This document shows positions 1-64,000 of a stretch of 64,000 bases of DNA, in pieces (the first letter of the stretch is position 1; each line of letters begins with the position of its first letter). The stretch is from Bdellovibrionales bacterium CG10_big_fil_rev_8_21_14_0_10_45_34 (GTDB taxonomy: Bacteria; Bdellovibrionota; Bdellovibrionia; Bdellovibrionales; 1-14-0-10-45-34). A program made the position numbers and the translations under genes. The stretch spans positions 256,995-320,994 of the forward strand of contig PEZS01000011.1 in assembly GCA_002778785.1 (NCBI GenBank), written 5' to 3'. The notes below the pieces were generated by a model. The model was not told the origin of the DNA. It was given only the letters and a program-made list of their open reading frames with translations, and made no database searches.

Positions 1-1165
1 AGCTCTCGAAATTCTTGAGAGTAAAAAAGTTGATTTGTTGATCACCGATATTTCAATGCCGGGCATGAACGGCTTAGAACTCATAAGAAGTCTTCGCGAA
101 AGAAATATATCCGCCGAAGTGATCACTCTTACTGGTGCCGGCTCTAGTTCTGATCGACAAACTGCCGAGTCCTTGAATGTATATGAGTACCTTGTGAAGC
201 CAATTAAAAATGAACAACTCAAAAGCCTCATCACCGAATGTTTGATTTTTTCCGAGGCATCTCGGGCCTCTCAACATCTCGCAACGAAGCGTGTTCATAG
301 CTCAAGGTTTGATAATCTGACGGTACCCGTAGAAAAAGAGAATATTGCGATTCTGCGTGAACTGGCCAAAGAACACGAGGTCGCCATGGGAACGATCATC
401 GATCGCGCACTCGCTCTCTACTTGAAAGATTCAAGGCAACACAGCCCTACTCTCGATGAACCAGAAAGTCGCATTGAGATGGATAGACTCATAGAGCTGA
501 GTCAGATTTCCTCAGGTATTGCTCACGAAATAAACAATCCCCTTTCGATAGTTTTCTCTAAAATCAGTTTGTATCAGGATCGCCTAAGAAGCGGTACTGT
601 TCCTTCGGCGAATGAATTTGTAGACTTTCTTGATAGGATTAATCACAACCTGCAAAGGGTCTTTGAAATTGTACGCGGGCTAAAAAGCCTCTCTAGAAAC
701 AACGAAACGGATACTCCCCAAAGTGCGAGCGTCAAAGAAATCATTAATGAAGCCCTCGCTCTAAAACGCAAAGACCTCGCTGAGCTCTCTGTAAGAGTTC
801 ACTTAAATTTGGAGAACGTGAACGTCAACATCCAATGCCGCAAAGGCCAAATACTACAGATTTTCAACAACCTGATCTCTAACTCTCTCTACGCCTTCAA
901 GAACGTAACTATTCCAGAAATAACTATCGATGTTGTTGAAGAAGCAGAAACCATTAAAATTTTCTTCAAAGACAATGGCCCAGGAATACCCGAAAATATT
1001 CAAGACAAGGTTTTCTCTCCGTTTTTTACAACAAAGCCACAAGGAGTTGGGACTGGCCTTGGGTTAAGTGTTTGCTCTCAAATTGCGAGCCAGCACGGGG
1101 GCCGCCTGCTTCTGGATTGTAGTAAGGGTAAGTCTTGTTTTTGTTTGGAACTTCCCAAACATTAA
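1..1165 (+). CDS. Receiver-histidine kinase hybrid (5' end outside window)
   Basis: Two-component sensor kinase preceded by a receiver domain. The reading frame is open back to the first base, so the start lies upstream; a TTG at 35 is not a credible start because it falls inside the receiver. Numbering from that TTG: probable phospho-acceptor Asp5 (ITDISMPGMNG), conserved Thr33 and Lys55 of the receiver; a segment at about 93-132 that reads like a ribbon-helix-helix fold; H-box His164 in GIAHEINNPL; N-box around 279-286; DNGPGIP (313-319); FFTTKP and the GTGLGL glycine box (339-344). No transmembrane segment is visible, so the protein is probably cytoplasmic. The stop codon overlaps the convergent lipB stop by 4 bases. 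Signal and partner regulator cannot be read from sequence. Confidence 0.9.
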   Translation, partial: ALEILESKKVDLLITDISMPGMNGLELIRSLRERNISAEVITLTGAGSSSDRQTAESLNVYEYLVKPIKNEQLKSLITECLIFSEASRASQHLATKRVHSSRFDNLTVPVEKENIAILRELAKEHEVAMGTIIDRALALYLKDSRQHSPTLDEPESRIEMDRLIELSQISSGIAHEINNPLSIVFSKISLYQDRLRSGTVPSANEFVDFLDRINHNLQRVFEIVRGLKSLSRNNETDTPQSASVKEIINEALALKRKDLAELSVRVHLNLENVNVNIQCRKGQILQIFNNLISNSLYAFKNVTIPEITIDVVEEAETIKIFFKDNGPGIPENIQDKVFSPFFTTKPQGVGTGLGLSVCSQIASQHGGRLLLDCSKGKSCFCLELPKH

Positions 1166-1773
1166 ACCAGCGTCCGGTACTCCTCTTTAAGACTTTCTAT
1201 CCAAAGTTCTTTAACTTCTTCATACGATACATCTCTTTGTAGTAGCGTACTAAGATCAGACATCACATCAGCATTGAAACCACACGGATTCATGCCTTCA
1301 AAGGCGACATTATCTTTTTTGAAGTTCAGAGCGACCCCATGAAACGAGATCCAGTGCCGAACAGCAATTCCAATTGAGGCGACTTTTTTTTCACCTACCC
1401 ATACTCCTGTTGAACCATCCACTCTGGCCGCTAACAAATCCAATTTACCCAGCACTCGCAGGACTGTTTGCTCAAGCGATCTCAAATACTTGTGGATGTC
1501 ACGCCCGCGCTGTCTAAGATCCAGAATTGGATAGCACACGATCTGCCCCTGACCGTGATAGGTAGCTCTTCCGCCGCGCTCAGTTTCTTCGATTTGGCCA
1601 TGCCAATTAAAGACATCACCCGGTTTTGTACCTCGGCCTAAAGTCACGACCGAGGGATGCTGACAGAAATAGATTACTTCTGATGTGGGGTTGTCTCGCA
1701 CTTGACTGACTGTATTCAGCTGAAGCTCATTAGCCTCTCGATAATCAATAAGCCCGAGATCGTGAATTCGCAT
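1162..1773 (-). CDS. lipB: Octanoyl-[acyl carrier protein]:protein transferase LipB
   Basis: Transfers octanoate from acyl carrier protein to the lipoyl-domain lysine of 2-oxoacid dehydrogenase E2 and related proteins, the first step of lipoate assembly in the cytoplasm. The 203-residue length fits the family. Visible motifs: CQHPSVVTLGRG (37-48), RGGRATYHGQGQ (66-77), catalytic Lys130 in EKKVASIG, HGVALN (145-150) and the acyl-thioester Cys164 in NPCGFN. The ATG at 1773 has an AAGG ribosome site 8 bases upstream. It is the last gene of the operon lipA-E2-lpdA-lipB, 29 bases after lpdA, so the modifying enzymes are expressed with their substrate protein. Confidence 0.95.
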   Translation of the reverse strand: MRIHDLGLIDYREANELQLNTVSQVRDNPTSEVIYFCQHPSVVTLGRGTKPGDVFNWHGQIEETERGGRATYHGQGQIVCYPILDLRQRGRDIHKYLRSLEQTVLRVLGKLDLLAARVDGSTGVWVGEKKVASIGIAVRHWISFHGVALNFKKDNVAFEGMNPCGFNADVMSDLSTLLQRDVSYEEVKELWIESLKEEYRTLV

Positions 1774-1802
1774 AACTGTGGCCTTCTCAGCAAGTCATAT
1801 GA

Positions 1803-3266
1803 CTATCGAGGGGTCGCCTCTTTAGAGCGCCCATTTGACTTTGAAAGCGGTCGCTGAATGACGTGAATAGCGTGGCCTAGAGTTGCCTCTGCCGCCTCCA
1901 TCATAGTCTCACCAAGTGTTGGGTGTGGATGAATCGTCAACGCAATGTCCTCAAGTCTAGCGGACATTTCAATGGCTAAAGCCGCCTCACTAATAAGATT
2001 GCTCGCCTCCACTCCGACAATATGAACGCCTAGAATGATGTTTGTTTTTGCATCTGCTATCATCTTAACGAAGCCGTCAGTCTCCATGAGAGAAACGGCC
2101 CTTCCGTTAGCTGCCAAAGGAAACTTCGCAATTTTAAGATCGGCGTAGCCCGCTTGCTTAGCTTCTTCCTCAGTCATGCCCGCGGAAGCAATTTCTGGAT
2201 CCGTAAATATGACTGCCGGGACTGTTTTCACGTCATACGCACGATTCGTACCCGCCATCACTTCGGCAACTAAAACACCTTCATAAGAAGCCTTGTGTGC
2301 CAACATTGGCTGACAAGCGATATCGCCGATCGCGTAGACTCCCGGTAGGCTTGTCCTTCGTTGAGCGTCTACCTTAACGAAACCCTTCTCATCGATCTGA
2401 ATGCCGATTTTTTTTAGGTTCATCTGATCCGAATTCGGCTTGCGGCCTACGGTCACAAGGATTTTATCCCCTTCGAATGTTTTCTTTTCTCCTGCAACGA
2501 TCGCTTCTACAACAAGTGCTTTGCCAGACTTTTTGTACCCATTCGCTTTTGCCTGGGTAACCAGTTCGACTCCCAATTTTTTTAATTTACGAATCACAAC
2601 CTGAACGCATTCTTTGTCAGCTACCCCAAAAAGAAAATCTTGGGCTGCCTCAAGTACGGTGACTTTTGACCCTAGTTTCGCCAAAAAACCCGCTATCTCT
2701 AAACCGATGTAGCCACCACCAATGACGACAAGCTTTTTAGGTAATTCGTTTAAAGCAAGGCCGCCTGTTGATGAAAGCACATTCTTTTCATCAAACGCAA
2801 AGCCTGGAATCTCGATGGGCCTTGAGCCTGTGGCAATAACGAAATTCTTCGCGAGTATTGTTATCTCACCCTCTGCCTGCGACTTCACTACAAGTTCTTT
2901 TGACGAAGAAAAATGCGCTTCGCCCTCTATAATCTCTACGCCGTTTCCTTTAAGTAGTTGCTTAACTCCTGATGACATTCTTTCGCAAACTGATGTTTTC
3001 CATTTTTGAAGCTGAGGCATATCCAGCTTCACTTCTGAGCTCAACTTCAAGCCCATCTCTGCGGCATCATGATTCATACGATGAAAAAAGTGGGCCGCCG
3101 AGATCATTGCCTTTGAGGGAATACAGCCGACGTTCAAACAAACCCCGCCCAAATATTCTCGCTCAATTACACAAGTGGACAACCCTAGCTGCGCTGAGCG
3201 AATTGCAGAAACATATCCACCTGGCCCTGCGCCGATGACACACACATCAAAATTTTTAGTACTCAT
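1803..3266 (-). CDS. lpdA: Dihydrolipoyl dehydrogenase (E3)
   Basis: FAD enzyme that reoxidises dihydrolipoyl groups of the E2 core and passes electrons to NAD+. The 487-residue protein shows the N-terminal FAD motif GAGPGGYVSA (12-21), the redox-active disulfide Cys43/Cys48 (GGVCLNVGCIPSKAM), the second dinucleotide motif GGGYIGLE, the FAD-binding YAIGD segment, and the active-site pair His448/Glu453 (HPHPTLGE). The start ATG has a GAGGA site that overlaps the stop codon of the E2 gene, with only 7 bases between the genes, which suggests translational coupling. A short charged tail after the usual C-terminus (SKSNGRSKEATPR) is slightly longer than is common. Confidence 0.96.
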   Translation of the reverse strand: MSTKNFDVCVIGAGPGGYVSAIRSAQLGLSTCVIEREYLGGVCLNVGCIPSKAMISAAHFFHRMNHDAAEMGLKLSSEVKLDMPQLQKWKTSVCERMSSGVKQLLKGNGVEIIEGEAHFSSSKELVVKSQAEGEITILAKNFVIATGSRPIEIPGFAFDEKNVLSSTGGLALNELPKKLVVIGGGYIGLEIAGFLAKLGSKVTVLEAAQDFLFGVADKECVQVVIRKLKKLGVELVTQAKANGYKKSGKALVVEAIVAGEKKTFEGDKILVTVGRKPNSDQMNLKKIGIQIDEKGFVKVDAQRRTSLPGVYAIGDIACQPMLAHKASYEGVLVAEVMAGTNRAYDVKTVPAVIFTDPEIASAGMTEEEAKQAGYADLKIAKFPLAANGRAVSLMETDGFVKMIADAKTNIILGVHIVGVEASNLISEAALAIEMSARLEDIALTIHPHPTLGETMMEAAEATLGHAIHVIQRPLSKSNGRSKEATPR

Positions 3267-3273
3267 ATTTTCC

Positions 3274-4587
3274 TCATAACATATCCATCATAAGTCGACC
3301 CGGGCTTTCTAACCTCGCCACAAAAGCTTTCAGAAAATTCGCAGCAACGGCGCCATCGATAAGTCTATGATCTGCAGTAATTGTAACATTCATGACGTGG
3401 GCAGCTTGAACTTCTTTACCAACAAACACCGGTCGCTGAGAAATTTTGTACATACCAAGTATAGCCACCTCCGGGTGATTGATAATTGGCGTTGCGTAGG
3501 TACCACCAATGCTTCCGATGTTTGTAATGCTAATGGTCGCTCCCTTTAGTTCATCTAAAGCCAGTTTTCCAGCACGCGCTTTTTCGCCGAGCTCTATAAT
3601 CTCTTGGCTGAGTTCAACGATGGTTTTTTGATCAGCGTTCTTAATCACAGGAACAACTAGCCCCTGTGGCGTGTCAGCCGCAAAGCCGATATTGAAATAG
3701 CTTTTATAGACGATTTCTCCTGCTGCATCATCGATGCTGGCATTAAACATCCTAAAGTCTCTCATTGTGGCAATGAGGGCCTTAATAACAAAAGGCAAAT
3801 AGGTTAATTTGATTCCCTGTTTTTGCAGCTCATCTTTCATTTTTGAACGAAGCTCTACCAAATCTGTAACATTGGCTTCATCCATCAGTGTAAAGTGTGG
3901 CACTATCTGTTTGCTAAGCTGCATTTTTTCAGCAATCTTTTTACGAATCCCTTTCAAAGGCTCTCTCACTTCAAGCTGCGAACTGTCTGATTTATAAGGA
4001 ACTCTTGGCATCTGCGATTTGGCGACTGCAGGGCTAGATGTCGTCCCATTTCGCCCACCAAGAACGTCCTCTCTTGTGACTCTTCCCGCAAGTCCGGTTC
4101 CATTCAGTGTATTAAGATCGACACTCAGTTCTCGTGCCAATCGTCTAGTAGACGGAGTCGCTAACACGCTCGAGTCTGCAGCAGGTGGATACACATCAAG
4201 CCCACCTGAGGAAAAAGCTTGTACGGCTGCACCCGCTGAAGGTCCACTGGTGCTTGGGGGTTTTTGCGATTTCGCGGCAAAGGCGGTGGTGGCTACCGAA
4301 GGGCTTTGTGATTTTGGAGTTTCCGCCTTAACTGCCGCGCTCTTTACCTTCGCTTCGATCGTCGCCAATGTTGTACCGACTTCGATAACATCGCCTTCTT
4401 TTGCCTTCAGCTCTTTGATGACGCCATCAAAAGGGCTTGGAACCTGAACCGTTGCTTTATCAGTCATTAGGTCTGCAATAGGTTGATCTGCTTTTACAGC
4501 ATCGCCTTGCTTTACCAGCCACTTTACAAGTTCACCCTCTGTGACTCCTTCACCTAATTCGTTCAGCTTGATTTCGTCAGATGCCAT
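3274..4587 (-). CDS. pdhC: 2-oxoacid dehydrogenase E2, dihydrolipoyllysine acyltransferase
   Basis: Core acyltransferase of a pyruvate (or branched-chain 2-oxoacid) dehydrogenase complex. Domains in order: one lipoyl domain with the modified Lys44 in MTDKATVQV; an Ala/Pro/Ser-rich linker; a peripheral-subunit-binding domain (STRRLARELSVD, then GLAGRVTREDVL); and the catalytic domain ending with the HxxxDG-type motif ADHRLIDGA. I start at the ATG at 4587 (MASDEIKL), 7 bases after AGGAG, rather than at an in-frame TTG two codons earlier. It overlaps the 3' end of lipA by 11 bases. No E1 gene adjoins it; the AceE-type E1 at 17494 is the obvious partner in this window. Sequence alone does not settle whether pyruvate is the main substrate. 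Confidence 0.93.
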   Translation of the reverse strand: MASDEIKLNELGEGVTEGELVKWLVKQGDAVKADQPIADLMTDKATVQVPSPFDGVIKELKAKEGDVIEVGTTLATIEAKVKSAAVKAETPKSQSPSVATTAFAAKSQKPPSTSGPSAGAAVQAFSSGGLDVYPPAADSSVLATPSTRRLARELSVDLNTLNGTGLAGRVTREDVLGGRNGTTSSPAVAKSQMPRVPYKSDSSQLEVREPLKGIRKKIAEKMQLSKQIVPHFTLMDEANVTDLVELRSKMKDELQKQGIKLTYLPFVIKALIATMRDFRMFNASIDDAAGEIVYKSYFNIGFAADTPQGLVVPVIKNADQKTIVELSQEIIELGEKARAGKLALDELKGATISITNIGSIGGTYATPIINHPEVAILGMYKISQRPVFVGKEVQAAHVMNVTITADHRLIDGAVAANFLKAFVARLESPGRLMMDML

Positions 4588-5494
4588 TTTCAATCTCCTT
4601 TGAACTTGAACGATTCTTTTCGATGACGCCTTTCATGAAGTACTCGGCTGCTTTGTAAGAGCTTCGCACTAAAGGCCCACTTGCTACATACAAAAAGCCC
4701 ATCTGCTCAGCAATCACTTTCCAATTATCAAACTCCTTTGGCGAGTAAAAACGCTCTACTTTGAGGTGACGTTTGGTTGGCTGCAAATATTGGCCGAATG
4801 TGACAACATCGCATCCCACGTTTCTTAGATCCTGAAGCGTTTGAACGACTTCTTCTTCATTTTCGCCAAGTCCCAGCATAATGCTGCTCTTTGTATAGCG
4901 AGTTTCATCAAAATCTTTTACTGCCTTCAACACATCCATTGTCTGTTGGTAGCCAGCCCTTGGGTCACGCACTTTTTTTGTTAGCTTCTCAACAGTTTCG
5001 ATGTTTTGCGCAAAAACGTCTGGCATTTCATCGACGATCACCTTTATAAGATCCTTATTCCCCTTGAAATCTGGAGTCAGCACTTCGATAAGAAGCTTCG
5101 GATTGTATTTTTTAATGGTACGAATGCACTCAGCAAAATGACCTGCACCTTCGTCGGGCAAATCATCGCGATCTACCGAGGTAATAACAACGTAGTCCAA
5201 TTTTAGTTGAGCAATAGCCCAACCAACTTTCTTGGGTTCATCTAAATCGATTTTGCCTTTAGGGTTGCCTGTTTTTACAGCGCAGAATCGACACCCTCTG
5301 GTGCATACCTCTCCCATGAGCATGAAAGTTGCCGTGCCACCACTCCAACACTCGCCAATGTTTGGGCACTTAGCCTCTTGGCACACCGTGGCTAAGTTGA
5401 GGTCTTTCAGCATCGATTTTATTTCGGTGTATTGAGGCCCACCTGGTGCCTTCACGCGGAGCCACTCTGGTTTTGGCTGAAATCTAGCCGTCAT
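4577..5494 (-). CDS. lipA: Lipoyl synthase LipA
   Basis: Radical-SAM enzyme that inserts two sulfurs into the octanoyl chain bound to E2. The 305-residue protein has both iron-sulfur cluster sites: auxiliary cluster cysteines 38, 43 and 49 (CQEAKCPNIGEC), radical-SAM cysteines 64, 68 and 71 (CTRGCRFC), and the conserved RSSY at 277-280 that supplies the serine ligand of the auxiliary cluster. The ATG has AGGAG 6 bases upstream. It is the first gene of the leftward lipA-E2-lpdA-lipB operon; the roughly 200 bases between it and the divergent AsmA-like gene must hold both promoters. The enzyme and its substrate protein are thus co-transcribed. Confidence 0.97.
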   Translation of the reverse strand: MTARFQPKPEWLRVKAPGGPQYTEIKSMLKDLNLATVCQEAKCPNIGECWSGGTATFMLMGEVCTRGCRFCAVKTGNPKGKIDLDEPKKVGWAIAQLKLDYVVITSVDRDDLPDEGAGHFAECIRTIKKYNPKLLIEVLTPDFKGNKDLIKVIVDEMPDVFAQNIETVEKLTKKVRDPRAGYQQTMDVLKAVKDFDETRYTKSSIMLGLGENEEEVVQTLQDLRNVGCDVVTFGQYLQPTKRHLKVERFYSPKEFDNWKVIAEQMGFLYVASGPLVRSSYKAAEYFMKGVIEKNRSSSKEIENGI

Positions 5495-5695
5495 TTTTTA
5501 CTCCTAGACTCTTGAACTTGTATCGAGGGGAGTCGGCAAAGTCTATGAATTTCCCTCCGCAATTCATGTATTGGCCATCAGGCTGAGAATTCGAAAAAAG
5601 ATTTGCTACCTTTCGGATCGGTTTGAGACCCTAAAGGAGACTCAGTGACTCTGCCTCAAAGCTTTCAATTCAGGCTCGTAAAGGAATGACATTTC

Positions 5696-8600
5696 ATGAA
5701 GCGATTTTTGATATGGTTCGTAATTTTCTACGTGGTTTTAGCTGCCGTCGTTGTATTTGTGGGACCCAAGATAGCCAGTCCTTATCTTAAACAATTGATC
5801 ATCGAAAAGGCCCAACAAGAAGCCGGAGTTGAGCTACAGATTGGAGCTCTCAACCTTGAAGTGCTGCCCGCACCACGAGTGGACCTATCAGATGTGAAAG
5901 TAACACATCCCACATTTGGTTTCTCTGCCGATCTCAGTTGGGTGACACTTCAATCTCATTGGAACAAAGAACTTTTTGAAGGACGTCCAGATATATATGT
6001 GACAGTTCAAAAAGGAAGTTCTGTGATTAAATATGCGTCTTCACCTGACGCAGAAATCCCACCCGCCCCGGAGCCAACTACTTACACAGCCATTGATACT
6101 TCGCGGCTACCTGTTAAGCCCAAAATTCACTTCAATTTAACTCAGTTTGCGCTGGATGTCCTCTTTAGCGACCCAAAAGAAGAGTCTACGCCCTCGGATC
6201 CTGATCCAAAAGACGACGAAGCTCTCACCCCAGATTCTAGTTCGACGCCGCAGAAGGGAACCCGCGCTGCGAACATCTTCATAAGAGAAATCGACATAAC
6301 ACTTGATACGCAAAACAATTCTCTTAGCCTAAGTCTTGACTCAGAAATAAAGTCAAATTCTCCAATCGGCCCCATTGACATTCCAATTAAATGGCAAAGT
6401 GAATGGCTTTTAGACAGCATCAATAAAATTGAGATTCAAAAAAGCAAACTGACAGTTGCTGACTTGCCAATCAATGTCAGCGGACAATTTCTTCCGCCAA
6501 AAGACAGTCACAACTGGGTGATTGGAATTCCCTCGCTCGATCTCAGCTCCATCAGTTGGCAGCCAAGCTTCTTGCCTTTGAAGAACTGGACGGGGCATTT
6601 GATATTTTCTACGCAGCTCAGAAAAGACGAAATGGGTTGGTCGGCCGCAGGCGGGCTAGAGGCGCGAAACATCGGTGCCGTTGTTGGTTTGGCACAGACG
6701 GACTACGAGGTAAAAGGCCCGATTTCGGCAAATATGAAAGTGAATTATTCTTTTAGAAAAGAGGAACTTACAGTCGAGCCCTTTTCTCTCAGCGTAAATG
6801 CCAGTGAGCTGGCGATAAGACACGGTCAGATTTTTGAAAAACCTGCAAACACACACCTTTCTCTAGAAACCAGTGGTCGACTCGATCGAGAATATCTCAC
6901 CGTCCACATGTTTCGAACTCAACTTTCTAAACTACGGGCACAAGGATCTCTGAGATGGCCAATGAAAAATAAGGTCGTGCCGTTTCAATCAACATTTGAA
7001 CTCGCAGAAACTGATTTGAAAGGGCTCGAAAAACTGTTTCCGCTGGCGGCAAAGCATCCCTTAACGGGAAAGATGAAAATGCAGGTGTCTGTGAGCGGGC
7101 GCAAAGTTGACCCTTGGACTGCTTGGACAACTACCATTGAAAGCCTCGAACTTGACAGTGTTTCAGGACGACTAGACTACGCAGATCAAAAAACCGAGAT
7201 CAGAGGTCCGTTTACGGCTGATGCCAATATGCGGGGCCGTTTATTGGGCTGGATACCCCTGCAATCCGCCCTTACGGCGAAAATAGATCTTAGCTCTCTT
7301 TCCATAAGGGACTCACAGTTCCTTACAAAAAAACAAGGGCTGCCGCTGAGAATTCAAGCGCAGTGGAGTTCAAAACGAAACCTACTCAGCGTCAAAAACT
7401 TTCAGGTCATTACCCCGGCAGGCACCGCAAATATTATCGGCGAGATTTCTAACTTGTTATTGAAACCCGGCATGAACTTTTCTCAGCTTCAGCCTCATCT
7501 AAATGTGAAACTAAAGACATCCCCCATCGACCTTTCAGCGGCTCAAAATCTTTCTCCAATGCTTAGTAACAAACGACTATCAGGAAAGGTTCAGTTAGAA
7601 CAAAATCTCATTGGACAGTATTCCTCCAAAGATACCTTTTTAGAGCAAAACCTAAGGTCTACTGGAACAATCACCTTTCTCGCTGATGAGTTAATCATCC
7701 CTCAAAACAGTTCGGCGCAAACAGGTGGGCTAGCAGGATCGACAGACCCTCAACAGAAGAAACGCGAGCCATTATTTGAACTCCCTGAGGGGAAATTTAT
7801 AGACCAGATGTCTCAAGCCTTAAATATCGAAATTAAAAAAATGAACTTCGGATCTATGCAAGTCAAAAATCTTAAGACTAAATCGACATTCAAAAACCGA
7901 GTGGCGATGACGAGCGGATCTGTGTCTGAAGTCTTCGAAGGCCAACTTGTATTAAACGGGTTTCAAATAGACATGAAAGGAAAATTCCCTCAAAGCCAAG
8001 GGGCGATTAAGCTCACGCAGCTAAATATAGAAAAGGCCTTACATTGGTGGAACCCAGAGTGGTCAAAATACTTTGCCGGGAGCGCCACTGGCGAAATTCA
8101 GTGGAAATCGAGCCTGGAGACTCCTGTGAATGTGGATTCGGTGGTAGCCCGAGGATCAATGACAATTGAAAATGGACACTTTAGAACGCTGCCATTTGAA
8201 ACAATGATCGATGAAAAACTGGCACAACTTCCTGGGGTAGGCGAGAAAGCACGCCTACGAACGGGAGGGGCACGACTGAAACTGCTCGCGCCTTTTACGG
8301 TGAAAGAAGGCGCTATTCATTTAGCCTCCTTCAGAGCTATAAGCCCCGAAAAAAATGAATTGCTCTTAAACGGAAAGATGGGGTTCAACAAATCTCTCGA
8401 TCTTGAGGGAACAGCCTATCTCGTCGATGCGCCTATAAAAGGAAGCGTTCGAGAGGCCAACTCCGACCCTCAAGGTCGCCTAGAGGTTCCTATTCGAATC
8501 ACTGGCAGAGTCGACAAGCCTGACTTCGACGTTCAGCAGACTATTCTCACACAGTGGACGAAGCGAACTTTAGCTTTCGAAGCCAATAAAGTGAAGAATG

Positions 8601-8707
8601 TGGTAAACGACAATATAGAGCAGGGTAAACAAGAAATTCGAAATCGCGCCGGAGAAGAGCTCATCAAACAACGCAACAAAGTACTCGAGGACTTACTCAA
8701 GCAGTAA
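5696..8707 (+). CDS. AsmA family envelope protein
   Basis: Large AsmA-like protein of 1003 residues. An N-terminal transmembrane anchor (about 4-24) is followed by the typical AsmA opening, in which a helix leads to GVELQIGALNLEVLPAPRV and DLSDVKV. The middle is long, beta-rich and repetitive, and the C-terminal third has the AsmA-type pattern (EIQWKSSLETPV, GSMTIENGHFRTLPF). A Pro/Ser/Asp-rich insert at about 160-185 is probably a disordered loop. The protein is expected to be anchored in the inner membrane and to span the periplasm. Family members are linked to outer-membrane lipid homeostasis and are structurally related to bridge-like lipid carriers; the exact cargo here is unknown. An AAGGA site lies about 10 bases before the ATG. 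The last 50 residues are charged and helical. Confidence 0.85.
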   Translation: MKRFLIWFVIFYVVLAAVVVFVGPKIASPYLKQLIIEKAQQEAGVELQIGALNLEVLPAPRVDLSDVKVTHPTFGFSADLSWVTLQSHWNKELFEGRPDIYVTVQKGSSVIKYASSPDAEIPPAPEPTTYTAIDTSRLPVKPKIHFNLTQFALDVLFSDPKEESTPSDPDPKDDEALTPDSSSTPQKGTRAANIFIREIDITLDTQNNSLSLSLDSEIKSNSPIGPIDIPIKWQSEWLLDSINKIEIQKSKLTVADLPINVSGQFLPPKDSHNWVIGIPSLDLSSISWQPSFLPLKNWTGHLIFSTQLRKDEMGWSAAGGLEARNIGAVVGLAQTDYEVKGPISANMKVNYSFRKEELTVEPFSLSVNASELAIRHGQIFEKPANTHLSLETSGRLDREYLTVHMFRTQLSKLRAQGSLRWPMKNKVVPFQSTFELAETDLKGLEKLFPLAAKHPLTGKMKMQVSVSGRKVDPWTAWTTTIESLELDSVSGRLDYADQKTEIRGPFTADANMRGRLLGWIPLQSALTAKIDLSSLSIRDSQFLTKKQGLPLRIQAQWSSKRNLLSVKNFQVITPAGTANIIGEISNLLLKPGMNFSQLQPHLNVKLKTSPIDLSAAQNLSPMLSNKRLSGKVQLEQNLIGQYSSKDTFLEQNLRSTGTITFLADELIIPQNSSAQTGGLAGSTDPQQKKREPLFELPEGKFIDQMSQALNIEIKKMNFGSMQVKNLKTKSTFKNRVAMTSGSVSEVFEGQLVLNGFQIDMKGKFPQSQGAIKLTQLNIEKALHWWNPEWSKYFAGSATGEIQWKSSLETPVNVDSVVARGSMTIENGHFRTLPFETMIDEKLAQLPGVGEKARLRTGGARLKLLAPFTVKEGAIHLASFRAISPEKNELLLNGKMGFNKSLDLEGTAYLVDAPIKGSVREANSDPQGRLEVPIRITGRVDKPDFDVQQTILTQWTKRTLAFEANKVKNVVNDNIEQGKQEIRNRAGEELIKQRNKVLEDLLKQ

Positions 8708-8832
8708 AAGTATACATTCTTAATGCCTGTAAGCATTGCGCCATTTTCTTGAGATGATTATGATCGCTCTCCCGCCTCCAGTAGGTCTTTTTGAGCAAAC
8801 TCTTCGGGCAAATAACTTTATAGTCTCTGTTT

Positions 8833-9666
8833 ATGACGGTAAAAGAACCTATGCAGAAAATAGTAAAAAATCATAAAGATGTGCAAAAAAGTCAAAACCG
8901 CTTAGAGCCTTTTGATTCTTTTGTTTATGTTTATCCTAGCCCGCTCATCGAGGGTGTCTTTGTTAAACGCTACAAAAGATTTTTCGCCGACATTGAAATT
9001 GACGGAAAAGTCGAAGTCGCAGTCGTGCCCAACACCGGAAGCTTAAAGACCTGCCTAGAGCCAGGCGCTCCGTGCCGAGTTAGCCGCAGCAATGATCCAA
9101 AAAGAAAATTTTCTCTCACGCTAGAGCAAATGAGAGCGGCTCATTCATGGGTTGGTGTGAACACACATTTACCCAACAGAATGGTAGCCTGTCTTTTAGA
9201 GAACGAAAGTTTTGCCGAGTGGATGAGCTTCAGAAGCTTTTACCCCGAGGTAAAAATCTCGGCTCAAAGCCGCATAGACTTTGTTCTTACAAAGCAACCA
9301 TCAGAAAAGAAGCGTATCACGATAAATGATCTAGAAGTTAATCCGCACAATTTTCGTTTGATTGAAGTTAAGAACGTAACAATGGGCGAGAAGGGCTGTG
9401 CCTACTTTCCGGACTCTGTAACTGAACGTGGGCAAAAGCATTTAAAAGAATTAATGCAGTGGAAAGCTCTCGGCGCTGAATGCGAAATGATTTATTTAAT
9501 TCAGAGGGATGACTGCAGCAACTTTGAACCCGCCAGCCTCATAGATCCGGTCTACACAGAATTATTTCACCAAGCAAAAAAGGTGGGGGTTAAAATAACC
9601 CCACTCTTCGCCAAAATTGATAGCGTAGGAATTTCTCTAAAAACAAACGGTGAGAGCGCCTCATAA
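8833..9666 (+). CDS. sfsA: SfsA family protein (sugar fermentation stimulation homologue)
   Basis: SfsA family protein with an OB-fold-like N-terminus and a nuclease-like C-terminal domain. Recognised from the N-terminal KRYKRFFADIEIDGK, the signature VVPNTGSLKTCLEPGAPC, the VGVNTHLPNR stretch, the FVLT and IEVKNVTM segments (acidic and lysine residues typical of a PD-(D/E)xK-like core), FPDSVTERGQKHL, and the C-terminal MIYLIQRDDCSNFEPA. The first 25 residues are extra compared with typical homologues, so a later start is possible, but no better ribosome site is visible. The physiological role of SfsA is poorly settled (a maltose regulon effect in E. coli; nucleic-acid binding or cleavage proposed). 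The gene ends in an intrinsic terminator that overlaps its stop. Confidence 0.9.
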   Translation: MTVKEPMQKIVKNHKDVQKSQNRLEPFDSFVYVYPSPLIEGVFVKRYKRFFADIEIDGKVEVAVVPNTGSLKTCLEPGAPCRVSRSNDPKRKFSLTLEQMRAAHSWVGVNTHLPNRMVACLLENESFAEWMSFRSFYPEVKISAQSRIDFVLTKQPSEKKRITINDLEVNPHNFRLIEVKNVTMGEKGCAYFPDSVTERGQKHLKELMQWKALGAECEMIYLIQRDDCSNFEPASLIDPVYTELFHQAKKVGVKITPLFAKIDSVGISLKTNGESAS

Positions 9667-9700
9667 AGACGCTCAGTAACTCGAGGCGCTTATTTCTTTT
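9655..9700 (+). terminator. Intrinsic terminator of sfsA
   Basis: A perfect 8-bp stem AGCGCCTC (9655-9662) / GAGGCGCT (9683-9690) with a 20-base loop is followed by TATTTCTTTT. The left arm lies in the last codons of sfsA and the right arm ends at the convergent DsbA-like gene, so it separates the two transcription units. Confidence 0.7.
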
Positions 9701-10448
9701 CGAGATGGCGGTCAATGATAGTAACAAAATGTGAAGTTGGGTAAGCACCCTTAACAGAGACACCGTTGACCAAAAATCCTGGTGTACCAAAAATCTCAAA
9801 CTTGTTAGCCTCAGCCATATCCGCTTCGATGTTTTTCTTCACTGAATCCGCTTTCAGATCTTTTTTGAGCTTAGCAAGATCAGCACCGACTTTTTTAGCC
9901 GTCTCTTCCATATAGGACTTGCTCAGCTTCGACTGATTCTCGAAAAGAAGGTCGTGAAATTTGTAGGCCTTTTCAACGCTTTGAAGTGCTATAGCCTCAA
10001 AATACTCCGCAGCAGGTTGAGCCAATGGGTGATTTGGAAGCGGTAGATGCTTGTAGATAAATCGAACCTTGCCTTTGTACTTCTCTTTTAATTCATTGAT
10101 CGTGGCGTAACCGCGACTGCAGAACGGACACTGGAAGTCAGAGTATTCCACAATAGTTATCGGCGCATCAGCTGGGCCCCATGCGGCTCGCCCCTCAAGT
10201 GCCGGTTGTTTGGGGTTATTAAACTCTTCTTCAGCAGCTTTCTTAGAATCCTCTTCCTGACGTTCTGCCTGCTTCTTTTGAGCTTCTCTTGCGGCATTGT
10301 TGAGTGCATCTAATATCTCTACAGGATTCTTTTCAAATGCATTGGTAAGAATCTCGGGGTTCTCTTCTAATACTTTCTTGAGTTGATCTTTCGATGGGCT
10401 ACACGCAACCAAAGCGAGTGGTAACAAAAACGCGATAAACTTCTTCAT
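9690..10448 (-). CDS. DsbA-like thiol-disulfide lipoprotein
   Basis: Periplasmic disulfide oxidoreductase of the DsbA/DsbG-like 'thioredoxin_4' type, anchored as a lipoprotein. From the ATG at 10448 (AGGAG 7 bases upstream) the 252-residue product has a signal peptide with lipobox LVAC (Cys16), a helical Glu/Lys-rich spacer (about 20-80), the redox motif CPFC at 107-110 after EYSDFQ, the PLPNHPLA segment, and the cis-proline loop GTPGFLVNG near the C-terminus. An in-frame start 14 codons earlier has no ribosome site. It probably forms or exchanges disulfides in exported proteins. Two other envelope thiol proteins (14372 and 15166) lie within 7 kb. Confidence 0.88.
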   Translation of the reverse strand: MKKFIAFLLPLALVACSPSKDQLKKVLEENPEILTNAFEKNPVEILDALNNAAREAQKKQAERQEEDSKKAAEEEFNNPKQPALEGRAAWGPADAPITIVEYSDFQCPFCSRGYATINELKEKYKGKVRFIYKHLPLPNHPLAQPAAEYFEAIALQSVEKAYKFHDLLFENQSKLSKSYMEETAKKVGADLAKLKKDLKADSVKKNIEADMAEANKFEIFGTPGFLVNGVSVKGAYPTSHFVTIIDRHLEKK

Positions 10449-10542
10449 TTTATATCTCCTAATTTGTTCAACCAAAATATTGTGACACAAAAGTAAAAAG
10501 GTGCCACCTAACTTTTTGCGACAGGGTGCATCTGCAAGACCA

Positions 10543-11454
10543 CTAGGTTTCTTGAAGCAGCTCGGCTTCGACCTCGAAACCCGGCAAGAAACAACGAACT
10601 GGTGGAGCGGAATCTTTCTCTCTTAGCTGGGAGCTAAGTATTCTTGCTAAAAACACAGTGCCGCCAAATGTATCCAGCGCACCATCTTGGACAGTCCCAA
10701 TCTTTTTTCCCTTTTCAAAGCAGACTTCTGATTCGTAAGATTTAAACACGACTTCCATCGAGGTCCAAAGTGGAACCCAGACGTTCGGGCGCCTTCCATA
10801 GCTGCGAACTTTTTCAATAACTTCTTGGCCTGGATAACAGCCCTTGCTTTCATGACAGAGAGATTCGAAGGCGGAAACCTCTGGCGCCATAAACTCTTTA
10901 TAGTTGGACTCGGGATCTGGAATTCCGCAACTCAAGTAGAAAGCACGAGCTTCTTCAGGATTTGCGAACTTGAATTGCTCTGTCGAAAGAGTCGACTCAT
11001 AAGAGGCGCCACCAAGCTGCCAAGATGACTTCCAATTGCCAAAAGCAAACTTACAATCAAACAGCATCTCAATTGGTGGTTTTTCCCGCTGATACCGAAA
11101 TTCAAAAACAGATCCCTTGCTTGCTTCTGCCCGCCAGCTCACCTTCTCACTAAAGTGGTATTGGTCTAAAGTAGCCAGCACCTTCGACTCGAAAGAAGGC
11201 GGTACGATAAGATCAAACCCAGAATCCATCTGGCGCACTAAAAACCAAGCGACTAAACTTCCGTTGGCGCGTAGAAAAGCCGTCGGAATCAGCTCACTGT
11301 CTTCGCGCCTGCGATCAATCGGAAATTTTTGTGTTGAAATTCTATTGAGGTAATCCGCCGAATCTGGCCCGACAAGCTTAATAGTTGGCCAGTGGCTTCG
11401 ATCAAGGGCAAGTGTTTCAAACTGTTTAAATACTTGCCCCCGCAAATTGATCAC
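10543..11454 (-). CDS. ygfZ: YgfZ/IBA57-like folate-binding protein
   Basis: GcvT-fold protein of the YgfZ family, which uses tetrahydrofolate to help assemble or repair iron-sulfur clusters in enzymes such as MiaB-type radical-SAM proteins. The family signature KGCYPGQEV is present at 204-212 with its conserved cysteine. The N-terminal part shows GcvT-like strands (VGPDSADYLNRISTQ at 28-42). Length 303 fits. The start is GTG in a GTGA overlap with the stop of the GH15 gene, so the two are translationally coupled although their functions look unrelated. A nearby client could be LipA, also an Fe-S enzyme, but this is only inference. Confidence 0.85.
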   Translation of the reverse strand: MINLRGQVFKQFETLALDRSHWPTIKLVGPDSADYLNRISTQKFPIDRRREDSELIPTAFLRANGSLVAWFLVRQMDSGFDLIVPPSFESKVLATLDQYHFSEKVSWRAEASKGSVFEFRYQREKPPIEMLFDCKFAFGNWKSSWQLGGASYESTLSTEQFKFANPEEARAFYLSCGIPDPESNYKEFMAPEVSAFESLCHESKGCYPGQEVIEKVRSYGRRPNVWVPLWTSMEVVFKSYESEVCFEKGKKIGTVQDGALDTFGGTVFLARILSSQLREKDSAPPVRCFLPGFEVEAELLQET

Positions 11455-13640
11455 CTCTTAATTTCGCGCCTAGGAATGTAGAAGCTGCGCCCATCTGCAA
11501 TGCTTCTTTTAAACAAAAGATATGCGCCATGACTCCATCCGAGCGGACGTACTGCCACAGTATCCTGCTCGCCTATCAGCCCTGCAGGAGTGGCAATATT
11601 AGCGATGAATTGTAAATGCGCGCGATAGTCTTCTTTTCGTTCAATAGCGGCGATTCCTCGCTCCGCACTGAGCAGCGGCCATGCGCCACCAATGTGGTTC
11701 TCTCCGTAAGCATCAAAATTGTATCTGTAATATCCGACACCATACCGAGTTGATTTAGAAACATGTCGATCATACAGATTAAGGGTATTCGTGAAGTCCG
11801 GATCGAAAGGACTCACTAATCCTGCCATAATCCACTCTAAAAAACCTCCGTCAAGCACTCGGTCTTCGCGATAGTAAGCCGTCTCTCCTGGTCTTTTGTT
11901 ATGAATAAAAATCATGTGGTGATCACGCGGATTCCACCCATTGCTATCACCAACCTCCATGCGCGCGAAGTAGTTGTCTCCGTAATAGCCATTCTTAATA
12001 AGCGCCCAATCTTTGAGTTTTGTCGTCCATTCAGTGGCGCGATTTAAATAAGCGTCGCTCGCGGTAGGATCGGTCGTAAGCCCCGGCTGAGCTTCAAGCC
12101 ATGCGGCAGCTTTTAATCCCTCAACAGCGGCCGCCAAGGAATTCGGGCTCAGTCCCCGATTCTCTTCCCAGCGCTCTTGATCTGTATTTGGCCCAGCAAC
12201 TAGAATAAATTCTGCTGCGCGAATCACCATATCTCTGTAATCGGAGTACCTAATGGCCCCCAACTCAACCAATCTCGAGACGAGAACTATAGGGAAACCA
12301 ACTTGATCGAGCTGAAAGGCTTGCCATGAAGGGTTACCGTCCACCCACATATTCTGCGCCCACGCGCCGTTTCTGTGTCCCCTTAGCTGAACTCTTTTAA
12401 ACCATTGCGCTACATTTACTGCGGTTCTTAGGTCTCCGACGGAAATAAATGACAAAGCTTTGTGATACAAGTCCCTCGGCCAAACTCGTGTGTATCCACC
12501 ATTTGAATCCCCGATGTGGCGCCTGGAGCTCTCGTAATCTTGCTCGGTCATTCCCAATTCCCAAGGAATCCCCGGCTTTGCGGGCGCCGCAATTAAAGCT
12601 CCAGGATTTCGCTTATCTTCGCTGGCCTTTAATACCAGTATGCTCGATTCAGCCAAAGAGTCCGATCTGTCGTAAACCAAACCGCTCAAATAACGAGACC
12701 ACTCGTTAATCTGAGGCTTTACAATTTGGGCGTAACTTTCTTTAAATATAGACGCCACCTGAGACTCAAGCTGAGAACGCCAATTCGCATCTTCCGTAAA
12801 TGCGATCACCACTCTCGCCTCAATTGACTTGCCATTCTGTTCTGCGCTGAGTGCTCCTTCTACGTTTCCAAATTCAGCACGGTCCCAAGGGGTCGGCCAT
12901 TGACCTGAGCGAATAATTTGATCGGGGGCGTTGACTCCCTCAAAACCGACACCCGCTGAGGAGCTGGGTAGACTCCATGCAACTATATGTTTAGAAAACG
13001 GTTTAAAAGTATTCGGCTCGTCGCCACGCACATCTCCCTGAAAATTAAGTAGCGCCTTGCCAAAAAGAGCGTCGACTACTTGCACTGTGTCGCCCCCGGG
13101 CGTGCTTTCTGCTGCTGGGTTGTGAACGAGATAGACGGTCCGCTCACCTGCGCTATGAAAATCTATTCTGTAATCGACGATGACAGCGGAGTACTCAGTA
13201 TGGGCAGTGTAAGTCTTGTAAATTTTTACACCGGGGCCTGCGCCAATCATCGTGTAAACCAAAGAGGCAGGTTCACGCACGGTTGTGTATTTGAAGTCGA
13301 ATCTTTCATCGATCAATCGATTCCCGTCTTTGATCATCAAAAAAGTGTTGCGAGTCTGAGCCCTATCTATTCGCGGGTAGTACACCTCTGAAAGTGCCCC
13401 TTCCGACACCGTAAACCAAACTGGCGTAGAATAGGTTGTGCCAAATGCGTCTTTGTCAGGCCGATTCCAGTCCCCTATTTTACCTGGAGCACCGGGCGCG
13501 AAATTTGAGGGCTGATTGTTAAGCTTTTTTTGGATACTTGGCGGTAAATTGTAGGAGTATTCCAGAGTCTGTCCAAATGCGTTTACAACTGAAAAAATGA
13601 CTCCAACGCATGCCAACAGACTTAAAAGTGACTTGCTCAT
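11451..13640 (-). CDS. Secreted GH15 glucoamylase-like glycoside hydrolase
   Basis: Predicted glucan 1,4-alpha-glucosidase-type enzyme. The ATG at 13640 follows AGGGGG; an ORF extension 32 codons upstream has no ribosome site. The 728-residue product begins with a Sec signal peptide (hydrophobic 4-22, cleavage near Ala21 or Gly23). An N-terminal beta-sandwich region (about 50-300, starting GTTYSTPVWFTVSEGALSE) is followed by the (alpha/alpha)6 catalytic barrel: GGYTRVWPRDLY (381-392), QNMWVDGNPSWQAFQLDQ, RWEENRG (490-496) with the probable general acid, and HIGGAWPLLSAERG with the second acidic residue. It should act in the periplasm or outside the cell on alpha-glucans such as glycogen or starch. 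Coupled to ygfZ by a GTGA overlap. Confidence 0.88.
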   Translation of the reverse strand: MSKSLLSLLACVGVIFSVVNAFGQTLEYSYNLPPSIQKKLNNQPSNFAPGAPGKIGDWNRPDKDAFGTTYSTPVWFTVSEGALSEVYYPRIDRAQTRNTFLMIKDGNRLIDERFDFKYTTVREPASLVYTMIGAGPGVKIYKTYTAHTEYSAVIVDYRIDFHSAGERTVYLVHNPAAESTPGGDTVQVVDALFGKALLNFQGDVRGDEPNTFKPFSKHIVAWSLPSSSAGVGFEGVNAPDQIIRSGQWPTPWDRAEFGNVEGALSAEQNGKSIEARVVIAFTEDANWRSQLESQVASIFKESYAQIVKPQINEWSRYLSGLVYDRSDSLAESSILVLKASEDKRNPGALIAAPAKPGIPWELGMTEQDYESSRRHIGDSNGGYTRVWPRDLYHKALSFISVGDLRTAVNVAQWFKRVQLRGHRNGAWAQNMWVDGNPSWQAFQLDQVGFPIVLVSRLVELGAIRYSDYRDMVIRAAEFILVAGPNTDQERWEENRGLSPNSLAAAVEGLKAAAWLEAQPGLTTDPTASDAYLNRATEWTTKLKDWALIKNGYYGDNYFARMEVGDSNGWNPRDHHMIFIHNKRPGETAYYREDRVLDGGFLEWIMAGLVSPFDPDFTNTLNLYDRHVSKSTRYGVGYYRYNFDAYGENHIGGAWPLLSAERGIAAIERKEDYRAHLQFIANIATPAGLIGEQDTVAVRPLGWSHGAYLLFKRSIADGRSFYIPRREIKR

Positions 13641-13795
13641 AACACCCCCTTGTTTCCCACTTTGCAATTTTCCAAAACAGATAAGCTGCCAGAAGCAAGT
13701 GCCCATCTCTTCAACCAACAAAGAATAAAAGCTCAAATTCTCTGTTTACGCAAATCTATATTGCACTGCTCTCGTTTAAGACTGATATTAATAAT

Positions 13796-14362
13796 ATGAA
13801 CAGAGTTTGTTATTTACTCAGTGCAGTAGCGGTTACCTTTACTATCTCATTCCATCCAGACAATTCCTATTCGAATTCAACCGAGTGGACATATCGCAAC
13901 CTAGCCCTTAAAGATTATACGCATATCAAAATGATGACTGATAAATTGGTTCGCAGTGACAACGCTACAGATAAAGATCGTATTGAAGCTCTCACGGTTT
14001 TGTTGTCTCGAAAAGACAATGACGGAACAAGAGGAAAATTATTTTTGCCCATTTTTTCTGACCTCGAGTCACCTAGCGAAAGTCTTAAATTATTGCTAGA
14101 AGCTGCTATAGAGAAGTCCGCGGATAAGACCCTCACCAATGAGCTTCGAGCAACCCAGTTTGTCATTATTGGAAATCTCATGGATGAGCTCATTAAGAAC
14201 GCACCCAAAGAATCCCAGTTCCTTTTTGAAATTATTCGTGACAAGAGTCTCAAAGCGGATGGTCGGGTCGCGGGTTACATGGAGTTAAATGGTCTAAAAA
14301 AAGACACCCAGCCCAGTCAGAGAGCCCGCAAGCTTCTGGCTCCGCCAGAAGCTGCTGACTAG
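13796..14362 (+). CDS. Exported protein of unknown function
   Basis: I do not recognise this 188-residue protein. An N-terminal hydrophobic segment (about 5-20) looks like a Sec signal peptide. The mature part is helical and charged, with alternating helices that resemble a short HEAT/TPR-like solenoid (DRIEALTVLLSRK, SLKLLLEAAIEK, NELRATQFVIIGNLMDEL). The last codons form a strong DNA hairpin, AGCTTCTGGC TCC GCCAGAAGCT (14331-14353). The gene is divergent from the GH15 gene and convergent with the redoxin gene, with 9 bases between stops. Codon use looks like that of its neighbours. Confidence 0.7.
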   Translation: MNRVCYLLSAVAVTFTISFHPDNSYSNSTEWTYRNLALKDYTHIKMMTDKLVRSDNATDKDRIEALTVLLSRKDNDGTRGKLFLPIFSDLESPSESLKLLLEAAIEKSADKTLTNELRATQFVIIGNLMDELIKNAPKESQFLFEIIRDKSLKADGRVAGYMELNGLKKDTQPSQRARKLLAPPEAAD

Positions 14363-14371
14363 ACTTTTTTG

Positions 14372-15004
14372 TTAGTACTTCACTGAACAGCCGTAGGGAG
14401 AGGTCGCCGTAAGAGTTACCGGTTTACCGCCCTTAAGAGAATCTAGCGCTTTTGAAACATAGTTTTCTGCTTTGGCAATATCTTCTTTGTCTGCACTCTT
14501 AATGCTGTCAATCGCTCCCATGTAAGCCAGATTTCCAGCTTTATCTATTACAAACATGTGGGGAGTTGTTTTGGCTCCATAGATTCTTCCTACCTTACCG
14601 TTCGAATCTACTAGAACGGCGGTCGGAGCAGCCCCTTTTTCTGTGGTGAGTTTGTTGGCCTCCTCTGATTTGTAAAATCCTTCCTTTCCCGGCGCAGAGC
14701 TATTTACCGAGAGCCACACAACTCCGTCTGCTGTGTATTTCTTCTGAAGAGTCTGCATGTTATTAGATTCGTAATGTTTTTTCACAAAGGGGCAATCGTG
14801 AGATAGCCACTCTAACACGACGGTTTTGCCTTTATAATCTGACAAGCTATGCTCTTTTCCGTTGGTATCAGTCAGAGTAAAACCGGGGGCCAAAGATCCT
14901 ACCTTTAGAGACCCCACATCGGCGCTTTTTTTGGGGGCCGCTGCTAACTGAATAAATGAAGCCAAGGTCATAAGTCCGACAAGTAAGCTGATTCTTTTTC
15001 GCAT
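14372..15004 (-). CDS. Exported redoxin (AhpC/TSA-like thioredoxin fold)
   Basis: Thioredoxin-fold protein of the redoxin/peroxiredoxin-like group. From the ATG at 15004 (AGGAGGAGG just upstream) the 210-residue product has a signal peptide ending near AAA (about 18-22), KVGSLAPGFTLTDTNGKEHSLSDYKGK, then EWLSHDCPFVKKHY with a single reactive cysteine instead of CxxC, the cis-proline-like KTTPHMFVID, and a C-terminal PYGCSVKY tail that supplies a second cysteine. Proteins with this CPFVKxHY and PYGC pairing are common exported redoxins of unproven substrate. It lies 160 bases after the DsbD-like gene, in the same direction, so electrons could come from that transporter (inference). Confidence 0.85.
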   Translation of the reverse strand: MRKRISLLVGLMTLASFIQLAAAPKKSADVGSLKVGSLAPGFTLTDTNGKEHSLSDYKGKTVVLEWLSHDCPFVKKHYESNNMQTLQKKYTADGVVWLSVNSSAPGKEGFYKSEEANKLTTEKGAAPTAVLVDSNGKVGRIYGAKTTPHMFVIDKAGNLAYMGAIDSIKSADKEDIAKAENYVSKALDSLKGGKPVTLTATSPYGCSVKY

Positions 15005-15165
15005 TTCTTCCTCCTCCTGAAAGTTAATTTTTCTGTGGCTAGGTGGCTGCAATGCCATCTTCACGGCACTCTTATCTATATAGAAATCCGCACAGTGCCA
15101 TCGCGCCTTTCTACCCAGAAGACCAGATCAGAGCGTAAACTCTTTTTGCAAAAGAAAAAGCATTT

Positions 15166-17400
15166 TTATTTTTTCTTAGCTGCCTCGAGGGCCTCTAAAA
15201 CTATTGAGGGTGTAAGTATTGAAGGCAAAATCAGGGGCTCAACTAGGCCCGGACCATAAACAAGGTTGAGAGGCACTCCGCTTCTGCCGAAGCGGGTGAG
15301 AAATTCAGTTATTTCTGGGTTTGCGTTTGTCCAATCGCCTACAATCAACTTTACATTATTGTTTTTAAAATATTCGATGACCTCGTCTGAAGTAAAAACG
15401 GTTCTCTTGTTGACCTGACAAGTGATGCACCACGCGGCGGTGAAATCGACAAAAATCAATTGGCTTTCATTTGCCAACTTTTCGGTTTCGTCAGGAGAAA
15501 ACTTGATCGCGCTTAAAGAGCCATAACTTGACGTGAAAGACCCCGACGCCGAACCAGACACCGAGTTAGAGCTAGAAACTTGAGAAACCTTTTTCAATTC
15601 TACAAAGCCGTAATAAAGAGAGAGAATCACCGCGATCCAGCCTGCCCACTTGAGCCACTTAAGCTTTTTCGACTCTTGCGTCTTGGCTATCAACCAAAGT
15701 GAAAACCAAATAGATAAAGAAACCAGCATCCATACAGAAATTGCAGAAAAACCAGCTTGAAGATTCAAAATCCAAAGAAGCCAGACAACAGTTGCAAATA
15801 AAGGGAAGGCCAAAAATTGTTTGAAAGTTTCCATCCAGCTTCCGGGCTTAGGAAGCCATCCCAGTAATTGCGGACGAAGCGCCAATATCAAAAACGGAAG
15901 TGCCATACCCAATCCTAGCCCCATAAAAATAAGAAGCGCAAAAAAGGGCGGGGAAGCTAAAGCGGTACCGAGCGCCGTTCCCATAAAAGGAGCCGTGCAC
16001 GGCGTGGCAACTAATACAGCTAAGACACCAGAACCAATTGCACCCCATCGAGAATGACTAGAGGAAAATCGAGAAGTCAGTCGGGCGACAGAATCACCCA
16101 TGCTAAGAGAGCCTATGAAGATGAGTCCCATAAGTGCAAACAGCAACGCCAAAGCTGCCACAAAAAGAGGCGACTGCAGCTGGAAACCCCATCCCACCGA
16201 CTCCCCCAAAAGCCTGAGCACGAGAAGCGCAAAACCCATCACAAAAAATGAGCTAACAACACCGATGGAAAAGTAAAGTCCTTCAGAGCGCAGCTGATTT
16301 GCTTCTTTATCATTCTTTTTAAGCGCTTGAAATACGCCAAAAACTTTTATGGCCAGGATCGGAAACACACAGGGCATGAGGTTTAAGATCAGTCCGCCCA
16401 GCAGAGCAAAAATAATCGAGGTAAATATCTCAAGCCAACTGACTGTGCCGTCTGAAAAGTAGAATAAACGCTGAAATGACAATGCATCACGAAAAGTATT
16501 TTCGAGCTTCAAAGTAATTTCGCTTGTTCTATCAGAGGGATCAAGTGGGTGGCTATCCGCCCAAATTGTTGTCACACCTTTTGCGGCATGCACCTTCACT
16601 ATGCCTTTAAGTCTCGCCGGCGCTTCTAACAAGAGCGGTGATTTTTTGAGCTCCAACAAGAATCCCGAAGGCAGTGACTTCCAAACGACAGGAGCCGCCG
16701 CTTCGATCTGCCCTTCCCTGTCTGCGAAAAAATCTACATTTTTAATTTTTTCAAAACGCCTATCCGTATTGACAAAAACCTTGAGCATGTCACCTTCAGT
16801 TCCCTGAATATCAATGGGCCATGTGGGGCGCAAAATCGGCAGAAGCGAAAGGTATCGTGATATCAGTTGAACGGATTTGGAGTCTTCGGCTCCGAAAACA
16901 TCTCCTAAAGAAATTTCCCAAGAACCTTTTTCCGGTAGGCACGTTGATTCGCACACTAGCCAGTCAGCATCAATTTTTATTGTTTTACCGTTTGCCACCG
17001 CTCTTGAAGGCAAATGAGCCTTCCAAAGGTAGAGAGTTTCTCCTGAGTATCCAAAATTGACTAGTGGTCCGTAATCAATGCGCTCCGGAATTGCGTAGAG
17101 CAACTCGTCTACTCTCCACTTTGATGGAACTCTCATTTTGATTTTTGGTGCTAAACCCGAGTCTCCAGGATTCATCCAGTAGACATGCCACCCTCGAACC
17201 ATTTCAATTCTCAATGCAAACCATATTGCCTGATGTGATAGGTCTGAGCCCGCCGGAGATTTTGCGGCATCAAGTGCTCGAGCATCCACTGCCAAAATTT
17301 GCGCCGATGTTCGCTCGGTAGTTACTTTAACTGATTGAACGGCATCCAATGGAGGTGCCACAAAGAAACTTAAAAAAAATGCGAAGCGAAATAAAACCAT
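15166..17400 (-). CDS. DsbD/ScsB-like thiol:disulfide interchange protein
   Basis: Inner-membrane protein that carries reducing power from cytoplasmic thioredoxin to periplasmic thiol proteins. Layout of the 744-residue product: signal segment (2-20); periplasmic N-terminal immunoglobulin-like domain (about 25-320); membrane domain with about eight hydrophobic helices, including the conserved GGLILNLMPCVFPILAIK and ATPCTAPFMG segments with their cysteines; and a C-terminal thioredoxin domain with WCITC at 657-661. I start at the ATG at 17400, about 10 bases after AAGGAG; an in-frame TTG seven codons earlier is less likely. The N-terminal domain resembles ScsB-type proteins (WLVCESTCLPEKGSWE) more than classical DsbD. 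Likely clients are the redoxin at 14372 and the DsbA-like lipoprotein at 9690. Confidence 0.9.
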   Translation of the reverse strand: MVLFRFAFFLSFFVAPPLDAVQSVKVTTERTSAQILAVDARALDAAKSPAGSDLSHQAIWFALRIEMVRGWHVYWMNPGDSGLAPKIKMRVPSKWRVDELLYAIPERIDYGPLVNFGYSGETLYLWKAHLPSRAVANGKTIKIDADWLVCESTCLPEKGSWEISLGDVFGAEDSKSVQLISRYLSLLPILRPTWPIDIQGTEGDMLKVFVNTDRRFEKIKNVDFFADREGQIEAAAPVVWKSLPSGFLLELKKSPLLLEAPARLKGIVKVHAAKGVTTIWADSHPLDPSDRTSEITLKLENTFRDALSFQRLFYFSDGTVSWLEIFTSIIFALLGGLILNLMPCVFPILAIKVFGVFQALKKNDKEANQLRSEGLYFSIGVVSSFFVMGFALLVLRLLGESVGWGFQLQSPLFVAALALLFALMGLIFIGSLSMGDSVARLTSRFSSSHSRWGAIGSGVLAVLVATPCTAPFMGTALGTALASPPFFALLIFMGLGLGMALPFLILALRPQLLGWLPKPGSWMETFKQFLAFPLFATVVWLLWILNLQAGFSAISVWMLVSLSIWFSLWLIAKTQESKKLKWLKWAGWIAVILSLYYGFVELKKVSQVSSSNSVSGSASGSFTSSYGSLSAIKFSPDETEKLANESQLIFVDFTAAWCITCQVNKRTVFTSDEVIEYFKNNNVKLIVGDWTNANPEITEFLTRFGRSGVPLNLVYGPGLVEPLILPSILTPSIVLEALEAAKKK

Positions 17401-17493
17401 AGAAGTAACGCTCCTTGACAAAACGACCCTCGCTCATGATAACACAGACACGTTCATTTCATACCCCAACACTTTGAAATGCCAGAGGAATTC

Positions 17494-20286
17494 ATGTCCA
17501 AAGAAAAGATAGATTATTCCATCTTAGATTCAGTTGCTCGTCGTGCCCATTATTACGCCATGCAAATGATTCATATTGCAAACCATCGAGAAGACAAGCA
17601 ACTCGGCGATCCAAAAGTCGGGGGACACCCTGCCGCCTCCGCAAGCGCTCTGCATATTTTGGGCGCGCTTCACCTCGTCGTGAAGTCGGGCTTCGATCAT
17701 GTTGCCATAAAACCGCACGCATCGCCGGTAGATCATTCCTACAACTATCTACTTCGCCTCTTGCTCGACAAGAGTCTTCAGCCGCTTACTCAAAGCGAAA
17801 TGGAAACCGCCATGCACGGGCTCAGAAAATACTCTCACGATGGGGAACCCGTATTTCAGAGCTACCACTCTGCTTATGACAGTGATCATCACAATTTTCT
17901 TCCGTCTGGGACTGTTGGGATTCCTCCGGTGAATGCAGGCTATCTTGCACTTGCTTACCGGTATGCTGCAAAACACGGATACGAAACTCCGAAAAATGCC
18001 CACTTTTGGGCTCTCATTGGAGATTCGGAGTTTCGAGAAGGTTCACTTTATGAAGCGATGCCAGACTTCGGAGAGCGAGAGCTTGGCAATGTTACCTGGA
18101 TCGTCGATTACAATCGCCAGAGCTTAGATGGTCAGCGAATCACTAACAAAGAAGCTATGCACGGAAACGATGATTTTCGATTGCAAAGAACCGCCGAGGC
18201 CAATGGTTGGGAAGTCCTACAAATTCGCCACGGATCTTTAAGAAAGGCACTCTTTAAACAAGCAAACGGCGAAGACTTTAAAAAGTTTTTAGAAGAAACC
18301 GTTGAAGACTATGAGCTTCAAGCACTTCTGCTAATATCCGACGCGGAAAAACTTAAGAAGGCCCTTCTTGAAATAGACGCTCGCCTCAAGACTTTTTTAT
18401 CAAAAGTGAAGTCAGCGGACCTATGGGCAGCGCTGCGCGACTTAGGGGGTCACGATTTTGCCGAGATCATTGCTACCTTAGAAAAGAGCAAGGAAAACAC
18501 CCGCCGTCCTACATTGGTCATCGCCCATACTCTCAAAGGATGGGGGCTGAGTTCCGCCGCCGTCTCTGGCAATCACTCCTCTTTACCAGAGCAGGAAGAA
18601 ATCGATTCCTTGCGACAGGCTCAGAAAATCTCCGCCAACAGCCTTTTCGCCAGATTTGCAGATGCGTCCGCCGAAACGAAGTTTCTTGAACGAAGACATA
18701 AGCAATTGTTAGGCGATATTAAAGAACAGGCGCAAATCAAGCAGCGCAATCAGCAAGTTCTATTGGAGTCTATTAATAAAACGGGCGAAATTCCTGATTC
18801 GTTCAAAATCAATGTAAAGCTAATGAGTTATCCGCACACTCAGTGGATGCTCGGGCAAGCGACAGCGAAACTTACAAGAATTGGGAACACGCCGACAAGC
18901 GACGGCAAACTGGCTAAAGGGCAAAAAGCGCTCACAGAAGAAGAGCTTAAATGGAGAGTCGCTTCGGAACTCTTCGTTTCTATGGCGCCCGATGTGGGCA
19001 CTTCTACAAACCTCAATCCCGCAATGGATGGAAAAGTCTTCAGTGCGACAGATACCGCAGACTATGAAGGTGAGTTTGAAGTGAGAGATCGCAAATCTCC
19101 CAATCTTATCCCTAGCGAGGAAAAGAGCGATCGATTTTTAAGATTCGACATTTCGGAATGCAATGTCATGTCTTGTGTCGGAAGTTTTGGAAAGATGCGA
19201 GATATTCTTGGTATATCCATAATCCCTCTTATGACCGTCTATGATTTCTTTGTGAAAAGAGCCCTTGATCAGTTTTTCTACAACCTCTACTGGAAGTCGA
19301 GCTTTCTCCTAGTTGGTACGCCCTCTGGAGTTACGCTTTCCCCAGAAGGGGCCCAACATGGCTGGAAGTCTGACATTCAGATCCCAAATCAAATCACGTG
19401 GGAACCCTATTTCTGCCAAGAGCTTGACTGGATTCTTGCCGATGCAATTCGCCGGCATATCCAAAACGACAACGAAGGAAGGAACGGAGTCTTTATCCGC
19501 GGAGTCACTCGCGGCGCCGATCAAAGCGAGCTCATGAAGCGCCTCAAGAGACAGGTTCGATTTAAAGGGGAGCCCGGTGGCGCGCTCCATCTGTCAGAAT
19601 TTCCACTTGAGGGAGCTACCGACGAAGCTCAGGTCGATCCACTTGGGGAAGAGCAAATCTATGAGCAGTTAAAGTCTGATGTCTTAGCCGGCGCTTACTA
19701 CCTTATCGATTATCAGGGTTACGCCGGATACTCGCCTGGTGATAATGTCGTTAATATTATTTCAATGGGAGCTCCGACAGCGGAGGCTATTCAAGCTTCG
19801 GATGAACTTTTAAAAAGCGGCATTTATGCCAATGTAATTGTTGTTACCAGTTCAGATCTTGCCGTCGGAATTCAAGCTCACGAATCCGATTACGAACTAT
19901 TGAAGGGTCGACTGGGCCTATCGGACAAACTATATCTTACAGCCCCCGACGAGCTCAACTCCCGCGCAGGAATTGTTACCTTAGCGGGGCGACGAATACC
20001 GCTTGTCAGTGTTCATGATGGTGAAGCTGGCCTTCTTGATAACGCCGGATCAATCATTGGTGTAAAACAAATTTCACTTGCTGTGCGAAAACACTCGAAG
20101 TGCGGCAGGCCGACGGATGTCTATAGTTATCACGACATTGATTGCCCTGCTATCGTGGCTGCCGTTCATAATGTCTTAAGAGACACTGCACTTGAGAATG
20201 TCGAGATCAATGAAGGCCTACTTCAAGAAATCCGCAATTCCAACGGCCATACTCGCTTAGCTTTCGAGCCCCGAACTGAGCACTAG
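17494..20286 (+). CDS. aceE: Pyruvate dehydrogenase E1 component, homodimeric AceE-like
   Basis: Thiamin-diphosphate enzyme that decarboxylates pyruvate and acylates the E2 lipoyl group. The 930-residue single-chain layout fits the homodimeric E1/transketolase group: N-terminal GGHPAASASALHILGALH, the TPP motif beginning GDSEFREG (176-183) and ending NRQSLDG (207-213), a middle pyrimidine-binding domain with FGKMRDI, and the AceE-like GTPSGVTLSPEGAQH. The ATG at 17494 has AGAGGA 5 bases upstream; an in-frame ATG five codons earlier is weaker. It is far from the E2/E3 operon (3274-5494) and runs in the opposite direction. The GDG of the usual TPP motif is GDS here, and the sequence is a divergent AceE, so another 2-oxoacid substrate is possible. 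Confidence 0.82.
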   Translation: MSKEKIDYSILDSVARRAHYYAMQMIHIANHREDKQLGDPKVGGHPAASASALHILGALHLVVKSGFDHVAIKPHASPVDHSYNYLLRLLLDKSLQPLTQSEMETAMHGLRKYSHDGEPVFQSYHSAYDSDHHNFLPSGTVGIPPVNAGYLALAYRYAAKHGYETPKNAHFWALIGDSEFREGSLYEAMPDFGERELGNVTWIVDYNRQSLDGQRITNKEAMHGNDDFRLQRTAEANGWEVLQIRHGSLRKALFKQANGEDFKKFLEETVEDYELQALLLISDAEKLKKALLEIDARLKTFLSKVKSADLWAALRDLGGHDFAEIIATLEKSKENTRRPTLVIAHTLKGWGLSSAAVSGNHSSLPEQEEIDSLRQAQKISANSLFARFADASAETKFLERRHKQLLGDIKEQAQIKQRNQQVLLESINKTGEIPDSFKINVKLMSYPHTQWMLGQATAKLTRIGNTPTSDGKLAKGQKALTEEELKWRVASELFVSMAPDVGTSTNLNPAMDGKVFSATDTADYEGEFEVRDRKSPNLIPSEEKSDRFLRFDISECNVMSCVGSFGKMRDILGISIIPLMTVYDFFVKRALDQFFYNLYWKSSFLLVGTPSGVTLSPEGAQHGWKSDIQIPNQITWEPYFCQELDWILADAIRRHIQNDNEGRNGVFIRGVTRGADQSELMKRLKRQVRFKGEPGGALHLSEFPLEGATDEAQVDPLGEEQIYEQLKSDVLAGAYYLIDYQGYAGYSPGDNVVNIISMGAPTAEAIQASDELLKSGIYANVIVVTSSDLAVGIQAHESDYELLKGRLGLSDKLYLTAPDELNSRAGIVTLAGRRIPLVSVHDGEAGLLDNAGSIIGVKQISLAVRKHSKCGRPTDVYSYHDIDCPAIVAAVHNVLRDTALENVEINEGLLQEIRNSNGHTRLAFEPRTEH

Positions 20287-20291
20287 TTATT

Positions 20292-21026
20292 ATGTCGAAT
20301 TACAAAGTACAGACTTATCTAGCTTCCGAAAAGAAATTTGATGAGTCTGTGCTCATCGTACCATTTTTCGGCGCGGAATTGAGTCAGCTTCGAAGGCACA
20401 TTCAGTTTTTGAATGAGCTTGGCTTCGATGTTTACGCCATTCAGTTTAGTGAGCCGAGACCAAGACATTGGTTCACATGGAATGGTGGGTTTAAGCTTGG
20501 CCTTAAACACAGATGGGCCAGAGAAATATCTCTCGCCCTTAACCGCTTACCCGGAAAGAAAATCATATATGGGTTCTCCAATCCCGCCTCGTCGGCGATT
20601 GAAGCTGTCTCCATCCGCCGCGCACGCGATGTCGTTGGGGCCGTCTGCGACAGTGGCCCTTTTATGTCGCTTTGGAAGTGCAATTGGAGATACCTAACTG
20701 AAAGCTATGGAGTAACCAGTCCCACTGCAAAGTTTCCTCTCGCGGTTGCCACTTTGTTTCTTTGGGGAGCTGATCATGAGACTTCGCTGAGCAAAGATTT
20801 TGAAAAGCTTCCAGGCGGATTTCCAATCCTCTCGATTCGCGGTTGGCGAGATAAAATTGTACCTGTCTCTGCTATTGAAGAGGCTTTCAACCATGCTCCT
20901 CAGGTCGACCTGACGATTCTCTCGCTGCCGGATGCTGACCATTTAGACGGACTCAAAAAGTTTCCTGAACTGTATGAGAGCAAGGTTGCTGAGTTTATGT
21001 GTCAAATCGCTCAAAAAACCCAATGA
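20292..21026 (+). CDS. Alpha/beta-hydrolase-like protein
   Basis: Probable alpha/beta hydrolase of 244 residues with no assignable substrate. The fold is suggested by ESVLIVPFFGAELSQLRRHIQFLNELGFDVYAIQF at the start, a nucleophile-elbow-like GFSNPASSA, an acid candidate in GWRDKIVPVSAIEEAF, and a C-terminal histidine in DADHLDGLKKFPELY. The elbow is GFSNP rather than the usual GxSxG, so catalysis is not certain. It lacks a signal peptide, so it should be cytoplasmic. The gene starts 5 bases after the stop of aceE and is almost surely co-transcribed with it, which hints at a role beside 2-oxoacid metabolism. Confidence 0.7.
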   Translation: MSNYKVQTYLASEKKFDESVLIVPFFGAELSQLRRHIQFLNELGFDVYAIQFSEPRPRHWFTWNGGFKLGLKHRWAREISLALNRLPGKKIIYGFSNPASSAIEAVSIRRARDVVGAVCDSGPFMSLWKCNWRYLTESYGVTSPTAKFPLAVATLFLWGADHETSLSKDFEKLPGGFPILSIRGWRDKIVPVSAIEEAFNHAPQVDLTILSLPDADHLDGLKKFPELYESKVAEFMCQIAQKTQ

Positions 21027-21238
21027 CATTCCCAGCATTTTTAGTTCAATCCCCCATTTACCAGAGCCCTAAGCCTCGGAAATTTTTGCCTTTTTTTGCC
21101 GAAAAGCTAGCTTTTGGCCAAGAGAAAGTAGGAATTTCGCCTTACCAATGTTCTTTTTTTCAATCCTCTTTTTAAATGAGGTGGGTTAGTCATATTATTA
21201 GTATTAAGACGGGGTAAGTACATCAGGTGGGGGCCTTT

Positions 21239-22186
21239 TTGAAACTAAAACTAACCAACACTTCCGCAACATTTTTGATAGCCATCAGCTTGTTCGTAGG
21301 TGCAAGGGGGCTGTCTGACAGTCTCAACAAGAGCTCCACAATGCTAAGCCTTGGTGACTCTATAACAGCAGGTACAATTGCGGGCTGGGTCGGGCCACAA
21401 CAAATTGTTTCAAGAATCATTGGTTCGGATGTGCTCTTTCCAAACCCGGGGGCCAATTACTTCTTCAATTTTCAAAGCACTTTTTCATGGGCAACGGGGC
21501 AAGACATTGCCTCACATTACGTGCGACTTGAAAATGCATTGAAGAGGCAAAGTTCCTTGTCACATCTATATGCCATCAATGCGGCCGTGCAGGGTCAGGA
21601 GTTCTCTCACTTACCGGGGCAGGCGAGATTCGCTGTAGACCGAATCTTAGAATACAATATTGGCTCAATCCCCTATATGACACTTCTGATCGGGAACAAT
21701 GACATTTGTTATTACGGAGAGGCTTCTGAGTGGCTTCATGCAAGGCTAAAAAAATATCTCAATGAAGCTTTCGACACACTCAATCGGGTGCAACTTGAGG
21801 GAAAAACGCGAGTCCTCGTATCAGGGCTTCCTCCAATATGGAAGCTTGGCTCAAAGAAGATTCGCGAAGCGAGAAGCGTCTTAGCTGTTAGATGCGAGTG
21901 GATAAGAGATCGCATTTTGGGAGTGTGCAAGAGATCCTTGCGATGGGACACGCCAGAGCAAGAAGCTTGGGCTAAGCGGCAAGTCATTACTTTGAACCAC
22001 TGGCTGAGTGATTGGGTTAAGCAAGCAAATCATCGCTACCCCAATTTTGAATTTTATTTTAGCGACTCGCTTCTTCATGAAGAGATTCGGCCCAACATGC
22101 TTTCATCGGATTGTTTTCATCCTAACTCTGAAGGTCAAAAAAACTTTGCGGAAAGACTTTGGAATGCTCAACCGTGGTTTCGCTAA
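21239..22186 (+). CDS. Exported SGNH/GDSL hydrolase
   Basis: Secreted lipase/esterase of the SGNH fold. Block I is LSLGDSITAGT with the nucleophile serine (residue 41 from the chosen start), the GN.D block is LLIGNNDICYY, and block V is SDCFHPNSEGQ with the catalytic Asp/His pair. A hydrophobic N-terminus (SATFLIAISLFVGARG) acts as the signal peptide. I prefer the TTG at 21239, 5 bases after AGGTGGGGG; a GTG at 21227 would add four residues and has a poorer site. The IGNNDIC form resembles the phospholipase-B-like branch of GDSL enzymes. Substrates may be membrane lipids or acylated polysaccharide; sequence does not decide. Confidence 0.85.
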   Translation: MKLKLTNTSATFLIAISLFVGARGLSDSLNKSSTMLSLGDSITAGTIAGWVGPQQIVSRIIGSDVLFPNPGANYFFNFQSTFSWATGQDIASHYVRLENALKRQSSLSHLYAINAAVQGQEFSHLPGQARFAVDRILEYNIGSIPYMTLLIGNNDICYYGEASEWLHARLKKYLNEAFDTLNRVQLEGKTRVLVSGLPPIWKLGSKKIREARSVLAVRCEWIRDRILGVCKRSLRWDTPEQEAWAKRQVITLNHWLSDWVKQANHRYPNFEFYFSDSLLHEEIRPNMLSSDCFHPNSEGQKNFAERLWNAQPWFR

Positions 22187-22299
22187 CGGTAGGGCTTTTC
22201 GCCCCAAGCCTTCTTTGACGATAGAACCCTTCGCTTTGAGTTTTCACTGAGGGCAAAACCTTCTGGCTAAAGTTGCAGCTTGGAACAGATTAAATTAAA

Positions 22300-24333
22300 T
22301 CAGTTCCAAACGGGAGAAAACGAACCGACTGCGTCCATAGAACCACAGCTGGATTCAGAAGCTTGAGTTGCTTGGCGTGGAAAGACTTGAAACGGTTCAC
22401 TGTAGAGTGTCTTTTCCCAGGGGAACAAGGGGTTTACTACATGGCTACTTCGAAAGGATTTTAGTTCATCTAGGCTCATACCGTAGACGCCTTTCATCGT
22501 AGGGATCATTGCCCAGGATAAACCGCTCTCAGGATGAAAGTTACATCCGGTAAACTCCATTAGAAGATTCATATAGCCCTGAATCAAAGCGTCGTAGAAT
22601 CTCTGCCTTTTTAGGTCATCTGAATCATCAAGAGTTGAAAGCGCCATATTCGTTTGATTTTGCGCCACGAGATAGTTGCTCATTGTTTTGTGAAATCGAT
22701 CAAGAATAACGCAGGCACCTTCACTGATCGGTCGGCCTAAGTCTCCCTCGATATAACACTTAGTTGTGTCGCCGCTATTGGGATATGTAATTCGATCAGC
22801 ACTAATTAAATCTTTCATCCAACTTTCTGTCGATGCGACATCGATAAGCCCCGCATGCAGCCAATAAACCATACAGCGAGTTAAGCGAGAAAGCTCTACA
22901 TTCGTACTGCCTCCAGAGCTCCCCGAACTGAGTGTTATTTCACCCGCCGTCGAAGCGTTCGCTTGTGATGGGTCGCAAGGACTGCCTCCCACACCGCCGC
23001 TGATCTGAAAGAGACGATATAAAAAGGTTCCCGTGTTTTTGAAACCTGGCAAGCCCCCGCTTGAACTGTAAAGCACAACACCGCGACCGCTTTCAATACT
23101 CTCGGTAAGACCGAGAAAATTTCTCATATAGATTCTCAGTCCAAAAGCCTCACCGCTTTGACTTGTTTTGCGAGATTCAGGTGAAGTTAGATTGTTGACG
23201 TCAACCGGCCTGACCGCTGCCGCAGTCCTGCCCATAGCGAGAGTTTCGTGTAACTGCGATAAGAACTTTTGTGCCACTGGCACACTCCAGCCCCCACCTT
23301 GATCGTAATCGACAAATCGAAGGTCAAGCCGCTTCGCTTTCGCGCTTCGAAACTCTGTACCCTTATAGTCTTTTTGCGAAAGAAATATTTCGTAAGTGCG
23401 AGAATTGCTTTCGATGCCGTCGGCCGTCTTTCGCCAAAAATTGTAGCCTCCCCTAGAAGGAATTGTGCGAACCCCTGTGCTTGCTGAAAAGTAACCATTG
23501 TAACTGGCGTTCGGAGGCTGAGTTGATCCTGCCGGCAATGGCTGACAAGGAACATTTTCTATGAGCGCAAAATCAATGCTTTGGTTTGCTGAATGAACTG
23601 GGTCTTCACGAATGAGCACATTGACTTTATTTGGCGATAAACCATTCGGGTCTCGATGGCAAAAGCCCGTAATGGAACTTCTTTTGACCCCGTTTTCTTG
23701 AAACTTGAATTCAAAACGGTCACCAATAATTTTTTCAACCCGAATAAAATCATAAGACCAATAGTCACCTAAAACATTTGTTTGGCCCGCCCGGGTGTCC
23801 AAGTAAGGCGATGGGGGAATAGCTTGCGTCAAAACGCTCATTTCGTCCCGAGAGCCGGGCCCCCGAAACGGATTGTCTAGATCATCTAGCCCTAAAAGTG
23901 CCACTTCGAATTTAGCTTGGCCGTTACCCGACAAATTGAGTTTGTGAAATTCTGTTATGACGATCTCAAATCGTCCTCGTTCGCATCCTTTAACACCCAT
24001 TTCGGAACCACTTTTAACAACTCTTCCATCCGAATCTAAGAATCCCCAGTCGAGCCGAGTCCTTTTGAACCCACCGTCGTCGCAGTTTCCTCTAAATGCG
24101 ACCTCACTATCGGTAATAGAAACGATGCGAGAGGGCGAGGTTTGATTAGCGTCCGTCTCTACTTGAATGGAAAGCTTATTTGGGTCGCCTGTACCATTGG
24201 AACAGTCCTGCCCAGTACAAAATGAACCTACTCCTACGGCAGCCCAAGGACTGTTACCGCCCACTTCTGCACAATTCTGATATATAAGGGCTGATGAAAA
24301 CAATCCTATTAAGAAAATTGCCAGTCTCACCAT
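22300..24333 (-). CDS. Large exported protein of unknown function
   Basis: I do not recognise this 677-residue protein. It opens with a hydrophobic export signal (VRLAIFLIGLFSSALIYQNCAEVGG); the cysteine after YQN is not in a standard lipobox, so lipoprotein status is uncertain. The mature protein has Ser/Gly-rich stretches (SSGGLPGFKNTG, SSGSSGGSTNVE), several cysteines, and many aromatic residues, as in bacterial cell-surface proteins. A beta-rich N-terminal half precedes a helical C-terminal half (about 450-677). The ATG follows GGGGGA at 11 bases. It is divergent from the oppABCDF operon, across a 299-base spacer that holds the small-RNA candidate. No enzyme motif is evident. Confidence 0.7.
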   Translation of the reverse strand: MVRLAIFLIGLFSSALIYQNCAEVGGNSPWAAVGVGSFCTGQDCSNGTGDPNKLSIQVETDANQTSPSRIVSITDSEVAFRGNCDDGGFKRTRLDWGFLDSDGRVVKSGSEMGVKGCERGRFEIVITEFHKLNLSGNGQAKFEVALLGLDDLDNPFRGPGSRDEMSVLTQAIPPSPYLDTRAGQTNVLGDYWSYDFIRVEKIIGDRFEFKFQENGVKRSSITGFCHRDPNGLSPNKVNVLIREDPVHSANQSIDFALIENVPCQPLPAGSTQPPNASYNGYFSASTGVRTIPSRGGYNFWRKTADGIESNSRTYEIFLSQKDYKGTEFRSAKAKRLDLRFVDYDQGGGWSVPVAQKFLSQLHETLAMGRTAAAVRPVDVNNLTSPESRKTSQSGEAFGLRIYMRNFLGLTESIESGRGVVLYSSSGGLPGFKNTGTFLYRLFQISGGVGGSPCDPSQANASTAGEITLSSGSSGGSTNVELSRLTRCMVYWLHAGLIDVASTESWMKDLISADRITYPNSGDTTKCYIEGDLGRPISEGACVILDRFHKTMSNYLVAQNQTNMALSTLDDSDDLKRQRFYDALIQGYMNLLMEFTGCNFHPESGLSWAMIPTMKGVYGMSLDELKSFRSSHVVNPLFPWEKTLYSEPFQVFPRQATQASESSCGSMDAVGSFSPVWN

Positions 24334-24451
24334 ATTTAAAAAGTCCCCCGAATAGCACGTCAGTCAAATCGATTATATGCGACTTGAGAGTGTCGAACTG
24401 GTGTCTACCTACTAAGTATCGGATTGATCCGTCCCAAAATTGAGCCCGACT

Positions 24452-24480
24452 TTGGGTTGGCACTGCATTTGCTCTATATA
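24452..24480 (+). promoter_or_regulatory. Overlapping sigma-54-like and sigma-70-like promoter
   Basis: TGGCAC-N5-TTGCT at 24458-24473 matches the sigma-54 consensus, with GG and GC separated by exactly 10 bases. The same stretch is framed by TTGGGT (24452-24457), a 17-base gap and TATATA (24475-24480), a sigma-70-like pair. Both predict transcription starting near 24484-24488, just before the terminator hairpin. Confidence 0.5.
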
Positions 24481-24483
24481 TTT

Positions 24484-24538
24484 GTAACCCCCCTGAGCGG
24501 CTTGGTCTCCCCCCCTTTGCCAAGCCGCTTTTTTTTTG
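24484..24538 (+). ncRNA. Candidate short C-rich small RNA or leader attenuator
   Basis: The predicted transcript of about 50-55 bases starts at the promoter above and ends at a strong intrinsic terminator. There is no room for a gene and none is annotated upstream on this strand. The RNA would carry two C-rich single-stranded stretches, AACCCCCC before the stem and UCUCCCCCCCUUUG in the terminal loop. The loop could pair with G-rich Shine-Dalgarno sites, of which this genome segment has several. Alternatively, the element is the leader of the oppA transcript, whose start codon is about 95 bases downstream. Boundaries are inferred from promoter and terminator positions only. Confidence 0.45.
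24496..24538 (+). terminator. Strong intrinsic terminator without an upstream gene
   Basis: Perfect 10-bp stem AGCGGCTTGG (24496-24505) / CCAAGCCGCT (24520-24529), a 14-base C-rich loop, and an uninterrupted T tract directly after the stem. The T tract shows it works on the + strand. The nearest + strand gene upstream ends at 22186, with a long minus-strand gene between. Confidence 0.85.
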
Positions 24539-24576
24539 CCAAAATCACCCCTCAGACAGCTAAAATTCTAATAGTT

Positions 24577-24606
24577 TTGAAGATTTAGCGTTTTCACAAC
24601 TATGGC
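24577..24606 (+). promoter_or_regulatory. Possible sigma-70-like promoter of oppA
   Basis: TTGAAG (24577-24582), an 18-base gap and TATGGC (24601-24606) lie after the terminator and 27 bases before the oppA GTG. The -10 match is weak. It would let oppA be expressed independently of the upstream short transcript. Confidence 0.25.
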
Positions 24607-24632
24607 TAGTCTACTGATAGGGGAAAAATCTC

Positions 24633-26396
24633 GTGAGGCTCTTCGGTTCCAAACACAGACTTCAATTAGAAATTATTTCAAAAACGTTACGAAAAATGTC
24701 GCTGCTGGCTGCCGCATCGACACTCCTTTGTGCCTGTTGGGATGCGGAACAAAGGCCAGAGGGATTTGTTCGGTTATCTCTATCACAAAGCTTAAGAAGT
24801 TTAGATCCGATTGATGCGACCGACTACTCCAGCCAACTTGTGCTGTCCCAGATTTACGAAACCTTAATTAGTTACGAAAACACTCAGGCTTCCTCAGATC
24901 GCAGAAAACTTAAGCCCCAACTGCTTGAAAAAATGCCGACCTATTCGGACCGGGGCAAAAAGGTACATCTTTCGCTCAGGAAAAATGTCTTTTTTCATGA
25001 TCACGCCGCATTTAAAAAGTCTAACGGTAGAGGTCGCAAGCTAGTTGCCGGCGATATAGTTTATTCTTGGAAGCGATTGTGGTTGTCCTCTCAGTCGAGC
25101 TCTGATAGTCGCGCGTTCTTTAGTAAAATAGTTGGCCTCTCTAAATGGAGAGAGGGCGTGAAAAGTGGAAGTATAAGATTCGATGACGACATTGAAGGTC
25201 TCATTGCTACAGATGAACAAAATCTCGAATTAGAATTCAGCGAACCCTTTAGACAGTTCGAGTTGTTACTTACGCAAGTGATGACCGCTCCAGTCCCCTT
25301 TGAAGCTTTGGCAGAAAGCCCAAAAGCGCTCAACTTAACGAGTGTAGGGACTGGGCCTTACAAACTGAAATCAGCAGATTTGGAAAGTCAGATTTTGTTA
25401 GAAAAGAACGAGAGCTATTGGGGATCTGTCGAAAACAATGGTGTGGAGTTTTACAAGATGTCTGACTCACAACCTAGATGGCTGAATTTTATGAAGGGAG
25501 AACTTGACTGGATCACTGTCGATGAAGAAACCTCCATGACCGCCTACGAAGGAGGCCAACTCCAACCCGCAGTCAAAGAGATGGGTATCTCAGAAGTGAC
25601 TGTCAATTCCCCCGATATCGTCTACCTTGCATTTAACATGGAAGATGCAGTTGTTGGTCGCAGTCGCGCCCTTCGGCAAGCCATCTCTATGAGTATAGAC
25701 AGAAATGCCATCCTGAGCTCGGTATATATGAACTTGGGATCTGAGGCCCACGGGCCCATACCTATAGGCGTCGAGGGGTTCCGTTCGGATTTTAAGAATC
25801 CTTATTCGACCCGCGATTTAGAAAAAGCAAAGGAACTCCTTGCTAAGGCGGGCTACAACGACGAGCACCCGGTACCGACGCTAACAATTGAAAGTTTGTC
25901 CGATGCAGCTAATAGGCGATTCGCTGAGGTGTTTAAGAGTCAGCTAAAAGAAGTAGGGATCGAAGTTAAGATATCCTTGAACTCCTGGCCCGAACTCGTC
26001 CGCAAGCAAAAACAAAAAGAAGGGCAAATCTACGGCCCCATCGCTTGGATCGCCGATTATTTAGACCCGGCCAATATATTTCAGTTGTTCTTATCTTCAG
26101 AAGAAAGTCCGGGGCTCAACGTCTCTAATTACAACAACTACGAATTTGATCGCCTGTTTCGAAAGTCGCTCAAAGAGGAGGGGCGCAGCGAAAGAACTGA
26201 GGTTTACGAAAAAATGTTGGAGATTATAATCGAGGATTCTCCTTGGGTGTTTTTGGTTCATCGAAAAATTCGGTATTTGGTTCACCCTTGGATTTCCAAT
26301 TTCTCTCCGGATCGGGTTGACCTGTCGTTTATTAAGAATGCGAAGGTTGACCTTGGTGTAAAGAAAAACCAGAAACAATCTCTCTTTAGAAGATGA
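24633..26396 (+). CDS. oppA: Oligopeptide ABC transporter, substrate-binding lipoprotein
   Basis: Periplasmic binding protein (SBP family 5) that captures peptides for the membrane transporter encoded next. The 587-residue product has a signal peptide with a lipobox-like LCAC (cysteine about residue 35), then the family pattern RSLDPIDATDYSSQLVLSQIYETLISYE, KVHLSLRKNVFFHDH, LVAGDIVYSWKRL, and the later TGPYKLKS and YLAFNME...RALRQAISMSIDR segments. The GTG at 24633 follows AGGGG. It overlaps the oppB start by 4 bases (ATGA). As the first gene of a five-gene operon, it may be controlled by the promoter and terminator signals in the spacer upstream. Confidence 0.93.
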   Translation: MRLFGSKHRLQLEIISKTLRKMSLLAAASTLLCACWDAEQRPEGFVRLSLSQSLRSLDPIDATDYSSQLVLSQIYETLISYENTQASSDRRKLKPQLLEKMPTYSDRGKKVHLSLRKNVFFHDHAAFKKSNGRGRKLVAGDIVYSWKRLWLSSQSSSDSRAFFSKIVGLSKWREGVKSGSIRFDDDIEGLIATDEQNLELEFSEPFRQFELLLTQVMTAPVPFEALAESPKALNLTSVGTGPYKLKSADLESQILLEKNESYWGSVENNGVEFYKMSDSQPRWLNFMKGELDWITVDEETSMTAYEGGQLQPAVKEMGISEVTVNSPDIVYLAFNMEDAVVGRSRALRQAISMSIDRNAILSSVYMNLGSEAHGPIPIGVEGFRSDFKNPYSTRDLEKAKELLAKAGYNDEHPVPTLTIESLSDAANRRFAEVFKSQLKEVGIEVKISLNSWPELVRKQKQKEGQIYGPIAWIADYLDPANIFQLFLSSEESPGLNVSNYNNYEFDRLFRKSLKEEGRSERTEVYEKMLEIIIEDSPWVFLVHRKIRYLVHPWISNFSPDRVDLSFIKNAKVDLGVKKNQKQSLFRR

Positions 26397-27280
26397 CTAC
26401 CAAGAAAAGGCTTCTTAACATTGTCAGAACAGTTCTTTTAGGCGGCATTGGAATAGCTTCAACCGCCCTACTATCTCACATTTTGTTTCGTTACTCTTTC
26501 GGAAAACCGGAACAGTTCGTCCCACACTTTAGTTCACTTGCTTCACAAATTGATTTGTCAAAATCAAGCTTGAACCTTCTTACCCTTGGCGGCGAGAACG
26601 CATTTGTAAAATCACTTGAGGCGGCGCTTTTTAGTGTTGCTTATTCTGTCCCCGGATATTTCGCTGCGCTATTTTTAAGCTATTTTGTAGCAGGGATTAC
26701 CTTTTCTTGTACTTCTGAGTTCATTAAAAAAGCCACTCTGTCTCTTGTGCAAGGTTTTTCAGCAGTTAGTTTGGTCTTATTTGCCTTAGCATCACAATAC
26801 TTTCTTGCGTACAAACTCGGTTGGTTTCCACTTACCTATTCTTATAAAAACCAGTTCGCCTCGACTCTGCTATGTGGCCTCACATTGTGCCTGTACTTAA
26901 TCCCGACAATGTTGATTCGGTTTCACGGAATGATAGAGCAAGAGTATTTGGAATCTTACCACCGGGTGAGTCGATCGAAGGGAGCGAGCCATAGACGAAT
27001 CGTATTCAGACACATTCCGAGAAATCTTTTGCCACATTTTGTTTCAATGATGACCTATCATTTACCGGCAATTGCATTTGGTGCCTTCATTATCGAAGAT
27101 ATTTTTTCAGTGCCTGGTTACTCAAGCCTTATCTTGTCAGCAATTCGCAATGCCGATATTAGTTTACTTACTGCCTTAGTCATAGTTTCAGTGACCTTTT
27201 ACGTTGTTATTCAGACTATCTATCAATCGTTCAAGAGCGATGGCTCCCCCGATGCACCTCACGTAAGGATGCTCAGTTGA
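26393..27280 (+). CDS. oppB: Oligopeptide ABC transporter permease, OppB/DppB type
   Basis: Inner-membrane subunit of the peptide importer. The 295-residue protein has about six hydrophobic helices, beginning with the N-terminal anchor and periplasmic loop usual in DppB/OppB, and the cytoplasmic coupling segment with the EAA-like loop: EQEYLESYHRVSRSKGASHRRIVFRHIPRN, then LLPHFVSMMTYHLPAIAFGAFIIEDIFSVPGYSSLIL. It overlaps oppA by ATGA and overlaps oppC by 4 bases, so the three are translationally coupled. Somewhat shorter and more divergent than enterobacterial OppB (about 306 residues). Confidence 0.9.
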   Translation: MTTKKRLLNIVRTVLLGGIGIASTALLSHILFRYSFGKPEQFVPHFSSLASQIDLSKSSLNLLTLGGENAFVKSLEAALFSVAYSVPGYFAALFLSYFVAGITFSCTSEFIKKATLSLVQGFSAVSLVLFALASQYFLAYKLGWFPLTYSYKNQFASTLLCGLTLCLYLIPTMLIRFHGMIEQEYLESYHRVSRSKGASHRRIVFRHIPRNLLPHFVSMMTYHLPAIAFGAFIIEDIFSVPGYSSLILSAIRNADISLLTALVIVSVTFYVVIQTIYQSFKSDGSPDAPHVRMLS

Positions 27281-28104
27281 AAGAAAGCTCCTTTAAAACT
27301 TCTACGCAGCAGAAGTTAGCGGTGGCCATTGTTTTTGTTTTTATTTCTCTGGCCATCGCCGCGCACTTGGGGCTTGGGACCTCCGCCCACCAGAAAGTTG
27401 ACTTCTCTAAAGCTCGTTTAGTCCCAAGCGCCATTCACTGGCTAGGTACAGATCAGCTAGGCCGTGATGTTTTTCACAGAATTATTCAAGCAACGAAATC
27501 CTCGGTAACTGTCGCGTTTATTGCTGCAGCTCTCGCCACTACGTTGTCTTTGCTTTTCGGAATTTGGAGCAACTTTGACAAGAAAGGTTTTTCGCCTTTC
27601 GTTACAATCTTGGAATCACTCATAGTGAACACTCCGTTCGTACTTCTTGTGGTAGCGCTAAAGGAAGTTATGCCGCAAAATCATTTATCAATGGGGCTTG
27701 CACTAGGATCACTCACATGGATGACGGGTTTCAGGTGGATTCATTCGGCCACACACAAGATTTTGCAAACGCAGTATGTGGAGGCCGCACAGTTTATGGG
27801 CGCTAATCGTATGAGAATTTTTAGCAAACATTTGATGCCTAATCTGATCCCGATCGTTTTCATTCAGTTCGGCATTACTTTTGCTTTGGCTATCAAGTAC
27901 GAAGCTGTTCTGAGTTTTCTTGGACTTGGACCAGATCCGGGGTCATTTGTCTCCTGGGGGACAATGCTTCAAGACGGTCGTCACGAAATTTTAGCGGGAA
28001 TCTGGTGGCCAACTGTCTCCAGCGGCGCTTGTCTTACGTTGATCGTGCTTTGCGTTTACACTTTAGTTGACGCAGCTAGAAAGAAAACCAATAGCCAGCT
28101 GTAG
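27277..28104 (+). CDS. oppC: Oligopeptide ABC transporter permease, OppC/DppC type
   Basis: Second permease subunit, pairing with OppB to form the channel. Signature DppC features are visible: the periplasmic HWLGTDQLGRDVFHRIIQATKSSVTVAF segment after the first helix, later membrane helices, and the coupling loop QYVEAAQFMGANRMRIFSKHLMPNLIPIV followed by FLGLGPDPGSFVSWGTML. The 275-residue length fits. It begins with TTG in an overlap with the oppB TGA; AAGGA lies about 9 bases upstream. The next gene follows after a 39-base gap. Confidence 0.9.
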   Translation: MKESSFKTSTQQKLAVAIVFVFISLAIAAHLGLGTSAHQKVDFSKARLVPSAIHWLGTDQLGRDVFHRIIQATKSSVTVAFIAAALATTLSLLFGIWSNFDKKGFSPFVTILESLIVNTPFVLLVVALKEVMPQNHLSMGLALGSLTWMTGFRWIHSATHKILQTQYVEAAQFMGANRMRIFSKHLMPNLIPIVFIQFGITFALAIKYEAVLSFLGLGPDPGSFVSWGTMLQDGRHEILAGIWWPTVSSGACLTLIVLCVYTLVDAARKKTNSQL

Positions 28105-28143
28105 CAGATATTTGCTAAAAGCAACTTGGGGGCGGGAGGAAGC

Positions 28144-29154
28144 TTGTCGGCAATTCTAGAGGTAAAAAACTTAAAGACTCAGTTTCACACAGATGATGGC
28201 AAGTTTCTGGCCGTCGACGACATTACCTTCTCATTAGAAAAGGGTAAGACCCTGGGGATAGTTGGTGAATCAGGTTGTGGTAAGTCGGTCACATCGCTTT
28301 CGATAATGCGCCTTATTCCTGATCCTCCTGGCAAAATCGTTGGCGGCGAAATCCGATTTGAAGGCAGGGATCTACTTAAGCTCTCAGAAAGAGAAATGCG
28401 ATCCGTTAGAGGGAACGACATTTCGATGATTTTTCAAGAACCAATGACATCTTTAAACCCCGTGTTCACTATTGGCGAGCAAATCTCTGAGGCTATTGAA
28501 CTCCATCAAAAGGAGCTTTCGCGCGATCAGGTAAGAAAGCGCACCGTAGAGATGCTCGACCTTGTGGGAATTCCCGCACCCGAAAAACGGGTGAAAGAGT
28601 TTCCTCATCAGCTTTCTGGCGGGATGAGACAAAGAGTTATGATTGCCATGGCCCTGAGCTGCAATCCGAAGCTATTGATTGCTGACGAACCAACAACCGC
28701 CCTTGATGTGACGATTCAGTCACAAATTTTGGATTTGATTCGAAAACTTCAACAAGACTTGGGTACATCGATGATCCTTATCACTCACGATCTGGGTGTA
28801 GTTGCTGAAACCTGCGACGATGTTGCGGTTATGTACGCCGGCAAGATTGTGGAGTATGGCTCGGTAAGAGATATTTTCTTTAGGCCTCAGCATCAGTACA
28901 CTGCGGGGCTGCTTCGGTCTATACCGCACTTTGAATCTGGTCACCGACGCGAGCGTCTCGAAACCATACCGGGGATTGTACCCAGTTTGCTCAATTTACC
29001 TAAAGGCTGCCGATATCAAGATAGGTGCCCTGCCGCACAAAATGACTGCCGCACTGTTGAGCCCACACTAAAAGACACTCACGGGCATTTGGCAGCTTGT
29101 TATCATCCGGTAGGACCTGGCAGGCCAAACACTGAAAAAACCCTCACCCCTTAG
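28144..29154 (+). CDS. oppD: Oligopeptide ABC transporter ATP-binding protein OppD
   Basis: One of the two ATPases energising peptide import. Walker [10 protein letters not shown]-loop region [13 protein letters not shown], signature [15 protein letters not shown], Walker [13 protein letters not shown] and the H-loop ILITHDLGV are all present. The C-terminal oligopeptide/dipeptide extension has the four-cysteine-type pattern [15 protein letters not shown] that in this family can hold an iron-sulfur cluster. I place the start at the TTG at 28144 right after GGGAGGA; an in-frame TTG at 28126 would lack a site. The spacing is short, so the exact start is uncertain. Confidence 0.93.
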
Positions 29155-29167
29155 GAGCCGCGACTTT

Positions 29168-30217
29168 ATGAGCAATCCAAATTCTCAAGCGTCGAGCCCA
29201 TCTGATGAGCCTCTTATTCGAATACAAAATCTTTCAAAAGAGTTTTCTATAAAAGGCGGAATTTTCTCTCGAGAGATTGGCGCTGTAAAAGCCGTTCACA
29301 ATGTATCGCTGGACATTAAAAAAGGGGAAACTCTAGGACTCGTGGGTGAATCAGGCTGTGGCAAATCGACTCTTGGTAGATGTCTTATACGCCTTCTTGA
29401 ACCAACTTCGGGTAAAATCTTTTATCGCGGCAATGACATTACAGACATCACCGGCGAGGAGCTTCGTGCCTATCGCAGAAAAATGCAGATTATTTTTCAA
29501 GATCCTTACGCAAGTTTAAACCCGAGGATGACTGTCGGCTCCATTATTTCAGAGCCGCTTGTTATTCATAAGCTTTTTCACAATAAGAAAGAGAGAGCCG
29601 ATCGAGTGGCTCAGCTCCTTGAACTTGTAGGTCTAAGAAAAGAAGCAATAAACAGATATCCTCATGAGTTTTCAGGTGGTCAGCGCCAGCGCATTGGAGT
29701 CGCTCGCGCGCTAGCGGTTGATCCCGAGTTTATTGTTTGCGATGAACCCGTATCGGCACTTGATGTGTCTATTCAAGCACAAGTTATTAACTTGTTAATG
29801 GACCTTCAACAGAGGCTTGGTTTGACCTACCTTTTTATTGCTCATGACTTGAAAGTTGTTGAACACATTTCGACAAGAGTCGCAGTTATGTACTTAGGGC
29901 GAATTGTCGAAGTGGCAGACAGCGATGAGCTTTACCTAAAAACCATGCACCCTTACACCAAAGCTCTCATGTCTTCGATTCCGGTTCCGAACCCAGATCG
30001 AAAAGGGCATAGGATCATTTTGCAGGGAGATGTTCCCAGCCCAATGAATCCTCCCTCTGGTTGTTACTTTCATCCTAGGTGTCCATCGCGAGGTGAAGGC
30101 TGCGACACGATATTCCCGCCATTAGAGGCTAAACGGCCAGACCATCTTGCCGCCTGTATCAAGGTACCAAGTCATTTGTCGTCATCGGACCAACCCAACG
30201 GAAGCCAGCTATTGTAG
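29168..30217 (+). CDS. oppF: Oligopeptide ABC transporter ATP-binding protein OppF
   Basis: Partner ATPase of OppD in the oligopeptide importer. Walker [14 protein letters not shown]-loop [14 protein letters not shown], signature [15 protein letters not shown], Walker [13 protein letters not shown] and the H-loop FIAHDLKVV are intact, and the C-terminal extension carries [15 protein letters not shown], the cysteine-rich motif of the family. AGGAG lies 10 bases before the ATG, 13 bases after oppD. It is the last intact gene of the operon; directly behind it sits a remnant that looks like the end of a methyltransferase. Confidence 0.94.
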
Positions 30218-30229
30218 TTGGTTTCAAAA

Positions 30230-30566
30230 CACGTCTTTGATCAACAAGACACGCTTCGCTAACTCTGCTAGTATTGATCGACTCTGCTCGTCCTTGGACA
30301 ACGGTGGGTATTTTTGCTTTACCTTCGAAGAGTTTGTTGAAGGGCATGAGCTACAGGGTGATCGCCAATCTCACAGTGGCGTCGGGACAATTGGCCCTGG
30401 AATACCACTTGATTTCAATCATCACCGGCATAGTAAAACGGAAATCGACGAGATTCTTGCTTCTCAGGGTCTTACGACTATCGAAGCGAAGCGCTTTCAA
30501 GCTTATTATAAAACGGCTAATATGATTCCAATTTATTATTGGATTGTGCTGGCAAAACTTCCGTAA
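30230..30566 (+). pseudogene. Probable C-terminal remnant of a SAM-dependent methyltransferase
   Basis: An open frame ending at 30566 reads like the last 100 or so residues of a class I methyltransferase: SLDNGGYFCFTFEEFVEG (the 'L..GG.F.FT.E' strand after the motif region), DFNHHRHSKTEIDEILASQGL (a substrate-side helix with the common H...EI..L...G pattern) and a final IPIYYWIVLAKLP strand. The SAM-binding half with its glycine-rich loop is absent; the frame extends upstream only as an out-of-frame overlap with oppF. No ribosome site or credible start is visible. The likeliest reading is a truncated gene left after a deletion. The family call rests on pattern only. Confidence 0.4.
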
Positions 30567-30777
30567 CTAAAACTCCAGGTTCTTAAGCCAGAGCAAGATC
30601 ACTTGGTCACTGGTTAGATGATCGTGCCTAGGTTCTGCCCGCTAGCGTCTAGTGTTTTCATTTTGATATTTAGCCACATAATTCGTTCCAAACGTTTTCA
30701 TTGCAGCACGCTGATTGCACCTGATCACTGTTGTTCAACTTAGCATCGGTTATTACCGCTACCGAATTCTATATCCC
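30567..30777. other. Spacer with no recognisable feature
   Basis: Between the methyltransferase remnant and the response regulator. AT-rich, with no ORF, clear hairpin terminator or repeat that I can support. Confidence 0.5.
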
Positions 30778-31272
30778 TTACTCAGAAGTGAGCTTCAGAA
30801 GAGTTCTTACACTTCTTTTTAGCTCGTCCGGATCAAATGGCTTTGTTAGATAGTCACTTGCACCCACAGCGAATCCTTGTTTTATGTCTCTTTCGTTTTT
30901 GAAACCTGAAACAAAAATGAAAGGAACTTCCTTTAGCGCTTCTTGTTCTCTAATCAGTCCTGCTAACTCAAATCCGTTAATCCAAGGCAGCCCGACATCT
31001 AAAACAAACAGCTCAATTGGCCCTTCATCGATCACGCGCCCCAGCTGAGTTGCATCTGCTGCGGTCAATACGCGAAATCCTTCGGTTTCAAGAGTTCTAC
31101 GAATCGCTTTTCTTACAGTTGCGTCGTCATCGACGACTAATACGGTATGTGGCTCCTCACGAGTTTTTAATTGCCTGTATTGATCTAATGAAACCACTTG
31201 CTCACGAGAAAGTTTTTCGCGAGTCACTTCATCAATTCTTTCCGCAAGTTTTTTTAAATCAACTCGGTTCAC
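30778..31272 (-). CDS. Single-domain response regulator with N-terminal helical extension
   Basis: CheY-like receiver of 164 residues. A charged helical extension (1-40) precedes the receiver: acidic pocket VVDDD (47-50), phospho-acceptor Asp92 in FVLDVGLPWING, a conserved Ser in FIFVSGFKN, and the Lys of TKPFDPDEL. No output domain follows, so it may act by protein contact or as a phosphorelay intermediate. The start is GTG with AGGGGAG 5 bases upstream. No kinase gene adjoins it; the sensor kinase at the window start is 30 kb away, and no link can be shown. Confidence 0.9.
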   Translation of the reverse strand: MNRVDLKKLAERIDEVTREKLSREQVVSLDQYRQLKTREEPHTVLVVDDDATVRKAIRRTLETEGFRVLTAADATQLGRVIDEGPIELFVLDVGLPWINGFELAGLIREQEALKEVPFIFVSGFKNERDIKQGFAVGASDYLTKPFDPDELKRSVRTLLKLTSE

Positions 31273-31369
31273 TATGACTCCCCTTTTGTGCCCTTTTGAG
31301 AGATCTGCCTCAATTAACTTTTCGTACTACTCGCAAAATTAAGTGAAACAGTCCATTTACTGGCCCTCG

Positions 31370-31410
31370 TTCGAATGAACATTCTAAATCTTTAATTGGT
31401 CTCATTCGAA
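31370..31410. repeat. Inverted repeat between trxB and the response regulator
   Basis: TTCGAATGA (31370-31378) and TCATTCGAA (31402-31410) form a perfect 9-bp inverted repeat with a 23-base centre. It lies about 100 bases upstream of the response-regulator start and just after trxB. No T tract follows on either strand, so an operator or RNA hairpin is more likely than a terminator. Confidence 0.4.
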
Positions 31411-31432
31411 AAACATCCTCGAACACAATATT

Positions 31433-32362
31433 CTATTGCCCCTGCGCCTCTAACCAGCGCTCTGCCTCAATCGCAGCCATGCAACCCGTCCCCGCCGCCG
31501 TCACAGCTTGACGGTAGGTTGGATCTTGTACGTCTCCTGCGGCAAAAACCCCCTCAACGCTAGTTCGCGTGGAGCCGGGAACTGTTTTAATATAGCCCGT
31601 CTCATGCTTTTCAATGTCTTTGCCAAAGACATCAACGTTAGGTCTATGGCCGATCGCTATAAAAAGGCCTTGAAGTTTAAGCTTCGAGGTTGTTCCTTTT
31701 ACCGTGTCTTTCAAAGTTACACTTTCTATTTCTTTTTCGCCATGGATCTCTTCAACAGCAGCGTTCCATACAAATTCGATCTTCGGGTGATGCATAGCTC
31801 TCTCTGCCATAATCTTCGATGCTCTTAATTCTTCTCTTCGGTGAATGACGTAAACTTTCGAGGCATATCTTGTTAAGAACAAAGCCTCCTCCATCGCAGT
31901 ATCACCACCTCCGACAACTCCGACTTCGACATCTCTAAAAAATGCACCATCGCATGTGGCGCATGCCGACACACCTTTACCCATAAGTCTCTTCTCTGAT
32001 TCGAGTCCTAAGAGTTTTGCCGTTGCTCCGGTTGCAATGATAACGGTTTGGGCTTGGTATTCTTTGCTACCTTCCCAAACTTTGAACGGCCGACTTGAAA
32101 AATCGACTTTAGTAACTTTTTTCGTGATAATTTCTGTTCCAAATCGGGCGGCCTGTTTTCTCATGACTTCCATCAAGGCCGGTCCCGTAACGCCCTCGGC
32201 AAACCCCGGATAGTTTTCGACATCAGTAGTAATCATCAACTGCCCACCAGGTTCGTCGCCCTCAAACATGAGTGGTTCAAGTCTTGCTCGCGCAGCGTAG
32301 ATGGCCGCAGTAAACCCCGCGGGGCCCGATCCGATAATAATAACTTTACGCTCTTGGCTCAT
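31433..32362 (-). CDS. trxB: Thioredoxin reductase
   Basis: NADPH-dependent flavoenzyme that reduces cytoplasmic thioredoxin. From the ATG at 32362 (AAGGAG 5 bases upstream) the 309-residue product has the FAD motif GSGPAGFTAAIYAARA (11-26), the redox-active Cys134/Cys137 in SACATCDGAFF, the NADPH-binding GGGDTAMEEALFLT with HRREELRA, and the C-terminal FAD segment GVFAAGDVQDPTYRQAVTAAGTGCMAA. An in-frame GTG two codons earlier overlaps the ribosome site and is not used here. It would feed electrons to thioredoxin and so, indirectly, to the DsbD-like protein at 15166. Confidence 0.97.
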   Translation of the reverse strand: MSQERKVIIIGSGPAGFTAAIYAARARLEPLMFEGDEPGGQLMITTDVENYPGFAEGVTGPALMEVMRKQAARFGTEIITKKVTKVDFSSRPFKVWEGSKEYQAQTVIIATGATAKLLGLESEKRLMGKGVSACATCDGAFFRDVEVGVVGGGDTAMEEALFLTRYASKVYVIHRREELRASKIMAERAMHHPKIEFVWNAAVEEIHGEKEIESVTLKDTVKGTTSKLKLQGLFIAIGHRPNVDVFGKDIEKHETGYIKTVPGSTRTSVEGVFAAGDVQDPTYRQAVTAAGTGCMAAIEAERWLEAQGQ

Positions 32363-32427
32363 ATTCACTCCTTAATCTACAACTATCACATGTTTCTCAA
32401 CAGAGGCTATATTGGTTTGTGCTTTCC

Positions 32428-33105
32428 TTAACTCAAAAGAGGGGAATTAGAATCTTGTAACACCATATGTGAATTGCAATGATTTGGATCATGTGTCCAC
32501 TTAAACAATGCCTGCGCCACTAAATTTGGGTTAAGCAGTTTAGCAGAATGGCGTGGCCAAGCGTTCTTTGAGAGTAAGGGAGTATCCATGTATCCCGGGC
32601 TGAAAAGGCGAACATCAAACGGAGGATTCTCGGCCTGCACGCTCGATATCAGACCCTTAAGTGCATGTTTCGCCGCGGCATAACTTGCTGCATTTGGATC
32701 CGGTTCAGCTTCGGCAACGGCCGAGCCGACAGCAATAAATTTTTTGAGCTTCCCCGGAATCATCAGCTTTCTATGCAGAAAAAACGCTGGAGCCATAAAG
32801 GAAACTTGAAAGGCCCAAAGGTGGTCCTTCCATTCATGACGGCCGTATTCCCCCCATGGACCCCCTGCCGCAAAGTAAATTATATATGTTGGATCGTGCT
32901 TTTCGACTGACTCCGCAATTTGCTCCCACGTTTCAGTCTGCGAAAGGTCGCCACCGATATACGCGCTTCTGTCGTCGCCGGCTGGAGCTTGTTTTAGGTA
33001 GGTTCGAGATACAACAGCTACCTTCGCGTCGGTTTGCTCAAGTACGAGGTCTCGAAATGACCTCCCTAAACCGCGACTTCCACCAAAAAGTAAATATGTC
33101 GACAT
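32428..33105 (-). CDS. Short-chain dehydrogenase/reductase (SDR)
   Basis: NAD(P)-dependent SDR of 225 residues. The cofactor loop is FGGSRGLGRSF near the N-terminus, AAGG replaces the usual NAG strand motif, the catalytic Ser is in AVGSAVAEAE, and the YxxxK pair is YAAAKHALKG, followed by LFSPGYMDTPLL. All catalytic positions are present. Substrate is unknown; the short length and simple fold fit a single-domain SDR acting on small molecules. It is divergent from the ferredoxin gene, with 53 bases between starts. Confidence 0.85.
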   Translation of the reverse strand: MSTYLLFGGSRGLGRSFRDLVLEQTDAKVAVVSRTYLKQAPAGDDRSAYIGGDLSQTETWEQIAESVEKHDPTYIIYFAAGGPWGEYGRHEWKDHLWAFQVSFMAPAFFLHRKLMIPGKLKKFIAVGSAVAEAEPDPNAASYAAAKHALKGLISSVQAENPPFDVRLFSPGYMDTPLLSKNAWPRHSAKLLNPNLVAQALFKWTHDPNHCNSHMVLQDSNSPLLS

Positions 33106-33158
33106 AGGCCTCTCATCGATTTTCTGCTATTCTTCGCAAATGGAAAGAATAGCGTGAG

Positions 33159-33452
33159 GTGACCGTGCCGACTATTAGTTTTCAAAAGAGCCTACCTTCG
33201 ATAGAGGTGCCCAAAGGTAAAAAGCTTATGGACGCCTTATTTGACGCAGGTATACCAGTAGCAAGCAGCTGTGGCGGCGTTGGCTCATGCACAAAGTGCC
33301 GCATCACCATCATTGAAGGCAGTCAGAATCTTTCGCTACCCAACGAACTCGAAGAAGATCTGCGAGAAATGTACGAAATCCCGACAAATGAACGAGTTAG
33401 CTGCCAGACGGAGGTGCTCGGCGACATTCGGATCGATACGAGTTACTGGTAG
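33159..33452 (+). CDS. [2Fe-2S] ferredoxin
   Basis: Small plant-type ferredoxin of 97 residues. The cluster ligands are in SSCGGVGSCTKC (Cys38, Cys44, Cys47) and VSCQTE (Cys82), the C-x5-C-x2-C...C pattern of the family. N-terminal strands (TISFQKSLPSIEVPKGKKLMDALFDAGI) fit the beta-grasp fold. The start is probably the GTG at 33159; a GTG two codons later has a Shine-Dalgarno-like GAGGTGA too close to it. An intrinsic terminator follows the gene, so it is monocistronic. Its redox partner is not evident from neighbours. Confidence 0.9.
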   Translation: MTVPTISFQKSLPSIEVPKGKKLMDALFDAGIPVASSCGGVGSCTKCRITIIEGSQNLSLPNELEEDLREMYEIPTNERVSCQTEVLGDIRIDTSYW

Positions 33453-33485
33453 CCTTCAACCCCATTTAGTGCAGTTTTCGTTTTT

Positions 33486-33527
33486 GCCCCCGGCCTTTAG
33501 TTAACAATTCTATTCGGGGGCGTTTTT
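33486..33527 (+). terminator. Intrinsic terminator after the ferredoxin gene
   Basis: Stem GCCCCCG (33486-33492) / CGGGGGC (33515-33521) with a 22-base loop, followed by GTTTTT. Perfect 7-bp GC-rich stem 33 bases after the ferredoxin stop. Confidence 0.65.
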
Positions 33528-33574
33528 GATGGTACATACGGATGAGACGCCCCTGAATCCGCCCAGGAGGCTAA

Positions 33575-35203
33575 ATGAAAAAAACAACATTCTCTCGAAC
33601 TCCCGCATTGCTATTAACATGTTTGGTTTTGGTGAGCTGCCAACCAAAATCGGAATTTTCTCCGCCAGCAGTACCAGCCAACAAGGATACTCAAACCGCA
33701 GACGAGAGTGGCAGTGGCGATGGGAGCGGCCAACAGGGGGCCGAAACAGATGGCAGCCCTACCTCTTCCCCTTCTGCAGACGACCTAGCTAAGAATTATC
33801 GTTTTCGAATTTTTAAAAAATCACTCAATCGCCCAGATGCTAACAGTCCCCGCACCGTTTCACCAGAAGATGACTTGGTTTTAGAGAGAGTCGACCTTCT
33901 CCCCGCCGGAAACACAGGTGAAAACAACTTTAAGCAATCAGATAGTCCCATTCAAAAAAACAGCAGTGGCTCCGTAGATTCAATGACAGTCCGAATTCAC
34001 TCTCTTTGCCGCTTGGGTTCACAATCACTCGAGAGAACACTCGCGTTTACAGATCAAAGCAAAATTCAGATTGCGAGTTTTTTGCCTCTAGAATTTTTGG
34101 TTACTGACCAATTCTTTGAATGCCATTTTGACGCCGCCCTAGAAAGAGACGAAAAGGAGCCTGTTGTTCATAGACTTGGGGCGTACAGAATACAGCCAAC
34201 ACCGTTCATTAAACCAGCGATTGTCGTTTGGCCAGACCACAATCCCGTTTCGCAGGCCATCCCAATTATTCGCACTTCTCAACTCTCGGAGTTAAGTCTT
34301 GTCGGGGGCAACAACATAGCGAAGCTTGCAATTGGATGTACTTCCGCAGGTACGGGAGAAACTCTGTTTCAGAAATTTCACACTTCTGAGAATGGAAACA
34401 ATCTTACTTTCGACAAGGCGACTTTTTTGAAGGTCATTGCCGCCGGCGCAGAAGTAAAAAGCCATCCGGTTCAGATATGCCGCATTTGGACTGTTAACAA
34501 AGGTGGCGAGACACACGGATCCAATTACTTCTATATGGTTTTTGACGCGACGATAGACTATCAAGCCAACCATGAGCTGCTCTTTCCTTCGGCTCATGGG
34601 TACAACCATGGCCGCCTCACACTTTGGAAAACACGCTGGACAAATCCGTTTATGTCGCCCGTTACAGTCTCTGTACAAAAGGAATTTGCGACAGACAGTC
34701 ATTACTCTGTGACATTTCAGATCTATGCGCTCCCGCGAGTTGAATATAGTAACGGCATTATTCATCGACGCTGTTATTATGAAGGGGAATCAAAACAATT
34801 GATGGCTAATTTTGCAACTTCACGACTTCGAGCAGAATCAGTAGGGGGAAGCCTCATTGCCTCAACTGCAACTTCAAACATACACGTGCTAGCCCCAGGA
34901 GAGGGTATTCAGGTGAATTATTTTACAAGCGCTCAGTTTAGCTGCGCAGCCCCTCCATTGAATGCAACACCATTTATGCAGAACCACGCTATTTATTGGG
35001 ACAGACCCGAGCTGATAGATGTCTCGCTTCATACTACCGACGGAAAAAAAATGAGCGTTGGATTTTTCGGGCTAAAAGGTAATTTAAGCGCGACGGGCTA
35101 TGGATACCATCATGAATTTGCACCTCGCGTACCACAAAAGCCGTCACACAACTGCCACCCCGATATCAACAACCCTCCGCCGGTTTCAGCGACCTGCACT
35201 TGA
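33575..35203 (+). CDS. Lipoprotein of unknown function
   Basis: I do not recognise this 542-residue protein beyond its export signal. It has a clear lipoprotein signal peptide (lipobox LVSC, cysteine at residue 24), then a Gly/Ser/Asp-rich low-complexity linker (about 43-70: ADESGSGDGSGQQG and following), then a long beta-rich domain with several cysteine pairs (IHSLCRLG, FFECHFD, IGCTSAG, VQICRIW, RRCYYEG, FSCAAPP, HNCHPD), suggesting disulfides in the envelope. AGGAGG precedes the ATG. Its linker and cysteine-rich body suggest exposure on the cell surface or in the periplasm. The mature N-terminal layout (lipid anchor plus flexible linker) is like other surface lipoproteins of predatory or gliding deltaproteobacteria, which is inference. 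Confidence 0.8.
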   Translation: MKKTTFSRTPALLLTCLVLVSCQPKSEFSPPAVPANKDTQTADESGSGDGSGQQGAETDGSPTSSPSADDLAKNYRFRIFKKSLNRPDANSPRTVSPEDDLVLERVDLLPAGNTGENNFKQSDSPIQKNSSGSVDSMTVRIHSLCRLGSQSLERTLAFTDQSKIQIASFLPLEFLVTDQFFECHFDAALERDEKEPVVHRLGAYRIQPTPFIKPAIVVWPDHNPVSQAIPIIRTSQLSELSLVGGNNIAKLAIGCTSAGTGETLFQKFHTSENGNNLTFDKATFLKVIAAGAEVKSHPVQICRIWTVNKGGETHGSNYFYMVFDATIDYQANHELLFPSAHGYNHGRLTLWKTRWTNPFMSPVTVSVQKEFATDSHYSVTFQIYALPRVEYSNGIIHRRCYYEGESKQLMANFATSRLRAESVGGSLIASTATSNIHVLAPGEGIQVNYFTSAQFSCAAPPLNATPFMQNHAIYWDRPELIDVSLHTTDGKKMSVGFFGLKGNLSATGYGYHHEFAPRVPQKPSHNCHPDINNPPPVSATCT

Positions 35204-35245
35204 GAAAATGTCAGTTGTATGTATTTTGATCGTTAGCATATCGGG

Positions 35246-35926
35246 CTACTTTTTAGCTTTTAGATAGTTGGTCTTAAGGCCTTTACTGGTCCATAGCTTT
35301 TCAAAGTGAGTCTCGAAGTTATTCTGATTGTAGATTGAGCTATGCAGATCATATGTTAAATCAACTACCTCAAACTTAGACTGCTCAAAGCGAATTTTTG
35401 TCCAATCAAAGTAATCTAGGTTGTCGGTTTTAAACTCTACAGAAGAGCCCGGTTTCACAATATCAAAAAGCTCATCGAGAAAGTCTCGCTGAATCAAACG
35501 ATGTTTGTGAGACCTCTGTCTTGGCCATGGATCCGGAAAGAAAATAAAGACATCGTTAATTTCTTGTTCGCCAAATAGATCCGATATGCGGCCCGCTTCA
35601 TAACGAACGATTCTGGCATTCAAGGCGCCTTCCACTCGAGCCCTTCGAATCGCCTGAACCAGTGGCTTGTACTTAAGTTCAATGCCTACAAGTAGTCTCT
35701 CAGGCCGCGATATCGCTCTATGGGCAAAAAACAAACCGTTGCCGCAGCCTATCTCAAGATCCAGCGGAGAAGATTTCGAGATTTTGAAAGCAAGCTCTCG
35801 CCATTTACCCTTAATCGCGGGGGCCTCGTCCGCATCGTAAGCCCACTCGGCGTAATCATGGTGCATCAGCCCCACATATGGGTTGATACTTCTTAGATCT
35901 TGCACACGGTTCAATTCCGATTTCAA
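35246..35926 (-). CDS. trmB: tRNA (guanine-N7-)-methyltransferase TrmB
   Basis: Methylates guanosine 46 in the variable loop of tRNAs using SAM. The 226-residue product shows the SAM-binding LEIGCGNGLFFAHRA, the GIELKYKPL acidic strand, and the TrmB signature IFFPDPWPRQRSHKHRLIQ, plus SVEFKTDNLDYFDW. The start is TTG at 35926 with GGAG about 8 bases upstream. The leader region directly upstream is the start of a regular 27-29 bp degenerate repeat array, whose first unit reaches the ribosome site. It is convergent with the lipoprotein gene. Confidence 0.95.
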   Translation of the reverse strand: MKSELNRVQDLRSINPYVGLMHHDYAEWAYDADEAPAIKGKWRELAFKISKSSPLDLEIGCGNGLFFAHRAISRPERLLVGIELKYKPLVQAIRRARVEGALNARIVRYEAGRISDLFGEQEINDVFIFFPDPWPRQRSHKHRLIQRDFLDELFDIVKPGSSVEFKTDNLDYFDWTKIRFEQSKFEVVDLTYDLHSSIYNQNNFETHFEKLWTSKGLKTNYLKAKK

Positions 35927-35930
35927 ATGT

Positions 35931-36150
35931 GTTCTCCATCTCTCTTATTCGAGAAGGCGTTCTTTAACCACTCTGTCTTGGGAAAGCGTTCTCAAGTTCT
36001 CTGAGCCGAGAAGGTGTTCTTTAGCCACTCTGGCTTGGGAAGGCGTTCTCTAAGCACTCCGAGTTGATTTAGTGTTCTCCGGTCTCTGAATCGAAAAAGT
36101 GTCCCCCGTCTTCAGAGGTGAGAAAGCATTCTCAAGCTGAGCCGAGATGG
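35931..36150. repeat. Tandem degenerate repeat array, period 27-29 bp, about eight units
   Basis: The motif GTTCT (or a one- or two-base variant) recurs at 35931, 35959, 35988, 36016, 36045, 36074, 36101 and 36128, i.e. every 28, 29, 28, 29, 29, 27 and 27 bases. Units share a body reading roughly GTTCT-TTAACCACTCTG-CTTGGG-AAGGC; units 2 and 4 are the most alike (four differences in 29 bases). The array fills most of the 341-base spacer between trmB and the gene at 36268. The period is not a multiple of three and no ORF follows it, so it is non-coding. There are no distinct spacers, so it is not a CRISPR array. Confidence 0.7.
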
Positions 36151-36267
36151 AAATAACCTTAGTTTTAAAGCCATTCAAGAGTCTTATCTGCCCTCTCTTG
36201 GCTTATGAAAAAAATGCATTTGATAAATGTTGTTTCCATGCTAGACCCTCCGGAAGGGGGAGGGCTT

Positions 36268-36768
36268 ATGAAAACTTCTGTTGGACCTATACTTGAACAA
36301 ATCAAGACTGGCATGAAAGACATTGAGGCCATGAAAAATGTTGTCAGGTCTCAGGTTGAAGAACGGGTCAATACCGCAATCTTTCAAGTTAAAAACTACA
36401 AAGAAAATCTCGAGAGGTTGGAAGAAAAAGCAAAAGCCGTTTATGAAGCCCAAAAATCAAGTAACGCCGTCAAAGATTACGTACTTCCTGTTCTGCAAAA
36501 TGAGCGCACCGAAATAGCTTTAGACGTCATTCAAAATAGACTCGGAGCCAAGAAGTTTGGCGGGATGCTCGCCCGTTTGAGACAAGACCTCATCACTAGC
36601 AATACCACCGCTGGAAGTGCTGTTTCCGAAACAATCACAGTTAAAGCTGTCAAAAACAGTGACTCGTCCAAAGCTAGCAATACTTCTGGTAACACCTCAT
36701 CAGGCAAAAAAAAAGCGAGAACAAGGAAAGTAAATTCTGATTCTGGTGGAGTCGACGCTAGAAAATAG
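36268..36768 (+). CDS. Coiled-coil protein with basic C-terminal tail, unknown function
   Basis: Unrecognised 166-residue protein. I start at the ATG at 36268, preceded by GGGGGAGGG, instead of an upstream ATG without a site. The first 75 residues form charged amphipathic helices (KTGMKDIEAMKNVVRSQVEERV, YKENLERLEEKAKAVYEAQ) that suggest a coiled coil. The tail after about 120 is rich in Ser, Thr and Lys and ends in a run of basic residues (GKKKARTRK), like DNA-binding or phasin-like tails. No signal peptide or membrane segment is visible. Either nucleoid association or granule association would fit; neither is shown. Confidence 0.65.
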   Translation: MKTSVGPILEQIKTGMKDIEAMKNVVRSQVEERVNTAIFQVKNYKENLERLEEKAKAVYEAQKSSNAVKDYVLPVLQNERTEIALDVIQNRLGAKKFGGMLARLRQDLITSNTTAGSAVSETITVKAVKNSDSSKASNTSGNTSSGKKKARTRKVNSDSGGVDARK

Positions 36769-36938
36769 GTCTCTCTTCGCCGCCGAAGTCGCAGCCAGAA
36801 TTTGCAAATAGGAAACATTTTTAACCATCGTACCAAGGGTTGCTCCTACCGTGGCTTACCGGCAGACAAGGCGCCGCTGAGTTTGTTTGCGAGCAGTCTT
36901 ATCGACAGAGATTGCCAATTTGTTGTGGCGGGAGCCGT

Positions 36939-38654
36939 ATGAAACCGTACCTGTTAGAGAAAGCTGAAATCTTAGCTTTCAACTTTTGTTTTTTCTTAAC
37001 TTTCAATTTTTGCTTATTCGCATTTAGTCAATCGGCTTTGGCCCTGCCTGTTAGCTCTCAAAAAATTATGATCTCTTCTGGAAGCAAGTTTGCAAATGAC
37101 TTAGGCCTCAAAGTGTACGATCGCGGTGGCAATATTGCAGATATTGCTATCGCTGTCGAACTCGGGCTCGCTATTTCAACACCCTACAATGCTTCCATCG
37201 GCGGAGGCGGTTTTGCCGTCTTCAAAATAGGTGAAGCGATAGGCAGCATCGATTTTAGAGAAGTGGCTCCCTCTAAAACGCATCCAAGCTTTTTTGTGGA
37301 AAGCAAAAAATCATCTAAAACAGGTGGAGCCGCCATCGCAGTACCCGGAATTGTTGATGGGCTTTGGAAGCTTCATAGACGATTTGGAAAATTGGGGTGG
37401 AGAGAAATCTGGAGCCTTGCCGCCGATGAGGCAGAGAGAGGATTTGCAGTTACTACGGAATGGTATGAAGCCACCCAGGGTGCGTTCAATGAACTCGATT
37501 CCGCCACTAAAAAGTTCGTGCTTGGCCTCAATGAAATTAGCTCGAAAGATCCGTCTCTTCTTAGCAAACCAGGAACTGTTATAAAACAAAGAGACTTCTC
37601 AAAGACACTTCGATTGATTTCAAAAAAGGGAAGAGACGGGTTTTATTCAGGATCCATAGCGGATGATCTCGTTACATCAGTCGAAAAAGCTGGCGGGGTC
37701 ATTACCAGAGAGGATCTGAAAAACTACGAATCTAGGTGGCTAAAACCTATTATGTTCAGTTACCACGGCCATGATATTTATTCTATGCCGCTACCAAGTA
37801 GCGGAGGAATTGTTATGGCGATCGCGTTTGGAGTTTTACAAAAGGTTTTGGCAAGCGAAGCACCAATGGCACTCTCAGCGCGAGAATTTCATTTAATTGC
37901 TGAAACTCTCAAGCAAGGATTTCAATTTCGTCCAAGCTTAGGTGACAAGGAAGAGCTCAACAATATCTCGGATCTGTTAAAGGAAAAATCTCTCAACAAG
38001 ATGGCTCAAAGGATTCGCAAAAACAGCGCCTCCAAAGTAGAGCCCAATTTCAATTGGACCCCTACCCCCGAAAGTAAAGAAACTACGCATTTTAGTATAA
38101 TCGACTCTCAAGGTAATACGATCGCGATGACCGTAACTTTAAATGGACGATTCGGATCAGGAGTTACGACCGCCAAATCCGGAATTGTTTTAAACAACGA
38201 AATGGATGACTTCACGACCATTCCCAATGAGCCAAATATGTTTGGCCTTATTCAAGGTCAGCGTAACGAGGTGTCGCCCGGAAGACGTCCACTCTCATCA
38301 ATGACACCCACAATTGTTTTAAAAGATAATCGACCTGTTCTCGCTGTAGGAGCTTCTGGTGGCCCCAGAATTATTTCTGCAACCTTTCAAACCATCTACC
38401 GTTATCTTTTCAGAAAAACCAATGTCGATACGGCGATTCAATCCATCAGAGTACATCATCAAATTCTTCCGAATATGCTTTACATTGATGCCGATAGAAC
38501 TCCTCACGAGCTCCTGGAAGCCTTGAAAAGTAAAGGTCATAACGTCGAGCCAAGCTGGACCGCTAATGTGAAGGCCGTAGGATATGACTCAGAAACAAAG
38601 GTTCTTACTGGTGCTTTTGATTCTCGCGGAGAAGGCGCAGCTTCCGGACGCTAA
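36939..38654 (+). CDS. ggt: Gamma-glutamyltranspeptidase
   Basis: Periplasmic Ntn-hydrolase that cleaves gamma-glutamyl bonds such as in glutathione; the proenzyme self-cleaves into two subunits. The 571-residue product (ATG at 36939 after GGGAG) has a hydrophobic signal segment (about 10-32, with a local FNFCFFLTFNFCLF repetition), the large-subunit motif NASIGGGGFAVF and DFREVAP, the cleavage and nucleophile site ETTHFS with Thr382 first in the small subunit, NNEMDDF, and the oxyanion segment RRPLSSMTPTIV with GASGGPRIIS. All catalytic elements are intact. The long ORF extension upstream of 36939 lacks a ribosome site. Confidence 0.93.
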   Translation: MKPYLLEKAEILAFNFCFFLTFNFCLFAFSQSALALPVSSQKIMISSGSKFANDLGLKVYDRGGNIADIAIAVELGLAISTPYNASIGGGGFAVFKIGEAIGSIDFREVAPSKTHPSFFVESKKSSKTGGAAIAVPGIVDGLWKLHRRFGKLGWREIWSLAADEAERGFAVTTEWYEATQGAFNELDSATKKFVLGLNEISSKDPSLLSKPGTVIKQRDFSKTLRLISKKGRDGFYSGSIADDLVTSVEKAGGVITREDLKNYESRWLKPIMFSYHGHDIYSMPLPSSGGIVMAIAFGVLQKVLASEAPMALSAREFHLIAETLKQGFQFRPSLGDKEELNNISDLLKEKSLNKMAQRIRKNSASKVEPNFNWTPTPESKETTHFSIIDSQGNTIAMTVTLNGRFGSGVTTAKSGIVLNNEMDDFTTIPNEPNMFGLIQGQRNEVSPGRRPLSSMTPTIVLKDNRPVLAVGASGGPRIISATFQTIYRYLFRKTNVDTAIQSIRVHHQILPNMLYIDADRTPHELLEALKSKGHNVEPSWTANVKAVGYDSETKVLTGAFDSRGEGAASGR

Positions 38655-38827
38655 TAGAGCCTTTTTCGGGCCGGCGCTGTCCAATTTTGATACAGGCTAA
38701 ACACCCGTAATTACAAATGTTTTTATCTCTACGGCGAAACCGCCAACTGACACTCCCAGGAACTTTAAGTGTTTTTCTTCTGCTTTCGAAAAGACTAGTC
38801 TCTTCGGCTACTTACGTCTGCCTCATT

Positions 38828-38843
38828 TGGCACAACCCTCGCT
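38828..38843 (+). promoter_or_regulatory. Sigma-54-like promoter ahead of gene at 38874
   Basis: TGGCACAACCCTCGCT has the GG and GC elements at the correct 10-base spacing and matches the sigma-54 consensus except TCGC for TTGC. Transcription would start near 38854, before the GGGGG ribosome site of the gene at 38874. Confidence 0.4.
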
Positions 38844-38873
38844 CTAAGAGTTACGTAGTAGGGGGTTAACCTT

Positions 38874-40046
38874 ATGAGAGAAAAAAAAGAGACTTTAATT
38901 TTAATTTCGTTGGCAGCTTTAACTGCGTTTATTTGGCTCGGCCTAACTTTGAAGCCAAGCTCTGAGTCCGCAGTCGGAAATAACAAAATCCAAGATGATC
39001 TCATTGAAGAACAGAACCGCGAAATTAGGCCCGAACTGGTCGGAATTAAGCGGAAGAAAGATAACTTTGGCTTTCAACGATTTGCCATAAACCCGCGATT
39101 AAAAGCGCAGTCCTCTGCCAAAGCGGCAGTGGCTAAGGTTTCTGATAAAAAGATTGTAAAGAAGAAGCCCGCTAAAAAGAAAAGCGCGCAAAAGAAAAAC
39201 CCTGGCTTCAATCGAATCGCTTATAGGCCACAACAAAAGGTGGAGCGGCACCCAGAAGATGCTCATAAGCAGGAATTTCCGTTTGTTGGTCTTCAACCTT
39301 CCTCCGACCAACTCGATAATGAGAACGATGAATCCATTAAAACTCCTGCATCAGTAGAAGAGCTGGTTGGCGAGTACTTTCAAAATTTTTCAAATGAGTC
39401 TTTAGAGCGGTTCTTTCAAGACTACGCCGGTAAGAAAATTTCTAGTGAGTTGTTTTTCGCTACTCTCGATTGGTTATTCAAGAACTCTTCTGAAAGTTTT
39501 CAGAGTTCTATTGTCATCGCCACACGAAATCTGGCTGAGACTGATGCTTTGACGTCTTTAATCAAGTGGCACATCTCTCCTCAGGCTGGCGAACGAATCA
39601 AATACGCTCTTAGCGTTGCTATTTCAAGCTACGCAACACTTGAGAGATTCGACATTATCAGCGGTTTGTTCTCGCAGCCAGCTTCAGACTTTAATACACG
39701 TTATCTTATTGAAGGCTCTTTACTGGTACAAAATATCATCAGAAATTCTTTTGGTGCAGCCCAACGGCCACCTTCTGAGGATGAAACCAATGGCCGAAAC
39801 CTGAGCTCTACTTTCAATCAAGAAAACCTCAACCTAATCAATGAATTTGAAAGTCAAAACAGAAACCCCGTCACCATTGGTCGCGGCTCATCACGCACTC
39901 CCGGCACTGCGATGGTCAATGAAAGTCAACTCTTTGCGAGATTCTTAAACTTACTGCCGGCGCTACAATCGGCTTTAGCTGTCGCAAACTCTCAAGTTCA
40001 TGGATACCTCTCTCAAACCATCAACATGATCGAGCAACTGGGCTAA
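38874..40046 (+). CDS. Membrane-anchored protein of unknown function
   Basis: Unrecognised 390-residue protein. A single N-terminal transmembrane helix (about 7-26, ILISLAALTAFIWLGLTL) follows a short cytoplasmic tail, so the rest is probably in the periplasm. Residues 55-105 are extremely Lys/Ala-rich (KKIVKKKPAKKKSAQKK), a linker that could bind peptidoglycan or acidic polymer. The C-terminal region (about 150-390) is helical and Ser/Asn-rich. AGGGGGTT precedes the ATG. A sigma-54-like promoter lies 31-46 bases upstream. No catalytic motif is visible. Confidence 0.75.
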   Translation: MREKKETLILISLAALTAFIWLGLTLKPSSESAVGNNKIQDDLIEEQNREIRPELVGIKRKKDNFGFQRFAINPRLKAQSSAKAAVAKVSDKKIVKKKPAKKKSAQKKNPGFNRIAYRPQQKVERHPEDAHKQEFPFVGLQPSSDQLDNENDESIKTPASVEELVGEYFQNFSNESLERFFQDYAGKKISSELFFATLDWLFKNSSESFQSSIVIATRNLAETDALTSLIKWHISPQAGERIKYALSVAISSYATLERFDIISGLFSQPASDFNTRYLIEGSLLVQNIIRNSFGAAQRPPSEDETNGRNLSSTFNQENLNLINEFESQNRNPVTIGRGSSRTPGTAMVNESQLFARFLNLLPALQSALAVANSQVHGYLSQTINMIEQLG

Positions 40047-40118
40047 GCTAAAAGAACCAATTGTTGTAATCATTTCACTTTCAGTGGAGTCACTTATCTG
40101 GTAGACTCTTCCAATCTT

Positions 40119-40136
40119 CTAGCGCCCGCTAGTTTT
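40119..40136 (+). terminator. Possible weak terminator after gene at 38874
   Basis: CTAGCG (40119-40124) / CGCTAG (40127-40132), a 6-bp stem with a 2-base loop (or 5-bp stem with GCCC loop), followed by TTTT. It lies 73 bases after the stop. The T tract is short and the stem small. Confidence 0.3.
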
Positions 40137-40320
40137 CACGGGCCAGATTCTCACCTTTGTTTTTATTTTTAGGTTTTGATTTTTTAGCTACACCAAGAAC
40201 CTCCTTACGAAAGTATTGGTACTTAGTTCTGCGGGTTTTAAGTGGTTACTCAAAGATTGCGCCATAGGTTTTTGTTGAAGATTTTTTAATTGAATTTTAA
40301 CCACGAAAGGAAAGAACGTT

Positions 40321-40932
40321 ATGAACTTTAAAAACCCCAATCGAGGATTGTTTGGCCTATTCTTCGCCCTCGGCCTCACGTCTACAATGTCATTGCCCCA
40401 TTACGCACTTAGCGCAGAATCAGAAGACAACACACGTACGCAAGAAGTAACCGCAGAAAACGTTGATCCATTTGCCAATCCTTGGTTGTCTATGCTTTCA
40501 GATGTTGTTGGTGTGGTTGTGTCAGCCCCTGTTTCGCAGGATGCGTCGAATGCAAGTAAGTCTGAAGAGTTTGGAGCAAGAGTCATTGAATACTCTAGTG
40601 GCGACTTACCCTTTAACCCATCGCAAGGCCTGTTGAGACTTGAATACAATCGAATGGTCTCACTCTATCAGTTCCCCAAAGAGCTTGCTTTCGAAAAGGT
40701 TATTTCCGTTGTATATGTCAAGCCGAAACCGGAGACCACTTATTCTTATTCTTTAGAGATCACTTATTCTTATGGAACGTTTGACAAAGATTACACGAGG
40801 AGAGTGGAAGTGAGAACAGCACGAGTAAACTATAATATTGAGGACGGAGAGCCCTCAAAGACAATTCAGTTTGAGTTTTTGGATACTACAGGTACAGGTG
40901 CTCGTTCTAAGCATGCTCTTGAGGCCCAGTAG
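40321..40932 (+). CDS. Exported protein of unknown function
   Basis: Unrecognised 203-residue protein with a Sec signal peptide (hydrophobic GLFGLFFALGLTSTMSL, cleavage near ALSAES at about 32-34). The mature part is acidic and beta-rich in its second half (VISVVYVKPKPETTYSYSLEITYSYGTFDKDY, TRRVEVRTARVNYNIE), compatible with a small periplasmic or outer-membrane-associated domain. The ATG follows GAAAGGAAAG. No cysteine pair or catalytic motif is visible. Its spacing from the neighbours (274 and 382 bases) suggests a separate transcript. Confidence 0.75.
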   Translation: MNFKNPNRGLFGLFFALGLTSTMSLPHYALSAESEDNTRTQEVTAENVDPFANPWLSMLSDVVGVVVSAPVSQDASNASKSEEFGARVIEYSSGDLPFNPSQGLLRLEYNRMVSLYQFPKELAFEKVISVVYVKPKPETTYSYSLEITYSYGTFDKDYTRRVEVRTARVNYNIEDGEPSKTIQFEFLDTTGTGARSKHALEAQ

Positions 40933-41314
40933 TCTGATACAGTCACTCTAAGTCAGCCCGTTGTTACATCAACATCAGCCGAATTTTTACATCGGTTTTG
41001 TGAATTGCCCTGTGAATTGCCTAACGTTACCAAGGTTTCGTACTTTGGGCGATTTCTCCCCCGGTAGCCCGGGGGTCCTAATTTTAATCTACAACGATTG
41101 ATTGACCTATTGTTGGCGGCAGTTCTTGCCATCCGAATTGTTCCAAGGTCCATTGTGCGTACCAAAAAAATCCAGGGTGCAAAATCGAGTTGAGGCACCA
41201 ATGCTATTCAGAGATGATTAGGTGGTTGTAACTCTTTCACCGACCACTCGGAACCATTGCGGAAACAGGAGCCTTTCGATACCTTTGTCTGCAGCTTGGT
41301 GGAGGTTTAAAAAA
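40933..41314. other. Intergenic spacer with a strong hairpin and a 12-bp tandem duplication
   Basis: Holds no ORF I can support. A 12-bp tandem pair (TGTGAATTGCCC / TGTGAATTGCCT, 40999-41022) and a GC-rich hairpin CCCCCGG (41058-41064) / CCGGGGG (41069-41075) with loop TAGC are the visible features. The hairpin is followed by TCCTAATTTT, so it might terminate the gene at 40321, though the T tract is interrupted. The remainder, up to the GGAGG site of the next gene, shows nothing distinct. Confidence 0.45.
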
Positions 41315-41803
41315 ATGGCATTTTTTTCTTACATGTATTTTCCTACGGTAGTTGGCTTAGCCTCGCTATTAAACTTCGCTCACGCAGATGGTAGAGTCGA
41401 AGTGGGCGGTTTTTTGAGTAGTCGCAATGAAGTTGTGATTTCGGACTTCTCTAGCGGCTGGAATGAAACTTGCCTTACTATTTTTGGAAAATCCAAAAAT
41501 ATTCCCGTTGATCCCAAGAAACTTCATTTTCGTGTGAACCAACAGGTGGTCCCCAATTATCAGTTGCTCGAACTGAAGACGGTCACTACTTTGTCTGATA
41601 AAGTTTACAGTGGAAGAGACTTTACGGGGGCGCCCTACACAATTAAGACTGATCGGCTGACTGAGTTTGAATTTTGCTTCGAAATGCGCTGGTTGAAACC
41701 TGATCGCAGTTATTCGATTGAATTTTATACCTCTTCAAAAGATGCCGATGAAGGCAATGGCCGCACTTTAGGATCAGCGCGGCTTCCGGGAAGCACCAAC
41801 TAA
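41315..41803 (+). CDS. Exported protein of unknown function
   Basis: Unrecognised 162-residue protein. I start at the ATG at 41315, about 9 bases after GGAGG, which gives a signal peptide (FFSYMYFPTVVGLASLLNFAHA, cleavage near residue 24-25). A 31-codon upstream extension is unlikely. The mature protein is small, beta-rich and has two cysteines (ETCLTIFG and EFCFEMRW) that may form a disulfide. It is encoded 104 bases before the outer-membrane-like gene at 41907, possibly in one transcript. Confidence 0.7.
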   Translation: MAFFSYMYFPTVVGLASLLNFAHADGRVEVGGFLSSRNEVVISDFSSGWNETCLTIFGKSKNIPVDPKKLHFRVNQQVVPNYQLLELKTVTTLSDKVYSGRDFTGAPYTIKTDRLTEFEFCFEMRWLKPDRSYSIEFYTSSKDADEGNGRTLGSARLPGSTN

Positions 41804-41906
41804 AACACTTATCCCCAGATTAACTCGAACTGGACCATATATTTAAACTGACTGCGCTGACTGCTGCGCTTGGGCGTGAAAAGTGGCCCACTCAAGTTAG
41901 ATTGTC

Positions 41907-42647
41907 ATGATGTGCAAATGGCTCATCCTAATCGTTTTTTCTCTTTCACTAGGATCGCAAACTCACGCCGAAGTTCAGATACCTACAGGTCTTTTAGAAA
42001 ACGAACAGCTCGAGGTTTTAGATCTCTTGGGCTCTCAGCTGGGACATCGCTGGGCCGGTGATCCTTTTGGTCTAGGCGCCTTCCCTGGAGTAAATGCCTC
42101 TTTCCAAGTTACCCAGGTTCCTATTCAAAAACTCAATGATCTTGGCGATCGCAACACGTCCAATGAAGGGCGCCAGCTTATTCCTCGGTTGGTAGTGGCA
42201 AAGGGACTTTACGCCAACATCGATGCATTTCTTCATTTCACTCCCTTGTTTGAATCCATCGGCTACGCTGAGTACGGCGGCGCCCTTCGAATCCCTATTC
42301 ATGAAGAAGACTCTACGCCTTATATTTTTTCAGTGATTGCCCACGTTAACAGCATCAATGTAAGGAACCTTCTATTTGCGATCAACTTGGGTCTGAGGCT
42401 TCAAGTTGGCTACAGAATTGGCCAGTTGGGGATTTGGGCCGGAACCGGAATATTGCGAACTCACGGGCGATTTGAAGGTGGAACGAGTTCTGTTACTCAC
42501 AACCTAACTCGCAGCGACCAAAATATTGAGCGCACAGAATATCTCGGCGGTCTTAGCTATATTGCATGGGATAATTTTGAGTTTGGGCTGGAAGCGTCTG
42601 CCACGTCTGCGCTTTGCTTAACCTTTCAAGCTGGCTATCGCTTCTAA
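41907..42647 (+). CDS. Probable outer-membrane beta-barrel protein
   Basis: A 246-residue exported protein: signal peptide ([19 protein letters not shown], cleavage near Ala21), then alternating hydrophobic and polar strands with Gly and aromatic residues ([62 protein letters not shown]) and a terminal strand ending in phenylalanine (LTFQAGYRF). This is the pattern of small outer-membrane barrels. Two adjacent ATG codons at 41907 and 41910 could both serve. No transport or enzyme family is recognised. The stop overlaps the convergent rfaE2 stop by 4 bases. Confidence 0.75.
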
Positions 42648-43204
42648 GGCAACTTCGACTTCTCTATGATTCTTGTGGTTGAGCGTCCGTCGATGAAAGA
42701 CAGCGATTTAACGATACCGCCATAAGAGTGAACGAAATCATACCCGACAATTTTCTCGGGCGCCCAGTCTCCGCCCTTCACTAAAATATCGGGACGAACT
42801 TTTTTAATCAGCTCAATCGGTGTCTCTTCTGTAAAGAGACAAACCAAATCGACACATTCCAGCGAGCTGAGGATTTCTGCACGATCATTTTCATTCTGTA
42901 TGGGTCGACTCGGACCCTTCAAACGTTTGACACTCGAATCCGTATTTACTCCTACGACTAAAATGTCACCTAGACTTCGCGCTTGCTTGAGATATCGCAC
43001 GTGCCCCACATGTAAGAGATCAAAGCAGCCATTCGTGAATACAACTTTTGCCAAACGATCTGGCTCTCGATATACTACGTTCTTATTTTCAACTGTGGGG
43101 GGCTCACACGAAGAGATGTTTTCTTGAGTTTGAACTCTTTCTCGCAATTGTTCTAGAGTAGCCACCAGATTGGTAGACTCAACGACTTTGCCCATTTCGT
43201 CCAT
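42644..43204 (-). CDS. rfaE2: D-glycero-beta-D-manno-heptose 1-phosphate adenylyltransferase
   Basis: Makes ADP-heptose for the LPS inner core from heptose 1-phosphate and ATP. The nucleotidyltransferase motif is [17 protein letters not shown] (HxGH), followed by [29 protein letters not shown] and [13 protein letters not shown]. This is the stand-alone C-terminal half of HldE; the kinase half is not in the window. An N-terminal extension of about 50 residues before the catalytic fold is unusual for this short enzyme. It begins one base after the stop of the RDD-type gene and so belongs to the prmA-rsmE operon. Confidence 0.92.
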
Positions 43205-43205
43205 T

Positions 43206-44327
43206 CTAGATCGATCGTCTCAATGAAAGCCCTGTCAGTTTTGACAACAGATCTGTTTTCATGGCGATTGAAAGAGGAATCAAAATCCAAAACAGCAACA
43301 TAGAAACGAGACCTCGCCACGCTACCCAAATAGGGTAAATAGCTGAAGATTGCTGTGCGGGAGTTCCTAGTTCGACTTCTGTAGCCCACTCTCCCAAACT
43401 CGCACCAAAGATTCCGCGCGAAATAATTAGGTAAAGCTCAGTTACAGAAAGCAATAAAACCAATGATCCAATTTGCGTTGGTAAATCAGTACGAACATTT
43501 GAAATAAGCAAACCAAAATCAATCTCTGCAACCACGACGAGGACTACCGCAAAAAGCGTGGTTAACCCCACTACAACCAATAAATCGGTAAACAAGGACA
43601 GCAGATTAGGAGCGGTGGTCTTTCCGGCCGACTGATTTTCTTTAGGGTGTGCTGCAACCTGCGAATCTACCTGAGTCTTATTTGGAATTTTATCGAGTCG
43701 ACCACTTATTGCAGAAGAATTAAGAGGGTTCGAAGTTTTTAAAGCGGGATTTTGGATCTGCGGCTTCGCTAACGCGGGCGGCGGGGTTCTTTCACTTTTT
43801 CTAACTGGCTGTGAAGACGGTCCACCTGTGGTCTGAGTAGGCAACGCCGTGCTCTTTAGTTTGGTCTCCGGTGCTCTCAGTTGAGTCGTCCCAACTCGTG
43901 AGTTCGATTCACCTCGAAAGCGTTCAAATTTAGCAATTGGAATTGAAGTACCGTCCACCCTGTTGGCATTGGTAAGTGAGTTAAATCGAGAATCAGCTGC
44001 AGAATCTGATCCTGTTCTGGATTTCACGGTGTCGCCGGGAGTTTCGAGAAAGTCCAATCGCGGCATTCGGTTCATTAGATCTCTGATTGCATCACGAGAC
44101 TTATCGGCGGGCTCTTCTTTGAGGTCGTTAGGTTCAAAGCTGATAGTGTGCGCTTTTGCATCAGATACGTTGCTATTTTTTGCAGGTGCCCGAAACTCGC
44201 CATGCTCCCTATCCGAAAAGGTTTCTTGTCGCTTTGCTGCAACCGACTTCTTATGAAACCCTAAACCCTCTGTAAGAGGTCGAAATTGAAATTCATCGTC
44301 TGTTAAATCTTCAAATGCCATAGTCAC
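43206..44327 (-). CDS. RDD-like membrane protein with long disordered N-terminus
   Basis: Of the 373 residues, the first 230 are low-complexity and polar (Ser, Thr, Pro, Asn, Gln), probably disordered and cytoplasmic. The C-terminal 140 form an RDD-type membrane domain: [22 protein letters not shown], a middle helix, [21 protein letters not shown] (the GxxxGxxxx-like loop of the family) and a final [14 protein letters not shown] helix. RDD proteins are of mostly unknown function, some acting in ion transport. The start is GTG in a GTGA overlap with the rsmE stop, or the ATG two codons on; either is possible. It runs with rsmE and rfaE2. Confidence 0.7.
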
Positions 44328-45073
44328 CCGGCCGGATTATCGAAATGCCCCAGCCAATACTTTATGACGCTCAAAATCGTCACGCAAGCCGTTTCAACTC
44401 TTAAAATTTGGGGACCAAGATGAATGGGATTAATTCCTTTAGATCGAAATAGGTCGATCTCGCTCGAATGAAAGCCCCCCTCGCTACCTACAAAGATATT
44501 TAGCCACCGCTGAGACCCCTCTGCCGGCGTACCCAAAGACCGCTTTATGGACTCCCCGCCGTGTTCATAAAAGAGAATACTGCGCCCATCTAACTCATCG
44601 AGCAAAGTTTTTAAGGACTTGGGAGGGGGCAGGCTCATTAAATCCCCCCTTCCAGTCTGTTGACTTGAATTAGTAATGATTTTTTCAAAGCGGGGATATT
44701 TTTTGATGACAGAGGTGTCGATTTTCTTAACGTGGCTAAATTCGGAAGTAAATAGCTGAATTTCGCAAACTCCCAGCTCGACAGCCTTTTCTAAAATTAT
44801 CTCAAATGTCGAGAGTTTTGGTATTGAAAGGCACAAACGCAAATGTGGTAAAGGTTGCGGGGGCAGCACGCGGCTATCAACTACTTCAACCTCTGCAGAA
44901 TGATTTTTAAGACTTTTTGCCCTGCACACATAGGCATTTCCATCACCAATGATCACTTCGAAAAGTTCATTTTCTTCTGTGCGACATACCTTAAATATGT
45001 GATGGAACCGATCACCACCTAGCAGAAAAGTAGGCCGTACAAACTCTGATCTATCAAGCCAATATCTTCTCAA
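44324..45073 (-). CDS. rsmE: 16S rRNA (uracil1498-N3)-methyltransferase RsmE
   Basis: SPOUT-class enzyme that methylates U1498 in 16S rRNA. The 249-residue product has the N-terminal PUA-like part (HHIFKVCRTEENELFEVIIGDG) and the knotted C-terminal part: LSIPKLSTFEIILEKAVELGV, NSSQQTGRGDL, the signature VGSEGGFHSSEIDLF, and LRVETACVTILSVIKYW. All motif positions are intact. The start is TTG after GGGGA and overlaps the end of prmA by 20 bases, the common prmA-rsmE arrangement. Confidence 0.95.
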   Translation of the reverse strand: MRRYWLDRSEFVRPTFLLGGDRFHHIFKVCRTEENELFEVIIGDGNAYVCRAKSLKNHSAEVEVVDSRVLPPQPLPHLRLCLSIPKLSTFEIILEKAVELGVCEIQLFTSEFSHVKKIDTSVIKKYPRFEKIITNSSQQTGRGDLMSLPPPKSLKTLLDELDGRSILFYEHGGESIKRSLGTPAEGSQRWLNIFVGSEGGFHSSEIDLFRSKGINPIHLGPQILRVETACVTILSVIKYWLGHFDNPAG

Positions 45074-46064
45074 ACGTCATCCCCACCCATTCCGTTTTGA
45101 TCAACTGATTCTTTAGTTGAAACCCAGAATTTTCGAAAACTCTTTTTACGTCCTCTCGATTTTCGCAAAGAATCCCACTTAAAATCAAGAATCCACCTGG
45201 CAAAACTTTCTTGTTAAACTCAGGAGCCATCTTTATCAATATGCCATCGACAATATTTGCCACAACAAGAGGCAGACTTTCATTTAACTGTTCGATAGAT
45301 CCCAGCTGAGAATCAATTTGCATATTATTAATTTCAGCGTTTTCTCGGCAAACTCTAACGCACTCGGGATCGATATCCAAAGCCAAGACTTTCGATACTC
45401 CAAGATGTTTCATCAACATGGCCAGCACGCCCGTGCCTGATCCAATATCGGCGGATACTGACGGAATCTCCCGTGGATTGAGTTTTTTTGTAAGTAGATC
45501 AAAAATCAATGAAGCTACTATTTGTGTTGTTTCGTGTGTGCCTGTTCCAAAGGCCATTCCTGGATCTATCTTGATGACTTTTTGCACCTCTTTTGGAGCC
45601 GTAAGCCAGCTCGGGACAATCCAAATTCCACCAACTAACTCGAACGAATTGTAGCCCTTCTTCCATTCCGAAAGCCAATCCTTAGGAACGACCTCATTAA
45701 TTTCTACACACCAATGATTTCGACTTCTCAGCTCATTCAAAAGTTCCGCGCTTGGTTCATGTTCGTAAAATAGCTGAATTTTTCGAGGTTGATTTGACTG
45801 AAGTTTAGCTTCCCATTCGAGAGACTCTTGGATGAAGGGCAAGTCTTCGCTCATGCCCGCACACTGGTGTTCGAAAGCAATCGTTGTGATGAGCTCTTCT
45901 TCGTCATCGTGAAATCCAGCGACCGACACAACGTACGTCTTCGGAGCGATTTGCGTTGGCTCTATTGTATTCCGTAAGAAATTTTTATTGCTTGAGTTTG
46001 AATCCATGGCGCAAACATTAACTGATTTTGAATGCGAATCAATCGACATTCGTAGGTTTCTCAT
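45054..46064 (-). CDS. prmA: Ribosomal protein L11 methyltransferase PrmA
   Basis: SAM-dependent enzyme that methylates ribosomal protein L11. The C-terminal domain has the family signatures DPGMAFGTGTHETTQ, SADIGSGTGVLAMLMK, LALDIDPECVRVCRENAEIN, VVANIVDGILI and FLILSGIL. The N-terminal L11-binding half is longer and less conserved. The start is uncertain: ATGs at 46064, 46049 and 46007 are all in frame and none has a clear ribosome site; the shorter choice (about 317 residues) is nearer the usual size. It heads the leftward prmA-rsmE-RDD-rfaE2 operon. Confidence 0.93.
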   Translation of the reverse strand: MRNLRMSIDSHSKSVNVCAMDSNSSNKNFLRNTIEPTQIAPKTYVVSVAGFHDDEEELITTIAFEHQCAGMSEDLPFIQESLEWEAKLQSNQPRKIQLFYEHEPSAELLNELRSRNHWCVEINEVVPKDWLSEWKKGYNSFELVGGIWIVPSWLTAPKEVQKVIKIDPGMAFGTGTHETTQIVASLIFDLLTKKLNPREIPSVSADIGSGTGVLAMLMKHLGVSKVLALDIDPECVRVCRENAEINNMQIDSQLGSIEQLNESLPLVVANIVDGILIKMAPEFNKKVLPGGFLILSGILCENREDVKRVFENSGFQLKNQLIKTEWVGMTFEKILA

Positions 46065-46176
46065 CTGAAGTTTGAGCTGTAAATGTGTGGTCGCCAGTCT
46101 GCATTCTCAAAAAAATAAATATTTTGTTTTGCTGGATATTTCGATGCTAAGCCCAAGCCAGTACTATGCTCGCTGG

Positions 46177-47178
46177 CTATCGCGGCGTTATGACCGCCGT
46201 CTCTCCATTCGCCTGTGCCGACTTTGGAGAGGTTTCGACTGCATTTTTTACTTCATTTTCAGCTTGCGGGGCCCCGTTAGATGCAGTTGTGCGCGGAAGT
46301 ATTTCCCCCATGGCGGTAGGTTTTTTTAACATCGAAGAGGTAAACTTTTCCTTATCGGTAGTCCCATCTACTGATGGTTTTTCCTTAGCCGTGGGATTTT
46401 CGGCCTTAAGGTTTTGCGGCACTGGCTTCGTCAAGTTAGAGGTCTCTTTTGGAGCAAGACTTTGAGAAGCTGATGCGCTGGCTTCAGCCCTACCAGACTC
46501 TTTTGAGGCAGTGTCAGTTTTAGGATCCTCTGAACGCTTCTGTTCGTCTACTTTTGCACCGGCTAACTCTGAAGAGGTTTTTGAAGCCAAATCACCTGCG
46601 TCACCGGCTCCCTTCAAGCCCTGCCCAACAGATCCGCCAGATGGCCCTTCGCCTTTAAGCACTTCTTCACCGGTACCATCGAGTCCCGCTATTGACCCAA
46701 TCTCGACTTCATCACCAACCATAATACCCTCGTAATTGAGTACAACCGGAGGGCTAAAATTCACTTCGTTGATTTTCGCTACCGACGCATGTTCTGTTGT
46801 CCAGCTCACCTTTATTTCACCTACTGGCACCAAGATATCGCTAACCGTTGTTCTGCCAGCATTGTCATGAATAGGTAGCCTGCGATGAACGACAAAGGTT
46901 GTTCCTACTTTGATTCCATCGGATGAGCCTCCGTTGAGGTAGTAGTCATGTTTAGCAAGATCCGATTCATGCATCTGCAGTCTTTTGTTCACCTGAACAA
47001 CGTAGAATTTGTTTTTTGCGTAGGCACCGTCTCCGAGCAACACGGCTCCCGCTACTACACCTGCCGCCGCAGCTTGCTTGGGTAGAATTCCTTCGAGCCA
47101 TTTAAGAAAATCAAGAAGACTCGTTGGCTTTTTTGATGGAGAAATTGGGATACTATTCGTCCCTGGCACTTTAGACAA
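46177..47178 (-). CDS. Membrane protein of unknown function next to flagellar genes
   Basis: Unrecognised 333-residue protein. A short cytoplasmic tail is followed by a transmembrane or signal-like segment (AAAAGVVAGAVLLGDGAYA, about 36-54), then a small beta domain (about 55-165) with YYLNGGSSDGIKVGTTFVVHRR and VPVGEIKVSWTTEHASVAKI, a pattern resembling the C-terminal domain of flagellar assembly protein T. The rest (about 170-333) is Ser/Ala/Lys/Glu-rich low complexity. The start is TTG with GAGGTGAG just upstream. It is 150 bases after fliW, in the same direction, so it may be read through from the flagellar operon. Link to flagella is inference from place and the weak domain match. Confidence 0.65.
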   Translation of the reverse strand: MSKVPGTNSIPISPSKKPTSLLDFLKWLEGILPKQAAAAGVVAGAVLLGDGAYAKNKFYVVQVNKRLQMHESDLAKHDYYLNGGSSDGIKVGTTFVVHRRLPIHDNAGRTTVSDILVPVGEIKVSWTTEHASVAKINEVNFSPPVVLNYEGIMVGDEVEIGSIAGLDGTGEEVLKGEGPSGGSVGQGLKGAGDAGDLASKTSSELAGAKVDEQKRSEDPKTDTASKESGRAEASASASQSLAPKETSNLTKPVPQNLKAENPTAKEKPSVDGTTDKEKFTSSMLKKPTAMGEILPRTTASNGAPQAENEVKNAVETSPKSAQANGETAVITPR

Positions 47179-47328
47179 AACTCACCTCGTCCTTGGTAGG
47201 TAACCTTCCGTAGCTTGTCTGTGCCATCCTGGCTTAATACTTTACGGATCAAAGCGAGACAAACTTGAGGCCACTGGCCGTTAGCCGAGTGCAATAGTCA
47301 CTCTTGGGACGATTTCAAATTATCTAAT

Positions 47329-47859
47329 CTAAGGATTTGATTCGGGCGGCTTTACAGAAACTGAAGAAAGACGAACAGTGATGCCGTCTAAAATGGGTTT
47401 TGCCCAGTTCGGCGAGGCCGCTAATTTCTTTTGAAGAATATCGAAAATAGATTCTTTGATTGAAAGATCATTTTCTTGCATCACACATTGGCGCGCAACT
47501 TTTGTTTCAACGTTGACGACGATGGGCGCCTTTACGTTTGCTGTCATTTTTTTAATGTCACTCGGAATTGTGATGATTAAGTAGTATCTGGCCTGACTTT
47601 GTTCAGTGAGACCGAGCGTTGCTAAATCAGTTTTTGTAAGACGAAGTTGAGAATTTAGCCCGAGCAATTCAGGTTCAATAAGAGGAAGAGCTACGTTTTC
47701 ATCATCAACACTTTGAAGCCAGAGAAAAACGTCATCCTCAGGATCATCAAGAATGGCAAATGACCGCAAACTTTCGAATCCAAGAATTCCTTCGGGGAAG
47801 GAAACTTTTTCATCCTCTCGGATTTGGATTCGGCCAAATCGGCTTGATCGAACTTCCAT
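47329..47859 (-). CDS. fliW: Flagellar assembly factor FliW
   Basis: Small cytoplasmic protein that, in characterised bacteria, binds CsrA and flagellin, linking flagellin secretion to release of CsrA repression. I start at the ATG at 47859 (MEVRSSRFG) after AGGGGG, giving 176 residues. Family pattern: RFGRIQIREDEKVSFPEGILGFESLRSFAIL, DEDNVALPLIEP-like region (DDENVALPLIEPELL), and the later ITIPSDIKKMTANVKAPIVVN. It follows csrA in the same direction, separated by about 310 bases that hold hairpin repeat elements. Adjacent csrA and fliW support the FliW-CsrA partner switch. Confidence 0.93.
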   Translation of the reverse strand: MEVRSSRFGRIQIREDEKVSFPEGILGFESLRSFAILDDPEDDVFLWLQSVDDENVALPLIEPELLGLNSQLRLTKTDLATLGLTEQSQARYYLIITIPSDIKKMTANVKAPIVVNVETKVARQCVMQENDLSIKESIFDILQKKLAASPNWAKPILDGITVRLSSVSVKPPESNP

Positions 47860-47983
47860 CTGACCCCCTACACTTAAAAGGATGCCGATAAAGGTTAGAC
47901 ACGGCAAGACAAAATACAGGTGTAAAAACTAGACCTTACGCCCAGTGTTATTTTTAGAGTGGTCGAGGTTGATAAGGCTTCGT

Positions 47984-48034
47984 ATGCAAGGCGGCAGGTT
48001 TAAAAGCGAACGAGGCGCTTAAGCACTGCTGCGT
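47984..48034. repeat. Partial copy of the hairpin repeat element
   Basis: The stretch 47984-48017 repeats 48073-48106 with 31 of 34 bases identical (core AAAAGCGAACGAGGCG). What follows to about 48034 no longer matches the right arm, so this copy is decayed. Confidence 0.6.
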
Positions 48035-48054
48035 AGAAGCGTGATTTCGAGGGG

Positions 48055-48166
48055 CTCTTGAAAAGGTACTAGATGCAAGGCCGCAGCTATAAAAGCGAAC
48101 GAGGCGTAGTCCTCTACGTCGAGGAGCTTTTATAGCGAGAACGCCGCAGATAGTATCTTTTCAGAG
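48055..48166. repeat. Hairpin (REP/MITE-like) repeat element between csrA and fliW
   Basis: The ends CTCTTGAAAAGGTACTA (48055-48071) and TAGTATCTTTTCAGAG (about 48151-48166) are near-perfect inverted copies, the next segments pair imperfectly (GCAAGGCCGCAGCTATAAAAGC against the reverse of GCTTTTATAGCG...GCCGC), and the centre holds a CGTAG/CTACG palindrome. The whole 112 bases can fold as one long hairpin. It begins 4 bases after the csrA stop, so it would be transcribed with csrA-fliW. No transposase is present. Confidence 0.7.
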
Positions 48167-48170
48167 TCAC

Positions 48171-48404
48171 TCAGGATTTTTTGAGGATTTTGGCTACTTG
48201 CCGTGTATCCGCGGACGCCGCAGCCGACACGGATTGACGATTTTGCTCTAAAATTGCGGCGTACACTTCTTCGCGATGAATTTTGGTTTCGGATGGGGCC
48301 TGTATGCCCAGACGAACTTGCTTACCTTTAATGGAGACAACCGTAATTTTGATATTGTCGTCTATGGTGATGCTTTCACCCAATTTTCTTGTCAGAACCA
48401 GCAT
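48171..48404 (-). CDS. csrA: Carbon storage regulator CsrA
   Basis: RNA-binding translational regulator that usually covers GGA motifs near ribosome sites, including flagellin mRNA. The sequence [39 protein letters not shown] is the classical family pattern. It is 77 residues, longer than the 61 of E. coli CsrA; the added C-terminal tail ([17 protein letters not shown]) is as in FliW-regulated CsrA proteins, where the tail helps FliW contact. AGGAG lies 10 bases before the ATG. It follows flgL and precedes fliW, as in many flagellated bacteria with a FliW-CsrA switch. Confidence 0.97.
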
Positions 48405-48519
48405 AATGTCGACTCCTTCAACATCGTCGAACTAACCAACTGCGACCACGCAAACGAAAACCCTAATGGCTCTCAAATTGTTTTACGGCAACTTTCGGTT
48501 GGAACTGTAGCTATTATTT

Positions 48520-49623
48520 CTATCTTAGGAAGTCAAGAAGACTTAGTTTGGACATTTTACTAGAACTATTCAAAGTAGCCTCTAATTGAGTTTGGTTTTT
48601 ACTCATGTCTGAAAAAACTTGATACACGTCTGCATCTTCTTGCGATGACACAAGCGCTTTAGCATCGCCAGAAAGTCGTTGATTTGTTTGAAACGCACTA
48701 TCAAGCGCCATTACGCGAGAACCTACCTGCGCTCTAGACATGACAACTTGGTTGATTGCATCGTCTACACGCTCTAAGGACTCTTGAATAGTTGTTGTGT
48801 CGTTGGACTTTAGACCAATTGAAAGAGAGCGAACAACATTGAATATATCACTGCCCTCTGGTTGCAAGCCTACGCCATCGTCTCCCACTGGAACTTCAGG
48901 ATGTGCAGCAGACAAAACAGACGCAGGACCTCTCACCTCAGGACCTTTCAAACCCTGTGTTTTTTTCAATTCAGCAATTTCTGCTTCTTGCGCCTCGCGA
49001 AGTTGAGTCTGTTTAATACCCTCTGGTGTTCGATCTACATTTTTGCCTTCAGCGAAGGCCGATCGTGAAGCGGCGTCCTGACCTAAAAATACTTTATGGC
49101 CTGGCATATTCATCGCTATATAGCTGCTTTTATCAATCTCAATCATTATCTCGCCATCATCGCCATGATACTCGCCCCGTGAACTGAACGGAGCCGCCGT
49201 TGTTTTGAAACCTCCAAATAAGTAGCGCTCACCTATTCTTCGATTTCCGATTTGTACAACTTGATTGAGGATTTGGTCTATTTCGGCAGCAACTGTTTTT
49301 CGAGTGATTGCATTTGCACCAGCTTCATTCGCCTGACCAATTGCTAACTCTTTAACTCTGACGAGAGCTTCGTTAAGATCACCTAATGATTGTTCGGAGT
49401 ATTCTAAGAAGGCTCTGGCAAGATTGATGTTTTTTTCATATTGATCCATACCTGCCATATCAGTCTTTGCGGTGAGAGCCCGCGTCGTCGCCACAGGATC
49501 GTCTGAGGGCTTAGTTACTCGCTTAAGTGTAGCAGCTTGATCTTGCAGCTTGGAGGATTCAGAACGATTTTTCATTATGTTCTGATTCATTTGGGTGTAG
49601 TTCATGTTATCTGCAATACGCAC
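48520..49623 (-). CDS. flgL: Flagellar hook-filament junction protein FlgL
   Basis: Hook-associated protein 3, which joins the hook and filament. The flagellin-like N-terminus is clear (MRIADNMNYTQMNQNIMKNRSES, then DPVATTRALTAKTDMAGMDQYEKN and LNEALVRVKELAIGQANE), and the helical C-terminus (QVGSRVMALDSAFQTNQRLSGDAK, DMSKNQTQLEATLNSSSKM) pairs with it. Length 367 is typical. The start is GTG at 49623 after GAGGT. It lies 9 bases after flgK in the same operon and 115 bases before csrA. Confidence 0.95.
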   Translation of the reverse strand: MRIADNMNYTQMNQNIMKNRSESSKLQDQAATLKRVTKPSDDPVATTRALTAKTDMAGMDQYEKNINLARAFLEYSEQSLGDLNEALVRVKELAIGQANEAGANAITRKTVAAEIDQILNQVVQIGNRRIGERYLFGGFKTTAAPFSSRGEYHGDDGEIMIEIDKSSYIAMNMPGHKVFLGQDAASRSAFAEGKNVDRTPEGIKQTQLREAQEAEIAELKKTQGLKGPEVRGPASVLSAAHPEVPVGDDGVGLQPEGSDIFNVVRSLSIGLKSNDTTTIQESLERVDDAINQVVMSRAQVGSRVMALDSAFQTNQRLSGDAKALVSSQEDADVYQVFSDMSKNQTQLEATLNSSSKMSKLSLLDFLR

Positions 49624-49632
49624 TGTCTACCT

Positions 49633-51054
49633 CTAAACCATGTTAATCACTGTCTCTAATAGCTCATCAGCTACTTGCACCATCTTTGCCGATGCTTGAT
49701 ACGCCTTTTGAAACTCAATCATCTTGACGGTTTCTTCGTCTAGAGAAACTCCGCTAATACTTTCACGTACGTTATTTAACTGAGACACGATACCCTTCTG
49801 GTGCTCCGTTACGGAGTTTGCTTTTTTCGTTTGTACAGCAAGCTTGCCAACAATTCCGTTATAATGGTCGTTAACCGTGCTCTCTCCATCCCCCATAATG
49901 CGTCGATCTTGAATAGAAGAGATGAGCAGCGCTATTCGGTTGTCACCTGGAGCGTCTGGCCGAGCACCGGCCGAAATGCGGTTCAGATCCCTGTGAATTT
50001 CTGCAGACAAATCCATTTGCTCAGCCGCATCTCTCACTTGAGCAAGAGGACTAAAAAAATCTAAACCGGTCTCGCCCTTGGCGTTGTATCCTAAGCGATG
50101 CGCTTCATTTACTTTCTCTGCGAGAACAAACGCCATCTCATCGAGGGAATGCAAATTATCATTTAAAGCGCCATCTCGAACATGAATCGCTGCTCCGATT
50201 GCACCACCACGGATGCGCTGAGTAATATCTGTCGGCGCAGACTTCTCTGCAGGAGTAAAATAAATGCTATAATTAGACTCTCGCTTGTTACCCATCTCCG
50301 CCGATGGAGCAGCTTGTAACTGTCCGTAAGAGTATCCCGAAACCAGAACCGCTGTGCCTCCGACAGTTACGTTTAGTTGCCCATCCTCTGACTCAGAAAC
50401 ATTCATATCTATCTTCTGTCCTAAGTCTTTGAGAACTTGATCCCTTTGATCTCTTTCATCGTTTGCGTAGCCGCCATTCAACTCCACCATTTGGATCTTC
50501 TCGTTGAGATTTGCAATCTCTTGCGCCATCCCATTGACCTCTTGAACCTGACTGACAATCTGTTGATCAAGTTCACTTTGTATCTTCTTCAATTGCCCAC
50601 TGATCCTTGAAAAGTCTTTTGTTAAGAAAGCGGCAGCTTCTCTCACTTGCGTTCGTGTCGCCAAACTTTCCGGATTATTCGCAAGTTCGCGAAATGAATT
50701 AAAGAAATCTGATACAAAATTGCTTAAGCCTCGATTTATCTGTTCGTTAAAGATTTGCTCTACTCTTGAGAGCGCGTCCGACTCACTCTGCGAGTAACCA
50801 AGTTTGGAACCTTCACCTAAGATTTGCTTTTCAAGAAAGGGATTGTTAGTCCGAGTGACCGAGGCTGACTTGGCGCCCATCCCAATACGCAGCTTCCCAA
50901 GACCCACCGGCTCGCTTGTTTGCATTTCCACTCGTTGGCGCGAGTAGCCCTTGGTTCCTTGATTCGCGATGTTGTGCGAAACGGTTTGAAGTGCGGTTTG
51001 GCTGTTCGCCATAGAGCGTTTGCCTATGTCGAGCATTGAGCTAATTTTAGACAT
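49633..51054 (-). CDS. flgK: Flagellar hook-associated protein FlgK
   Basis: Hook-filament junction protein 1. N-terminal rod/hook signature: LDIGKRSMANSQTALQTVSHNIANQGTKGYSRQRVEMQTS. The body has the FlgK-specific NPFLEKQILGEGSKLGYSQSE and SNFVSDFFNSFRELANNPESLATR, and the C-terminus GVSLDEETVKMIEFQKAYQASAKMVQVADELLETVINM is the usual partner helix. Length 473 fits a FlgK without long variable insertions. AAGGA precedes the ATG. It follows flgN and precedes flgL. Confidence 0.96.
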   Translation of the reverse strand: MSKISSMLDIGKRSMANSQTALQTVSHNIANQGTKGYSRQRVEMQTSEPVGLGKLRIGMGAKSASVTRTNNPFLEKQILGEGSKLGYSQSESDALSRVEQIFNEQINRGLSNFVSDFFNSFRELANNPESLATRTQVREAAAFLTKDFSRISGQLKKIQSELDQQIVSQVQEVNGMAQEIANLNEKIQMVELNGGYANDERDQRDQVLKDLGQKIDMNVSESEDGQLNVTVGGTAVLVSGYSYGQLQAAPSAEMGNKRESNYSIYFTPAEKSAPTDITQRIRGGAIGAAIHVRDGALNDNLHSLDEMAFVLAEKVNEAHRLGYNAKGETGLDFFSPLAQVRDAAEQMDLSAEIHRDLNRISAGARPDAPGDNRIALLISSIQDRRIMGDGESTVNDHYNGIVGKLAVQTKKANSVTEHQKGIVSQLNNVRESISGVSLDEETVKMIEFQKAYQASAKMVQVADELLETVINMV

Positions 51055-51091
51055 TCAGCGTCCTTGCTTAAAGTAGGGCAAGTTTAAAAGA

Positions 51092-51622
51092 TCAAACTTG
51101 CTTTCTCACCAGGCTTCCTGCCAGCGGCGTCGTTTTATCGAGCTTTCCTTTCTTTTTATATGTGACATTTTCTCCCAAGTACTCAGCTAATGACTTTAGC
51201 GCCCCTTCAACTGATCGAAGCGCCGAACGCGTTAAAAGCTGATTACGTCGATTCATTTCAATGACCTCTGATACCAGCTTTTCAAGCGACGTTCGAAAAG
51301 CCTCTAAAGAAAGAACTTCCTTAAATTCGTCTGACTCTCTGTTAGCCTTAACCCACGCTATGAGATCTTTTAATTTCACAGCTTTTTCATCCATCTTCAT
51401 TTCGCGAGCGAGAAACAACATCTGCACTCGCCTTTGCTTTTCGAGTTCACTTGCTTGGCGAAGCAAGAATTCTTTTTGCCCAGAAACTTTAGGCATCTCA
51501 GATATATTGGTCTCTATCAGTAGCTGGTTTTCACGCAAAAGTAGTACACGCAGGGCTTCATAAACTTTGCCCTCTCTCTGGAGTATGCTTTGAATCTCGC
51601 TCAAAACATGCTTTAGACTCAC
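51092..51622 (-). CDS. flgN: FlgN-like flagellar chaperone
   Basis: Export chaperone candidate for FlgK and FlgL. The 176-residue all-helical protein matches FlgN by layout (long helices with heptad spacing: VYEALRVLLLRENQLLIETNISEMPKVSGQKEFLLRQASELEKQR, MNRRNQLLTRSALRSVEGALKSL) and by place between flgM and flgK. Sequence identity in this family is low, so the call leans on position. The start is GTG, overlapping the flgM stop as GTGA, so translation is coupled. Confidence 0.8.
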   Translation of the reverse strand: MSLKHVLSEIQSILQREGKVYEALRVLLLRENQLLIETNISEMPKVSGQKEFLLRQASELEKQRRVQMLFLAREMKMDEKAVKLKDLIAWVKANRESDEFKEVLSLEAFRTSLEKLVSEVIEMNRRNQLLTRSALRSVEGALKSLAEYLGENVTYKKKGKLDKTTPLAGSLVRKQV

Positions 51623-51948
51623 TCGTCATCCGATCCGGCATCGAATATCAAATGGTCGTCAACCATACGATCCGCAATTGCCTGCGCATCTACTTTGTAC
51701 TTTCCAGAATCAATCAAACTTTGAAGTCTGGCTACTTTTTCTTCGTCGACGTCACTCGTATTCATGGCAATTTCTTTAGCCCTTAAAATGTCTTTCGCTC
51801 TTTCCGAAAGATCTACCTTTGCTGATTCATTATTTAGCAGGGCATCTGCAGAGTTCGCATTCGAAGATTTTTCACTGCCCTTTTGTTGCTCCAGGCCTTT
51901 AGCATTTATTCCTGCAGTTAGATTAGATATATTGCCATTCACCTTCAT
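51619..51948 (-). CDS. flgM: Anti-sigma-28 factor FlgM
   Basis: Binds FliA (sigma-28) and is released by export through the hook-basal body. The 109-residue product shows the C-terminal binding region VDLSERAKDILRAKEIAMNTSDVDEEKVARLQSLIDSGKYKVDAQAIADRMVDD, with the LQ.LIDSGKYKVDAQAIADRM pattern of the family, and a polar, likely disordered N-terminus starting MKVNGNISNLTAGI. AAGGAGAG precedes the ATG. A short perfect hairpin lies 19-37 bases upstream. It is followed by coupled flgN and then flgK and flgL. Confidence 0.92.
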   Translation of the reverse strand: MKVNGNISNLTAGINAKGLEQQKGSEKSSNANSADALLNNESAKVDLSERAKDILRAKEIAMNTSDVDEEKVARLQSLIDSGKYKVDAQAIADRMVDDHLIFDAGSDDE

Positions 51949-51966
51949 GAGTCTCTCCTTAGTATC

Positions 51967-51985
51967 CTCATTGTATCACAATGAG
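51967..51985 (-). other. Hairpin in the flgJ-flgM spacer
   Basis: CTCATTGT (51967-51974) and ACAATGAG (51978-51985) form a perfect 8-bp stem with a 3-base loop, ahead of the flgM ribosome site. No T tract follows in the direction of flgM, so it is not a standard terminator; it may modulate or process the message. Confidence 0.45.
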
Positions 51986-52020
51986 ACAGCTTCGTGTGCG
52001 GATATCGTTGCAGCTGGCCT

Positions 52021-52752
52021 CTAAAAGTCCATTCCAGCCCTTAGGCTATAGGGGTTTTTAGAGATCTTAAACACAACCTCTCTTCCCGTTGGATGCAATG
52101 TACCTAAAGAAGTTTGAGGGGTAAAACTTTCAGCATCAAGCATGCCCGGATCTAGCGATCCCTGATAAGTGATCTCCCCCTTGAGATCCTGTGAGATGTT
52201 AAAGGTAAATTTCTTTATTCCATCGGGCAGCATTGAGATACTAAGATTGCTGCCTTCGCTGGGAGCCAAGATTCCAACGGAATCCCCTATTTGTTTGTTG
52301 GTATCTGACCTTTTGTACCTAATCTCTACAGCGCCATCGTTTACGGGCTTTACACTCGCCAGAAAGTCGTCTTTTTGTAAAGGGATCGGTCCACTAATCT
52401 TTGAAGGCGACGAACCAAGCTCCGGCATATATCTTTGTACTATTTGGTCGTAAATGATGTCAGCAAGACCTATACCCCCTTGGGTCGCCCAATCATCCGC
52501 ATAGTGGTCATCGAGTTGTTCGCGAAATATTTTTTCTCCCATAGATGCAGGCATCCATTCGCTTTCTGGAACTGTTGATCTCATTTCTTTAATCATTTGT
52601 CTGAGAAACTGCGATTCGAACATCTTTGCTGCGCCTGCAATTTGCGGATTCTTAGTCGTCTGCGTGTTCGGGCGCGCAGCTTGTTTTTGGCTCTGAGTAA
52701 CATCCTGATTTATCGTTCTCGTAATAGGCATTTGAGCTTTGCTAACGTTCAT
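52021..52752 (-). CDS. flgJ: Rod-binding protein FlgJ (no muramidase domain)
   Basis: Flagellar rod-capping scaffold. The N-terminal domain is clear: AGAAKMFESQFLRQMIKEMRSTVPES, MGEKIFREQLDDHYADDWATQGGIGLADIIYDQIVQRY, the family's rod-binding motif. The C-terminal half (about 110-243) is beta-rich and unlike the glucosaminidase domain of enterobacterial FlgJ, so peptidoglycan cleavage must come from another enzyme; the MltD-like gene at 57713 is a candidate. It overlaps the upstream small ORF by ATGA. flgM follows after 72 bases. Confidence 0.88.
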   Translation of the reverse strand: MNVSKAQMPITRTINQDVTQSQKQAARPNTQTTKNPQIAGAAKMFESQFLRQMIKEMRSTVPESEWMPASMGEKIFREQLDDHYADDWATQGGIGLADIIYDQIVQRYMPELGSSPSKISGPIPLQKDDFLASVKPVNDGAVEIRYKRSDTNKQIGDSVGILAPSEGSNLSISMLPDGIKKFTFNISQDLKGEITYQGSLDPGMLDAESFTPQTSLGTLHPTGREVVFKISKNPYSLRAGMDF

Positions 52753-53003
52753 GTGCTCTGCCTAAGAGAAAAAATAAAAGAGGGAGATGGATCAGACGTC
52801 CGTGCATCCTGCACTTCGCTCCGCAAAATGGGCTTAGCCTGCTCTGGCGTGCTGACATCTTGCCTCTGTTTCCTGCTGAGAAACTTTAGCGTCCATCCTT
52901 GGTCTGAAACCTCTAACCCACCCCCCGGGCCATGACGCGTCCATGTGTCAGGGCCATACTTAGATTCTATATTTGATTCAAAAACTGCCCAACTTTTTTT
53001 CAC
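52749..53003 (-). CDS. Small flagellar-operon protein of unknown function
   Basis: An 84-residue ORF, unrecognised, lying between flgI and flgJ. Its GTG start overlaps the flgI stop (GTGA), and its stop overlaps the flgJ ATG (ATGA), so it is coupled on both sides, a strong sign of a real gene. The sequence has an early SWAVFESNIESKYGPDTWTRHGPGG, a SDQGWTLKFLSRKQ strand-like segment, then a polar tail. No signal peptide or membrane helix is visible, so it is probably cytoplasmic, perhaps an export or rod-assembly accessory. Function is inferred from place only. Confidence 0.65.
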   Translation of the reverse strand: MKKSWAVFESNIESKYGPDTWTRHGPGGGLEVSDQGWTLKFLSRKQRQDVSTPEQAKPILRSEVQDARTSDPSPSFIFSLRQST

Positions 53004-54070
53004 AAAATGTCCAGTTCCCCGTGCAAAGCTCCAGCTGATTTTATACTTTGCAAGATGACGATCAGGTCCTTAGGCGTAATTCCTAGACCATTAAGTGCAT
53101 TGACAAGCTCACCCACATTGGCTTCTGGCTCCAACAAGAAAACATTTTGTGATTTGCCGTCTTTCTTTTTCTTATCTCCTCCGCCCACTGTTAAACTCAG
53201 TCCTTCGTGAGTCAAAGCCACTTCAGAAATGCGAACGTGCTTTCCCATCACGATGGTGCCAGTTCTTTGGTTTACAACTACTTTTGCTTTTTGATCCGGA
53301 TGAAGCTTCAAGTTTTCGATGAGAGCAAGAAACTCGACTGCATTGCCTTCGTATTGAAAAGGAACAACCATATCGATAGTTGAACTATCTTTTGCTGTTG
53401 CATATTGCCCGCCCAGGTCAGCATTGACAGTCTTCACCAGTCTAGCCGCGGTGGTAAAATCAGGGTTGTGGAGTGTTAATCTAAACATTTTCTTTGAAGC
53501 GAAATCCGTATCTAAATCTCGCTCAATTATCGCGCCCCCGCTGATTCTGCCCACGGTTAGATGTGGCTTTGAACCTTTGGATGTTTCGCCCACAATTACT
53601 GAGCCCTGCGCCACTGCGAACACTTGTTGATTGGCCGCACGCAGAGGGGTTTGGACCAATGTTCCGCCTCTTAAGCTGGAAGCATCGCCGATTGAGTTCA
53701 CCGTTATGTCTAAGGTATTGCCTGCGCGAGCAAATGGTGGAAGCTCTGCAGTTATAAGTACTGCAGCAACATTCTTGCTGACCACTTCCTTTGAATCGAG
53801 CTTAAGGCCGAGTGACTCGAACATACGCGCCAGACTCTTAGAGGTGAATTCCATTTTGCCATCACCCGTGCCGCCCAGTCCTACCACAAGCCCGTAACCA
53901 ATTAACTGATTTGCCCGAACGCCCCGAACATTGGCGAGGTCCTTAACTCGTATGCCATCACTTATAGTTGTCTGTTCATTAAGTTTGACCGCATCTGGTG
54001 GTGGCGCAACCGCTACTCCTGCCGCAAGCAGAACTTTCGCGAAGGGTTCTTTTAGTTTGGTGTTTATCAT
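53000..54070 (-). CDS. flgI: Flagellar P-ring protein FlgI
   Basis: Periplasmic ring subunit around the rod at the peptidoglycan layer. After a short, weakly hydrophobic export segment (AKVLLAAGVAVAPPPDA, residues 11-27), the family pattern is plain: IRVKDLANVRGVRANQLIGYGLVVGLGGTGDG, MFESLGLKLDSKEVVSKNVAAVLITAELPPFARAGNTLDITVNSIGDASSLRGGTLVQTPLR and a C-terminal VNALNGLGITPKDLIVILQSIKSAGALHGEL. Length 356 fits. It overlaps flgH by 4 bases and the small ORF by GTGA. Confidence 0.96.
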   Translation of the reverse strand: MINTKLKEPFAKVLLAAGVAVAPPPDAVKLNEQTTISDGIRVKDLANVRGVRANQLIGYGLVVGLGGTGDGKMEFTSKSLARMFESLGLKLDSKEVVSKNVAAVLITAELPPFARAGNTLDITVNSIGDASSLRGGTLVQTPLRAANQQVFAVAQGSVIVGETSKGSKPHLTVGRISGGAIIERDLDTDFASKKMFRLTLHNPDFTTAARLVKTVNADLGGQYATAKDSSTIDMVVPFQYEGNAVEFLALIENLKLHPDQKAKVVVNQRTGTIVMGKHVRISEVALTHEGLSLTVGGGDKKKKDGKSQNVFLLEPEANVGELVNALNGLGITPKDLIVILQSIKSAGALHGELDIL

Positions 54071-54831
54071 TTGAAGTCCTTAGAGAGACTAACAATATCA
54101 AAGCGCGGCTCTATCATCTTAGTCGCGAGAACTTTAGTATCGTTGATATCTTTTGAGTGAACGGTGCCTGCCATGATTACTCGAAACTCGTTTTTACCTA
54201 TCATCAAATTCTGATAACCTTTAATTCGGTAGCTCCCATTATCAAGCTGTTCAACAATCTTTCCGGGTATAGCTGACACATCAAACTTGAAATCTTCTTG
54301 GGGCTTCTTGTTGGCCGCCTGGGCTGCAGGTGCCGCTCCTTTATCATCTTTCTTTGCGCCTGATTCGGCTAATTTAGGATCAGCCTCTTCGCCTCCTGCC
54401 TCTTTGAGAGAAGCCAATTCGCGCTCTTTAAGAAGGCTTGCAATAACTTGCGCTTTTGCCTCAATTTGTTTCTTCGGTTCACCGTCTAATTCCACACTGA
54501 TTGGGTCGCCCAGCAAACGAACAGAGTTGGGCGCAAACAGATAGCTTGATTGACCGTCCATAACCCAAAGTGAACTGGAGTTTCCATCAAGATTCGCCTC
54601 TGACTCAAAACGATCTTTAGTCATGCGGCGATATTCAACTATTTCGTCATCGACCGGAAGATAGTTGTTCTCTGAATATAACGTGCCCGGCTTCGCATTT
54701 GGTTTATAAGTCTGACTATTGACATCTTCGGTATCGCCCGAAAAAAATGATTTCATCTTCCTGCCAAAACTTGAACATCCGCAGAGAGTAAACAAAAGTG
54801 TCGTGATTAGAAAAAATCTACAGAACTTCAA
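54067..54831 (-). CDS. flgH: Flagellar L-ring protein FlgH (lipoprotein)
   Basis: Outer-membrane ring lipoprotein. From the TTG at 54831 (GGAGGGG 6 bases upstream) it has a signal peptide with lipobox LCGC, then the FlgH pattern SSLWVMDGQSSYLFAPNSVRLLGDPISVELDGEPKKQIEAKAQ and the C-terminal GKIVEQLDNGSYRIKGYQNLMIGKNEFRVIMAGTVHSKDIN. A long Ala/Lys/Asp-rich insert (about 145-185, EEADPKLAESGAKKDDKGAAPAAQ) is longer than in enteric FlgH. The frame extends five codons upstream, but the site favours this start. It overlaps flgA by 14 bases. Confidence 0.94.
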   Translation of the reverse strand: MKFCRFFLITTLLFTLCGCSSFGRKMKSFFSGDTEDVNSQTYKPNAKPGTLYSENNYLPVDDEIVEYRRMTKDRFESEANLDGNSSSLWVMDGQSSYLFAPNSVRLLGDPISVELDGEPKKQIEAKAQVIASLLKERELASLKEAGGEEADPKLAESGAKKDDKGAAPAAQAANKKPQEDFKFDVSAIPGKIVEQLDNGSYRIKGYQNLMIGKNEFRVIMAGTVHSKDINDTKVLATKMIEPRFDIVSLSKDFK

Positions 54832-55786
54832 CCAGCCCCTCCCCAATAACCTTCGCCTTCAATACCGAAGCCCCGCTGGGACTGGCCACATTCACCCAAT
54901 CTCCAATCTGCCCACTGCTTTTTGAAACTGTCTTCAGTTCAACCTTCATTTTTGAACTCTGATAGATTGCAGAAACAGGAGCGCCCTTTTCTACTAAGTA
55001 GACAGGCTCCAAAAAACGAGACCATATTGGTTCGTTAAGTTTAAGGGGTCGCTTTATTCGCCGACCAATTAGGTGTTCCTTGGTAGGAACACCATCCCGC
55101 AGAATATCCAAGCGCACTGTTCGATATTCGAAATCACTGCTAGTGATTCTCTGGCCAGACCCAATGAGTTTAACGGCCACAGGTAACTCTTTGGTGATTT
55201 CAATTTTTTGATTTAACCAGTGCCGCCGAATCAACAGGCCCATCCGGCTTATCTCTAGTTTGAATAAAACAGAGTTAGTTAGAGTTTTGTTTTCAAGTGC
55301 GATGCGCCATTCTTCATCCTTTGCAGGTGCTTCCGGGAGCGTGATCTCGTGTAAAAGAAGAAATTGGCAGTCGGCGCACGAATCCTGCAGTCGCTGGAGC
55401 ATCTCCCTTTTAATATTACTCTCACTAAATGTGTCGTTTTCATTTTCAACTATTAGAAATTCGGGAACATTCATCGCTACGGCGATATCTCCACGAAGGC
55501 AATTGGCCATTTTATCGCTGACGTGATCACCTCGTACCTTGAAAGTCTGCGAATTGAGTCTTTGCGGGATAACCGGCTGCTCGAGGCAATCTTTTGAAAA
55601 GTAATGTAAGTCCTTCTCTTCTAATAGTTCTGAAAGTTTGGCTTCCTTGTCGAAAACATTCTCTGACTTAAACCGAATGTTGATCACCACGCCTAAATCT
55701 TTTTCTTTACCCTGCACGACTGAAGTGAGCCAGACCGACGCTGCAGCTGTAAGTATTAATAAAGTGGCAGTGCTCAATCTATCCAT
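54818..55786 (-). CDS. flgA: Flagellar P-ring assembly chaperone FlgA
   Basis: Periplasmic chaperone for P-ring formation. The 322-residue product has a signal peptide (LLILTAAASVWLTSVVQG, cleavage near 25), a variable N-terminal region (about 30-190) and a C-terminal SAF/FlgA domain: LPVAVKLIGSGQRITSSDFEYRTVRLDIL, IGRRIKRPLKLNEPIWSRFLEPVYLVEKGAPVSAIYQSSKMKVELK, IGDWVNVASPSGASVLKAKVIGEG. It is longer than enteric FlgA because of the N-terminal part. It lies 18 bases after flgG and overlaps flgH. Confidence 0.9.
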   Translation of the reverse strand: MDRLSTATLLILTAAASVWLTSVVQGKEKDLGVVINIRFKSENVFDKEAKLSELLEEKDLHYFSKDCLEQPVIPQRLNSQTFKVRGDHVSDKMANCLRGDIAVAMNVPEFLIVENENDTFSESNIKREMLQRLQDSCADCQFLLLHEITLPEAPAKDEEWRIALENKTLTNSVLFKLEISRMGLLIRRHWLNQKIEITKELPVAVKLIGSGQRITSSDFEYRTVRLDILRDGVPTKEHLIGRRIKRPLKLNEPIWSRFLEPVYLVEKGAPVSAIYQSSKMKVELKTVSKSSGQIGDWVNVASPSGASVLKAKVIGEGLVEVL

Positions 55787-55804
55787 TATTAAAACGTTCT
55801 ATCC

Positions 55805-56590
55805 TTATCTAAGATTGTTAACTGTTTGAAGCATTTGATCGGCAGCGGAGATCACTTTTGAATTTGTTTCGAAGCCTCTCTGCGCTCCAATCATGTCCAC
55901 CATCGACTCAACTATATTTACATTGCTCCCTTCAAGCTGACCCTGAGCAATTCCCCCAAGGCCATTTGTTCCCGGAACACCTTGATTTGGCTGACCGCTT
56001 GCCAATGTAGGTAAGAAAACATTTTTTCCATTGGCCCTCAATCCAGTCGGATTTACGAAATTCACAATCTCTATCTGCCCCACATTCTCGGGGGCCTGCC
56101 CAGCTGCGATGCTTACCGACACCTGTCCATCACCTGAAATGTCTACGCCAATAGCGTTTGGTGGAATTGTAATCTCTGGCAAAAGAGCGTGGCCATTCTT
56201 GTCAACAACGCGACCATCAGCTGATTTTCTAAATGAGCCATCTCTTGTGTAGCCTATCTGCCCGTCAGGCAATTGAACCATAAACAAACCGTCACCTTCG
56301 ATCTGCATATCGAAGGGGTTGTTTGTGATCTTTGCAGAACCTATCTTAAAATCTTTCTGTACTGATGCTGTCTTTACTCCCAATCCAACTTGAACGCCCG
56401 TTGGAGTATTTGTGTTTTCGCCGACGACAGAGCCGGGCTCCTTTTGAGTTTGGTACATTAAATCTTCAAATTCTGCGCGGCTTTGCTTAAAGCCGGTCGT
56501 ATTGACGTTCGATATGTTGTTGGCGATGACATCCATATTCGTTTGCTGAGCTTGCATTCCGGTTGCAGCTGTGTTCAGCGCTTTAATCAT
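55805..56590 (-). CDS. flgG: Flagellar distal rod protein FlgG
   Basis: Distal rod subunit. N-terminal signature MIKALNTAATGMQAQQTNMDVIANNISNVNTTGFKQSRAEFEDLMYQT and C-terminal EGSNVNIVESMVDMIGAQRGFETNSKVISAADQMLQTVNNL are diagnostic, with ADGRVVDKNGHALLPEITIPPNA between. Length 261 matches FlgG exactly. AAGGGGGCGAG precedes the ATG. It is the second gene of the leftward flagellar operon, after flgF. Confidence 0.97.
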   Translation of the reverse strand: MIKALNTAATGMQAQQTNMDVIANNISNVNTTGFKQSRAEFEDLMYQTQKEPGSVVGENTNTPTGVQVGLGVKTASVQKDFKIGSAKITNNPFDMQIEGDGLFMVQLPDGQIGYTRDGSFRKSADGRVVDKNGHALLPEITIPPNAIGVDISGDGQVSVSIAAGQAPENVGQIEIVNFVNPTGLRANGKNVFLPTLASGQPNQGVPGTNGLGGIAQGQLEGSNVNIVESMVDMIGAQRGFETNSKVISAADQMLQTVNNLR

Positions 56591-56628
56591 CTCGCCCCCT
56601 TGTGGTTATACCCATCTCACATCCCTTT

Positions 56629-57438
56629 TTAGTCTAGCCTTGGTATCGTGTTTGCGATTTTTTCACTCATTGCATCGTAGGCTTTCACGGCCCTCTGGTT
56701 TGTATCAAACACGCGGTGAGCCTGAATGAGATCTGACATTTCTTTAATAACTTCCACATTGCTAAGCTCGAGTGTGCCCTGTTGAACTGTGTAACCCCCT
56801 GGAGCGTTTAGAATGTTTGCTGCCTCAGGCGGCATATAGAGAAGCTGCCCCTCTTTTCTCAACTGGGTTGGCTCAACAACATTTACAACAGATAGTGTAG
56901 CCAACGGTTCGCCATCCTGAATAATTTGACCGCTGTTATCAATTGTTACAGGAGAATTTGTGAGACGAACTTCACGCCCTTGGGGCTCATTTGTGCCCTC
57001 TGCTCGCTGCAAAACTAAGTCTCCATTTCTTGTAACGAGCCTACCGTCTTGATCCACTCTGAACGCTCCCGCTCTGGTGAGTCTGACTCCCCTTGGAGTG
57101 AGAACTTCGAAGTAGCCATTACCATTAATGGCTAAATCTAGTGGATTACCTGTAGTCTTGAAGCTTCCCTGCGAGTGATCGGTGAATGTGCCCACATTGG
57201 CCACTGGCGTTCGCTCTGACCCCTGAGTGTCATAAAACGACTCCATGCTTGCCGGCACCTTAGGTACGTTTAATTCTTGAGAGGCCTGCTCGTAGGAAGT
57301 CAGATATTCTTTGAACACTTGTTCATCGCGCTTAAAGGCCGGGGTGCTGGCGTTCGCAATATTGTTTGCAATCGTATCAATCTTTTGAGATTGGGCGATT
57401 GCACCACTCATTGCTGTGTATATTCCTTTAATGGACAT
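56629..57438 (-). CDS. flgF: Flagellar proximal rod protein FlgF
   Basis: Rod subunit paralogous to FlgG. N-terminal rod signature SIKGIYTAMSGAIAQSQKIDTIANNIANASTPAFKRDEQVFKEYL and C-terminal ELSNVEVIKEMSDLIQAHRVFDTNQRAVKAYDAMSEKIANT are present, with LTRAGAFRVDQDGRLVTRNGDLVLQ between. Length 269. The GGGGG site lies 4 bases before the ATG. It is the first gene of the operon; a sigma-54-like promoter match begins 24 bases upstream. The FlgF versus FlgG call rests on order and the less conserved N-terminus. Confidence 0.93.
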   Translation of the reverse strand: MSIKGIYTAMSGAIAQSQKIDTIANNIANASTPAFKRDEQVFKEYLTSYEQASQELNVPKVPASMESFYDTQGSERTPVANVGTFTDHSQGSFKTTGNPLDLAINGNGYFEVLTPRGVRLTRAGAFRVDQDGRLVTRNGDLVLQRAEGTNEPQGREVRLTNSPVTIDNSGQIIQDGEPLATLSVVNVVEPTQLRKEGQLLYMPPEAANILNAPGGYTVQQGTLELSNVEVIKEMSDLIQAHRVFDTNQRAVKAYDAMSEKIANTIPRLD

Positions 57439-57461
57439 TAAACCCCCGCAACTTTCAGTTG

Positions 57462-57477
57462 AGCAAATTGCATTCCA
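57462..57477 (-). promoter_or_regulatory. Sigma-54-like promoter ahead of flgF
   Basis: On the minus strand, TGGAATGCAATTTGCT has GG and GC 10 bases apart and a good TTGCT -12 element, though AAT replaces CAC in the -24 element. Transcription would begin near 57451, leaving a leader of about 13 bases that just contains the ribosome site. Confidence 0.4.
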
Positions 57478-57712
57478 CTAGACGAAAGCCCGTGGCCAAT
57501 TGAAGTAACTGCATTCAGTTGCTCCTTAGCGCTGCTTTTGCGGTGCAGATGCGCCAAATTCGTGACACTACCGTCAATATGCTGATTGAATGTGAGAAGC
57601 AGTCTTAAACCAGACTTGAATCGTGTTCCTCGATTGAGACTTTCACTCTCTTGGTACTTCGATAGATACTAGAGAAGATGTTAGCTTCAATGAAAATCAT
57701 CAAGGGCACTCA

Positions 57713-58765
57713 ATGCCATTAAGAGAGGCGCAAAAAAGCTCGCAAGCAAAGTCTCCTGCGCCTTGCCAGGCTCAGAGGCAAACAAGCTGGCTACACTTCG
57801 GAGCGCCTTTGATCCTATTTGTCGGGGCACTGGTGCCCTTTATAGCAAGCAGTTCTTTGAAGCTCTCCTCTCATGAAATCCAAAAGCCCCAGCCGCCACT
57901 GACAATTCGTATTCAAAAACCTCTTCAAGTAAAAAGCACGAAGCCTCTTTCGATAGCCGTTGACCCAGTTGATGAGGTAAGACACTGGGTTAATTTTTAT
58001 TCAACTACCGGTAGAGGGACTTTTCAGCGTTGGCTCAATCGAAGCTCAGAAAGAATAATTGAAATTCAGAAGATCCTAGCAAGCCAAGGTCTACCGAAGG
58101 ATTTGGCTTATATGGTGATGATAGAAAGTGGCTTTCAGGTCAATGCTGTAAGCCCCAAAAAAGCTGTTGGCCCGTGGCAGTTCATGAAACCCACAGGTAA
58201 GCGGTTTGGACTCACGATAAATGAGTGGCTTGATGAAAGAAGAAACTATTCAAAAAGTTCCGTCGCTGCGGCCAAATATTTGAAGGTGCTTTTTCAAGAG
58301 TTTCAAGACTGGAAGCTTGCAACTGCTTCTTACAACGCTGGCGAGAACTACATTAAAAGAATCACTCGAAATCACGATACAAAAAGTTTCTGGCGACTTT
58401 CACGAGCTGGCGCCCTCTATGATGAGACGCGCGACTATGTGCCGAAGTTCTTAGCCGCACTTGTTATAGCGAAGGCGCCGCACTTGTATGGGTTTAAGAT
58501 TCCAAGCCCGACTATAAACAAAGCAGATACCACACACATTTGGGTTCCCGGTGGCACACATCTAGATTTAATAGCTGTCACGGCTGGTTTAAGCCCAAAA
58601 GAGCTCAGAGAGCTAAATGCCGAATTGATAAGAGGTTATGTGCCTCACTATGTAAGTCAGTTTAGAATACAAATTCCACTCAAGGCCTCTCGCCCAATCA
58701 GCGCTTACTTACGAAGAACCATCGCTGCACGCGAACGCACTCCCGACTCTAACTCTACTTTTTAA
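57713..58765 (+). CDS. MltD-like lytic transglycosylase
   Basis: Membrane-anchored peptidoglycan lytic transglycosylase. An N-terminal anchor (about 29-48, FGAPLILFVGALVPFIASSS) is followed by the SLT domain: catalytic Glu138 in LAYMVMIESGFQVNAVSPKKAVGPWQFMKPTGKRFGL, the core ASYNAGENYIKR, and DETRDYVPKFLAALVIAKAP. The C-terminal THIWVPGGTHLDLIAVTAGLSPKELRELNAEL reads like a LysM-type peptidoglycan-binding module. It is divergent from flgF, and FlgJ here lacks a muramidase, so this enzyme may open peptidoglycan for the rod (inference). Confidence 0.88.
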   Translation: MPLREAQKSSQAKSPAPCQAQRQTSWLHFGAPLILFVGALVPFIASSSLKLSSHEIQKPQPPLTIRIQKPLQVKSTKPLSIAVDPVDEVRHWVNFYSTTGRGTFQRWLNRSSERIIEIQKILASQGLPKDLAYMVMIESGFQVNAVSPKKAVGPWQFMKPTGKRFGLTINEWLDERRNYSKSSVAAAKYLKVLFQEFQDWKLATASYNAGENYIKRITRNHDTKSFWRLSRAGALYDETRDYVPKFLAALVIAKAPHLYGFKIPSPTINKADTTHIWVPGGTHLDLIAVTAGLSPKELRELNAELIRGYVPHYVSQFRIQIPLKASRPISAYLRRTIAARERTPDSNSTF

Positions 58766-58874
58766 GTCTACTTGCGGGATTCACTCGAAGTGATAGGCCA
58801 AACCCACTCAATCCTCATACCCAAAAAAGTTCCCTCATTGCCTGCACTTGTATGAATTCGTCCAAGTTTTTGAC

Positions 58875-58924
58875 TTCTCACCGTTCTAACAACTGGTCTT
58901 GACCAACTAACAGTACGGTGAGAA
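58875..58924. promoter_or_regulatory. Nested dyad upstream of the aspartokinase-like gene
   Basis: Outer arms TTCTCACCGT (58875-58884) and ACGGTGAGAA (58915-58924) are perfect 10-bp inverted repeats; inside them TGGTC TT GACCA (58894-58905) forms a second hairpin. No T tract follows. It lies 60 bases before the gene, so a regulatory RNA hairpin or operator is possible. Confidence 0.45.
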
Positions 58925-58983
58925 CACGAAACTGCGTGTTAAAGAACTTGATCGAATGCGGTAGCGTGGGACATAAGGTAACC

Positions 58984-60363
58984 TTGAACAATATGGAAAA
59001 TACGATCTCCGTTTACAAGTTTGGCGGCAGCAGCCTTGCGACCGCCGAGCATATCTTGGCCGCTGCAAGAAGGGTGCAATCTTGCCTCGGCGCCAAGCGA
59101 AAAGCCATTGTCGTCGTCAGTGCCATGGGAGCAGAAACCGACAGACTCTACCAATTAGCCAGAAAGGTTGCTCCGATACCTTCAGGTCGAGAACTCGACA
59201 TGCTTGTCTCAACAGGCGAGAGAGTGAGTATGGCGCTACTGTCTATGGCACTGAACGAAATCGGAGTGAAGGCAGTCAGCTTTACTGGTAGCCAAGCTGG
59301 AATCATAACGAGCGAGGCACACTCGAGCGCCCAGATTCTAGAAATCACGCCCGTGCGAGTCTTAGAAGCTTTCGAAACAAATCGAGTTGTTGTGATAGCC
59401 GGTTTCCAAGGTGTTTCTAAAAGACTAAAAGAAGTAACCACACTTGGCCGAGGTGGCTCCGATTTGACGGCGGTTGCCTACTCTATTGCACTTAAGGCAA
59501 CTCACTGTGAGTTTATGAAAGAGCTCCCTGGGTTTTTCACTGCAGACCCCAAGATAGTTCCAACAGCGAAACACGTTCAAAAGATTCCTTCGGCACTCTT
59601 ATTAGAATGCACATACTGGGGAGCAAAAGTTCTGCATCACAGATGTGTTGAGCTTGCTCACGCGCAAGAACTTCTTTTAAGACTGTCGACTTCTCATGAA
59701 CCTGGTTTTGAATCTGGAGAAACGAATAGCGAGGTCTTTCCGATAAACTACGAGTTGTGGGGCAAGAGAGTAGAAAAAGGGAGCTTACCCTCAATTGATT
59801 CACAAAAACAATCGAACCCTCAAGGGCAGCCACTAATAAGGAGTAACGAGATGAATACAAACGCAAGCAGCCTTTCTTTAAGCGCTGCAAACGTGTCTAT
59901 AGAGAAAAAAGAAATATTTGCTATAAGCGGTTTTAAAAATGCGTTGCTACTTAAGGCAGCGGCTCCTTCAATCAGCGAACTCTTAGAAATGTTTTCAGCA
60001 TGTTTAGGTGGTGAAGAGGTCTCTTGGCCGCAGCTTCTTTACGTTGGTTGCGACAACCACGCCGGCGAGATTATTTGCGCTGGAAGCCCAGATTTACTTC
60101 GCTGGGTAGAAGCGAAAATCCAAAACTTGAATCAACTCGAACTAAAAGACACTTGGCATGTTACGCCCATTGCTACCGTAAGCGTTTCTTCGACAGCTTC
60201 TGTCGGCACTGACTACATAGCTAAGCTCAGCCAACAATTGAAAGATCAACCCAAAGCCAGCGAGCGCATATTAATGAGCCCCATGAGTGCAACTTTTTTA
60301 GTCCCACGAGATCACTTTGAGCAGTGGACCCGAAGGCTCCACGAACTCAGCCAGAGTTTTTAA
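58984..60363 (+). CDS. Divergent aspartokinase-like protein
   Basis: Aspartate kinase family protein, expected to phosphorylate aspartate for Lys/Thr/Met synthesis. Visible motifs: VYKFGGSSL, SGRELDMLVSTGERVSMALLSMAL, FTGSQAGIITSEAHSSAQI, EVTTLGRGGSDLTAVA, FTADPKIVPTAKHVQKI and WGAKVLHHRCVELA. The usual TD[VP]xG segment before 'TADP' is replaced by MKELPGF, so a nucleotide-binding aspartate is missing. The C-terminal half does not read as clear ACT repeats. The TTG at 58984 follows AAGGT; an ATG three codons later is the alternative. The nested dyad above may control it. Either a divergent enzyme or a regulatory homologue. Confidence 0.75.
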   Translation: MNNMENTISVYKFGGSSLATAEHILAAARRVQSCLGAKRKAIVVVSAMGAETDRLYQLARKVAPIPSGRELDMLVSTGERVSMALLSMALNEIGVKAVSFTGSQAGIITSEAHSSAQILEITPVRVLEAFETNRVVVIAGFQGVSKRLKEVTTLGRGGSDLTAVAYSIALKATHCEFMKELPGFFTADPKIVPTAKHVQKIPSALLLECTYWGAKVLHHRCVELAHAQELLLRLSTSHEPGFESGETNSEVFPINYELWGKRVEKGSLPSIDSQKQSNPQGQPLIRSNEMNTNASSLSLSAANVSIEKKEIFAISGFKNALLLKAAAPSISELLEMFSACLGGEEVSWPQLLYVGCDNHAGEIICAGSPDLLRWVEAKIQNLNQLELKDTWHVTPIATVSVSSTASVGTDYIAKLSQQLKDQPKASERILMSPMSATFLVPRDHFEQWTRRLHELSQSF

Positions 60364-60376
60364 CCCCTCAAAAACG

Positions 60377-61372
60377 TTATTTCTTTTCTTTATCTCGGCG
60401 CATGAGCTCTGCGGCCATGTTGCTTCGAGGAAGACCAAGTTGAAAATCTAATGACGGTTTAAACTCTATAACTCGGTCGCGCCCCTCGCGTTTGGCTTGA
60501 TAAAGAGCGTGATCAGCCGCCCTTACCATAGCCCTTGAATCTACTTCGAGTTCTGGGTCCGACATAGCAATCCCCATACTTGCGGTAAGTTTTATTTCAT
60601 CTGCCCCGCTGACAAAATTTTCTTCGCGAACCAGTTCATTGAGGCGTTCGCAAAACCTAACTGCTCCCTCACGATTCGACTCCGTAAGCACAATCAAAAA
60701 CTCATCCCCACCGTATCGTGCGGCAAAATCGACGGAGCGGATATTATCTTTTATAATCTTTCCGACTTCACTGAGTACATAACTACCAAACAAGTGGTCG
60801 TGATTGTCATTAACAAGTTTAAAGTGATCCATATCCATCATAATAACCGCAAGACTATGACCAAACCGCTTCCCTCTCTCAAGCTCGTGATCGAGCTTTT
60901 GATAGAGCGAACGCATATTAAAGAGTCCGGTCAAATCGTCTCTGTCTACCAAACCCTTTAGCTGCTGGTTGGCCACTCTGAGCTGATCATTCAGATCTTT
61001 AATCCTTAACTGAGAGCGAATGCGAGCAAGCAGTTCTTTGAGGTTGTAAGGCTTTCGAATATAGTCGTCTGCCCCACAATCAAGTCCGTGCACGACTTCA
61101 TCAACTTGTGATTTCGCTGAGAGAAACATGGTCGCAACATACTCTTTGCGACCTCGCAGATACTTAAGTGTGTCGATTCCGCTGAGCCCGGGCATTTGAA
61201 CATCAAGCAACACCAAATCTGGCTGTGCTTCTTTGATTTTCTCTATAGCAGTCTTCCCGTCAGTCACAAGGATGGCCACGTAGCCCTCGGCCTCAAGTGC
61301 CCGACTTACTGCCCTCAAAGCATCCTTGTCATCGTCGACCACCAAAATTCTTCTGTCTGCTGCTGGGATCAT
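60377..61372 (-). CDS. PleD-like response regulator diguanylate cyclase
   Basis: Receiver plus GGDEF enzyme that makes cyclic di-GMP. Numbering from the ATG: acidic pocket VVDDD (11-15), phospho-acceptor Asp57 (LLDVQMPGLSG), Thr/Ser region FLSAKS, Lys107 (RKPYN), a helical linker (120-143), DDLTGLFNMRSL (145-156), RYGGDEF at 219-225 and an RxxD product-inhibition site RSVD at 212-215, five residues before GGDEF. Both active and inhibitory sites are intact. Cytoplasmic, no membrane segment. Its start lies only 35 bases from the divergent leuS start, so the two promoters overlap coding sequence. Confidence 0.94.
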   Translation of the reverse strand: MIPAADRRILVVDDDKDALRAVSRALEAEGYVAILVTDGKTAIEKIKEAQPDLVLLDVQMPGLSGIDTLKYLRGRKEYVATMFLSAKSQVDEVVHGLDCGADDYIRKPYNLKELLARIRSQLRIKDLNDQLRVANQQLKGLVDRDDLTGLFNMRSLYQKLDHELERGKRFGHSLAVIMMDMDHFKLVNDNHDHLFGSYVLSEVGKIIKDNIRSVDFAARYGGDEFLIVLTESNREGAVRFCERLNELVREENFVSGADEIKLTASMGIAMSDPELEVDSRAMVRAADHALYQAKREGRDRVIEFKPSLDFQLGLPRSNMAAELMRRDKEKK

Positions 61373-61400
61373 TGCGCGTTCCTACACATCCTGTTATTTT
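61372..61400 (+). promoter_or_regulatory. Possible leuS promoter giving a near-leaderless message
   Basis: TTGCGC (61372-61377), a 17-base gap and TATTTT (61395-61400) predict a start at about 61407, next to the leuS ATG at 61408. This fits the lack of a ribosome site before leuS. Weak match. Confidence 0.3.
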
Positions 61401-61407
61401 CTCGTCC

Positions 61408-63798
61408 ATGGCCCACAATCATCAAGAAATAGAGAAAAAGTGGCAGAAAGTCTGGCAAGACCAAAAGACCTTTGTCGCCTCACAAGAATCAAATAAGCCC
61501 AAGTATTACATCTTGGATATGTTTCCGTACCCATCTTCAGATGGCTTACACGTCGGGCATCCCGTCGGGTATACCGCGACCGACATTATAGCGAGGTACA
61601 AGCGATGCCAAGGATTCAACGTGCTCCATCCTATGGGCTGGGACGCATTCGGTCTGCCAGCTGAGCAATTCGCTATTAAAACCGGGATTCACCCAGCTAC
61701 GACAACCCAAAAATCTATAGCTAACTTTAAAAGGCAGCTTCATGCCTTGGGGTTCAGCTTTGATTGGAGCAAAGAGATATCAACTTGTGATCCCAGCTTT
61801 TACAAATGGACTCAGTTCTTGTTTTTGAAGCTTTTCGAGAAGGGCCTCGCTTACCAAAAAGAGGTACCAGTTAACTGGTGCCCAGCACTCAGAACCGTCT
61901 TGGCCAATGAAGAAGTCGTTGATGGTAAAAGCGAGCGAGGTGGCCACCCCGTTGTACGAGTGCCGATGAAACAGTGGATGCTCAAAATCACAGACTATGC
62001 AGAGCGACTACTTGAAGGACTGGATAATTTAGATTGGAGCGAGCGCACAAAAGACGGTCAGCGAAATTGGATCGGCAAAAGTGTAGGAGCCGAGGTGCAC
62101 TTCAAAATTGTGGGTACAAAAAAGACCCTCAATGTTTTTACAACTCGGCCCGACACTCTTTTTGGAGCGACGTTTATGGTTCTAGCTCCGGAGCATCCGC
62201 TCGTTGCTGAAATCACCACTTCGGCTCAACTCGCGATCGTTGAAGATTACAAGAAAAGCGCTGCTTCCAAGAGTGAAGTCGATCGCCAGACTGCAAAGAC
62301 GAAGTCGGGCGTGTTCGTCGGAAGTTACGCACTGAATCCACTGACTCATCAACAAATTCCTATTTGGATTGCTGACTACGTGTTGATGGACTACGGCACC
62401 GGCGCCATCATGGCAGTGCCAGCCCACGACGAGCGAGACTTCGAATTTGCAACCCAGTACCAGTTGCCGATACAGCGGGTCATCGCGGGCGGCGAACTCC
62501 CCTACACATCAGAAGGGACACTTTGTAACTCTGATGGCTTTGATGGAACCTCCTCTACGGAGGCCATCGAAAAAATTACGCACTTCCTAGAGAGCGAGGG
62601 TATTGGAAAAAAGCGAGTGCAATACAAGCTGAGAGACTGGCTTTTTAGTCGGCAGCGCTATTGGGGTGAGCCCTTTCCGATAATCAAGAAACCTGACGGA
62701 GAGCTTGTGGGCGTTCCGCCAAATGAGCTGCCTGTTGTTTTGCCCGACGTAAAAGACTTTCAACCATCTGAGGATGGCAAAGCTCCTCTTTCAAAGGCGG
62801 TAGATTGGATCAACTACGATAGCAATGGACTGCAGGGCCAGAGAGAAACCGACACAATGCCAGGATCAGCCGGAAGCTCTTGGTACTTTTTAAGGTATAT
62901 TGATCCTAACAACAACTTTGCCCCTTTTTCTCCTGAGGCGCAGAGCTACTGGATGCCCGTAGACCTTTATTTAGGAGGAGCCGAACACACGGTCGGTCAC
63001 TTGCTCTACGCACGATTTTGGCAAAAGGTACTCTTTGACTGCGGGCTTGTGAGCCACGATGAGCCCTTTAAGAAGCTCGTTCACCAGGGAATGCTCCTCG
63101 GTGAGGATGGCGAAAAGATGTCGAAGTCTCGAGGGAATGTGATAAATCCCGATGAAATTGTTAAGGAGTTCGGAGCAGATTCCCTGCGGACTTACCTTAT
63201 GTTTATGGGCCCGCTTGAAAAAGACAAACCTTGGTCAACCTCTGGACTCGAAGGAGTAAGGAGGTTCCTAAACCGTATTTGGCGAGCCATGTTCGACGAG
63301 CAAGGAAACCCTCTGTTTAAGGATGAACCGCTGTCAGCCGACTTACAAAAAGCTCTTCACAAAACAATTAAGAAGGTCACAGAAGATATTGAAAGGCTCA
63401 ATTTTAATACGGCGATTAGCCAAATGATGATTCTCGTTAATGAACTCTACAAAACGGACGCTCGCCCGAGAGAACTTTTTAAAGTGCTCAGCCAACTTCT
63501 CATGCCTTTTGCGCCTCATTTGGCGGAGGAGCTGTGGAGTCGTCTTGGCGAAAGTGGACTCGTCAGCATCGCACCTTGGCCAAAATGGCATCCTGATTTT
63601 GTTACCGAGGATGAAGTTGAGATAGGAGTACAAGTGCTTGGAAAAATGCGAGGCACCCTCAGGGTTTCACTGGATACCACCGAAGAAGAGGTTGTCAAAA
63701 AGGCTTTAGAAATCCAGGCGGTGACCAATGCTGTTGGCGCCAAGCCCCTTAAGAAGGTCATTTACAAGCCCGGAAAGATTTTGAATCTCATTGTGTAG
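61408..63798 (+). CDS. leuS: Leucyl-tRNA synthetase
   Basis: Class I synthetase that charges tRNA-Leu. The 796-residue protein (ATG at 61408) has the HIGH motif as HVGH at 48-51 (YPSSDGLHVGHPVGYTATDI), the connective-editing domain in the middle (TTRPDTLFGATFMVLAPEHPL, DYGTGAIMAVPAHDERDFEFA), the GSSWYFLRYIDP segment, KMSKS at 570-574 and the C-terminal tRNA-binding region ending VIYKPGKILNLIV. Editing and synthetic residues appear intact. An upstream ORF extension overlaps the divergent cyclase gene and is not credible. No Shine-Dalgarno is visible. Confidence 0.97.
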   Translation: MAHNHQEIEKKWQKVWQDQKTFVASQESNKPKYYILDMFPYPSSDGLHVGHPVGYTATDIIARYKRCQGFNVLHPMGWDAFGLPAEQFAIKTGIHPATTTQKSIANFKRQLHALGFSFDWSKEISTCDPSFYKWTQFLFLKLFEKGLAYQKEVPVNWCPALRTVLANEEVVDGKSERGGHPVVRVPMKQWMLKITDYAERLLEGLDNLDWSERTKDGQRNWIGKSVGAEVHFKIVGTKKTLNVFTTRPDTLFGATFMVLAPEHPLVAEITTSAQLAIVEDYKKSAASKSEVDRQTAKTKSGVFVGSYALNPLTHQQIPIWIADYVLMDYGTGAIMAVPAHDERDFEFATQYQLPIQRVIAGGELPYTSEGTLCNSDGFDGTSSTEAIEKITHFLESEGIGKKRVQYKLRDWLFSRQRYWGEPFPIIKKPDGELVGVPPNELPVVLPDVKDFQPSEDGKAPLSKAVDWINYDSNGLQGQRETDTMPGSAGSSWYFLRYIDPNNNFAPFSPEAQSYWMPVDLYLGGAEHTVGHLLYARFWQKVLFDCGLVSHDEPFKKLVHQGMLLGEDGEKMSKSRGNVINPDEIVKEFGADSLRTYLMFMGPLEKDKPWSTSGLEGVRRFLNRIWRAMFDEQGNPLFKDEPLSADLQKALHKTIKKVTEDIERLNFNTAISQMMILVNELYKTDARPRELFKVLSQLLMPFAPHLAEELWSRLGESGLVSIAPWPKWHPDFVTEDEVEIGVQVLGKMRGTLRVSLDTTEEEVVKKALEIQAVTNAVGAKPLKKVIYKPGKILNLIV

Positions 63799-63800
63799 GT

Positions 63801-63816
63801 GTCCCCACGCGGGGAC
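63801..63816 (+). other. Short hairpin after leuS
   Basis: GTCCCC / GGGGAC with loop ACGC directly after the leuS stop. It lacks a following T tract, so termination is uncertain. The remaining 184 bases to the window end hold no gene I can support. Confidence 0.4.
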
Positions 63817-64000
63817 TCTACGCGCGAGCGGCATTTTCACTGGGTACATTAAGAGAAACTTCAAAAAGGAAAGTTTAGTAACTTTACCGCCTTCCGACTC
63901 CGACAAAAATCCTAAATTAACTAGGCTCGTCCAGAAATAATTGTTAGATTGCCCCCGGTAAGGCCCATCAGTATTGGCTCTAGCGAGTGGAGAATAAAAA

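Follow-up and report, generated by a model that had tools for sequence, protein, structure and literature searches.

Qrr and GlmY/GlmZ are sigma-54-dependent small RNAs of gamma-proteobacteria, and Qrr and GlmZ depend on Hfq. We take them to be longer than the RNA reported here and to lack a C-rich terminator loop of its kind. C-rich single-stranded loops are known from 6C/B11 of mycobacteria, where they pair with G-tracts at ribosome-binding sites (PMC10470900); according to that paper and to a title cited in it, this action is reported to be independent of RNA chaperones. In Helicobacter pylori, the C/U-rich terminator loop of RepG pairs with a homopolymeric G-repeat (PMC8295292). Finally, eight attack-phase RNAs of 98–655 nt, three of them with FliA promoters, have been listed for Bdellovibrio bacteriovorus, and the attack-phase RNAs were reported to have no homologues outside this species (PMC3627812).

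The predicted small RNA that we describe (family A) resembles 6C/B11 in its C-rich unpaired stretches and in the G-tract ribosome sites proposed as its targets. By contrast, 6C is actinobacterial and consists of two stem-loops, whereas family A has one hairpin and a free 5' C-run and is predicted to be sigma-54-driven. RepG differs in having a second stem-loop and a target repeat that lies in the tlpB leader and is phase-variable in length, and it comes from another lineage; its promoter is presumably different as well. Family A has in common with the attack-phase RNAs and merRNA that all are intergenic small RNAs of the same order, but it is not one of APsRNA1–7 or merRNA as judged by size (a size comparison only), because none of those listed is shorter than 98 nt. 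Neither family A nor a second RNA (family B, see below) gave a match in Rfam at gathering or relaxed thresholds. The score against 6C (RF01066), a model with two C-rich stem-loops, was 20.9 bits for a cut-off of 47, and LhrC, ncS54 and Xoo2 gave only weak matches to their covariance models, far below the gathering cut-offs (19.6/110, 19.6/43 and 15.7/45 bits, respectively). A literature search, made without most subscription journals and preprints, found no paper describing family A. We have filed it as a new small-RNA family, inferred to act like known C-rich antisense RNAs and lying outside the families tested.

The window, i.e. the whole stretch of 64,000 nucleotides that was analysed, belongs to the genome called G000 below; positions given without a contig are those of the window. 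The features of the locus are as follows.

22300–24333, minus strand: divergent gene upstream, no Pfam match, outside the RNA gene
24458–24473, plus strand: sigma-54 promoter, −24 (TGGCAC) and −12 (TTGCT) elements, exact match, TGGCACTGCATTTGCT
24484–24538, plus strand: small RNA of family A, about 48–55 nt, predicted 5' end at G24484 and 3' end in the T tract
24488–24493, plus strand: 5' single-stranded C-run CCCCCC (5–8 C in 72 of 72 distinct copies)
24495–24530, plus strand: terminator stem-loop, 12 pairs (10-pair consensus stem across copies)
24507–24518, plus strand: C-rich loop CUCCCCCCCUUU (CTCCCCCCCTTT), the proposed seed (longest loop C-run 5–10 in 67 of 72 copies)
24529–24537, plus strand: T tract, T9, read from the sequence
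24633–26396, plus strand: oppA-like gene (SBP_bac_5), downstream neighbour, outside the RNA gene

The sequence TGGCAC-TGCAT-TTGCT at 24458–24473 is an exact match to the sigma-54 −24/−12 elements, as the preliminary description of this DNA had claimed; the sigma-70-like pair in which it saw this site nested is weak and was missed by our promoter scan. Its statement that no plus-strand gene ends here was borne out, the intergenic region (24334–24632) lying between a divergent minus-strand gene and the oppA-like operon (24633 onward). The genome contains one rpoN gene (209 bits) and eight exact sigma-54 sites, compared with one for the reversed pattern and about 1.5 expected, by our estimate from base composition alone, in a genome of this size; sites with two mismatches occur in the window at chance level. 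Several of the other seven exact sites precede genes, e.g. a fliL-like gene. With a relaxed pattern, 24 sites were obtained in 861 kb of the genome, only three of which have a terminator within 260 nt, and two of these three are the family A site and a site at C1:279877 that is described below. A one-mismatch site followed by a convergent terminator (L059:17708) was set aside, the terminator probably being that of the neighbouring gene.

The start of the RNA, near G24484, is inferred from the spacing to the −12 element, and the stem begins about 12 nt past it. In this stem, GAGCGGCUUGGU (24495–24506) is paired with GCCAAGCCGCUU (24519–24530). The perfect 10-bp terminator with a T tract that had been described beforehand is thus present as a hairpin followed by a T tract, but its length has to be amended to 12 pairs, G-U pairs being counted. 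The predicted fold of the 55-nt RNA has an energy of −20.1 kcal/mol (z = −6.45), and none of 200 shuffled sequences was as stable. When 111 terminator-like sites from 861 kb of the genome were ranked by a score of our own, this terminator came fifth. Covariance model R1 matches the RNA at G000:C11:281478–281531 (E 2.2e-11).

When the genomes of the order Bdellovibrionales were searched for a sigma-54 site followed after 10–40 nt by CCCCYC, matches were obtained in 48 of 141, and none with the reversed control. Most of them share the arrangement AACCCCCC–NNGGCGGCCWGG–C-rich loop–CCWGGTCGC–TTTTT, i.e. the design of the window RNA. The tests of promoter and RNA were separated by means of a pattern that describes the RNA only and makes no use of the promoter. 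Over 257 Gb of genomes, this pattern gave 68 matches, where about one was expected by chance (our estimate); 64 of them belong to Bdellovibrionota, B. bacteriovorus kdesi and B. qaytius among them; a few of the 64 carry only broad labels, e.g. 'Proteobacteria bacterium', and were so counted because their design matches. The four unrelated matches (L167, L170, L185 and L193) have neither the promoter nor the C-rich loop. In 62 of the 64 copies, the C-run is preceded at 13–22 nt by a sigma-54 site; in these 62 sites GG and TGC are each invariant (62/62), the T before GG is found in 59 and TTGC in 61–62, and the 5-base spacer varies. The hallmark of a sigma-54-dependent small RNA gene, a conserved −24/−12 at a near-fixed distance, is thus met. 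rpoN was found in 127 of the 141 genomes and, being nearly universal, makes its co-occurrence with the RNA uninformative.

Model R1 matched 112 of the 141 genomes of the order (89 of the 103 of good quality; 53 of 66 genera), usually with one copy per genome; outside the order, matches were found in two genomes of a 291-genome sample of the phylum. Weak matches still mostly bear a sigma-54 site, and a few copies (in G044, G035 and G009) have no recognisable one. The stem covaries: 40 cells of the alignment changed on both sides, versus 8.8 in shuffles, 99.8% of cells are paired, and pairing is lost in slid controls. The longest C-run of the loop comprises 3–10 C across copies. Because the search pattern demanded a 5' run of at least five C and prescribed some of the stem, leaving loop and promoter free, the conservation of the first two is partly by construction. 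A conserved C-rich unpaired seed and an intrinsic terminator, two of the properties expected of a C-rich-loop antisense RNA, are present. Comparison of the promoter regions of the copies yielded no strong k-mer that could be a conserved upstream activator site, and an OppA-based search of genome contigs for close relatives returned none. Conservation of promoter, loop and terminator in relatives, the check proposed in the preliminary description, thus holds order-wide and extends to the 5' C-run, which strongly supports its reading of the locus as an orphan sigma-54 small-RNA gene, expression remaining unproven. In the absence of transcript data, we conclude from sequence that the window very probably carries a real gene for a C-rich regulatory RNA of about 50 bases, present in most of the order.

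Some weak R1 matches, L316 and L317 (G082) and L318–L320 (G066, G065 and G067), are hairpins that are rich in C at the 5' end or in the loop, and most have no sigma-54 site; they may be further hairpin RNAs of Bdellovibrio-like genomes.

Targets were predicted by pairing the loop with the ribosome sites of 717 sampled genes of G000, a check that had also been suggested beforehand, and the best duplex was that with a DksA/TraR-like gene (PF01258).

G000:C11:330848–331216: DksA/TraR-like gene, best candidate target, ribosome site GGGGGGGGGG (aaGGGGGGGGGGaATG)

Orthologues of this gene in other families have ribosome sites of the AGGGGGG type, with at least five consecutive G in 22 of 29 (that of G000 included), compared with 2 of 261 in seven control gene families. 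Further orthologues and paralogues follow the same trend, both Bdellovibrio copies included, others having GGAGGGG. The dksA and control sets come from overlapping, not identical, genomes, with start codons chosen by a simple rule, and since orthologues are related, these counts are not independent events. The dcd gene of G000 has a G6 ribosome site as well; since at least five G were present in only 3 of 30 orthologues, it was ruled out as another conserved target. A conserved G-run at the ribosome site of the candidate target, a further property expected of a C-rich-loop antisense RNA, is therefore met, and the suggestion that C-rich loops act on G-rich ribosome sites gains support from the dksA-like G-runs, pairing itself being unproven. 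The same cannot be said of the window genes that had been listed as targets: sites with at least five G occur in 50 of the 717 sampled genes, so that those genes are not specifically supported. Since this amounts to about 7% of the genome's own genes, the target set may be broad.

Two observations concern DksA-like genes more generally. The second DksA-like gene of G000 (L287, in the G000:C5:10170 region) has a G7 run, aaGGGGGGGttatgaacggagtaATG, slightly further upstream of its start. Also, a partly palindromic element around TAAATA...AGTTCCAAWTTGGMACT, which is operator- or promoter-like, is shared by several of the sequences that precede the dksA-like gene in different genomes (L223, L228, L232, L233, L241 and L246).

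We consider it likely that family A is a trans-acting, sigma-54-dependent RNA of about 50 nt that pairs with G-run ribosome sites, the dksA-like gene being its best target. In this mechanism, the firing of a sigma-54 activator would lead to transcription of an RNA made up of an unpaired 5' C-run and a single terminator hairpin with a C-rich loop; its C-runs would pair with G-runs overlapping ribosome-binding sites, and pairing would block translation without Hfq, the DksA/TraR-like mRNA being the best conserved candidate. The proposal builds on the conserved G-run, with the action of B11/6C (PMC10470900) and the resemblance to RepG (PMC8295292) as precedents. That the effect is repression and not activation is assumed from precedent; transcription, pairing and the activating signal are likewise inferred. 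Hfq (PF17209) was detected in none of 60 genomes of the order, G000 included, and was matched in five control genomes. Family A thus fails as an Hfq-dependent small RNA, which would require Hfq to be encoded, and the absence of Hfq is compatible with chaperone-free C-rich pairing as reported for 6C/B11.

It is possible, though on balance unlikely, that the RNA does pair with mRNAs and that dksA is not among its targets, many weak or other targets taking its place; the dksA G-run would then have another cause, such as a slippage-prone tract, another RNA or a strong ribosome site. The abundance of G-rich ribosome sites among the sampled genes fits this possibility, as does the lack of a clear link between the RNA and the dksA G-run across genomes: G006, G044 and G058 have the RNA without the G-run, and in G001, G015 and G023 the G-run is present and the RNA undetected. 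However, nine gene families were tested (the dksA-like one, dcd and seven controls), and only the first has the conserved G-run.

An improbable alternative to mRNA pairing is that the RNA binds a protein, acting as a decoy that captures a protein which binds C-rich RNA or degrades RNA. A protein ligand could tolerate C-runs as variable as those observed (5–8 in the 5' run, 3–10 in the loop), and also the absence of loop–target coevolution: the pairing energy of the loop with the dksA ribosome site of its own genome was no better than with those of other genomes (permutation p = 0.84, 35 genomes). Yet the G-runs, conserved at the dksA-like ribosome site and absent from the controls, fit base pairing, and C and G runs allow so little specificity that seed–target coevolution is supporting, not defining, evidence.

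The neighbours of the gene bear on whether it acts in cis or in trans. In 54 of the 64 copies, amiC (N-acetylmuramoyl-L-alanine amidase) is the gene downstream of the RNA, and RNase PH (rph), RdgB/Ham1 and others come next; five Bdellovibrio copies lie beside those same amiC-region genes in reversed orientation, and oppA follows the RNA only in the window and in a single further genome (L152/G002). Because promoter and terminator are kept while neighbours and orientation change, we infer an independent trans-acting RNA gene. The attenuator of an oppA leader put forward in the preliminary description, whose terminator would decide on read-through of the polymerase into oppA, has very little left in its favour. 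The oppA gene has the same orientation and starts 95 nt past the T tract, a clear promoter being absent between the two, and the neighbour is the same in L152; but the roughly 12 nt from start to stem are too short for an antiterminator, amiC takes the place of oppA in most copies, the RNA points away from amiC in Bdellovibrio, and, the window apart, oppA follows in only one copy of the 64. The conserved linkage to a regulated gene that a cis-acting oppA leader calls for is accordingly not met, and the RNA is best read, from its sequence context, as an independent trans-acting small RNA. A tiny protein-coding gene can be practically discounted: an ATG follows the C-run in some Bdellovibrio copies (CCCCCCATGGCG), but TTGG or other bases replace it elsewhere, and since the loop measures anything from 10 to 25 bases, in single-base steps, no reading frame is kept and no peptide encoded. 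Nor is there any real prospect that the locus holds no RNA gene and that a consensus site merely came by chance to lie beside an insulating terminator: the number of exact sites expected at random and the chance-level two-mismatch sites would allow it, but the order-wide promoter, spacing, C-run, stem covariation and C-rich loop already refute it. The locus, its promoter and structure, its independence of neighbours and the dksA-like G-run are established by computation.

Another exact sigma-54 site, at C1:279877–279892 on the minus strand, has no gene in front of it and is followed by a predicted 80-nt RNA with a terminator and three C-rich unpaired stretches.

G000:C1:279784–279892, minus strand: small RNA of family B (L033/L329), about 80 nt, two hairpins, a separate family

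Its design comprises TTACCCCTC, a hairpin with the loop CGCCCCACG and a terminator with the loop CCCCTCC. Family B occurs in families f1, f3, f5 and f8 (G000, G002, G004, G007 (twice), G013 and G019), and the copies that were read lie behind sigma-54 sites; the G004 copy, found by the model alone, carries TGGCAT-N5-TTGCT.

Two more exact sites of G000 deserve mention. Downstream of a third one without a plus-strand gene ahead (L032/L081, G000:C1:19593–19637, plus strand) lies ACAACCCGCCCGACCCCCCGC, which may be another C-rich RNA, with no clear terminator. The site L035 (G000:C5:101669, minus strand) lies ahead of a gene for a membrane-anchored product, and the first codons of this gene overlap a hairpin that resembles a terminator, TTTAAGCCTCT/AGAGGTTTGGG, and has a T-rich tail; either the start codon could be misplaced or there may be a short RNA there.

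To our knowledge, merRNA and a handful of attack-phase RNAs are nearly all that is known of regulatory RNAs in the predatory Bdellovibrio group. Family A is order-wide and mostly single-copy, with a fixed sigma-54 promoter, a conserved candidate target (a DksA-like regulator) and a minimal design that adds only a free C-run to the terminator. It makes testable both the role of sigma-54 in Bdellovibrionales and the action of small RNAs where no Hfq gene is found. More tentatively, and with rather less than even confidence, we propose that the Bdellovibrionales have a core, Hfq-free, sigma-54-dependent C-rich riboregulator that silences DksA-like regulators and other G-run mRNAs, some families having a second C-rich RNA. 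If this proposal is true, the riboregulator would link a sigma-54 signal with the stringent-type programme, perhaps when the predator changes between attack and growth.
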